From a virus: a stretch of 34,866 bases of DNA. This document shows, in pieces, positions 1 through 34,866 of the stretch. The translations under genes and the position numbers were made by a program. Where the stretch lies: IMG/VR virus record IMGVR_UViG_3300010354_017890, positions 1 to 34,866 of that record; one strand, given 5' to 3'. The notes under the pieces were generated by a model, which saw nothing but the letters and a program-made list of their open reading frames with translations, did no database searches and was not told the origin of the DNA. Position 1 is the stretch's first letter. Every line of letters starts with the position of its first letter.

Positions 1-1
1 A

Positions 2-2071
2 AAAGATCAAGGAATGAAGGAAGGACTAGATGATTTCCATAGACGATTAGGTCAACAGATTAGAGACAGAGTGGCACGTTCACAGGCAAACTTGGCTATA
101 GTAAAGGCAAAAAAACCAGAATTATGGCAATGGCAACCTGGTGATCAAGTCTATAGCGAAAAAACAGGTAAAACCTATACAATAACAGGTATAGCACTAA
201 ATCAAAAAAACGAGCCAATGTATAACTATCAAAGAGGTGAAGACGAAAATTCAGAGAACTACGAAAGAGGAAGATTATTTGCAGATTTGGCACATAAAAC
301 ATTAACAAAGATAAATTTAGAAGCATCAACAGAAATCTCAACAAATACAACAAATATCATGAATGAAGAAGATGACGCCAACATTGGCAAGAAAGCAGCT
401 TTATTAACAGGTTCCCCAGATGCTGTTAGAAAAGCCAGAGCAATTGTACAGCGTCAAGCAGATCAAAATATTATTGCACAGGCACGTATTGCAGGTGCGG
501 CTCCTATAGAAGAAGATCAAGTTGACCAAACAGTGTCAATACATGATCTCCAATCTTTACTGAACTTTAGTAAAGAAGAAAAACAATTTAACAATGTAAA
601 AAAACTAGAACAGGAAATTCGCTCGCGACAAGCCGCTATTAAAGAAGGTGAAGTAATACATCAACGGTTTGGCCAAGGTAAAACTCGTTCTACTTTTAAG
701 AAAAACCCAGATATCAATATTCCCCATTATGATGCCAAAAGAAATAGTGTATATATAGATTCTCATCCTCAAAAAGGAGATCCTGAAGAGTTTGCAGATT
801 TCTTAGTTGAACCAAGTAAATACGCCAAGGTGTTTAAAATTATTGGCATCACCGGTAATGGAGATAGAATTCAAGTAAGCACCACTACTTCAAAGGACCT
901 TGCAGATGCACTAGTAGATGCTTATTTAAGAGGAGGGTATACAGATCTAGATATCGAACGTGTAGAACTTCCCAAAGATAATAAATTAGCAGTAAAGAAA
1001 CCCAATCTAAGGTTAATCAAAACTGAAGAATCTAAATGCCCTGAATGTGGTGGACCAATAGCATTGCTAGATAAATTAAATGAAAAGAAAGATAGCTGCT
1101 ATTACAAAGTACGAAGTAGATATAAAGTTTGGCCTAGTGCTTATGCTAGTGGGGCACTGGTTCAATGTAGGAAAAAAGGCGCAAAAAATTGGGGTAACAA
1201 ATCAGAAAGTGTCAACGAAGATAGTCCACCCACATCGGCTACAATAGACCCCAACTTTCATACTGCGATTAGAGATATAGAAAGCAGAAATAATCCCAAC
1301 GCAGTAAGTAGAAAAGGCGCAAGAGGTGTTATGCAGGTAATGCCAAAAACACTGCGTAATCCTGGGTATGGGGTTCAACCTGCCAAAAATAACAGCCCTG
1401 CAGAATTGGAAAGAGTAGGAAAAGATTATTTCAATGCTATGTTAGACAAGTATGGTGGCGACAAAAGAATGGCCTTGATTGCATATAATATGGGACCAAT
1501 CGCTACAGACAAATGGGCATCTCAAGGTAGCGATTATAATCAACTACCTAAAGAAACTCAAGGTTATGTTCCTAAAGTTTTCAATAGATATACTGAATTA
1601 AGTCAAACAAACTTGCCTGCACCTGCAGTACAATCACAACAACCTGTTGCACCTTCGGGCACAACTGGCACTAGCACAGCGCCTGCCACACCTACATCTA
1701 CACAACAAACAACACAAAATGTTGCAGCAGATCAAAATGCTTTATTAGGAAGATCAGTTCTGCCTAAAATGCCAGCCACAGATAAACAAACTTTAGAGGA
1801 AAGTAAAAAACATTACTTCCAAATTCCTGATAGTTTATCCAATGACGATCTCAGAGAACAATTTGAGTTGAGACACGATAATCAAGGCTGGTATCTAAGA
1901 GAAAGTCAACAAAATTTTAAAAAGTTATATTTGAATGCTAGTAAAGCTTTTAGAGCAGCAGAAGGATTTGATTTAAGTAAAGGAAACGGTAGTGCACCTA
2001 TCAAGGGCGACGACGTTGTTACAAGTCCAGTAGGTTCTATTCCTAAAGCGCAAAGAAAGAAAAATGTTTAA
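2..2071 (+). CDS. Lytic transglycosylase-domain phage protein, 5' end cut by window
   Basis: The reading frame is open to the first base, so the ATG at 14 may be internal. Numbered from that ATG the visible part is 685 residues. Residues about 411-531 form a soluble lytic transglycosylase (SLT) domain: catalytic Glu423 in DIESRNNP, then GARGVMQVMP and the ALIAYNMGP motif. Such domains cleave peptidoglycan; in phages they are usually carried on tail or virion proteins that help DNA entry. Before it lies a Cys pair (CPECGG, 342-345) and a stretch with YKVWPSAYASGALVQC (about 363-400), a motif I recall from marine phage and algal virus proteins. Residues about 545-585 are a Pro/Thr/Gln-rich linker. 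The C-terminal 100 residues are unrecognised. The SLT call is firm; the virion location is inference. The stop overlaps the next start by 8 bases. Confidence 0.8.
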   Translation, partial: KDQGMKEGLDDFHRRLGQQIRDRVARSQANLAIVKAKKPELWQWQPGDQVYSEKTGKTYTITGIALNQKNEPMYNYQRGEDENSENYERGRLFADLAHKTLTKINLEASTEISTNTTNIMNEEDDANIGKKAALLTGSPDAVRKARAIVQRQADQNIIAQARIAGAAPIEEDQVDQTVSIHDLQSLLNFSKEEKQFNNVKKLEQEIRSRQAAIKEGEVIHQRFGQGKTRSTFKKNPDINIPHYDAKRNSVYIDSHPQKGDPEEFADFLVEPSKYAKVFKIIGITGNGDRIQVSTTTSKDLADALVDAYLRGGYTDLDIERVELPKDNKLAVKKPNLRLIKTEESKCPECGGPIALLDKLNEKKDSCYYKVRSRYKVWPSAYASGALVQCRKKGAKNWGNKSESVNEDSPPTSATIDPNFHTAIRDIESRNNPNAVSRKGARGVMQVMPKTLRNPGYGVQPAKNNSPAELERVGKDYFNAMLDKYGGDKRMALIAYNMGPIATDKWASQGSDYNQLPKETQGYVPKVFNRYTELSQTNLPAPAVQSQQPVAPSGTTGTSTAPATPTSTQQTTQNVAADQNALLGRSVLPKMPATDKQTLEESKKHYFQIPDSLSNDDLREQFELRHDNQGWYLRESQQNFKKLYLNASKAFRAAEGFDLSKGNGSAPIKGDDVVTSPVGSIPKAQRKKNV

Positions 2072-2495
2072 AAACTATATAAAACTAATCGAAGCAGCTA
2101 GTAAAGGTTGTCCAAGAGCAACACACGATATATCTCTAAACATTAAAAATCGTCAAAAAGCAATCGACGAATATCACTATGGACCTGCAAATCCAGATCG
2201 TCCAGGTTCATATTGGAAAGATGCAGCTAAAATATTTAAAGTAGACGAAAAAACTGCAAAAACTATGCAGTGTTCTAATTGCGCAGCCTTTGATGTAAGT
2301 GATACAATGCGTAAATGCATATCAGACGGTATCAAAGGTGAAGAATCTTCTGTTGATGCAGCAGCCAGCATTAATCTTGCAGATTTGGGTTATTGCAATT
2401 TTCTTCATTTTAAATGTGCTGGTGCACGATCTTGTTCTGCCTGGATTACAGGAGGTCCTATAACAGAAAAGGATCGAGGTGATAAACCTGATTAA
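2064..2495 (+). CDS. Cysteine-rich phage protein, possible metal or Fe-S binder
   Basis: A 143-residue protein with seven cysteines at 16, 70, 73, 85, 111, 118 and 124. They sit in a CxxC pair, then YCxFLxFKC and RSCSAWITGGP. Regular Cys spacing in a small soluble protein suggests a bound metal or iron-sulfur cluster, as in small high-potential iron-sulfur-type proteins. From memory, similar Cys-rich proteins ending in a W-I-x-G-G-P motif occur in T4-like marine phages without known function. It overlaps the transglycosylase gene by 8 bases, so the two are probably co-transcribed. There is no signal peptide or membrane segment. The metal-binding role is inference; the gene itself is well supported by length, overlap and the Cys pattern. 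Confidence 0.6.
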   Translation: MFKNYIKLIEAASKGCPRATHDISLNIKNRQKAIDEYHYGPANPDRPGSYWKDAAKIFKVDEKTAKTMQCSNCAAFDVSDTMRKCISDGIKGEESSVDAAASINLADLGYCNFLHFKCAGARSCSAWITGGPITEKDRGDKPD

Positions 2496-2501
2496 ATTTA
2501 A

Positions 2502-2508
2502 CTAAATA
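2502..2508 (+). promoter_or_regulatory. Candidate T4-type late promoter before dps
   Basis: CTAAATA lies 18 bases before the dps ATG, in one of the few gaps of this window. It matches the TATAAATA-type -10 element read by gp55-directed RNA polymerase in T4-like phages. There is no -35 box, as expected for that class. No strong Shine-Dalgarno sequence follows. Confidence 0.45.
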
Positions 2509-2526
2509 TACTAAACGGACATTATT

Positions 2527-2964
2527 ATGAATGAAGAACTTATTAAGGCAATGAAGATTGCATTCGCTAGCGAATTTAGTTATTACCTTAAAGCACATTA
2601 TTATCATTGGAATGTAGAAGGCGCTAATTTTAAAGAATATCACGATCTATTTGGTACCATATATGAAGAAGTATATGGTAGTATAGATGACTTCGCAGAA
2701 AATATTAGAAAGTTAGGAGCATATACTCCTGGCAGTTACACCAGATTTAGTATGTTAACTCAAATTGATGATGAAACAGATGTGCCTCCCCCTATCGCAA
2801 TGATTGAAGAATTATTAAGTGATGGCGAAAAAATTGTTAAAATTTTCAAAATGGTTTACGATAGAGCCGAACAAGTCGGTGAACATGGCCTTAGTAATTT
2901 TTTAGCTGAACGTATGGATGCACACCGAAAACATAATTGGATGTTAACTGCCAGTCTTAAATGA
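2527..2964 (+). CDS. dps: Dps-like ferritin family protein
   Basis: At 145 residues this is the right size for a Dps/ferritin-like four-helix bundle. The N-terminal half carries the Dps signature: HYYHWNVEG with His27-Trp28, His39 in YHDLF, and the Asp54-x3-Glu58 pair in DDFAENIRKLG. These match the inter-subunit ferroxidase ligands of Dps (His, His, Asp, Glu). Dps proteins form 12-mers that oxidise and store iron using peroxide and can bind DNA. In a phage it could protect DNA from oxidative damage or manage iron in the infected cell; that role is inference. It lacks the long Lys-rich N-terminal tail of E. coli Dps, so direct DNA binding is less certain. The next gene starts inside its stop codon (ATGA overlap). 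Confidence 0.85.
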   Translation: MNEELIKAMKIAFASEFSYYLKAHYYHWNVEGANFKEYHDLFGTIYEEVYGSIDDFAENIRKLGAYTPGSYTRFSMLTQIDDETDVPPPIAMIEELLSDGEKIVKIFKMVYDRAEQVGEHGLSNFLAERMDAHRKHNWMLTASLK

Positions 2965-3542
2965 AACCGGTTGATTTGATAGAGGCCAGCCCGCTTACAT
3001 TACCTGGTAGTTTTAGTAACGATCTCCAATTTAGTAAACATTGGCTATGTCATCATTTAAAACAAATACAATTGGCACAAAAACAACCATTTAGTATAAT
3101 AACTGCACTAGGGAGTTGGTATGGTAATCTTGGTCTAAGTCTAAGTCGAAATAAAGTTAAATTTAGAAACTTGGTTTTAATCGACATAGATAAAGAAGCA
3201 CTAAAAACTAGTCAACGTATTCTGGGTGGGTTAAATCAATATAAAATACAAACATTACAACGTGATGCAAATGATCACACCTATAAAGACATAGTTAACC
3301 AATGTGTAATTAATACTAGTTGTAATGATATGGAAAATAAAGGTTGGTTTGATAGAATTCCACCAGGTACATTAGTTGCTCTTCAGGCTAGAAATAATGT
3401 ACAATCTATACCTACTGTGACAGAAACTTTATATGATTTCAATGATCTATTCCCGATGACTAAAACATATATTTTGGATCAAACCAAATTACGTGATCCA
3501 GAAACTAGTTATCTAAGATTTTTAAAAATCGGTATCAAGTAA
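2961..3542 (+). CDS. Methyltransferase-like Rossmann protein (copy 1)
   Basis: A 193-residue protein with a class I SAM-methyltransferase look: a glycine-rich strand-loop (ALGSWYGNLG, about 50-59), an acidic strand end (LIDIDKEAL, about 72-80) and an INTSCND block followed by a W-F-D-R-I-P-P-G-T segment. The loop is G-x-W-Y-G-x-x-G rather than the usual GxGxG. It is a diverged paralogue of the protein encoded on the minus strand at 31403-31948, which keeps the same order: G-x-W-x-G-x-x-G, an F-D-I-D strand, INTST and W-F-E-R-L-P-K-G. The substrate is unknown. It overlaps dps by four bases (ATGA), suggesting translational coupling. It could be an enzyme or a non-catalytic SAM-fold protein. Confidence 0.55.
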   Translation: MKPVDLIEASPLTLPGSFSNDLQFSKHWLCHHLKQIQLAQKQPFSIITALGSWYGNLGLSLSRNKVKFRNLVLIDIDKEALKTSQRILGGLNQYKIQTLQRDANDHTYKDIVNQCVINTSCNDMENKGWFDRIPPGTLVALQARNNVQSIPTVTETLYDFNDLFPMTKTYILDQTKLRDPETSYLRFLKIGIK

Positions 3543-3567
3543 TCAAAATATTTTCAAGGAGATTTAT

Positions 3568-3825
3568 ATGTCTAGAATGTTCAGTGGAGAACAAAAATCC
3601 AAACTTACTCAACTTATTAACGAAGGTATTAGTGTCATGCAGGAGGTGGAAGATCTTAATGCAGGACTTAATGATACAATCAAAGCGATTGCAGAAGAAC
3701 TAGAAATTAAACCCAGTGTGCTTAAAAAAGCAGTACGCATTGCCCTAAAAAGTAAACTAGGCGAAATGAACAAAGAAAACGAAGATTTGAACACAATTCT
3801 AGAAACAGTCGGTCGCACTCTTTAA
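3568..3825 (+). CDS. dsbA: DsbA-like dsDNA-binding late transcription protein
   Basis: An 85-residue, wholly helical, charged protein with the pattern of T4-like DsbA: an N-terminal SGEQKSKL segment, a central ELEIKPSVLKKAVR helix and a C-terminal ILETVGRTL. In T4, DsbA binds double-stranded DNA and is implicated in late transcription. I recognise the family from T4-like cyanophage homologues rather than from a catalytic motif. Its ribosome binding site AAGGAG (3556-3561) lies six bases before the ATG. DNA polymerase follows directly, and the polymerase ribosome binding site begins only a few bases after the DsbA stop codon. Confidence 0.75.
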   Translation: MSRMFSGEQKSKLTQLINEGISVMQEVEDLNAGLNDTIKAIAEELEIKPSVLKKAVRIALKSKLGEMNKENEDLNTILETVGRTL

Positions 3826-3828
3826 TCC

Positions 3829-3833
3829 AGGAG
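3829..3833 (+). promoter_or_regulatory. Ribosome binding site that fixes the ATA start of DNA polymerase
   Basis: AGGAG lies six bases before the ATA at 3840, the ideal spacing. It lies only three bases before the alternative ATC at 3837, and no ATG, GTG or TTG in the polymerase frame is within reach. Confidence 0.7.
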
Positions 3834-3839
3834 ACTATC

Positions 3840-6503
3840 ATAAGTTACGTAGATGCCATTCTAGATAGGCAACGAGATCGTATTCATCTCGTAGAAAGAG
3901 TTAAAGGTCAACGAATCTATCAAGAATATCCAGTTAACTGGACTTTTTACTATGATGACCCCAAAGGCAAATATCATACCATTTACGGTACCAGAGTATC
4001 TAAATTCACTACCAAAAGTGGCAAAGAGTTTCAAAAAGAACTGCGTATGCAGGGCACTAAACGTATTTGGGAAAGCGACATTAAACCTGTATTCAGGTGC
4101 TTGGCAGATAACTATCTAGGTGCAGAACCCCCAAAACTTCAAACTATCTTTTTTGATATTGAGGTGGATTTTGATCCAGAAAAGGGATTTAGTCGCCCAG
4201 ACGATCCATTTAATCCAGTCAATGCAATCAGTCTTTATTTTACTTGGCTAGACAAATTAGTTACCTTAGCTATTCCTCCAAAAGGAATGAGCAGAGAAAC
4301 TGCAGATGAAATAGCTGCACGTCATAGTGATTGTTATATATTTGATGATGAAGAAACATTACTTGATACATTTCTTAATCTAATTGATGATGCCGATATA
4401 CTTAGCGGCTGGAACAGTGAAGGTTTTGATATACCATATCTTGTAATGCGTATCAAACGTGTAATGAGTAAAGACGATACACGTAGATTCTGTCTGTGGA
4501 ATCAATTTCCTGCAGAAAGAACATTTGAACGTTATGGCGCAACACAGATTACTTTTGATCTAGTTGGCCGTGTTCATATGGACTATATGCAATTGTATAG
4601 AAAGTATACTTATGAAGAACGTCCTAGCTATAGTTTGGATTTTATCGGCGATTATGAACTTAATGAAAGGAAAACTGCCTATGAAGGAACTTTAGATCAA
4701 CTCTACAATAAAGATTTCGATACATTTATAGAATATAACCGTCAGGATACAAGATTGTTAGCCAAGCTCGATACCAAACTAAAATTTATCGATCTAGCTA
4801 ATACGATTGCACATGACAACACTGTACTGCTACCCACAGTTATGGGTGCAGTAGCAACTACTGAACAGGCGATTATAAATGAAGCACACAGTCAAGGATT
4901 GGTCGTTCCTAATAGGAAATCAAAAGAAGAAGATGCAGGAGACACCCAAGCGGCAGGTGCCTATGTTGCTTATCCCAAAACGGGAATGCACCAAAGTATC
5001 GGCGCAATCGACATCAACAGTCTATACCCCAGTGCCATCAGAGCACTTAACATGGGACCAGAAACTATCATAGGACAACTGAAACCCATAATGACAGATA
5101 GATATATTCAAGACAAAATGAACAATGGTTCAAGTTTTGCAGAGGCTTGGGAAGGATTGTTTGGTAGTCTAGAATATACTAGTGTAATGAACGGCGAAAC
5201 CGGAACCGAAATTACTATTGAGTGGGAAAACGGTACAACTGATATCTTATCTGCAGCAGATGTTTGGCGTCTAATTTTTCAAAGCGATAAACCTTGGGTA
5301 TTAAGTGCTAACGGCACTATCTTTACTATTGAGCAAAAAGGCATTGTGCCAAGTCTACTAGAACGCTGGTATGCTGAACGTAAAGAACTACAGAAAAAAT
5401 TAAAAGAATCGATAACCGACGAAGATAAAGAATACTGGGATAAAAGACAACTTGTTAAAAAGATTAACTTAAACAGCTTGTATGGTGCTATTCTTAATCC
5501 AGGATGTCGTTTCTTCGATCAACGTATCGGACAATCCACTACACTAACTGGTCGTGTAATCGCCAGACACATGGACGCATTTGTCAATGAATGTATTACA
5601 GGCGAATATGATCATCTAGGCAAAAGCATAATCTATGGAGATACAGATTCGGTATATTTCAGCGCCTGGCCGGCTATTCAACAAGAAGTTGAATCAGGTA
5701 CTATGCAATGGAATAAAGATATTTGTATTCAACTATACGATACTATTGCCGAACAAGTAAATCAAAGCTTTCCGGGATTTATGGAACGTGCATTTCATTG
5801 CACAAGAGATTTGGGTAGTATTATTCGAGGTGGTAGAGAACTAGTTGCTAGTAAAGGTCTTTTTATTAAAAAGAAACGCTATGCAGTTCTTATCTATGAT
5901 AAAGAGGGTAAGCGCAAAGACATCAACGGCAAACCTGGCGATGTAAAAGCTATGGGCCTAGATCTTAAACGTAGTGATACTCCTAAAGTAGTACAGGATT
6001 TCTTAAGCAGTATTCTATTAGATGTGCTAACAGAAAGCGATAAAGATAAAATAATCGAACGTATACGAGAATTTAAACTAGAATTCCAGAAGCGCCCACC
6101 CTGGGAAAAGGGTACACCCAAACGTGTAAACAATTTGACCAAATATGTTGAACAGGAGCAAAAACTAGGCAAGGCCAATATGCCTGGACATGTTCGTGCT
6201 GCAATGAATTGGAATAATCTACGTAGAATGAACAGCGATAATTATAGTATGAGCATTGTAGATGGAATGAAAATTATTGTTTGCAAACTGAAAAACAACC
6301 CATTGGGATTTACTAGTGTAGCCTATCCAATCGATCTTACACATATCCCACAATGGTTTAAAGATTTGCCTTTTGACGATGGTGATATGGAAGAAACAAT
6401 CGTCGATCAAAAATTAGAAAATCTTTTAGGAGTACTTAAATGGGATATATCAGCTAGCACTAACATAAAAAACAACTTTGAGGATCTTTTTAGTTTTGAG
6501 TAA
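3840..6503 (+). CDS. 43: Replicative DNA polymerase, T4 gp43 family, with ATA start
   Basis: Family-B polymerase with proofreading exonuclease, 887 residues from the proposed ATA (T4 gp43 is 898). The first in-frame ATG (4047) would remove 69 residues of recognisable N-terminus; the frame before it reads SYVDAILDRQ and later YPVNWTFYYDDP, as I recall from cyanophage gp43 proteins. Between the in-frame stop at 3753 and that ATG there is no ATG, GTG or TTG. Motifs in full-length numbering: Exo I DIEVD (Asp106, Glu108), Exo II NSEGFD (Asp197), Exo III YNRQD (Asp303), motif A DINSLYPS (391-398), motif B KKINLNSLYGA (540-550), motif C YGDTDSVYF (599-607). All catalytic acids are present, so the enzyme should be active. 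It works with the gp45 clamp encoded downstream. Confidence 0.95.
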   Translation: MSYVDAILDRQRDRIHLVERVKGQRIYQEYPVNWTFYYDDPKGKYHTIYGTRVSKFTTKSGKEFQKELRMQGTKRIWESDIKPVFRCLADNYLGAEPPKLQTIFFDIEVDFDPEKGFSRPDDPFNPVNAISLYFTWLDKLVTLAIPPKGMSRETADEIAARHSDCYIFDDEETLLDTFLNLIDDADILSGWNSEGFDIPYLVMRIKRVMSKDDTRRFCLWNQFPAERTFERYGATQITFDLVGRVHMDYMQLYRKYTYEERPSYSLDFIGDYELNERKTAYEGTLDQLYNKDFDTFIEYNRQDTRLLAKLDTKLKFIDLANTIAHDNTVLLPTVMGAVATTEQAIINEAHSQGLVVPNRKSKEEDAGDTQAAGAYVAYPKTGMHQSIGAIDINSLYPSAIRALNMGPETIIGQLKPIMTDRYIQDKMNNGSSFAEAWEGLFGSLEYTSVMNGETGTEITIEWENGTTDILSAADVWRLIFQSDKPWVLSANGTIFTIEQKGIVPSLLERWYAERKELQKKLKESITDEDKEYWDKRQLVKKINLNSLYGAILNPGCRFFDQRIGQSTTLTGRVIARHMDAFVNECITGEYDHLGKSIIYGDTDSVYFSAWPAIQQEVESGTMQWNKDICIQLYDTIAEQVNQSFPGFMERAFHCTRDLGSIIRGGRELVASKGLFIKKKRYAVLIYDKEGKRKDINGKPGDVKAMGLDLKRSDTPKVVQDFLSSILLDVLTESDKDKIIERIREFKLEFQKRPPWEKGTPKRVNNLTKYVEQEQKLGKANMPGHVRAAMNWNNLRRMNSDNYSMSIVDGMKIIVCKLKNNPLGFTSVAYPIDLTHIPQWFKDLPFDDGDMEETIVDQKLENLLGVLKWDISASTNIKNNFEDLFSFE

Positions 6504-7419
6504 AGAAATTGTTCAATATGTTAATTACCAAGATACTATTAAGAATTTGATATCACTCTATCAAAATTTTCATCTTAAAGTAGATAATTACAATTTTTTA
6601 GATCTAGATAATTTAGATCCTGTAACAAAAAACAATTTAAATGTATTTAACACTAAGTTAACATCTATCACAACAGATATTGAACAGTTAGTTAATTCTC
6701 TTGCATTAGAGTATACTAGAGCAGAAAATATAATTTCTAAACTGACAGGCAGTGTACAAGACAAAGAAATTTTTTTTAATTATGTCAATGGTAAATTGTG
6801 TGGGTCTAAAATAAACCCTATAGATCAAGACATTATAGGCCAAATCTTTACACGGTATACAGATCCACGATTCCCAGTGCTTCAAATAAATGGCTGTAAT
6901 GGTGTATTCACCAAATATTTGGTTGCAGCTGAACCTGTTTTTATTTTAGATTGGAATCAACAATCCGTAGATAATATATTAGGACTTTTCAATCCTGTTT
7001 ATCAAAATAGATTGTGCGTTTATAAAATCGATGTTAATTTAGATTTTTTCAGTGATAATATATATAGGTTACCTTATAAACAGTTTAACTTTATTCTTAT
7101 TTGGGATGTAGTAAATTTTATGGAAGAGAGCCAGTTTAAGTCTTTTCTAACTAAATTATTAAAATTAGTCCGACCCGGAGGGAAAATTATATTTAATTAT
7201 AATAACTGCAATAAACAAGCACCTGCAGATCTGTATAATCGTAAAATTCGTTCATACCAGACAGAAGAATCGATTATACAATTAGTGGAGGCCAGTAATT
7301 TTATTGTGTCAAACGTTGTAAATTATAACGAAAATATAGATTGGATAGAAATAAAATCAAGTGGCAGTTTATACACATTAAAAAAACAATCAGTTCTTTA
7401 TCAATTATTTGCAAAATAG
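6496..7419 (+). CDS. SAM-dependent methyltransferase-like protein
   Basis: About 307 residues. The N-terminal 120 residues are helical and unrecognised. The C-terminal part resembles a class I SAM methyltransferase: a strand with glycine turn (LQINGCNG), an acidic strand end (FILDWNQQS), a FILIWDVVNFM strand like motif IV, and the typical LVRPGGKIIFNYNN post-motif. The target is unknown. The start is uncertain: I chose TTG at 6496, which overlaps the polymerase stop and has GAGG 12 bases upstream; TTG at 6478 would add six residues but has no ribosome binding site. It sits between polymerase and sliding clamp and is more A+T-rich than its neighbours, consistent with a later insertion into the replication module. 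Confidence 0.65.
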   Translation: MSKEIVQYVNYQDTIKNLISLYQNFHLKVDNYNFLDLDNLDPVTKNNLNVFNTKLTSITTDIEQLVNSLALEYTRAENIISKLTGSVQDKEIFFNYVNGKLCGSKINPIDQDIIGQIFTRYTDPRFPVLQINGCNGVFTKYLVAAEPVFILDWNQQSVDNILGLFNPVYQNRLCVYKIDVNLDFFSDNIYRLPYKQFNFILIWDVVNFMEESQFKSFLTKLLKLVRPGGKIIFNYNNCNKQAPADLYNRKIRSYQTEESIIQLVEASNFIVSNVVNYNENIDWIEIKSSGSLYTLKKQSVLYQLFAK

Positions 7420-7421
7420 AG

Positions 7422-7450
7422 TTGTATTTTCTAAATATGTATAGTATAAT
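7422..7450 (+). promoter_or_regulatory. Candidate sigma-70-like promoter before the sliding clamp
   Basis: TTGTAT, a 17-base spacer and a perfect TATAAT (7445-7450), followed by AGGAG and the clamp ATG. The -35 box is weak (three of six consensus bases). A CTAAATA element lies inside the spacer. Confidence 0.45.
7431..7437 (+). promoter_or_regulatory. Candidate late promoter before the sliding clamp
   Basis: CTAAATA 33 bases before the clamp ATG, the same word seen before dps, folE and queD. Its overlap with a TATAAT box suggests that the clamp could be expressed both early and late. Confidence 0.35.
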
Positions 7451-7470
7451 AAATCAATCAGGAGAATAGA

Positions 7471-8202
7471 ATGAAAGATTATCTTCAAGACATAGTCAAA
7501 AATACCTATACCTTGGGTGTTATTGATCTTGTAAAAATAGTAGGTACAGAAAAAGAAACTACCCTACACACAATGAGTGCAGTTAATAATTCTGTTGTTA
7601 TTAAGGCTAAATTTCACGACGTAATTCCAGAATTCATTGGTACATTCGGCATGCCGAATCTCAATAAATTAAACACAATCCTTAATATTCCCGAATATCG
7701 CGAGGATGCTGAAATTACAGTAAAAACTAAAAAAGTTAATAATCAAGATGTGCCTAGCTATATTAGTTTTGATAACAAAACAGGCGACTTTACCAATGAA
7801 TATCGATTAATGAATCAATCTACGATTGAAGAAATGCTCAAAACACCAAAATTTAAAGGTGCAAATTGGAATATCGAATTCGAACCTAGTGCGCAAAATA
7901 TTCAACGATTAAGGTTTCAAGCCAGTGCAAATAGTGAAGAAAGCAGTTTTGCATTCAAACAAGACAATCGTAATCTTAAAATCTTTTTTGGTGATCACAG
8001 CACTCACGCTGGCAACTTTGTTTTTCAAGCCGATGTAACAGGTACATTGAGTAAACAGGCCCATTATCCAGTTAGTATTGTTTTAGCGGTACTAAATCTT
8101 GCAGGTGATAAACGTATTAAACTAACCGATAGTGTTATGCTTATTACGGTAGATAGTGGTCTCGCAGTTTATGAATATATTATTCCTGCATTGACGAAAT
8201 GA
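7471..8202 (+). CDS. 45: Sliding clamp, T4 gp45 family
   Basis: A 243-residue protein close in length to T4 gp45 (228). The GTFGMPNLNKLNTIL segment (about 57-72) is typical of gp45 homologues, and the chain alternates strands and helices as expected for the trimeric PCNA-like ring. The clamp tethers DNA polymerase to DNA, and in T4 it also activates late transcription together with gp33 and gp55. It has a strong ribosome binding site (AGGAG at 7460-7464, six-base spacer). The clamp loader subunits gp44 and gp62 are not in the window. The only alternative is another PCNA-fold protein, which is unlikely next to gp43. Confidence 0.85.
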   Translation: MKDYLQDIVKNTYTLGVIDLVKIVGTEKETTLHTMSAVNNSVVIKAKFHDVIPEFIGTFGMPNLNKLNTILNIPEYREDAEITVKTKKVNNQDVPSYISFDNKTGDFTNEYRLMNQSTIEEMLKTPKFKGANWNIEFEPSAQNIQRLRFQASANSEESSFAFKQDNRNLKIFFGDHSTHAGNFVFQADVTGTLSKQAHYPVSIVLAVLNLAGDKRIKLTDSVMLITVDSGLAVYEYIIPALTK

Positions 8203-8220
8203 TAGTTTTAAGAGATTATA

Positions 8221-9789
8221 ATGACCGAAAAAATTCCTCAAGATAATCTTACCGCTAAACAAAACGACTATGCTGTATTCTTACCAGCCTTAAGTAGTTT
8301 TTATGCTACCTATATAGGTAAACAACGTTATGATCCAAACTTTGTAGAATCCACAAGAATCCCACAAGGTTTTAATAACGGAATAGAAGGGTTGAATTGG
8401 TTGAATAATCAGCAGGGATATTTTCATTATAAGTGGGCTCTTTATAGTGCAGGTCACGCTAATTTGGATGTGAACAAATTTGATCCAAAAGAAGATATGA
8501 TTCGCAATAGAGACCCTAATACCTTTGTTCTAGGAGATAGCGGGGGATTCCAAATTGGTAAAGGTGTTTGGGAGGGCGATTGGAAAGATCCCAATTGTCC
8601 CAAAGCAGGATTAAAACGTCGGCAAGTATTAGAATGGTTAGATACTTATATGGATCGAGGTATGATCCTAGATATACCTGCTTGGGTAGCTAGAAGCCCT
8701 GCAGGACAATTAGCAACTGGTGTGACAACATATCAAGAAGCAGTAAATGCTACCATGATTAATAACGATTATTTTATGCGTAATCGTACAGGTAAATGTA
8801 AATTTCTTAATGTATTACAGGGAGAAAATCATTCTGAGGCGGAAAATTGGTACAATCAGATGAAAAAGTTTTGCGACCCTAAGCAGTATAGCCAACCATT
8901 TGAAGGTTGGGCCATGGGTGGACAAAATATGTGTGATGTTGATCTAATGTTGAGACGTTTAGTAGCATTAAGATTTGATAACCTATTAGAACGAGGACAG
9001 CATGATTGGATGCATTTCTTAGGTACCAGTAAATTGGAATGGGCATTACTATTAACAGATGTGCAACGTGCTGTACGAAAATATCATAACGAAAACTTTA
9101 CAATTAGTTTCGATTGTGCCAGCCCTTTTCTAGCCACTGCTAACGGTCAAATTTATACTGAAATAGAAACTGTACACAGTAAAAAATGGGTATACAGAAT
9201 GCAACCCAGCGTGGATAATAAAAAATATAGTGTAGACACACGCCCTTTCGGACAGGCAGTAGTTAAGGATCGTATATTTGATAGTTTTTTAGAAAGTCCT
9301 ATTAGTAAACGCCTAAAGATTAATGACATCTGTTTCTATAAACCAGGCGATTTAAATAAAATCGGTAAGGAAGGCAAAACAAGTTGGGATAGTTTTAGCT
9401 ATACACTACAAATGGCTCATAATGTATGGACACACATACATGCAGTGCAGGAAGCCAATCGCCAGTACGATTCTGATTCTTATCCAGAAATGCTTATTGC
9501 CAGTTTCTATGACAGTAAAAAATTAAGACAATATAATAGACAATACTTTAAACAAGTTGTGGACGATATCTTTTCTACTAGTGATAGAGGTAGAGCGGAA
9601 TCTACTATAGATGAATATACTAGATATTGGATGAATATTGTAGGAACAAGAGGTTATACAGGCAAAAATACAATGAATGCCAATACAAATTTTAATAATC
9701 TATTTGAATTTGAAGATGCCAATATCCAACTAGATGAAAATGGTCTAAACACAGAACTTTTAGTCGAATTAGAAAATAAGGTCAATTAA
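8221..9789 (+). CDS. dpdA: DpdA-type DNA guanine transglycosylase (7-deazaguanine insertion)
   Basis: A 522-residue member of the tRNA-guanine transglycosylase (TGT) superfamily. Visible motifs: LGDSGGFQIG (Asp106 corresponds to the TGT acid-base Asp), LDIPAW (151-155), NVLQGEN (197-203), GWAMGG (229-234), HFLGTS (265-270) and ISFDCASP, whose Asp298 matches the nucleophile of the TGT FDCxxPTR motif. The C-terminal CxCxxC zinc site of bacterial TGT is absent. Phage DpdA proteins replace guanine in DNA with a 7-deazaguanine base, which can block restriction enzymes. FolE, QueD and QueE in the same window supply the base pathway, which favours DpdA over a tRNA-modifying TGT. It heads a packed gene run; the next gene starts one base after its stop. 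I am confident of the superfamily and fairly confident of the DNA role. Confidence 0.85.
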   Translation: MTEKIPQDNLTAKQNDYAVFLPALSSFYATYIGKQRYDPNFVESTRIPQGFNNGIEGLNWLNNQQGYFHYKWALYSAGHANLDVNKFDPKEDMIRNRDPNTFVLGDSGGFQIGKGVWEGDWKDPNCPKAGLKRRQVLEWLDTYMDRGMILDIPAWVARSPAGQLATGVTTYQEAVNATMINNDYFMRNRTGKCKFLNVLQGENHSEAENWYNQMKKFCDPKQYSQPFEGWAMGGQNMCDVDLMLRRLVALRFDNLLERGQHDWMHFLGTSKLEWALLLTDVQRAVRKYHNENFTISFDCASPFLATANGQIYTEIETVHSKKWVYRMQPSVDNKKYSVDTRPFGQAVVKDRIFDSFLESPISKRLKINDICFYKPGDLNKIGKEGKTSWDSFSYTLQMAHNVWTHIHAVQEANRQYDSDSYPEMLIASFYDSKKLRQYNRQYFKQVVDDIFSTSDRGRAESTIDEYTRYWMNIVGTRGYTGKNTMNANTNFNNLFEFEDANIQLDENGLNTELLVELENKVN

Positions 9790-9790
9790 A

Positions 9791-10657
9791 ATGCCAAAAA
9801 GTTTAATTATTGGAATGGGCATCGGCAAACTTTATAGCCAAGTTCTCAAAGAATTAAACTATGAAGTGATCACCGCCGATCCTGTGGCTCATGCAGACTA
9901 TCTATATTGGGAAGATGCTTTAATAGCACATAAAAATTTTGATACAGTACACATCTGTACTCCAAATTTTACTCACGAATCAATTGCTCGTAAATTAGCC
10001 AATTATACCAAAATCATGTTTATTGAAAAACCGGGTTTGGAATTTGAAAGTCATTGGAAAAAACTTGTTTACGATTTTCCCAAGACACGTTTTCTAATGG
10101 TTAAGAATAATATGTGGCGTGACAATCTAGAAGATTTAAAGGTTTTATATCAAAACAGTTCAACAATTAGTTTTAACTGGCTTAATTACAATCGTGTGCC
10201 TAAACCAGGATCTTGGTTTACTGACAAATCTAAGGCATTTGGCGGGGTAAGTCGAGACTTACTGCCACATCTTCTTAGTTTGTTTGCTGCAATTGAACCT
10301 AAATACGATAGTGCAGTTTGGCTTTACCGACATGCTTGGCAACGATTTGATTTAAAAGATCTTGTAGATAGTGATTACGGCACTGTAGACCTTAATGGTG
10401 TATACAATGTGGATGATAATGTAGATTTAGAATGTACAACTAAAAATCATCGTTGTTATTTTAAAACCAGTTGGCGTACATTAAAAAATAATGAAGTGGG
10501 CATATGGTTCGATGAACAATTTGTAGAGTTGGGATTATGTCCAGAAAGTGCATATAAAAAAATGATAGTTAACTGTATGGATAATCTTTCAAATGATATA
10601 TTTTGGAAAGAACAATACGATATTGATTGCTGGATTCATCGGATGATAAATTTATGA
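9791..10657 (+). CDS. Gfo/Idh/MocA-family oxidoreductase
   Basis: A 288-residue protein with an N-terminal Rossmann fold (IIGMGIGKLY, 6-15), a TVHICTPNFTHE strand-loop (52-63) and the family marker EKPG (79-82), whose Lys80 matches the catalytic lysine of the family. These enzymes are NAD(P)-dependent and usually oxidise or reduce sugars, often nucleotide sugars. At 288 residues it is somewhat shorter than the usual 330-400. It lies one base after dpdA and shares an ATGA overlap with the MDR dehydrogenase that follows, so all three are probably co-translated. A link to the modified base or to a sugar placed by the glycosyltransferase downstream is inference. Confidence 0.75.
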   Translation: MPKSLIIGMGIGKLYSQVLKELNYEVITADPVAHADYLYWEDALIAHKNFDTVHICTPNFTHESIARKLANYTKIMFIEKPGLEFESHWKKLVYDFPKTRFLMVKNNMWRDNLEDLKVLYQNSSTISFNWLNYNRVPKPGSWFTDKSKAFGGVSRDLLPHLLSLFAAIEPKYDSAVWLYRHAWQRFDLKDLVDSDYGTVDLNGVYNVDDNVDLECTTKNHRCYFKTSWRTLKNNEVGIWFDEQFVELGLCPESAYKKMIVNCMDNLSNDIFWKEQYDIDCWIHRMINL

Positions 10658-11565
10658 ATAGAGTACTACAAACAGTAGGTGATGGTAAATTTTTGCAAAC
10701 AACTTTTGAATTGCCTCCCCTAGGTGATAAAGATATTCGTGTACAATCAATTTTTACAGGGATTTGCCGTAGTGATATTGATATGATGGTGGGGCAGTTT
10801 GGACCGTTGCCCAATAACATGCAGGGCCATGAAGGTTTGGGTAAAGTAATTAATGTAGGAAGAAATGTAGAGGACGTTGTTGTAGGCGATTATGTTGCCA
10901 CTAGAGGCGAACCGGCATATGCCGACATTTATAATGTAAAAACAGATGAATATGTTAAAGTTCCATCTGCTGATCCTAAGTATATTATAGAACCAGTTGC
11001 TTGTGGACTTAATCTAATTCATCAACCATTATCGGCAATTCAAGAAAGATCAGGCAGAGGTAAAAGATTATTAATTTTAGGTAGTGGATTTTTAGCTTGG
11101 GTGGCCTATCACGGTATAAAATTATACAATTTAGATTTTCAAGTTCACGTTGTAGGTAATAGTAATAAAGATATTTGGGAAACAGAAACCAAACTTTACC
11201 AGGAACCGCAGGTCAGTTATGATGTAGTGATTGATTTAAGCTCTAGAACAGATGTTTTTGACTCTTGGCTAGTTCAAAATGAAGGTCTAGTAATTTTAGG
11301 AACTCAAAAAACTGTAACTACCGATTTCAAGAATCTTCTTTGGAAAGCCTGTACAATAATTTTTCCCAGTCCAAGAACCAAAAATTTCTATTCGGTAATG
11401 CAGGATGCTGTATATTGGATTCAAACTGGTAAACTTAAAGTTGACAAGTTTTGGACGAAAGGCTATAATAGAGAAACTGAATGGCAACAGGCATTTAGTG
11501 AAGGACTCAATCGCCCAACTAATTATAGTCGCGGATACATTTATTGGGATCAAAATGGCAATTAA
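10654..11565 (+). CDS. Zinc-type MDR dehydrogenase, short form
   Basis: A 303-residue medium-chain dehydrogenase/reductase. It has the catalytic zinc ligands Cys38 in GICRSD and His59-Glu60 in GHEGLG, a GDYVATRG segment (78-85), EPVACGLN (113-120) and a nucleotide-binding strand ILGSGFLAW (141-149). The structural-zinc lobe with four cysteines found in alcohol dehydrogenases is missing, as in shorter sugar-alcohol or glucose dehydrogenase relatives. The start is the ATG at 10654, in the ATGA overlap with the preceding oxidoreductase; an upstream TTG would lie inside that gene. Substrate unknown, probably a sugar or polyol. Two oxidoreductases of sugar type side by side suggest a short two-step conversion. 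Confidence 0.75.
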   Translation: MNRVLQTVGDGKFLQTTFELPPLGDKDIRVQSIFTGICRSDIDMMVGQFGPLPNNMQGHEGLGKVINVGRNVEDVVVGDYVATRGEPAYADIYNVKTDEYVKVPSADPKYIIEPVACGLNLIHQPLSAIQERSGRGKRLLILGSGFLAWVAYHGIKLYNLDFQVHVVGNSNKDIWETETKLYQEPQVSYDVVIDLSSRTDVFDSWLVQNEGLVILGTQKTVTTDFKNLLWKACTIIFPSPRTKNFYSVMQDAVYWIQTGKLKVDKFWTKGYNRETEWQQAFSEGLNRPTNYSRGYIYWDQNGN

Positions 11566-12079
11566 TACAGAAAATAGACAGCAATTAGATTATTTTATTG
11601 GTACAGAAGTAGAACATACTATTATGCGTGGTCAACCTACACTATTTGTAGTGGGGGTAAAACCTATTGACGAAATTGTTCCTATAGCAAAAAAATATAA
11701 TATTCAACATATCTATTTAGGAACCAGTCAAAGCTTTAAACCTAATACTTTTTATGATTGGGATCAGTGGGATGCAATGATTTCCGGATTATTGGAAAAG
11801 GAATATTGGGTTACATTAGACTTTGATGTAGGCTATGCAGAAGATATTCACGAAGAAGGATGGTGTGAGCGCAAAACTTTTATTCCAATGATTAGTGTAA
11901 AGATTCCCTATATCAGTCTTTATAATTATCATGCAACTGTAAAGATTGATGATCGTACTTGGGGTGCAACTAACACAGGTGTATGGTGTCATCCTCTAAA
12001 TGAACTTATGAGTAGATCTGTATATACAGATTGGAAAGATTATGTAGGTGATAAACCAATTAACAAGGATGAACTATGA
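11555..12079 (+). CDS. Conserved phage protein of unknown function in the dpdA run
   Basis: A 174-residue soluble protein I cannot assign. It starts at the ATG at 11555, overlapping the MDR stop by 11 bases. Notable segments are GTEVEHT near residue 16, TLFVVGVKP, HIYLGTSQSF, WVTLDFDVGY, FIPMISVKIPYI and a C-terminal TWGATNTGVW. Alternating strands and helices suggest an alpha/beta fold, and the clustered Glu, His and Asp residues could bind metal. I recall similar proteins in marine T4-like phages but no function. Its place between the MDR enzyme and the small 148-residue protein, with overlaps at both ends, suggests that it works with the dpdA set. Confidence 0.55.
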   Translation: MAINTENRQQLDYFIGTEVEHTIMRGQPTLFVVGVKPIDEIVPIAKKYNIQHIYLGTSQSFKPNTFYDWDQWDAMISGLLEKEYWVTLDFDVGYAEDIHEEGWCERKTFIPMISVKIPYISLYNYHATVKIDDRTWGATNTGVWCHPLNELMSRSVYTDWKDYVGDKPINKDEL

Positions 12080-12522
12080 ATCAGGAACAGCGACAAAAAG
12101 TAGAACGTATTATGCAACAAGCAGAAAGAAAAATTTGGGTCACATTCCAAAAGGAAGGTATACATAAATATCCAGCAGCCGGAGAAGATCCGATGCTTGC
12201 TACAGGAGATCAATATGATGTATCGTTTTTGGCTTACCCTCATCGCCATATTTTTCATTTTCGTGTTTGGATCAATGTCTTCCACAATGATCGAGACATT
12301 GAATTCATTCAATTCAAACGTTGGCTTGAACAACTGTATTCTGGCCCACAAAGTGTTTTGCAACTAGATTATAAGAGTTGTGAAATGATTGCAGATGATC
12401 TATATCTGCAGATTGCTGAACGATATCCAAATCGAGCAGTTTGGATTGAGGTCAGTGAGGATAATGAGAATGGTTGTCTCATTAAATTCGAAACACATCA
12501 ATCAAACAAAATTTCAATTTAA
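12076..12522 (+). CDS. Small protein with T-fold (PTPS/QueD-like) features
   Basis: 148 residues, starting in an ATGA overlap. The middle reads HRHIFHFRVWINV, then a DIEFIQFKRWLEQLY segment, and the C-terminal part reads SCEMIADDLY followed by WIEVSEDNENG. This order loosely resembles the tunnelling fold of 6-pyruvoyltetrahydropterin synthase and QueD: a His-x-His strand, a (V)DF-x-x-L helix, then T/S-x-E-x-x-A-x-x-L and a V-x-V-x-E-T strand. The resemblance is by eye only and may be chance. If real, a third T-fold protein beside FolE and QueD in a genome without visible QueC would be a candidate for a late step on 7-carboxy-7-deazaguanine. Otherwise it is a conserved phage protein of unknown function. 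Confidence 0.5.
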   Translation: MNQEQRQKVERIMQQAERKIWVTFQKEGIHKYPAAGEDPMLATGDQYDVSFLAYPHRHIFHFRVWINVFHNDRDIEFIQFKRWLEQLYSGPQSVLQLDYKSCEMIADDLYLQIAERYPNRAVWIEVSEDNENGCLIKFETHQSNKISI

Positions 12523-12531
12523 GGACCTATA

Positions 12532-12711
12532 ATGGCAAAAAATGTTAAAAGATTTCTAGTAATGAAAGATGAAGTAAAACAGATTTTTTCTGATCTAGAA
12601 CAATATCTTAGCTACTGTAAAAATAATATGCTTAAATACGACGAGCGCGATCTATACAAAAGTGAACAATATAAGAAATTCGATAAAGAACGTAGATCAA
12701 CTGCCAAATGA
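12532..12711 (+). CDS. Small charged protein, 59 residues
   Basis: A short gene filling the space between the 148-residue protein and the glycosyltransferase. AAGGA (12521-12525) lies six bases before the ATG, and its stop overlaps the next start (ATGA), so it fits the coupled pattern of the run. The product is strongly charged, rich in Lys, Glu and Asp, probably helical, with one Cys and an aromatic LEQYLSYCK stretch. No family recognised. Confidence 0.6.
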   Translation: MAKNVKRFLVMKDEVKQIFSDLEQYLSYCKNNMLKYDERDLYKSEQYKKFDKERRSTAK

Positions 12712-13823
12712 AAACCATTTTTATTGTTGATCTGGAGCCAGTAACTACACGCTATACTGCTCAATGGAAATCACATATTCCAGAACTTTTAGGTTCTTTG
12801 AAAGGCTTTAATGTTAAAATTCTATCTGGCCCTGAAGATATCCCTAGTGCAACCACTCCAGGCGCTTTTCTTAACTTTGGCGGCACTAATATCTATAAAG
12901 CTAGCCAAGTTGAGCAAATGGGTAGGCTATTTTGCTCCGGATCAGTTAAGTCTGGCGATCATTTTTTGTTTACTGATGCTTGGCATCCTGGTATCATAAA
13001 CTTAAAATATATGAGCGAACTACTAGGCATCCCAGTTATTACCCACGCTCTATGGCACGCCGGTAGTTACGATAGTTTTGATTTTTTAGGTAGAGAGATC
13101 GGCCCTGAACCTTGGGTACGTCACGCAGAAAAAAGTTTTTATTACGCATTTGATCATAACTATTTTGCTACAGAATTTCATGTTAAAACATTCTTTGACG
13201 AATTACTACACGATGGATTAACTAATGAAAATCCTTGGTACGAAGAAGAATGGGAAGATAGATACACAGATAATAATGGTAAAATTATAAGATCTGGCTG
13301 GCCTATGGAGTATATGCCGGAGCTTCTAAAATCATTTAAAAAGATCACCAAGCGGGATTTAATTTTATTTCCACACCGCATTGCTCCAGAAAAACAAGTT
13401 GAAATATTTAGAGATCTTAAGACACAACTTCCGCAATACGAATTTGTGGTTTGTCAGGATCAAACACTATCTAAAGATCAATATCATAAACTTTTAGCAG
13501 AGGCTAAAATTATATTCAGTGCTAGTTTGCAGGAAACACTAGGTATAGGCTGTTATGAAGGCTGTTTATTAGATGCACTACCATTGGTTCCAAACAGACT
13601 CAGTTATACGGAAATGTATCTAGATCAGTTTAAATACCCTAGCAAATGGACAGATAATTGGGATAGTTATCTAGAACATAGAAATAGTTTAGTAGATCAT
13701 ATTCATAATATGATGACTAACTATGATAATATCAGACCATTGCTGGTAACACAAAATCAAATTTTAAATAGAGATTTTTTCTCTGCATCCCAATTAATCA
13801 ACAAATTTGTTGAATACAACTAA
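12708..13823 (+). CDS. GT-B-fold glycosyltransferase
   Basis: A 371-residue protein whose C-terminal half resembles GT4-type retaining glycosyltransferases: a LILFPHRIAPEKQ strand-turn (218-230) corresponding to the usual R-x-x-x-x-K-x motif, and SASLQETLGIGCYEG (271-285), where Glu276 and Glu284 form the EX7E pair. The acceptor is unknown. Phage glycosyltransferases act on modified DNA bases (T4 alpha- and beta-GT), on virion proteins or on host glycans. Placement at the end of the dpdA run with two sugar-type oxidoreductases makes DNA-base glycosylation worth testing, but this is inference. The start overlaps the preceding stop. Confidence 0.75.
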   Translation: MKTIFIVDLEPVTTRYTAQWKSHIPELLGSLKGFNVKILSGPEDIPSATTPGAFLNFGGTNIYKASQVEQMGRLFCSGSVKSGDHFLFTDAWHPGIINLKYMSELLGIPVITHALWHAGSYDSFDFLGREIGPEPWVRHAEKSFYYAFDHNYFATEFHVKTFFDELLHDGLTNENPWYEEEWEDRYTDNNGKIIRSGWPMEYMPELLKSFKKITKRDLILFPHRIAPEKQVEIFRDLKTQLPQYEFVVCQDQTLSKDQYHKLLAEAKIIFSASLQETLGIGCYEGCLLDALPLVPNRLSYTEMYLDQFKYPSKWTDNWDSYLEHRNSLVDHIHNMMTNYDNIRPLLVTQNQILNRDFFSASQLINKFVEYN

Positions 13824-13828
13824 ATTTT

Positions 13829-13835
13829 CTAAATA
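13829..13835 (+). promoter_or_regulatory. Candidate late promoter before folE
   Basis: CTAAATA 22 bases before the folE ATG, in a 34-base gap. An AAGGA ribosome binding site lies between the two. No -35 box is seen. Confidence 0.45.
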
Positions 13836-13857
13836 ACAATATCACAAAGGAACTAGT

Positions 13858-14547
13858 ATGGAAGACACAGGAATTCCACTAAGCACAGTCATTCGTAATC
13901 GTATTAGACATGCAGGTGCAAGATTTTATGCAAACGATAATATCAGTGATTATATTTATAGTGACGAAGAAATTGAAAAACTTGTAGATGAAGTCGCAGT
14001 TCAATTTAAAGGTGTTTTGAATAGTCTTGTTATCGATATCGATAATGATCATAACACACAGGACACTGCCCGAAGGGTAGCAAAAATGTTTATTAAAGAA
14101 ACATTCAGTGGACGATATAGAGCTGTACCAAAGGTTACTGCCTTTCCTAATATGGGCTATAAAAGTCTGTATACCACTGGTCCTATCAGTATTCGCAGTA
14201 CCTGTGCCCATCATTTTCAAAATATCGTGGGACAATGCTGGGTCGGAATTGTTCCTGAAGACGAAGTCATTGGACTAAGTAAATTTAATCGTATCGTACA
14301 TCATATTTGCGAACGTCCACAAATTCAAGAAGAAATGACAACTCAAATTGCTGAGGCATTAAAACAATATGCTAAAACCGAACATATTGCGGTTGTGGTA
14401 AAAGCAGAACATCATTGTATGACTCAAAGAGGTGTGCGTGAACACGAAAATGATATGGTAACTGCTATTATGTTAGGTGCGTTTGATAGTCATGCTCCAT
14501 TAAAAAAAGAATTTTATGATATTCTAAAAATGAATAGAGATAGTTAA
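13858..14547 (+). CDS. folE: GTP cyclohydrolase I
   Basis: A 229-residue FolE that converts GTP to 7,8-dihydroneopterin triphosphate, the first step of both folate and 7-deazaguanine synthesis. Zinc ligands are visible as Cys116 and His119 in CAHHF and Cys187 in HHCMTQRGV. The substrate-binding DTARRVAKMF (69-78) and GLSKFNRIV (139-147) motifs are intact. The usual Glu in CEHHF is Ala here. Most FolE proteins are close to 220 residues, so this one is full length. With queD and queE in the window it most likely feeds 7-deazaguanine for DpdA, though supply of folate for the phage thymidylate synthase and DHFR is also possible. It has its own late-type promoter element. Confidence 0.95.
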   Translation: MEDTGIPLSTVIRNRIRHAGARFYANDNISDYIYSDEEIEKLVDEVAVQFKGVLNSLVIDIDNDHNTQDTARRVAKMFIKETFSGRYRAVPKVTAFPNMGYKSLYTTGPISIRSTCAHHFQNIVGQCWVGIVPEDEVIGLSKFNRIVHHICERPQIQEEMTTQIAEALKQYAKTEHIAVVVKAEHHCMTQRGVREHENDMVTAIMLGAFDSHAPLKKEFYDILKMNRDS

Positions 14548-14551
14548 AAAA

Positions 14552-15304
14552 ATGTCTAATCTATGTTTTTTTGTAAGCTCAGCAATTAATCTAGATAATA
14601 CTAATAATATAGGTTTTAGCTATTCGCCTAAAAGATCTGCATTTAATGCAGAAGAACGTTTTCGACAAACACAATATACGTTAAACTCTATTCGTTTAAT
14701 AGAACCAGAGGCTGAAATTTATCTAGTAGATATTAGTGAAAATGCTTCGGAGTATGCTAAAAGACTATCATATGTACCTAACTTACAATTTATTTCAGTT
14801 CAGGACCTAGCGCCCGATATTGCAGAACAATGTAGAACAAATAATGCAAAAGGTTATTGTGAAACACTCTCTACTAAATTTTTCTTCGATAATTATATTG
14901 ACAATATTTCTTCTCGAGATTTCCTATGTAAAATTAGCGGAAGATATTTTTATACAGCATTTCAGAGACATCATTTTATTGAGGAAAATTTAGACAAATA
15001 TATTTTTAAACCTCTACATCTATTTAATTGGCAAGACAACTGGCAATTTCCTGAAGAATTAAAATTTAACAATAAATGTAAATGGATTTTTACCTGTACC
15101 TTTGCTATAGGTAAAAAGAAATTTCACGATTTCAGAAATAAACTAAATTACGCTGTTGATTTTTATCAAAAAGATGCATCTCGCTTTCATGTAGACTATG
15201 AATGTGTATTACCCTATTGTGTATTGGATGATCCATCTATTTTTGGTAGCTTTTGGCATGTAAGCGGTTGGGGAGGAGCTAACGGTGACTTTGGTATCTG
15301 GTGA
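14552..15304 (+). CDS. Unknown protein, possibly glycosyltransferase-related
   Basis: 250 residues, four bases after folE. The first 60 residues include a strand pattern ending in EIYLVDIS, which could be the nucleotide-sugar half of a GT-A fold. A KISGRYFYT segment at about 128-136 resembles a K-x-S/T-G-R-Y motif I recall from phage and bacterial GT-A-like proteins. The C-terminal part is rich in aromatic residues (GSFWHVSGWGG). No DxD motif stands out. The final bases contain GGAGG, which serves as the ribosome binding site of the next gene, overlapping by 20 bases. Possible glycosyltransferase; low certainty on function. Confidence 0.5.
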   Translation: MSNLCFFVSSAINLDNTNNIGFSYSPKRSAFNAEERFRQTQYTLNSIRLIEPEAEIYLVDISENASEYAKRLSYVPNLQFISVQDLAPDIAEQCRTNNAKGYCETLSTKFFFDNYIDNISSRDFLCKISGRYFYTAFQRHHFIEENLDKYIFKPLHLFNWQDNWQFPEELKFNNKCKWIFTCTFAIGKKKFHDFRNKLNYAVDFYQKDASRFHVDYECVLPYCVLDDPSIFGSFWHVSGWGGANGDFGIW

Positions 15305-16025
15305 TATTATAAATAAAAACTTTACTATAAAATTTTTTGACAAACCTTACTCATGTTGGATTTTAGATAAATTTCTTGATGACAACTTAATTGATGCAAT
15401 TTTAGAAAATTGGTTACCAGCCGATAATCCAAATTGGCATAATGAATATAGTACAGTCGATGGGGACAAAAATCTATTAGAGCAAGGAATGAAAAGCATC
15501 AGTAAACTAGAACTGATGCCTGAATTAATTGCTAATTTACTAAAATATTTCCATAGCGACGAGTTCACAGCTTACATAGGTAAAACACTAGGTATTTCTG
15601 AACTAGTGAGCGATAAACACATGCGTTGGTCGGGTATGCGCAATATGCTGCCAAATAGTTTTCAATTAATCCACAGTGATGCTAGAAAAAGTAAAGAAAC
15701 AGGGCTACGAAAAGAATTAACCTGTTTACTATATCTCAACAAAAACTATGACAGACAACGTGATCAAGGTTGCTTGGAACTTTGGAATGATGAGATGAAT
15801 GAGTGTATACACAAAATAGAACCTATAGCCAATCGTTTAGTTATATTTGTAAATTCGGACACTGCTTATCATGGTGTGCCAGTGGTTCTATCTGAAAGGA
15901 AAGCAATTACTTTCAGTATACTTAAACAAGGAAATACAGAAGAAAGATATAAGGCACTATTTGTTGCAAGACCCAATGATTCAATAGAAGTCAAACTTCA
16001 AGGTGTAAAAAGAAGTCAAATATGA
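15285..16025 (+). CDS. 2-oxoglutarate/Fe(II)-dependent dioxygenase
   Basis: 246 residues from a GTG that overlaps the previous gene but has a near-perfect GGGAGGAG ribosome binding site (15271-15278), which decides the start. The iron ligands are visible as His130-x-Asp132 in LIHSDA and His196 in YHGVP, followed by Arg205 in ERKAITFS for binding 2-oxoglutarate. The spacing is typical of the prolyl-4-hydroxylase-like group. Such enzymes hydroxylate proteins, nucleotides or small molecules and are common in T4-like marine phages. It is followed by two sugar-nucleotide SDR genes with ATGA overlap, so a role in the same surface-modification run is possible. Substrate unknown. Confidence 0.75.
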   Translation: MTLVSGDIINKNFTIKFFDKPYSCWILDKFLDDNLIDAILENWLPADNPNWHNEYSTVDGDKNLLEQGMKSISKLELMPELIANLLKYFHSDEFTAYIGKTLGISELVSDKHMRWSGMRNMLPNSFQLIHSDARKSKETGLRKELTCLLYLNKNYDRQRDQGCLELWNDEMNECIHKIEPIANRLVIFVNSDTAYHGVPVVLSERKAITFSILKQGNTEERYKALFVARPNDSIEVKLQGVKRSQI

Positions 16026-16954
16026 TAGAAAATAAAAGAATTATTATAACAGGTGGAACCGGTTTTTTAGGTCGTAATCTAATTCGACGATTTTATAATC
16101 ATAACGAAATTACCGTGTTTAGTCGAGATGAAGCTAAACATTACTATCTAAAAAAACAATTTCCCCTAGTTAAATTTATTGCTGGCGATATTAGAAATTA
16201 TGATTTATTAACGAGAGCTTGTCGTAATCAGGACATAGGGATTTTTGCTGCTAGTTTTAAACAAATAGAAGCAGTATACGATAACTATGAAGAAGCAAAT
16301 GAAGTTATTGTTAATGGTGCCTTCAATAGTAGACGTGCTGCAGAAGATAACGATTTTACTGCGGCCTGTTTTGTCAGTAGCGATAAAAGTAGAGCTGCAA
16401 CAACAATTTATGGTGCAATGAAATTCACTGCGGGCGAAAGCTTTATTGCTAATGTTAATTCAACTAATGTTTTATTAAGTACAGCTATCTATGGTAATGT
16501 AGCCAATAGTACGGGAAGTATTATTCCTTTAATATGGGATACAATTCGTAATAATAGAAAATTGTCTTTATTCGGTAAAGATATGACACGGTTTATTATT
16601 GATATAGAACAAGCAATGGATCTAATTGAGACTTCTTTAAATTATTCAGGAGTTAATCTTATTCCTAAATTGGCCAGTCTAAAAGTTTCGGATTTATTTG
16701 AAATTTATCACGAAAAATTCGGTCTTAGATTTGAAATTAGTGAACCTAGAAGTGGAGAAAAAATTCACGAGTGTATGGCCAGTAGCGAAGAAATCAGACG
16801 TATGGATGTATTAAATGATACAACCTATATTATGTATCCTAAAATAGAAATTAATAAATTAAGTTTTCCTAACAACGAATTTAATAGTAAAGATTGGACC
16901 ATGTCTAAAGAACAGCTCGATGACTTTTTAAAACAAAGGGACTATTATCAATGA
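16022..16954 (+). CDS. Extended SDR, polysaccharide-biosynthesis dehydratase type
   Basis: A 310-residue extended short-chain dehydrogenase/reductase. GGTGFLG (11-17) binds NAD(P), and Tyr130-x3-Lys134 in IYGAMK is the catalytic pair. The preceding FVSSDKSRA segment (117-124) resembles the S-T-D-K-A region of UDP-N-acetylglucosamine 4,6-dehydratases (CapD/FlaA1/PseB group). The RSGEKIHE motif (about 242-249) further supports this group. It probably makes a 4-keto-6-deoxy nucleotide sugar. The next gene encodes an RmlD-like reductase, a plausible next step. Both neighbours overlap by four bases. Confidence 0.75.
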   Translation: MIENKRIIITGGTGFLGRNLIRRFYNHNEITVFSRDEAKHYYLKKQFPLVKFIAGDIRNYDLLTRACRNQDIGIFAASFKQIEAVYDNYEEANEVIVNGAFNSRRAAEDNDFTAACFVSSDKSRAATTIYGAMKFTAGESFIANVNSTNVLLSTAIYGNVANSTGSIIPLIWDTIRNNRKLSLFGKDMTRFIIDIEQAMDLIETSLNYSGVNLIPKLASLKVSDLFEIYHEKFGLRFEISEPRSGEKIHECMASSEEIRRMDVLNDTTYIMYPKIEINKLSFPNNEFNSKDWTMSKEQLDDFLKQRDYYQ

Positions 16955-17760
16955 TGAAAATTTTTATATTTGGTGCCAATGGTATGTTAGGCACTTATCT
17001 TTATCAATATTTTAAATCAAAATATAATGTAATACCTATTACAAGATCACAATGTGACATAGGTCAATTAACCAGTAATCAACTATTTGATCTTTTAGTG
17101 AATAAATTTAAACTAAGACAAGAAGATCTAATTATTAATGCAGCAGGAATAATCAAACAAAGAGATTTTGATCTAAGTGAATTAATTGCAGTAAACAGTT
17201 TATTTCCGCATTTATTAGCTGAGCTAAAAACAATTATTGATTGCAAGATTTTACATATCACTACAGATTGCGTGTTTAGCGGCCTCAAGGGCAATTATAG
17301 CGAATCTGATAAACATGACTGTTTGGATGAATATGGTAAAAGTAAAAGTTTAGGTGAATCGCCTCTATTAACTGTGATTAGAACTAGTATCATCGGCGAA
17401 GAAATTAGCAATAAGAAAAGTTTAATTGCGTGGTGCCAAAGTCAAAAAAACAAAACTGTTAAAGGTTATACCAATCATCACTGGAATGGTGTTACCTGTC
17501 TAGAATTATGCCATTATATACAAAAATTGATTGACACAGATAACTTTTGGTCATCTGTTAGACACGTGTACACCAAAGATTCAATGAACAAATATCAAAT
17601 GGTACAATTATTCAACAAAGTTTATAATTTAAACTTGACAATTGAGCCTGTAGAAGTTACATTGTGTGATAGAACATTAACCAGCGAATACAGCGATACA
17701 GTAATTAATAAAACTATAGAACAACAAGTTCAAGAGCAGCAAATCTTTAAATTAGACTAA
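16951..17760 (+). CDS. RmlD-like dTDP-4-dehydrorhamnose reductase family protein
   Basis: 269 residues, close to the usual 280-300 of RmlD. It has GANGMLG (8-14), NAAGI (63-67), TTDCVFSG (104-111) and the catalytic Tyr128-Gly-Lys-Ser-Lys132. RmlD reduces the 4-keto group of dTDP-4-keto-rhamnose; the paired gene upstream is a CapD/PseB-like dehydratase rather than RmlB, so the real substrate may be a UDP-sugar as in FnlB/WbjC-type pairs. The two genes overlap by four bases and probably act in sequence. The sugar could be placed on virion, DNA or host glycans. Confidence 0.75.
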   Translation: MMKIFIFGANGMLGTYLYQYFKSKYNVIPITRSQCDIGQLTSNQLFDLLVNKFKLRQEDLIINAAGIIKQRDFDLSELIAVNSLFPHLLAELKTIIDCKILHITTDCVFSGLKGNYSESDKHDCLDEYGKSKSLGESPLLTVIRTSIIGEEISNKKSLIAWCQSQKNKTVKGYTNHHWNGVTCLELCHYIQKLIDTDNFWSSVRHVYTKDSMNKYQMVQLFNKVYNLNLTIEPVEVTLCDRTLTSEYSDTVINKTIEQQVQEQQIFKLD

Positions 17761-17761
17761 A

Positions 17762-18121
17762 ATGCTAAACAAAATTAAAAATATTATAGGATTAAATTCT
17801 AATCAAAACATTAAGGAATATGGAACGAAATTACAAATCACTAGCTTAAATAATGCAGCACAAACCGGTACTCTAAATCTAAATCCTCAATTAGGCACTG
17901 CATTAGGTTCTGCTACTCTGGGTGTTGGTCAAAAAACATCAAGCTTGGAAGCATTTACATTTAATCTTTATACTGCTAATGGTGGTATAGTGTTACAAAT
18001 AAATGATTATGACTTAGGCAACGGATTTCCTAAACAAAAATTATATGTTATATCAGACAACGAAACAGATATTTCAAAAAAAATAGGCGATATTATCTTT
18101 CTAGAGATAATGAAAAGATAA
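17762..18121 (+). CDS. Small conserved phage protein, tandem paralogue A
   Basis: 119 residues, starting one base after the RmlD-like gene. The C-terminal half (about 72-119) shares a pattern with the protein encoded immediately downstream: A-N/S-G-G-I-V/I-x-Q, a Y-D step, LYVI-or-IYVI, an acidic run, then I-x-x-I-I/V and a final basic pair. This points to a tandem duplication. The N-terminal half is low-complexity (Asn, Thr, Leu, Gly) and unrecognised. I recall small proteins with a GG-hydrophobic-YD-acidic pattern in T4-like marine phages, without function. Confidence 0.55.
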   Translation: MLNKIKNIIGLNSNQNIKEYGTKLQITSLNNAAQTGTLNLNPQLGTALGSATLGVGQKTSSLEAFTFNLYTANGGIVLQINDYDLGNGFPKQKLYVISDNETDISKKIGDIIFLEIMKR

Positions 18122-18133
18122 AAAGGTAAGTAA

Positions 18134-18415
18134 ATGAAAAATTGGCTTCGTACTAAACTAAGAAACTTTTTGACCGATGGGATGGAAGTAGAACCGTCAA
18201 GAATAACGCCTAGATCTGAGTGGGAAGACTTCCAGTCATCCAAAGAAACATTAAGATTTAATGTCACTGCAGCTTCCGGTGGCATAATTGTTCAATACTA
18301 CATCTATGATGCCAAAAAAGATGAAAACATCAATCATATCTATGTAATACATGATGATGATGCTACTACTTCTAGGATAGCAGAAGTTGTAACATTGGCA
18401 CTTTTAAGACGATAA
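18134..18415 (+). CDS. Small conserved phage protein, tandem paralogue B
   Basis: 93 residues, with ATG 12 bases after paralogue A and an AGGTAAG sequence upstream. The C-terminal half (ASGGIIVQ, then IYVIHDDD and ALLRR) mirrors that of the preceding protein. The N-terminus is basic and differs. Function unknown. A single strand-rich domain of about 50 residues seems to be the shared unit. Confidence 0.55.
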   Translation: MKNWLRTKLRNFLTDGMEVEPSRITPRSEWEDFQSSKETLRFNVTAASGGIIVQYYIYDAKKDENINHIYVIHDDDATTSRIAEVVTLALLRR

Positions 18416-18423
18416 AGGTAGAT

Positions 18424-18879
18424 ATGTTTCTAAAATTTTTAGACCGTTTAGGCAGAAAACGAATCGTAATGGATAGAGTAAGTGAAGAACCCTATCTAGA
18501 AAGGTATTATGTATTTCTAAAAGAAAGACAAAATTTTCCTTTTAACATCTTTTTACACAAATTTTTGAAATCAGACCCTGACGATTTACACGATCATCCA
18601 TGGCCATATGCAACACTGATACTCAAAGGTGGTTATTATGAATGGACACCAAATTTTGATAGCACAGGTAATGTTGTGGGTGAAACACGTCATTGGCGTG
18701 GGCCCGGGCACTTTCGTCTTTGCAATTCCGATTCTTACCATCGCATCGAGTTAAAAGAAGGTGTGACTGCTTGGACCTTGTTTATGCCTGGGCCAAAAAC
18801 CAAAGAATGGGGATTTTTAACAAACAATAACTGGGTTCAATGGGAAACTTATCTTAGTCAAAGACAAAAACAACTTTAA
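18424..18879 (+). CDS. Cupin-like protein
   Basis: 151 residues with a strand-rich core. DLHDHPWPYATLILKGGYYEW (55-74) resembles the first cupin motif, with His56 and His58 as likely metal ligands, and the later H-R-I-E-L segment could supply another. Cupins include dioxygenases, isomerases and sugar epimerases, but many phage members are uncharacterised. It follows the paralogue pair closely. I see no sequence feature that fixes the reaction. The cupin assignment rests on the HDHPW pattern and length. Confidence 0.55.
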   Translation: MFLKFLDRLGRKRIVMDRVSEEPYLERYYVFLKERQNFPFNIFLHKFLKSDPDDLHDHPWPYATLILKGGYYEWTPNFDSTGNVVGETRHWRGPGHFRLCNSDSYHRIELKEGVTAWTLFMPGPKTKEWGFLTNNNWVQWETYLSQRQKQL

Positions 18880-18891
18880 ACTTTTCTGTTA

Positions 18892-18898
18892 ATAAATA
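18892..18898 (+). promoter_or_regulatory. Candidate late promoter (upstream) before queD
   Basis: ATAAATA in the 98-base gap between the cupin gene and queD. A transcript from here would start near 18904 and include the whole predicted pseudoknot. Confidence 0.4.
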
Positions 18899-18905
18899 GT
18901 TGACA

Positions 18906-18951
18906 AGTGGACTTTCTGACTTTCACCCCACTCTAAATATTCTGCAAGTCA
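18906..18951 (+). promoter_or_regulatory. Possible H-type pseudoknot in the queD leader
   Basis: AGTGG (18906-18910) can pair with CCACT (18928-18932), and TGACTT (18917-18922), inside that loop, can pair with AAGTCA (18946-18951). Together they make an H-type pseudoknot with loops of 6, 5 and 13 bases. PreQ1 class I riboswitches have the same topology and often precede queuosine-pathway genes. The queD ribosome binding site AGGAGG (18966-18971) follows 14 bases later. Pairing was found by eye and no energy was computed, so chance is possible. Confidence 0.25.
18933..18939 (+). promoter_or_regulatory. Candidate late promoter (downstream) before queD
   Basis: CTAAATA 38 bases before the queD ATG. 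A transcript from here would start near 18945 and exclude most of the predicted pseudoknot, so the two late elements would give different leaders. Confidence 0.4.
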
Positions 18952-18977
18952 TCAAACTTACTCACAGGAGGCAAGAG

Positions 18978-19448
18978 ATGGCAAAAAAATATATCTCAAC
19001 AAAAACTTATAAACAAATTGGACCAGTAGCATATCGTCAATGGCGGGCGGATAGCCATTGTAATCTTATTCACGGCTATGCATTATCATTTCATTTCGAA
19101 TTCGAAACAGACACACTAGATGCACGTAATTGGGTAGTAGACTTTGGCGGACTAAAACCTCTAAAAGGTTTATTGGAAGATTGGTTCGATCATACACTAC
19201 TAGTAGCATCAGACGATCCACAAAGGGAACATTTACTTAAATTAGGCGATCTAGGTTTAGCTAAAATCACCGAAGTAGAACGCACTGGATGTGAAGGTAT
19301 CGCTAATTTTCTTTATGAATATATCAATACCTGTTTCTTAAAGGATTACGGGTGGTCTGATCGTGTTTGGTGTTCTAAAGTAGAAGTTAGAGAAACAGAC
19401 AGTAATATGGCGATGCGAGTCGGTCATAGGGAAGACAACGAATTTTAA
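18978..19448 (+). CDS. queD: QueD-like 6-carboxytetrahydropterin synthase
   Basis: 156 residues from the ATG at 18978, chosen because AGGAGG lies six bases upstream; a longer TTG frame from 18900 would run through the leader. T-fold enzyme of the PTPS/QueD family, which turns dihydroneopterin triphosphate into 6-carboxy-5,6,7,8-tetrahydropterin. Visible are Cys28 (catalytic), His32-Gly-Tyr34 in place of the usual His-Gly-His, VVDFGGL (53-59), FDHTLL (70-75), Cys105-Glu106 and VRETD (137-141). The usual first zinc His may be His27, directly before Cys28, and the third appears replaced by Tyr34. The whole RADSHCNLIHGYAL block is one I recall from marine phage QueD, so the change is probably family-wide. 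Works between FolE and QueE. Confidence 0.85.
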   Translation: MAKKYISTKTYKQIGPVAYRQWRADSHCNLIHGYALSFHFEFETDTLDARNWVVDFGGLKPLKGLLEDWFDHTLLVASDDPQREHLLKLGDLGLAKITEVERTGCEGIANFLYEYINTCFLKDYGWSDRVWCSKVEVRETDSNMAMRVGHREDNEF

Positions 19449-19460
19449 AAAAGGATTTTT

Positions 19461-20120
19461 ATGTTAGAAATTGTATGGGCTACATTGGCAATTATTTTAA
19501 TTGATATAGTATTGGCAGGTGACAATGCCTTAGTTATAGGAATGGCAGCTAACAAGTTGCCAGATCATTTAAAACGTAAAGCTATTTTTTGGGGAACATT
19601 TGGTGCAATTGCTATTAGGTTAATTAGCATATTTGCTATAACTTATATACTGCTAATACCAGGCTTTAAACTTATAGGTGGCATTCTTTTACTTTATATT
19701 GGATGGCAGCTGGCTTTTCAACACAATGATCATAATATCGATGCCAAAAATACATTTTGGGCAGCTATAGGTACCATTGTATTAGCGGATGCTGTTATGG
19801 GTATCGATAATGCCTTGGGCATCGCAGCAGCAGCACAGGGCAATTTTCCCTTAATTGTATTCGGTTTGCTTATTAGCGTTCCTATTATACTTTTTGGTAG
19901 TACAATAATTGCCAATGTATTAAACAAGCATCCTAATTTAATATTTGTAGGCAGCTTTGTATTATTTCTAGTAGCTTTAAAAATGATATTCAGTGAACCA
20001 GTAATAGACAAGTTTTTAGATCCAACACACGATTGGACTGAAACAATATTACCATGGTTAGCAGCCCTAGTAATCACTGCTAAACAATACTATCGAGCAA
20101 AAATAAAAGGTTCAGAATGA
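19461..20120 (+). CDS. TerC-family integral membrane protein
   Basis: 219 residues with about seven hydrophobic segments. The family hallmarks are the two acidic repeats: LAGDNALVIG (18-27) and ADAVMGIDNALGIA (109-122), which form the metal-binding core of TerC/YkoY/YjbE proteins. Members export or handle manganese and other divalent metals and were first linked to tellurite resistance. A TerC protein in a phage is unusual; it may change metal supply in the host inner membrane during infection. It has AAGGA before the ATG, lies 12 bases after queD and overlaps the HIT gene by four bases (ATGA). Confidence 0.85.
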   Translation: MLEIVWATLAIILIDIVLAGDNALVIGMAANKLPDHLKRKAIFWGTFGAIAIRLISIFAITYILLIPGFKLIGGILLLYIGWQLAFQHNDHNIDAKNTFWAAIGTIVLADAVMGIDNALGIAAAAQGNFPLIVFGLLISVPIILFGSTIIANVLNKHPNLIFVGSFVLFLVALKMIFSEPVIDKFLDPTHDWTETILPWLAALVITAKQYYRAKIKGSE

Positions 20121-20485
20121 CAGATTTAGAACGAGCGTTAGACTCTAAGTTAGCACCTTGGACAGAAATTGAATTTAGATGCAAAGAATTCTGGGTGTTT
20201 AGTGACCGCTACCCAGTAAGTCAAGGCCATTTACTTTTTGTACCTACATTTGAAAACAATCAATGTTTAATGGCCTGTTTTAATGCTGCCTATAAATGGG
20301 GCTATGACGGAATTGATAGAGATCTGTGGTCGGGCTTTAATGTTGGACAAAATGTCGGTGCAGCAGCAGGACAAACTGTGATGTATCCTCATGTACATAT
20401 GATTCCACGTCGTCAGGGAGATTGTGAAGATCCCAGAGGAGGTGTTAGACACGTCATTCCAGGAAAAGGCAATTATTTAAAGTGA
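20117..20485 (+). CDS. HIT-family hydrolase
   Basis: 122 residues of the histidine-triad superfamily. The family features are SQGHLLFVP (35-43), the FNVGQNVGAAAGQTV stretch (74-88) and the triad region Tyr90-Pro-His92-Val-His94-Met-Ile. The first His of the His-x-His-x-His motif is Tyr, while the middle His (92), the usual nucleophile, is kept. HIT enzymes hydrolyse or transfer nucleotide monophosphates, for example Ap4A. The GDxxDPRGGVRxVIP tail resembles diadenosine-polyphosphate hydrolases. It could remove alarmone dinucleotides during infection; that is inference. Overlaps terC and the next small gene. Confidence 0.75.
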   Translation: MTDLERALDSKLAPWTEIEFRCKEFWVFSDRYPVSQGHLLFVPTFENNQCLMACFNAAYKWGYDGIDRDLWSGFNVGQNVGAAAGQTVMYPHVHMIPRRQGDCEDPRGGVRHVIPGKGNYLK

Positions 20486-20718
20486 TGAGGTTGGATATTA
20501 TAAAAACTACATCAGAGTTCATACTAAAATGGACAAGCAATATAGTAATATTATTAGCAGCATTGACAACCAGTTTAGACATTACACCATTAAACAAATA
20601 TTTGTTTTTAACAGGTAGTATAACCTGGGCATTAGTAGGCTTTCTTTGGCGGCAACCTAGCCTATGGTCTGGTAATCTTATTCTTGCGGCAGTCTATACT
20701 CTTGGCTTTATATTTTAA
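20485..20718 (+). CDS. Small membrane protein
   Basis: About 77 residues with two or three membrane-spanning segments (about 16-32, 40-55 and 60-76). The stop of the HIT gene overlaps its start (TGATG); a GTG three bases earlier is also possible. A W-x-x-V-G-F-x-W-R-x-P-S-L-W pattern near residue 45-62 resembles small membrane proteins I recall from T4-like marine phages. Function unknown. Being translated together with TerC suggests insertion in the same membrane, perhaps as a partner. Confidence 0.55.
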   Translation: MRLDIIKTTSEFILKWTSNIVILLAALTTSLDITPLNKYLFLTGSITWALVGFLWRQPSLWSGNLILAAVYTLGFIF

Positions 20719-20730
20719 CTTATATACAAT
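20702..20730 (+). promoter_or_regulatory. Candidate sigma-70-like promoter before queE
   Basis: TTGGCT, a 17-base spacer and TACAAT (20725-20730), overlapping the end of the small membrane protein gene. Predicted start about 20737, 14 bases before the queE ATG, with AAGGA between. Four of six and five of six consensus bases respectively. Confidence 0.35.
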
Positions 20731-20750
20731 TATTAATTAAGGATTTTTCA

Positions 20751-21590
20751 ATGAGCAAATTAAAAGTAAGTGAGCTTTTTTATTCAATTCAGGGCGAAGG
20801 TAGATATATGGGGGTGCCCAGTATCTTCCTAAGAACTTTTGGTTGTAATTTTACCTGTGGCGGATTCGGAATGCCAAAAGGTTCGAACAGTAGAGAACGA
20901 GATGATGTTGCAGCTAATATTAGTTTTTATGCAACATACAAAGATCTTCCTTTAGTAACTACCGGTTGTGACAGCTATGCCAGTTGGGATCCGAGATTCA
21001 AGGATCTTAGTCCTGTGCTAGAAACAGAGGGATTAGCTAATAGTATTGTAGATATGCTACCTCATAAAGAATGGCGAGACGAGCATTTAGTCATTACAGG
21101 CGGGGAACCTTTGTTGGGTTGGCAAAGAAGTTACCCTGCTCTATTAGATCATCCCAAAATGCAATCATTGAAAGAATTAACATTTGAGACAAACGGTACA
21201 CAGGATTTAACAGACGATTTTTTCGATTATCTTCATAACGATTGTCGAGTATCGGAAATCACATTTAGTGTAAGTCCAAAACTTAGTCTAAGTGGAGAAA
21301 AATGGGAAGATGCCATAAGACCGGATGTAGTATGTGACTATGCACTATTGGGTTATACCTATCTAAAATTTGTTGTATCTAGTGAACAAGATACGGAGGA
21401 AATTCAGGATGCAGTAGCAGCATATCGTAAAGCAGGATTTCGAGGCCCTGTATATCTTATGCCAGTAGGCGGAGTAGAAAGCATCTACAGTAAAAATAAT
21501 AAAAATGTTGCCGAACTAGCTATGAAACTAGGTTATAGATACAGTGATAGACTTCAGGTCCCTTTATTTAAGAATGCTTGGGGCACTTAA
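20751..21590 (+). CDS. queE: QueE, 7-carboxy-7-deazaguanine synthase (radical SAM)
   Basis: 279 residues. QueE is a radical SAM enzyme that contracts carboxytetrahydropterin to 7-carboxy-7-deazaguanine (CDG). SIQGEGRYMG (12-21) and FLRTFGC (26-32) are the standard N-terminus. The cluster cysteines appear as Cys32, Cys36 and Cys73 (in GCDSYASWD), so about 36 residues lie between the second and third Cys, where most family members have two. ITGGEPLL (115-122) binds SAM. The insertion starts GGFGMPKG and is one I recall in other marine phage QueE proteins. It is longer than the 210-240 residues of bacterial QueE, mainly because of this loop. It supplies DpdA. No queC follows. Confidence 0.9.
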   Translation: MSKLKVSELFYSIQGEGRYMGVPSIFLRTFGCNFTCGGFGMPKGSNSRERDDVAANISFYATYKDLPLVTTGCDSYASWDPRFKDLSPVLETEGLANSIVDMLPHKEWRDEHLVITGGEPLLGWQRSYPALLDHPKMQSLKELTFETNGTQDLTDDFFDYLHNDCRVSEITFSVSPKLSLSGEKWEDAIRPDVVCDYALLGYTYLKFVVSSEQDTEEIQDAVAAYRKAGFRGPVYLMPVGGVESIYSKNNKNVAELAMKLGYRYSDRLQVPLFKNAWGT

Positions 21591-21625
21591 TCTTTAAGTA
21601 AATTATTGAAAACGTAAATACAGTT

Positions 21626-22039
21626 ATGTTTAATCTATTTAAAAGAAAACCGCCGGCGGAAGAACCCGAACCGACCAAAGAGCGTAAACCTAGAAAACCT
21701 AGACAGCCTAAACCAAAGAACACTGTAAAAGAATTATCTGCGAAAGAAATTGCTACCAGTAAAGGTGAACCCTATATCAATATCATCAGTATGGAATTAG
21801 ATCCTACCAATATTGGTATAGGTGCATTTGAACTAGACTGGAATGAATTTTTTATTGCTAAACTTATAAAATCAGGTTATAAAGCGGGTAGTGAAGAACA
21901 ATTAGTGGATCAATGGTTTCAAGATGTTTGTCGTAATATCGTTATGGAAACCTATGAACAATTTGAGGCTAATAACCCCAGACCCCCCAATGGTGTACAG
22001 AAAAAAGATCTTGGTAACGGACGAACTGAAGTAAGCTAA
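21626..22039 (+). CDS. Conserved T4-like phage protein of unknown function
   Basis: 137 residues. Residues about 8-32 are a Pro/Lys/Arg/Glu-rich disordered tail. After it come SAKEIATSKGEPYINI (about 38-53), GAFELDWN and a C-terminal WFQDVCRNIVMETYEQ helix, ending in a GNGRTEVS tail. I recognise this layout from conserved hypothetical proteins of T4-like cyanophages. No function is known to me. No clear ribosome binding site precedes the ATG, and no promoter is obvious in the 35-base gap. Confidence 0.6.
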   Translation: MFNLFKRKPPAEEPEPTKERKPRKPRQPKPKNTVKELSAKEIATSKGEPYINIISMELDPTNIGIGAFELDWNEFFIAKLIKSGYKAGSEEQLVDQWFQDVCRNIVMETYEQFEANNPRPPNGVQKKDLGNGRTEVS

Positions 22040-22040
22040 T

Positions 22041-22054
22041 TTTGGTTAACCAAA
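22041..22054 (+). repeat. Perfect 14-base palindrome upstream of the rnh promoter
   Basis: TTTGGTTAACCAAA is fully self-complementary and ends four bases before the -35 box of the RNase H promoter. Its position fits an operator for a dimeric regulator. It has no loop or T-run, so it is not a terminator. Confidence 0.4.
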
Positions 22055-22058
22055 TCAT

Positions 22059-22087
22059 TTGACTCAAGTAAAATAATATGCTACTAT
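22059..22087 (+). promoter_or_regulatory. Sigma-70-like promoter, probably giving a leaderless rnh mRNA
   Basis: TTGACT, a 17-base spacer and TACTAT (22082-22087), with an extended -10 TG at 22079-22080. The expected start, six to seven bases after the -10, is about 22094, only three bases before the ATG at 22097. Confidence 0.6.
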
Positions 22088-22096
22088 TATTCTACT

Positions 22097-23092
22097 ATGA
22101 AATATCTCATCATTGACACAGCCAATACATTTTTTCGAGCTCGGCACAGTGCTAGTAGACAGGCCGATATGTGGGACAAATTGGGGTTTGCAATTCACGT
22201 TACACTAAGTAGTGTGAACAAGGCCTGGCGTGAACATCAAGCAGACCATGTCATATTTTGTCTTGAAGGGCGTAGTTGGCGTAAAGATTTTTACAAACCA
22301 TATAAAGCCAATCGTTCTGCTGCGAGAGCAGCACTAACAGAGCAGGAAGCAGAGGAAGATAGGCTATTTTGGCAAGCCTTTGATGATCTTAAGACTTTTC
22401 TAATAGATAATACTAATTGTACAGTACTACAACATCCTGAACTGGAAGCGGATGATCTCATATCTGGTTGGATTACAAATCATCCGGATGATGAACATAT
22501 TATCATCAGTAGTGATAGTGATTTTCATCAACTACTAGCTGAAAATGTTAAACAGTTTAATGGTGTAGCAGATGAACTGTATACTATTAATGGTATACTG
22601 GATCGTCGAGGCAAATTGGTTATGGATAAAAAAACTAAGCAACCAAAACAAATCCCCGATCCTAAATTTATTCTTTTTGAAAAATGTATGCGTGGTGACT
22701 CCACAGACAATGTTTTTAGTGCGTATCCCGGTGTGCGTACTAAAGGCAGTAAAAACAAAGTTGGTCTAATTGAAGCATATGCAGACATGAATAAAAAAGG
22801 CTATAACTGGAATAATCTTATGCTGCAACGTTGGACCGATCATAATGGTATTGAACATCGTGTGCTAGATGATTATGAACGAAATCGAACATTAATCGAT
22901 CTCACTGCACAACCTGCAGAAGTTAAAATTAAAATCAATGAATGTATTCGTTCGGGAATTTCGGTAAAAAATAAATCCATGGTAGGGGCAAAATTCCTTA
23001 AATTTTGTGGTAAATACGAATTGAATAAGCTGGCAGAAATGGCCACAAGTTATAGTGATTTTCTAAATGCAGGATATCCAGATGCGGTATAA
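22097..23092 (+). CDS. rnh: T4 RNase H-type 5'-3' nuclease
   Basis: 331 residues of the FEN/RNase H (PIN-like) family. In T4 this enzyme removes RNA primers and adjacent DNA during lagging-strand synthesis. Metal-binding acids are visible in IIDTAN (Asp7), FYKPYKANR (65-73), ELEADDLI (115-122), SSDSDF (138-143) and RGDSTDNV (about 209-216). The length is close to T4 RnaseH (305). No Shine-Dalgarno sequence is present before the ATG; the start is firm because Asp7 needs this N-terminus and a promoter lies immediately upstream. Its stop overlaps the next start. Replication genes here are therefore split between 3840-8202 and this site. Confidence 0.85.
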   Translation: MKYLIIDTANTFFRARHSASRQADMWDKLGFAIHVTLSSVNKAWREHQADHVIFCLEGRSWRKDFYKPYKANRSAARAALTEQEAEEDRLFWQAFDDLKTFLIDNTNCTVLQHPELEADDLISGWITNHPDDEHIIISSDSDFHQLLAENVKQFNGVADELYTINGILDRRGKLVMDKKTKQPKQIPDPKFILFEKCMRGDSTDNVFSAYPGVRTKGSKNKVGLIEAYADMNKKGYNWNNLMLQRWTDHNGIEHRVLDDYERNRTLIDLTAQPAEVKIKINECIRSGISVKNKSMVGAKFLKFCGKYELNKLAEMATSYSDFLNAGYPDAV

Positions 23093-23312
23093 AGTTAATA
23101 AAACAAGTTTAGTTACATTAAAGCCTAATGATCCAGATTTTTTGTTAAAGGATCAATTCGTTGTTTCCGCCCGAGCAGGATTCGAAATAGACTCTCGATG
23201 TCCTGACAACTATAAGATAGTTATTAGAGAGTGCCTACAAAATGGCTGGCTTAAGCCAGTAGCCACTGTGTATGATCACGAAATTACTTTTGCAAGGATG
23301 AAATATGAGTAA
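23082..23312 (+). CDS. Small conserved T4-like phage protein
   Basis: 76 residues from the ATG at 23082, which has AGGA seven bases upstream; another in-frame ATG at 23067 is less well placed. The sequence RAGFEIDSRCPDNYK and the following GWLKPVATV segment match, from memory, a small protein conserved next to replication genes in cyanophages. No catalytic motif is visible. Overlaps RNase H by 11 bases and the next gene by 8. Confidence 0.6.
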   Translation: MRYKVNKTSLVTLKPNDPDFLLKDQFVVSARAGFEIDSRCPDNYKIVIRECLQNGWLKPVATVYDHEITFARMKYE

Positions 23313-23811
23313 TCAATTATTAGCAAAACCTATTCTTAAAAACAAATTTTGGATTGTAGAGGATCAAGGATCTAACAAAATTGCTACTATTCAAGCAGTG
23401 GATGATGGTAGTTTTGTTTATGTCGAACCAGAAAAAGAACGTAAACGCTACCCCAGTATCAAACTATTAAGTCGCGATCATAATATTGTATTTGACAAAA
23501 ATAAAAAAATAAAACCTGAAACAATTATCGAACATGAAATTTATGGCTATCCAATCAGTCAAAAAGGATATAATGTTTATTGGGATGTAAAAAACAAGTT
23601 TGCAGTTTTTACAAAAAACAATAAAAGCAAAAGCTTTTTTTGTGCAGGTTTTTATATAATTAAATTTAACAATGGGTGGGTTAAAAGTTTTTGTCCAAAA
23701 TTAATTACACTTAATCGATATGAATATAAAGGCCCATTTACAAGTAAAATGGAAATGCAAGAACAACTAAGGCTTCATAATCAAAATGAAATATCTAACA
23801 CTACACTTTAA
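23305..23811 (+). CDS. Conserved T4-like phage protein of unknown function
   Basis: 168 residues, with AAGGA 10 bases before the ATG. It contains two regions I recall from conserved phage proteins: KPILKNKFWIVED near the N-terminus and AGFYIIKFNNGWVKSFCPKL near residues 119-138, followed by KGPFTSKMEMQEQLR. The fold is probably strand-rich. No function is known to me. Part of the packed small-gene block after rnh. Confidence 0.6.
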   Translation: MSNQLLAKPILKNKFWIVEDQGSNKIATIQAVDDGSFVYVEPEKERKRYPSIKLLSRDHNIVFDKNKKIKPETIIEHEIYGYPISQKGYNVYWDVKNKFAVFTKNNKSKSFFCAGFYIIKFNNGWVKSFCPKLITLNRYEYKGPFTSKMEMQEQLRLHNQNEISNTTL

Positions 23812-23980
23812 AATGTTTAACGATAAGGTTAAAATGTTAAATCAATTGGGACAAAAAAATCTTATCCTAACTGCAGAAGAAGCCAGAAACTTGCATAGTG
23901 ATCTATTTGATCTTCTAAATCAAGTTGCAGTACCAAGTCAGGTACAAACTAACAATATGTTAGATGGCGGAAAATTTTGA
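23786..23980 (+). CDS. Small phage protein, helical
   Basis: 64 residues from the ATG at 23786 (26-base overlap with the preceding gene) or 55 from the ATG at 23813; neither has a clear ribosome binding site. LTAEEARNLHSDLFDLL (28-44) is a helix with a motif I recall in short conserved marine phage proteins. Function unknown. Confidence 0.5.
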   Translation: MKYLTLHFKMFNDKVKMLNQLGQKNLILTAEEARNLHSDLFDLLNQVAVPSQVQTNNMLDGGKF

Positions 23981-23996
23981 GCCTAATCTATGGTCA

Positions 23997-24003
23997 ATAA
24001 ATA
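23997..24003 (+). promoter_or_regulatory. Candidate late promoter before the 95-residue protein
   Basis: ATAAATA in the 41-base gap, 18 bases before the ATG at 24022, the same spacing as before dps. Transcription would start near 24009. Confidence 0.4.
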
Positions 24004-24021
24004 AACTGCCGGGATAAAATA

Positions 24022-24309
24022 ATGAGTAGACCTAAACCCAAAATTCTATTAGAACACGTTAATAAAACAAACTATAAGACTGAACAAATTCTTCATAGTG
24101 AAGGGGTTTGGGCAATTTTTTATCAAAACAATCCAATCAATCTTAAATCCGGCAATATGTTGATCAGTTATCCTGGACCTAAATACAAAAAAAGCAGTTT
24201 TAGTAATAAGGGTCACGCAATCAACCTTTGTAAAAAATTAAATAGTTTGTTTAAAACTGATCAATTTACAGTAGTATTATTGCGTCAGGGTGATCAAATT
24301 TATCCGTAA
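24022..24309 (+). CDS. Small conserved T4-like phage protein
   Basis: 95 residues beginning MSRPKPKILLEHV, with SYPGPKYKKSSFSNKGHA (about 49-66) in the middle. I recognise this pattern from conserved hypothetical proteins of T4-like marine phages. It is basic (many Lys), so nucleic acid contact is possible, but no motif proves it. It has a late-type promoter element and overlaps the next gene by 20 bases. Confidence 0.6.
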   Translation: MSRPKPKILLEHVNKTNYKTEQILHSEGVWAIFYQNNPINLKSGNMLISYPGPKYKKSSFSNKGHAINLCKKLNSLFKTDQFTVVLLRQGDQIYP

Positions 24310-24673
24310 GAAATACAACCAAATACAATTGACCAAAGCACTTGCCACTCAAGCCAACTTAGGGCCCGGTGAATGGCAGTCTTTACGTAGAACTATATGG
24401 TTTAATCCTATCGATGATAATAGTTTAAGACTTAATCACAATGGTTATAGTTTTCTTAAACGATGTGACTATAAAAGTTACGAAATAGAAATTTCCCCTT
24501 ATTTTTTAGCCAATAAACATTTACTAGCCCTGGAAAGGCTTTTTCCAGATGTATATCTATTAGTTAATGCTAAAAAAATAATTGTGTTTGATGAAGAAAT
24601 TGCTGTACTATTACATCTAATAGATGGTAACTTAATGCAGTATCTAGACAATCTAGGTTCGGTTGACAAATAA
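24290..24673 (+). CDS. Conserved phage protein of unknown function
   Basis: 127 residues from a GTG at 24290 that overlaps the preceding gene; AGGG just upstream could serve as the ribosome binding site. A basic N-terminus is followed by LTKALATQANL, a GYSFLKRC-x-YKSYEI segment and a C-terminal IIVFDEEIAVLLHLIDG. I recall relatives in T4-like phages without function. The last codons contain the -35 box of the strong promoter for the next gene. Confidence 0.55.
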   Translation: MIKFIRKKYNQIQLTKALATQANLGPGEWQSLRRTIWFNPIDDNSLRLNHNGYSFLKRCDYKSYEIEISPYFLANKHLLALERLFPDVYLLVNAKKIIVFDEEIAVLLHLIDGNLMQYLDNLGSVDK

Positions 24674-24691
24674 TCCAATTAGTTATATAAT
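24663..24691 (+). promoter_or_regulatory. Perfect consensus sigma-70 promoter before the MoxR ATPase gene
   Basis: TTGACA (24663-24668), a 17-base spacer and TATAAT (24686-24691), a complete match to the consensus. Expected start near 24698, leaving a leader of about 103 bases before the ATG at 24801. It points to strong early transcription by host RNA polymerase. Confidence 0.85.
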
Positions 24692-24710
24692 TTGATTTAC
24701 ATTGATAGTT

Positions 24711-24737
24711 TGTTGTTGCATTACACAACAGTGTTGT
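24711..24737 (+). promoter_or_regulatory. Mutually exclusive hairpin arms in the MoxR leader
   Basis: TGTTGT (24711-24716), ACAACA (24725-24730) and TGTTGT (24732-24737). The middle arm can pair with the first (8-base loop) or, as DNA, form a near-palindrome with the third around one G. The rest of the 127-base gap holds only the ribosome binding site AAGGAG (24789-24794) and no other feature I can see. Confidence 0.35.
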
Positions 24738-24800
24738 TATTTCGCCATAGACAAATATTCCGTCCTACGTTAAACTTGTTCTAACATTAAGGAGAGCTCA

Positions 24801-25910
24801 ATGAGCAAAAAAGAAGTAGTTACCGAAACCCGTACCGTAACTGCAGAAACCGCACGTCGCTGTATTCTAAAGGCATTTCATATTAAACAACCTATCTTTC
24901 TTTGGGGTCCTCCCGGAATTGGTAAAAGTGAAGTAGTTGCTGGTATTGCTAAAGAACTAGGCGGGCTGATGATTGATCTTCGTCTTGCTCAAATGGACCC
25001 AACAGATCTTCGGGGTATTCCGTTCTTCAATAAAGAACTTGGCAAAATGGATTGGGCCCCGCCGATTGATTTGCCGGATGAAGAAACTGCTCAAAAATAT
25101 CCTATCGTAGTGCTATTCATGGACGAAATGAATAGTGCTGCACCTGCTACACAGGCCACTGCCTATCAACTAGTATTAAATCGTCGAGTAGGCAAATATA
25201 TTCTTCCGGACAATGTTGTCATTGTAGCCGCAGGCAATCGCGAAAGCGACAAGGGTGTAACCTATCGTATGCCCAGTCCGTTGGCTAATCGTTTCTTACA
25301 TTTGGAAATGCGGGCAGACCACGAAACTTGGGAAAAGTGGGCCACTCTTAACCGAATTCATAAAGATGTTGTGGGTTATGTTGGCTTTGCTAAACAGGAT
25401 CTTAATGATTTCGACCCACGTAGTTCTAGTCGCGCATTCCCAACACCACGTAGTTGGACCTTTGTGAGTAATCTTCTTAAAGATGAAGATCTCAGCGATC
25501 ACGATCTAACTGATATGGTAGCAGGTGCAGTAGGCGAGGGTGTAGCAGTCAAATTTATGGCTCACCGTAAGATTGCAGGGCAATTGCCTCGCCCAGAAGA
25601 AGTTCTTTCAGGTAAAGTAAAAGAACTTCAAATTAAAGAAATCAGTGCTATGTACAGTATGGTAGTCAGTCTTTGCTATGAATTACAGGATCAATTGACT
25701 AAACTAGGTGCCAACTCTGCAGAATGGCACAAAATGAGCGATCGATTCTTTAGGTTCATGATGGATAATTTTACCGTAGAACTCACAGTTATGGGTGCAC
25801 GTGTTGCATTGACTACCTATAAACTGCCATTTGTTCCCAGTAAAATGACTAATTTTGACGAGTTTCATAAACGCTTTGGCAAATACATTATTTCTGCAAG
25901 TGCAAAATAA
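24801..25910 (+). CDS. MoxR-type AAA+ ATPase
   Basis: 369 residues. Walker A is GPPGIGKS (36-43) and Walker B VVLFMDEM (103-110); sensor 1 lies in VVIVAAGNRESD (139-150) and PSPLANRF (about 158-165) contains the usual Asn-Arg of MoxR proteins. The C-terminal part is unique. MoxR ATPases act with VWA-domain proteins as chaperone pairs that fold, activate or remodel target proteins. The VWA partner is the next gene. The pair could load metal or cofactors, or remodel host or phage proteins, but no target is visible. Transcribed from the perfect promoter upstream, with a terminator after its stop. Confidence 0.85.
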   Translation: MSKKEVVTETRTVTAETARRCILKAFHIKQPIFLWGPPGIGKSEVVAGIAKELGGLMIDLRLAQMDPTDLRGIPFFNKELGKMDWAPPIDLPDEETAQKYPIVVLFMDEMNSAAPATQATAYQLVLNRRVGKYILPDNVVIVAAGNRESDKGVTYRMPSPLANRFLHLEMRADHETWEKWATLNRIHKDVVGYVGFAKQDLNDFDPRSSSRAFPTPRSWTFVSNLLKDEDLSDHDLTDMVAGAVGEGVAVKFMAHRKIAGQLPRPEEVLSGKVKELQIKEISAMYSMVVSLCYELQDQLTKLGANSAEWHKMSDRFFRFMMDNFTVELTVMGARVALTTYKLPFVPSKMTNFDEFHKRFGKYIISASAK

Positions 25911-25920
25911 ACAGAAAGAA

Positions 25921-25953
25921 TTGGGATTATTTTTGACAATAATCCCGATTTTT
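25921..25953 (+). terminator. Rho-independent terminator whose loop holds the next -35 box
   Basis: TTGGGATTAT (25921-25930) pairs with ATAATCCCGA (25939-25948), ten pairs with one G-T wobble, followed by five T (25949-25953). The eight-base loop TTTTGACA includes the complete -35 element of the following promoter. Confidence 0.75.
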
Positions 25954-25961
25954 AGTATAAT
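25933..25961 (+). promoter_or_regulatory. Perfect consensus sigma-70 promoter inside the terminator
   Basis: TTGACA (25933-25938), a 17-base spacer and TATAAT (25956-25961). Expected start near 25968, 15 bases before the ATG at 25983, with AAGGA between. Confidence 0.85.
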
Positions 25962-25982
25962 GTTAAATATTAAGGAAAGCCA

Positions 25983-27272
25983 ATGACTCTTAAAACCACT
26001 AGTACAGATAAAAAAAATCAACGTCTAGCAGGACGTCTATCTGACAAAGTAGATTCAGCATTGGATCGAGAAGTCAGAGAAAAACTTATTACTGCTCGAG
26101 TGGGTCTTTTGATTAAGGCTCCATTTTTTGGTAATCTGGCTACACGGCTTGAACTAGTTAATGCCGATAGTTGGTGTAGCACCGCAGCTACAGACGGACG
26201 TCGCTTCTATTATAATACCGAATTCATCAAGAAAATGCGCCCAAAAGAAGTAGAATTTCTATTTGGTCATGAAGTTCTTCATAATGTTTACGATCATATG
26301 GGCCGTGCTGGTAAAGATCGCGATCCCAAATTGTTCAACTGCGCAGCCGATTATTGTGTAAATGCAGATCTTTTGCAATTTAACATTGGTGAGCGAATTA
26401 ATCCCTGTCTTTTTGATATCAAATATAAAGGGTGGAGCGCAGAAGAAGTTTACGATGATCTTTATGATAAAGTACAAAAAATCGATATCGATGATCTTTT
26501 GGAACAACTAATAGATGATCATCTAGAAGGCGAAGGCGAGCTCGATGAAGAAGATCAAGATGGATCGGAAGAAGGTAATTCGAAATCTAAGCGTCCACGT
26601 CTAACTGCAGAAGAAAGACAACAGATTAAGGACGAAATTCGTGAAGCAGTGCTACAGGCAGCACAGGCTACAGGTGCTAGCAATTTGCCTGCAGGTGTAA
26701 GTCGTCTTATTAAAAATATGACACAACCTGTTGTTGACTGGAGAGAACTTCTTCAACAACAAATCGCCAGTACCGTTAAAAATGATTTCACCTGGATGCG
26801 CCCCAGTCGGAAAAGTTGGCATATTGATGCGATTATGCCGGGTATGAAACCCGGAGAACAAATTGATATTGCTATTGGCATTGATACTAGCGGCAGTATT
26901 AGCGAACAGGACATCAGTGCATTTATGGCCGAAATTCAAGGTATCATGGACACCTACGACGAGTATCGAATTCAAGTGTGGAGTTTTGATACAGAAGTTT
27001 ACAATCATCGGGAATATACCAGCGAAAATCTAGAAGACATTGCCGACTATGATCCAGCAGGTGGAGGGGGCACAGACTTTATGGCTAATTGGGATTATAT
27101 GAAAGCCAATAATATTGAGCCAAAGAAATTTATTATGTTTACTGACGGTATGCCATATGGATCCTGGGGAGATGAGAACTATTGCGATACAGTGTTCATC
27201 ATCAAAGGTAACGAAACTGTTGAACCTCCATTTGGTGTTTGGGCTATTTACGAAAAATCCGGTAAGCAATGA
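25983..27272 (+). CDS. Metallopeptidase-like and VWA-domain protein, MoxR partner
   Basis: 429 residues in two domains. The N-terminal domain has FLFGHEVLHNVYDH (92-105) with a HExxH zinc site (His96, Glu97, His100), as in the DUF2201 putative metallopeptidase group. A Glu/Asp-rich linker spans about 175-200. The C-terminal VWA-like domain has the MIDAS motif Asp301-Thr-Ser-Gly-Ser305, a GGGGTDF segment (about 358-364) and FTDGMP (about 386-391), so it should bind Mg2+. Proteins of this layout are usually paired with MoxR ATPases. Whether the HExxH is catalytic is unknown. Its stop overlaps the next start by four bases. Confidence 0.8.
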   Translation: MTLKTTSTDKKNQRLAGRLSDKVDSALDREVREKLITARVGLLIKAPFFGNLATRLELVNADSWCSTAATDGRRFYYNTEFIKKMRPKEVEFLFGHEVLHNVYDHMGRAGKDRDPKLFNCAADYCVNADLLQFNIGERINPCLFDIKYKGWSAEEVYDDLYDKVQKIDIDDLLEQLIDDHLEGEGELDEEDQDGSEEGNSKSKRPRLTAEERQQIKDEIREAVLQAAQATGASNLPAGVSRLIKNMTQPVVDWRELLQQQIASTVKNDFTWMRPSRKSWHIDAIMPGMKPGEQIDIAIGIDTSGSISEQDISAFMAEIQGIMDTYDEYRIQVWSFDTEVYNHREYTSENLEDIADYDPAGGGGTDFMANWDYMKANNIEPKKFIMFTDGMPYGSWGDENYCDTVFIIKGNETVEPPFGVWAIYEKSGKQ

Positions 27273-27553
27273 TTAAGAACGGTGAACCAAATCCTTTAAA
27301 TATTTTTAATCTACGTAGATTTGAACATTGCTCTCCGCATCTGGAGAAAGTATATTTTGATTCAAGAACATCTGACAAAACCATCACCGACTGGATCTAC
27401 GAAAATTTAGAAGGTAGATTCTATTTCGGTGATATGGTTTTGCTTAACGAAAAGACCTATCAAATACAAAAGTGTGCCGCTTTTGAAATTAAAAGTGAAG
27501 CCAGTTATTTTTGTTTTATGTTAGAAACCTTTAACAAGGTTTCATCATACTGA
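27269..27553 (+). CDS. Small phage protein of unknown function
   Basis: 94 residues, starting in an ATGA overlap with the VWA gene. Contains NLRRFEHCSPHLEKVYF (about 14-30), DWIYENLEGRFYFGD and a C-terminal Cys/Phe-rich strand region. No family recognised. The tight overlap suggests co-translation with the VWA protein and possibly a role with it. Confidence 0.5.
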   Translation: MIKNGEPNPLNIFNLRRFEHCSPHLEKVYFDSRTSDKTITDWIYENLEGRFYFGDMVLLNEKTYQIQKCAAFEIKSEASYFCFMLETFNKVSSY

Positions 27554-27603
27554 AAATTTTTGTCAGTATCTTTTGATGTTAAATACTCACAGTGGAGGAC
27601 ACT

Positions 27604-27819
27604 GTGCAGGATAAAAATCAAATAAGTGTTAATGATCTACTAGCTATTATAGATCTAATAGGCCTTGCAGCTAATAGAAATGCTTTTCGCATTGAAGAAT
27701 TTTCTATTGTTGGTGCTTTATATCAAAAACTTGTTGGTATTGTGGAAGCATCGGGCTTGAAAACAAATAACTCTACTGATGATATAAAGGATCAACAAAA
27801 TGATGAAACACGTGGGTAA
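27604..27819 (+). CDS. Small conserved T4-like phage protein
   Basis: 71 residues. The start is the GTG at 27604, because GGAGG (27594-27598) lies five bases upstream; an earlier in-frame GTG at 27592 overlaps that site. Helical, with NDLLAIIDLIGLAANRNAF (about 10-28), a pattern I recall from short cyanophage proteins. A TTAAATA word at 27579-27585 may be a weak late promoter. Its C-terminus overlaps the next gene by 20 bases. Confidence 0.55.
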   Translation: MQDKNQISVNDLLAIIDLIGLAANRNAFRIEEFSIVGALYQKLVGIVEASGLKTNNSTDDIKDQQNDETRG

Positions 27820-28504
27820 ACATAATAATAAAAAGGTAGTACTTCTATATAGAACAGTTCCTGGCGAAGAACATATGTGTCTTTTATGCTATCCCGAAAT
27901 TCTGCCGAGACACATTCACGACGATATTATGAAGGCCTTAGAGTCGGATAGTGGGCAACAAGCTAAAGAATTCAGCGACTATCTTTTCCGCTATACTCTT
28001 AGCGATGGTAACAATGCTTTAACTACTTTGCATAAAGAAGGAATGATTAAAAAAGTTCCAACTAATCAAGTAATTGTTACACCAACAAACAATAGCAATG
28101 TACGACTAGATGAACTTAATAATATTTTATCTAAAATGGAACAAGGCGAAGAAGCTGTTAAAGAGCTAGCCGAGTTAGATAAAAATAGCGGGATGACAGG
28201 GAAAAAACGCCAGGTAGAACGAAATTTGGGTGAAGTACGACCGCCCAGGGAAAGTAGAAGTCAACCTGCTGATGTGCAAACCAATGTTGCCATCCAGGAC
28301 GTATTAACCGATGATCAATTGGCTAGTCAAAGGTTAGCACAGGCACAAAAAATGGCAGCAGAGGCAAAAGCTCTACTTGCAGAAAGCGATAGATTAATGA
28401 AAGAAGCTGCAGCTCTAAGAAATGCTAATACAGAACAATTACAAGAAAATACACGAAATGTCAAGCCAAGAAAAACCAAAAAAGCCGCGGCTAAAGTCAA
28501 TTAA
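27800..28504 (+). CDS. Conserved T4-like phage protein with coiled coil
   Basis: 234 residues. The first 90 residues, with KHVGKHNNKKVVLLYR and CYPEILPRHIHDDIM, match from memory a conserved protein of T4-like marine phages; FSDYLFRYTL and NNALTTLHKEG follow. Residues about 185-220 are an Ala/Glu/Lys-rich coiled coil, and the last 15 residues are a basic Lys/Arg/Ala tail. No enzymatic motif. The basic tail suggests nucleic acid binding, which is inference. ATG at 27803 is an equally good start. Confidence 0.6.
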   Translation: MMKHVGKHNNKKVVLLYRTVPGEEHMCLLCYPEILPRHIHDDIMKALESDSGQQAKEFSDYLFRYTLSDGNNALTTLHKEGMIKKVPTNQVIVTPTNNSNVRLDELNNILSKMEQGEEAVKELAELDKNSGMTGKKRQVERNLGEVRPPRESRSQPADVQTNVAIQDVLTDDQLASQRLAQAQKMAAEAKALLAESDRLMKEAAALRNANTEQLQENTRNVKPRKTKKAAAKVN

Positions 28505-28802
28505 CCTCAGTAAGAAACAATCTTGGCGGAAAATTATTCGTGAGGTTGAAAAAAAAGAAGTTCCCATACACGTTTTAGAAAAACTTATTGTAAATCTCAA
28601 AGACGGTACCACTGTGCCTATTGATATTAAAGAATTATTAGGCACAGGTATCGATCCAGATGTAGTGGAAGCGGAATTGAATCGCAAATTAGAATCACTA
28701 GAACAATATATACAAAACGTTGACTTCTATATAGATCTGGATAAAATTGAAGCCACTGTACAAACAGAAACAGATAAAATATTATCAAAACTTAAACTAT
28801 GA
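28458..28802 (+). CDS. Conserved T4-like phage protein
   Basis: 114 residues from the ATG at 28458; an earlier in-frame ATG at 28422 would add twelve residues that fit the family poorly. A basic N-terminus (KPKKPRLKSINL) is followed by SWRKIIREV, PIHVLEKLIVNLKDGT and GIDPDVVEAELNRKLESL, a layout I recall in T4-like cyanophages. Predicted helical with one beta hairpin. Function unknown. Ends in an ATGA overlap with DHFR. Confidence 0.6.
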   Translation: MSSQEKPKKPRLKSINLSKKQSWRKIIREVEKKEVPIHVLEKLIVNLKDGTTVPIDIKELLGTGIDPDVVEAELNRKLESLEQYIQNVDFYIDLDKIEATVQTETDKILSKLKL

Positions 28803-29296
28803 TAAAAGGCATTTTTGCAGTAGACCATTGGGGAGGAATGGGAATCAATGGCACATTACCCTGGCCACATCATTCCGAGGATCTACAATATTTCAAAGCA
28901 CAAACTGAAAATCATATTGTAGTAATGGGACGGAATACTTGGGATGACCCAAAAATGCCCAAGCCATTGCCCAAAAGAATCTGTTATGTTGCAACTAATC
29001 GACCTATACCCACATATACCAGGATAATCACAGGCAATATCGTTGATCAAATTAAAAATATTCAAATTATATTTCCTAAACTTCATGTTTGGATAATAGG
29101 TGGTCCAAATTTACTATTGCAGACAAGAAGTCTATTAGATGAACTACATATTAGCCATTTTAAAGCAGGTTACAAAACAGATGCTAAATTAGATCTAAAT
29201 AAATTTTTATTGGGATTTAGAGTAATCAGCAGTAAACCTAGCACTGATAGAGACTGTAACTGGATGGTATACAAAAACATTGACCTGTTTAGATAA
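28799..29296 (+). CDS. frd: Dihydrofolate reductase
   Basis: 165 residues, the standard DHFR length. MGINGTLPWPHHSEDLQYF (14-32) carries the Trp and acidic residue of the folate site, VVMGRNTWDD (41-50) binds NADPH, and WIIGGPNLL (97-105) is the second cofactor loop. It regenerates tetrahydrofolate used up by thymidylate synthase, encoded 19 bases downstream, as in T4 where frd and td are neighbours. Its last codons overlap the -35 box of the td promoter. Confidence 0.9.
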   Translation: MIKGIFAVDHWGGMGINGTLPWPHHSEDLQYFKAQTENHIVVMGRNTWDDPKMPKPLPKRICYVATNRPIPTYTRIITGNIVDQIKNIQIIFPKLHVWIIGGPNLLLQTRSLLDELHISHFKAGYKTDAKLDLNKFLLGFRVISSKPSTDRDCNWMVYKNIDLFR

Positions 29297-29308
29297 TTCT
29301 AATATAGT
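29280..29308 (+). promoter_or_regulatory. Sigma-70-like promoter, probably giving a leaderless td mRNA
   Basis: TTGACC, a 17-base spacer and TATAGT (29303-29308). The expected start, seven bases after the -10, is 29315, the A of the td ATG. No ribosome binding site lies before that ATG. Confidence 0.55.
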
Positions 29309-29314
29309 ATATCT

Positions 29315-30211
29315 ATGAAACAATATCATGACGCATTACGATTTGTACTAGAGAATGGCACTGTAAAAAACGATCGAACTGGCCTCGGGACCATTAGCGT
29401 ATTTGGAATGCAACAACGCTATAACCTAGCTCAAGGTTTCCCGGCTGTGACAACTAAAAAACTTGCTTGGCGTTCTGTAGTAGGAGAACTTCTTTGGTTC
29501 ATTGAAGGTTCCGGAGACGAACGTAGATTAGCTGAAATTACTCACGGATCAAGAGAGGGCACAGTTACTATATGGACGCCCAATGCTTTAGCTTCTTATT
29601 GGAAACCCAAAGCACAATTTGACGGCGATTTAGGTAGAATCTACGGTGTGCAATGGCGTAAATGGAGACAATATAGGGAACGAAAAGATATGGGAGATGC
29701 ACATCTTGGCGGTACCCGTATAGCAACAGATCGTTGGGAAATAGATCAACTTAAGATCTTAATCGAAGGTATTAAGAAAGATCCTAATGGTAGGCGACAT
29801 ATTCTTAGTGCCTGGAACCCAGCAGAGCTAGAAGATATGGCTTTGCCCCCCTGCCACGTAATGAGTCAGTTTAATGTAACAGATGGTAAGTTGAGTTGCC
29901 AAATGTATCAGCGTTCGTGCGATATGTTTTTAGGTGTACCTTTTAACATTGCATCCTACTCACTTCTTACACATATGATTGCTCAAGTGTGCGGATTAGA
30001 TGTAGGTGAGTTTGTTCACGTTCTCGGGGACGCCCATATATACAGCAATCATATAGAGCAGGTTAAAGAACAACTAACACGTGAACCATTGCCTGCTCCA
30101 ACTTTATACCTAAATCCAGATATTAAAGATATTGATCAATTTACAATGAAGGACATTGAACTACGTAATTATACTAGTCATGGTCCGATTAAAGCAACTA
30201 TGGCTGTATGA
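29315..30211 (+). CDS. td: Thymidylate synthase (ThyA type)
   Basis: 298 residues. Converts dUMP to dTMP with methylenetetrahydrofolate. Visible: the phosphate-binding Arg21 in NDRTGLGT, GELLWFIEG (57-65), the RIYGVQWR motif (108-115), catalytic Cys180 in LPPCHVMSQF, QRSCDMFLGVPFNIASY (199-215) and the C-terminal HVLGDAHIYSNH. No intron is present, unlike T4 td. It works with the DHFR upstream and the dCMP deaminase at 33023-33451, which supplies dUMP. The lack of a leader suggests an unusual initiation mode. Confidence 0.95.
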   Translation: MKQYHDALRFVLENGTVKNDRTGLGTISVFGMQQRYNLAQGFPAVTTKKLAWRSVVGELLWFIEGSGDERRLAEITHGSREGTVTIWTPNALASYWKPKAQFDGDLGRIYGVQWRKWRQYRERKDMGDAHLGGTRIATDRWEIDQLKILIEGIKKDPNGRRHILSAWNPAELEDMALPPCHVMSQFNVTDGKLSCQMYQRSCDMFLGVPFNIASYSLLTHMIAQVCGLDVGEFVHVLGDAHIYSNHIEQVKEQLTREPLPAPTLYLNPDIKDIDQFTMKDIELRNYTSHGPIKATMAV

Positions 30212-30453
30212 CAAAATTAGTTGTTCACGAATTTAATATGGGCGATGTGGAGGACATTGAGATTTACGCTGCCGAGCCCATCTATCAATGGCAACAAACA
30301 GAAAAAGGTAAATGGGTTATGCAGCATAGTATCGACCCGCCTACTTGGCATCAAGGGCTTGACCCCACTATGTATGGTTGGCGTATAAGAATTGTAGCGG
30401 AATTTTCAGATAAGGATCTTACCTATTATACTCTTAAATGGGCATCAGTATGA
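30208..30453 (+). CDS. Small conserved T4-like phage protein
   Basis: 81 residues, in an ATGA overlap with td. The pattern VVHEFNMGDVED, IYAAEPIYQWQQTEKGKWV and a Pro-Pro-x-Trp-His stretch is one I recall in T4-like cyanophages, where it also lies near nucleotide metabolism genes. Strand-rich, no catalytic motif. Function unknown. Overlaps the following SDR gene by four bases. Confidence 0.6.
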   Translation: MTKLVVHEFNMGDVEDIEIYAAEPIYQWQQTEKGKWVMQHSIDPPTWHQGLDPTMYGWRIRIVAEFSDKDLTYYTLKWASV

Positions 30454-31466
30454 AAATTCTAATAACCGGAGGTTTAGGTTTTATTGGCCATAATGTTGTA
30501 TCAAGACTTGAACAACAGGGTCATGATTGTCTTATAATTGACAATACTACAGATTACGGATTGTTAAATCGACAGGAACTAGATTTTGTTCTTGAACAAA
30601 GAACAAAACAAATTAAATTTAGTGCATTAGATCACAGTGACATACTGAACAATACACACATTAGTAGTTTAATTGAAGTATTTAGGCCTGACTGTGTTGT
30701 GCATTTAGCAAGTTATCCTAGACAGAAAATAGTTAATAAAAATCCCAAATCTGCACTACAAGTAATGGTGACGGCATTAATGGATCTTTTATCTAGTTGT
30801 AACAGATTCAATGTAGAAAAGTTTGTATATGTCAGTAGCAGTATGGTATACGGCGATAGTTTTAAAGATTACAGTTTTATTCCAGAAAATGCACCGTGTC
30901 GACCTAAAGGTTACTACGCGATTTGGAAATATACTGGTGAACTTTTAGTCAAGGATTGGGCCAAAACGAATAAAAAAAACTATATTATCTGTCGTCCCAG
31001 TAGTGTTTATGGCGAACGTGATGTTACAGATAGAGTGGTCAGTAAATTTATCTATCAAGCATTTAATAATGGCATTTTAGAAATACGAGGTCATCGTGAA
31101 ATAATGGACTTCACTCATGTTGATGATTGTGCAGATGGGATCGTTTTAGCTACAATTGGATCACATAGTAACTATACAGTGAATTTAACACGCAGTGATA
31201 CTAAGTTATGGACAATTGAAAATGCTGCAGATCTAATTATTGACAAAATAGGATTGGGTACTAAACAAATAGCGGATCGAGATCCGTCATTTCCGCCAAG
31301 GAGTAATTTAGATATTAGATTAGCTAGGAAATTGCTATCCTACGATCCCAAAATTAATTTAGATAAAGGGTTAGATAGATATATTGACTGGTTTCGCACT
31401 AATCATTTTATGCCTATCAACATAAATCTACTAAATCCCCAAGTAGGATATTCAAACTGCATTTGA
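30450..31466 (+). CDS. NAD-dependent epimerase/dehydratase (extended SDR)
   Basis: 338 residues from the ATG at 30450 in an ATGA overlap; an ATG 12 bases earlier is in frame but lies inside the preceding gene. ITGGLGFIG (5-13) binds NAD, VVHLASYPR (83-91) follows strand 4, SSSMVYG (129-135) and Tyr156-x3-Lys160 form the active site, and CRPSSVYG with DFTHVDDCADG are typical of UDP-glucose 4-epimerase-type enzymes. It probably epimerises or dehydrates a nucleotide sugar. It is the last plus-strand gene; its 3' end overlaps the convergent minus-strand gene by 64 bases. Confidence 0.8.
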   Translation: MKILITGGLGFIGHNVVSRLEQQGHDCLIIDNTTDYGLLNRQELDFVLEQRTKQIKFSALDHSDILNNTHISSLIEVFRPDCVVHLASYPRQKIVNKNPKSALQVMVTALMDLLSSCNRFNVEKFVYVSSSMVYGDSFKDYSFIPENAPCRPKGYYAIWKYTGELLVKDWAKTNKKNYIICRPSSVYGERDVTDRVVSKFIYQAFNNGILEIRGHREIMDFTHVDDCADGIVLATIGSHSNYTVNLTRSDTKLWTIENAADLIIDKIGLGTKQIADRDPSFPPRSNLDIRLARKLLSYDPKINLDKGLDRYIDWFRTNHFMPININLLNPQVGYSNCI

Positions 31467-31948
31467 TTGCAGTAAATAATATCTGTTAACAAATATCTAG
31501 ATTTAAAATCATCCAACGATAATATTGAAGACTGATGATCGTTATGATTCATATTGTTGCCCTGTAAAATTACTCGTCTGCCCTTAGGTAATCTTTCAAA
31601 CCAGAGATCAGTAGCAAAATGCTCTGTGCTTGTATTAATAGTTAAATCGGCTTCTCGAGGATCTACATAATCACAATTAGCAGTATATGCTTTAAACTTC
31701 CAATTTTGCCAAACAAAATTTTCATTAATTGTATCTGCAATAGGCTGACAATCGCTATCTATATCGAAACTTTTTATTTTTCCTACTGCAAATTTTTCTC
31801 GGGTCAACAATAAAAAACCTAAAATACCCTGCCAACCTCCGTAGATGTGAGTTATATCACTTACCCAATTTAACTTTTCTAAACGATCACATAACCATAG
31901 TTTACTGGCTATTTGTCCACTACTAAATATATCTGGATCTATTTTCAT
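31403..31948 (-). CDS. Methyltransferase-like Rossmann protein (copy 2)
   Basis: 181 residues. Same layout as the protein at 2961-3542: a YGGWQGILG glycine loop (about 36-44), SFDIDSD strand (about 59-65), INTST (about 103-107), WFERLPKGRRVILQGNN (about 114-130) and a C-terminal FSRFMLIGIK matching LRFLKIGIK. Identity is low by eye but the order and spacing are kept, so these are paralogues or separately acquired homologues. Probably SAM-binding; substrate unknown. The start overlaps the stop of the upstream gene (ATGA). The stop lies inside the convergent SDR gene. Confidence 0.55.
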   Translation of the reverse strand: MKIDPDIFSSGQIASKLWLCDRLEKLNWVSDITHIYGGWQGILGFLLLTREKFAVGKIKSFDIDSDCQPIADTINENFVWQNWKFKAYTANCDYVDPREADLTINTSTEHFATDLWFERLPKGRRVILQGNNMNHNDHQSSILSLDDFKSRYLLTDIIYCNQMQFEYPTWGFSRFMLIGIK

Positions 31949-33021
31949 AAATTATAACCTTTTGTTTTTTGAAATTGATTTAACCAATGCCAATGATATG
32001 TTTTTTCTAGTTCTGTGATGTCACCATTACAGCTATCATAATATTCTGCAGCATCTTGGGCGCCTTGTAAACACCAATTAGAATTTAGTCCATCGGCTCG
32101 ATTCAACCAAATATTTAATCTAAGTTCAGCGTCAGGTTGACCTAATTTGATAGCAAAATATTTCAATTTAACTACTTCTCTAAATGCAGTTCGCCAAGTT
32201 GTAAGTGGGTCTAAATTAAAATTTGCTATGCCGCTGTTTATAGGAATAGATTCATAGGGTTTACTTAAAGTAAAATCTAGTCCTGGGTTATGGGTGTCTA
32301 ATACCAAATTCTTATTATAAGCAACTAAAGCCATATGTCCATATTCTAATTCGTTTAATGGATTAGTAGCAGTAAAAATAAAGTGCTTTGGATAATTATA
32401 ATATCCTGACATAGGTAGCCAATCCCAAATAAAATCTTTTGCTGGTTGCAACTTTGCTGGTATTACAAAAAACCATTCAGTCTGAGATAATTTAGCTGCG
32501 TATTGAAATGCATGTGTTCTATTATTAATATCTTTTACCCAATGTATAGATCTATTGACATTGGACGAAGCAAATTTATAATTTTCTTCAGCAAAAGGCT
32601 CGCCATTACTAATATAAAAGATATCTAAAGGTTGTAAATTATCTTTTACATTTAAGGATTTGTGAACAAATGTAGTGTGCCAATTAACATGTTTATACTG
32701 CTTTAAATCCTGTATTGCAAATTGTTCTTTGAAATAGTTTACTGGAACTAAAAATGTGTGATAATTATGGTCATCATTGGGCCAAGCATGTATTTGATAT
32801 TTTTGATCGGGTATAGGAACAAAGGCTAAATCAAAATCTTTATAATCATTTATGTTGCTTAATATCCAAACATGTTCTGTCCTTGCCCAACTAACTATTT
32901 CTTTAATTAAATTAAGTTGACTATCTTGTTTATCAAATACTTTAGCAAAAGGAAATCTTTCTAATAATTCATTAGTTATTAAGTTGTCGGTTGTTAATCT
33001 GATGATAGCTATATCAAACAT
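31945..33021 (-). CDS. Glycosyltransferase-like phage protein
   Basis: About 358 residues from the ATG at 33021, which follows the upstream stop by one base and gives the N-terminus MFDIAII; an ATG at 33039 would overlap that gene by 17 bases. Two stretches look like a GT-A-type family I recall from marine phages: NPLNELEYGHMALV (about 222-235) and NLDPLTTWRTAFREVVKL (about 270-287), followed by RLNIWL. No DxD motif is certain. Function inferred only from this resemblance. It lies between a methyltransferase-like and a deoxynucleotide gene on the minus strand. Confidence 0.45.
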   Translation of the reverse strand: MFDIAIIRLTTDNLITNELLERFPFAKVFDKQDSQLNLIKEIVSWARTEHVWILSNINDYKDFDLAFVPIPDQKYQIHAWPNDDHNYHTFLVPVNYFKEQFAIQDLKQYKHVNWHTTFVHKSLNVKDNLQPLDIFYISNGEPFAEENYKFASSNVNRSIHWVKDINNRTHAFQYAAKLSQTEWFFVIPAKLQPAKDFIWDWLPMSGYYNYPKHFIFTATNPLNELEYGHMALVAYNKNLVLDTHNPGLDFTLSKPYESIPINSGIANFNLDPLTTWRTAFREVVKLKYFAIKLGQPDAELRLNIWLNRADGLNSNWCLQGAQDAAEYYDSCNGDITELEKTYHWHWLNQFQKTKGYNL

Positions 33022-33022
33022 T

Positions 33023-33451
33023 TCAAACTTTAGAGACATTAATTTTACAATTTTGTAAAAAATCTAGTCCAGCAGTTGATCTATACTGCTCTCTATAATA
33101 AACTTCTTTAATGCCAGATTGATATATGCCCTTAGCACATTCTAAACAAGGACTATGAGTGATAAAAATACTAGCATCATTTCCACTTTCTGTGCTTTTA
33201 GCTAATTTCATTAAAGCATTCATTTCGGCATGTAACACTTCAGATCTTGTTTTGCGTTCTTGAGTTCCGTCTGAATTACATATGGTATATTCACATACAT
33301 TATCCCAACCAGAAGGCATACCGTTATATCCGATACTAATAATTCGATCATCTTTAACTACAATGGCACCAACTTTAAGTCTTTCAGCATGACTTAATTC
33401 TGCAAATCGTTGTGCCACATCCATGTATGCAAGAATAAATTTTGATTTCAT
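33023..33451 (-). CDS. cd: Deoxycytidylate (dCMP) deaminase
   Basis: 142 residues. Converts dCMP to dUMP, the substrate of the phage thymidylate synthase. The zinc site is complete: His74-Ala-Glu76 in LHAEMNAL and Cys102 and Cys105 in PCLEC. GYNGMPSGWDN (41-51) is typical of dCMP deaminases, and Cys53 and Cys58 may form part of the second zinc site known in the T4 enzyme. It is shorter than T4 gpcd (193). It lies on the minus strand although its pathway partners frd and td are on the plus strand. Confidence 0.9.
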   Translation of the reverse strand: MKSKFILAYMDVAQRFAELSHAERLKVGAIVVKDDRIISIGYNGMPSGWDNVCEYTICNSDGTQERKTRSEVLHAEMNALMKLAKSTESGNDASIFITHSPCLECAKGIYQSGIKEVYYREQYRSTAGLDFLQNCKINVSKV

Positions 33452-33468
33452 ATCTAATTGTAAATGAG

Positions 33469-33894
33469 TTATTGTGTTTTTTCAATATGTTTGATGATTT
33501 CTTCTATAAACTTAATTTCTTCAGTATAAAATCCTATATAGTTATTCTGTTCTAAAATTAAATTCTTTACCATAAAACTCCATAATAATTCAATTGAATC
33601 AAGTTCTAACTTTTTATAACAAATAATATTGTTTATCAAGTTAATTTTTATACGTTGCATATTTTTACAATATATTTTTCTTAGTCCTAAAATTAAATTG
33701 AAAAAATATTGTAAATTATGTAAATTTAGATCTGACAGTAATAATTCTATTTTTACTGTATGGTTTTGATCTTGAGTCAATTGTTCATTTAATAAATGCC
33801 AAAAATCGTAAAATTTTTTATCCGCTATATCGACGTAATCAAAAAGAAATAAGTGACAATGATCAGCAGGCAATTTGTTTACAATTTTTTCCAA
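33469..33894 (-). CDS. Unknown A+T-rich protein beside the radical SAM gene
   Basis: 141 residues, rich in Ile, Leu, Asn, Lys and Phe; its codons are markedly more A+T-rich than most of the window. Begins LPADHCHLFLFDYVDIAD and continues with helical leucine-rich stretches (LLLSDLNLHNLQYFFNLILGL). No family recognised. It overlaps the upstream radical SAM gene by 16 bases, so the two are probably translated together; it may be a partner or accessory protein. Low complexity makes a function impossible to infer. Confidence 0.45.
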   Translation of the reverse strand: MEKIVNKLPADHCHLFLFDYVDIADKKFYDFWHLLNEQLTQDQNHTVKIELLLSDLNLHNLQYFFNLILGLRKIYCKNMQRIKINLINNIICYKKLELDSIELLWSFMVKNLILEQNNYIGFYTEEIKFIEEIIKHIEKTQ

Positions 33895-34866
33895 CGATAA
33901 TACATATCCGATAGTTCGGAAAATGTTTCTAGAAAATTCGTATTTCTTCTTCTATCATATTCATCTACAAACTTTACAAAATCGTATTGATCGACAGGAT
34001 TAGCTCTGGCAACTTTTGTTAATTGTACGATTCGATTCATTTTTTCTATTTCAGAAGGTACACACCCGTTTTGTTTCATATAATCTAGTGTATTTTGTAT
34101 AAAGTATTTTTCTTTATCATCCAAAGTTAATACAGAGAGATGTTTAGGATGATTTAAATAAGGAATATCCACAAGTAATGTAGAGTTAGTATTTGATTTT
34201 AATATATTTGCCCTAGCAGCAATCATATCTGCCATAAACTGATTATAACTTGTCAAACTAAAAATGTTATATGTACTCATTATAGTACAATGAACGCCGT
34301 TAATATGACCTAAAATATAATTCAAATTTTCAAGCCATTTATTATAATTCATCCCAAATCGACTATATTCAGCACATCGTGAATGGCCTTCTGCACTAGT
34401 ATAAATTCCTAAATTTTTCACTAATTTTTTTTCGGTAATTAAGTTTAATTTTGCAGTAAACTTTTCAAAAATATCCGATGGAGGATTAAGATTAGTATTC
34501 ACTGCTATAGATAATTCTGGGTTTGGGTTATCGATTATATAATCTAAAATTTTAAATGTATTTTTATTTAATAAAGGCTCACCCCCGGTAATTCTAAATA
34601 CTCTTAAGCTTTTATATAATTCCGGCCACCATTCCCAAAATTTTTCTACATAAACATTTTCTTCTTTGTTTAGTATAGGTAATTTAAATTTCATTGATTC
34701 TAAATTATTAAATTTAGTAGATGTAGGATATGATCCAAAATTTTGTATTTCTTCTAACCATAGACTACTGAATATAGGGGAACAATAACTACACTTAAAA
34801 TTGCAAGTATTGTTGAAACTAACTTCCATATATGATGGGTTTATATCATAATCGTAAGGTAAACTG
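33879..34866 (-). CDS. Radical SAM protein, 5' end cut by window
   Basis: The frame stays open to the window edge through PYDYDINPSYMEVSF, so the ATG at 34829 is probably internal and the true start lies outside. The cluster motif CNFKCSYC (Cys-x3-Cys-x2-Cys) is complete, and FRITGGEPLLN is the SAM-binding GGE loop. The PSYMEVSF-NNTCN lead-in resembles 'twitch'-type radical SAM proteins that are common in marine phages and have no known substrate. It is not a second QueE: it lacks the SIQGEG start and the CDSYxxWD motif. Visible length is about 328 residues. It is co-directional with the unknown gene that overlaps it. Confidence 0.75.
   Translation of the reverse strand, partial: SLPYDYDINPSYMEVSFNNTCNFKCSYCSPIFSSLWLEEIQNFGSYPTSTKFNNLESMKFKLPILNKEENVYVEKFWEWWPELYKSLRVFRITGGEPLLNKNTFKILDYIIDNPNPELSIAVNTNLNPPSDIFEKFTAKLNLITEKKLVKNLGIYTSAEGHSRCAEYSRFGMNYNKWLENLNYILGHINGVHCTIMSTYNIFSLTSYNQFMADMIAARANILKSNTNSTLLVDIPYLNHPKHLSVLTLDDKEKYFIQNTLDYMKQNGCVPSEIEKMNRIVQLTKVARANPVDQYDFVKFVDEYDRRRNTNFLETFSELSDMYYRWKKL

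Follow-up and report, generated by a model that had tools for sequence, protein, structure and literature searches.

Expression-limiting weak starts are already known in bacteria, as is translational control of gp43 in phage T4. In Escherichia coli, the genes infC and pcnB start at AUU; in Staphylococcus aureus, infC, ccpN and citZ start at AUA and cvfC1 at AUU (PMC13009471). The AUA and AUU starts of S. aureus yield about 10% of the expression obtained with AUG (PMC13009471). The Streptomyces gene sigR has a GTC start and is repressed by IF3 (PMC5472188). In T4 and RB69, the DNA polymerase gene gp43 is under autogenous control, exerted at translation initiation through an operator (PMC3014915).

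The stretch of DNA analyzed here, further termed the window, comprises the 34,866 nucleotides of the IMG/VR virus record IMGVR_UViG_3300010354_017890. Its gp43-type polymerase gene shows the features typical of infC, pcnB and sigR: a non-canonical codon at a conserved start site, a good Shine–Dalgarno (SD) sequence and conservation of this codon in relatives. As in infC, pcnB, ccpN, citZ and cvfC1, AU is combined with a mismatched third base (PMC13009471). Those genes, however, are bacterial, whereas the gene considered here encodes a phage replicative polymerase; in gp43, moreover, AUC occurs as well, and gains or reversions of the trait have been numerous. The likeness to sigR lies in the coupled operon and in a weak start that would keep the level of a potent protein down (PMC5472188), but the codon is different, and the response to IF3, demonstrated for sigR, is putative for gp43. 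In the openly licensed literature searched, no description of a phage polymerase with an AUH start was found.

Initiation Codon of the Polymerase Gene

The gene is located on the plus strand (3840..6503, +) and encodes a gp43-type family B DNA polymerase of 887 aa. Its product matched the PHROG 262 profile (E 1.5e-196), the Pfam domains DNA_pol_B (PF00136) and exo1 (PF03104) as a full-length match, and RB69 gp43 chains in the PDB. Judging from the alignment with the Met codon of relatives, this replication polymerase very probably starts at AUA (ATA, 3840..3842, +) instead of AUG. The codons following ATA, namely AGT TAC GTA GAT, encode SYVD. The SD sequence AGGAG (3829..3833, +) is separated from ATA by the six-base spacer ACTATC (3834–3839), the aligned spacing of 5 being typical of the ATH class, and the last three bases of the spacer form an ATC codon (3837..3839, +), resulting in a tandem AUH AUH. 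After the stop at 3753 the polymerase frame stays open, its first table-11 start being ATG 4047; the absence of ATG, GTG and TTG between these points, asserted in the original prediction, was borne out by the sequence. The sequence and the alignment also confirmed that AGGAG lies six bases before ATA, at the position of the relatives' Met. A small gene upstream of the polymerase (3568..3825, +), assigned to phrog_12534, has a weak match to transcriptional regulator phrog_639, DsbA-like; its stop is located 14 nt before ATA.

Among 80 close IMG/VR relatives, the aligned start codon is ATG in 71, TTG in 4, GTG in 1 and ATT in 1, while 3 have ATG one codon further downstream. In the cultured relatives examined, no non-ATG start was found, and ATG was present wherever the start could be placed (in LR756508 it could not). 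The nearest relative, L121, is an independent contig with a polymerase about 90% identical to that of the window; its start site is also ATA, and ATA is retained across the whole L112/L118 clade. Comparison of codons 2–69 (3843–4046) between the window and L121 revealed changes at 33 of 41 synonymous and 6 of 163 nonsynonymous sites (pS 0.80, saturated; pN 0.037). Because synonymous change is saturated and replacements are few, this region is coding and under strong purifying selection. An in-frame stop is located 12 nt 5' of ATA in L121, and therefore the start there is GAG, AAT, ATC or ATA, unless codon 114 is used.

Distribution of AUH Starts in the gp43 Family

IMG/VR was searched with an N-terminal polymerase signature in which ATH replaced Met. 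Counting that of the window, this ATH-requiring pattern gave 44 distinct gp43 genes whose start site is ATA, ATC or ATT, a number selected for ATH rather than a share of the family. Besides the window and L121, 42 distinct genes thus have AUH at this position. Two samples drawn without the pattern contained one ATH gp43 gene among 80 each. An SD sequence is present in all 44 ATH genes, nearly always well placed, and in 42 of them in-frame DTG is absent between the upstream stop and the start site. In Genome_contigs, the search for ATH gp43 gave 24 pattern matches, none of which was a polymerase.

Control scans of IMG/VR with BNH, AVN and CNG at the start site, which together with the ATH and DTG scans covered all but six codons ([GT][ACG]G), gave 18, 2 and 0 pattern matches, none of them a polymerase. 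These three control patterns had one additional Asp codon; 26 of the ATH genes also fit this stricter pattern. A DTG scan of the same site showed DTG codons among the matches listed. The start-site codons seen in the scanned set are represented only by codons beginning with AU, together with GUG and UUG. This set agrees with the published finding that, in vitro, codon bases 1 and 2 require Watson–Crick pairing and base 3 is relaxed (PMC10158994).

On a FastTree phylogeny of 256 polymerases, built with the start codon left out, ATH changed at least 21 times, with 17 changes forced by supported branches; the corresponding figures for an IQ-TREE subset of 84 are 19 and 15. Overall, the AUH trait changed at least 15–21 times on the tree, gains not being distinguishable from losses. 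Dozens of related phages appear to have reached AUA, AUC or AUU at the same site independently, apparently as a device for low polymerase levels. The view that AUA starts are very rare holds in general but not for the gp43 family, in which AUA, AUC and AUU starts recur many times.

SD Spacing

In AUG-started gp43 genes with an SD sequence, a spacing of ≤3 was found in 105 of 146 cases; for other AUG genes of these phages the corresponding figure is 27 of 436. The ATH and UUG gp43 genes mostly have a spacing of 5–6, and the window combines AGGAG with its six-base spacer, i.e., a good SD sequence with suitable spacing. In phylogenetically independent pairs, the association of a weak start (AUH or UUG) with normal spacing scored 15.4 for and 0.1 against (median p 6e-5), and that of ATH alone 10.0 to 0.6 (p 0.006). 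This trade-off between spacing and start codon suggests that selection has tuned the initiation rate to a low level; alternatively, weak codons may simply need better spacing to function. The tight spacing of AUG in gp43 is due in part to leaders shared within clades.

Leader Elements Upstream of gp43

An operator-like hairpin with the loop GCYNNAAR immediately precedes or covers the SD region of gp43 in leaders L029, L046, L067, L133, L384 and approximately 140 others. When the 8-nt loop GCYNNAAN alone was used for selection, the three inner stem positions paired in 102, 104 and 104 of 107 distinct leaders; the stems contain several pair types, with pairing far above that of shuffled sequences, indicating covariation. 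No Rfam family was matched by this hairpin. It is present in 112 of 183 AUG leaders, 21 of 40 UUG leaders and 12 of 44 ATH leaders. ATH leaders thus lack it more often than the others (Fisher p 0.0007), but this link loses its significance in phylogenetically independent pairs (median p 0.22). In the window leader, no hairpin with this motif was found, and the fold is no better than that of shuffled sequences.

The comparison with T4, whose gp43 represses its own translation, is apt for the family, many members of which carry the hairpin, but the window itself lacks it. The T4/RB69 operator and the phages studied here share the gene, control at translation initiation and an upstream hairpin with AA in its loop, which many of the window's relatives possess (PMC3014915). 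The loop of the relatives (GCYNNAAR) differs, however, from the UAAC type of T4, and binding of gp43 to it is putative.

A second recurring element, located upstream of the hairpin, consists of GAGTCG, a short stem-loop of variable stem sequence and CATG (in leaders such as L133, L110, L374 and L097). In L006, L007, L008, L068 and their relatives, the stop codon of the small gene upstream shares bases with the gp43 start (TAATG, ATGA, TTGA), which suggests translational coupling. In some relatives, what looked like a leader ORF of four codons before gp43 is the C-terminal end of the gene upstream.

Gene-Specificity of AUH Starts

In other genes of the same loci, no credible ATH start was found among 627 homology-placed starts, as compared to 38 of 276 for gp43, a set in which the search itself had favoured ATH. 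When the starts were counted again with the neighbour filter removed, 13 in other genes looked like ATH, and each of these has a DTG nearby. In the loci carrying ATH gp43, 98 other starts are DTG. Genome-wide relaxed initiation is consequently unsupported by the 627 starts. A phage-encoded tRNA for AUA was also rejected as an explanation: none was found in the window, and in three ATH phages the tRNA candidates able to read AUN have only the anticodons CAU (Met) and GAU (Ile). With respect to RegA-type control of the AU-rich context, PF01818 was unmatched in 20 records, the control being uninformative.

Alternative Explanations

AUH could be the true start and yet merely tolerated, being near-neutral and having no regulatory value. 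This is unlikely. The low frequency of ATH in the two pattern-free samples is in line with it, as are AUH genes that sometimes adjoin AUG- or UUG-started sisters on the tree, but against it stand the confinement of AUH to gp43 among the neighbour genes tested, the recurrence of the trait on the trees, its pairing with normal SD spacing, the context GGAGAATTATY-ATH that recurs in otherwise unrelated leaders, and the retention of ATA although synonymous sites are saturated.

Were the in-frame AUC 3837 used for initiation, alone or along with AUA 3840, the protein would gain one residue; this is considerably less probable. Of the 44 ATH genes, 26 have an ATH codon immediately 5' of the start, compared with 10 of 183 AUG genes (phylogenetic pairs, 11.4 to 0.7, p 0.003) and roughly 5–11% of AUG genes in general that have normal SD spacing; in addition, AUC 3837 sits at the spacing which relatives use for AUG. 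However, the upstream ATH is absent from 18 of 44 ATH genes, in none of the genes detected by the scans is the Met site occupied by a non-start codon, and the SD spacing of AUC 3837 in the window is just 2–3.

There is hardly any probability left for a truncated protein initiated at ATG 4047 (Met70; 4047..4049, +) or another downstream DTG. Although this ATG is the first regular start in the frame and the Pfam domains would stay intact, codons 2–69 are conserved, 69 conserved residues would be lost, no SD sequence precedes it, and Met70 is replaced by Ile in L121, where the first DTG is codon 114, also without an SD sequence; in L112 the first DTG is codon 150. The assignment of the gp43 frame start to ATA 3840, made in the original prediction, is strongly supported by this replacement and by ATA in the independent contig L121.

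A sequencing or assembly error is just as implausible: a single transition from ATG to ATA would suffice, but ATA occurs independently in L121, and other contigs contain ATC or ATT, requiring transversions. Frameshift fusion with the upstream gene is ruled out by the in-frame stop of L121.

Other Genes of the Window

Genes for GTP cyclohydrolase, a QueD-like and a QueE-like protein were found at 13858–14547, 18900–19448 and 20751–21590, respectively; this set suggests 7-deazaguanine synthesis and, possibly, DNA modification. Genes for dihydrofolate reductase, thymidylate synthase and dCMP deaminase are located at 28799–30211 and 33023–33451. PHROG 540 (nucleotide-sugar epimerase) was matched three times (16022–16954, 16951–17760 and 30438–31466), two of these genes being adjacent. 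A cysteine dioxygenase-like gene, unusual for a phage, is present at 18424–18879.

Proposed Mechanism and Significance

The reading that we favour, and consider likely, is that the polymerase starts at AUA 3840 and that AUH, which recurs and persists in this family and is specific to gp43 among the neighbour genes tested, acts as a constant brake on translation. Low polymerase expression would be the best interpretation of the gene-specificity taken together with the SD-spacing trade-off. The AGGAG sequence would position the ribosome at AUA 3840, and fMet-tRNA would read this codon via the AU match with a mismatch at the third position. Such near-cognate initiation is expected to be inefficient and discriminated against by IF3, which may set the size of the penalty, as for sigR; by analogy with the AUA and AUU starts of S. 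aureus, the efficiency is perhaps a tenth of that of AUG. Recruitment through the normally spaced SD sequence would be good and recognition of the start weak. Coupled re-initiation after the upstream stop, 14 nt before ATA, may contribute. Relatives may reach the same low set-point in other ways: through a tightly spaced AUG, a UUG start, an overlap between gp43 and the gene upstream, or the operator-like hairpin. More speculatively, and rather doubtfully, AUH, often tandem and behind GGAGAAUUAUY, could be a convergent brake replacing the gp43 operator hairpin in lineages that lose it, the polymerase dose then being set by host IF3 or growth state, not by gp43 feedback.

Weak-start control, so far represented by a handful of bacterial genes, would thus be extended to a phage replication enzyme. 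Gene callers limited to ATG, GTG and TTG shorten these polymerases or miss the true start. The repeated occurrence of AUA, AUC and AUU at one essential phage gene, together with compensating spacing, would provide a natural series for the evolution of a translation set-point.
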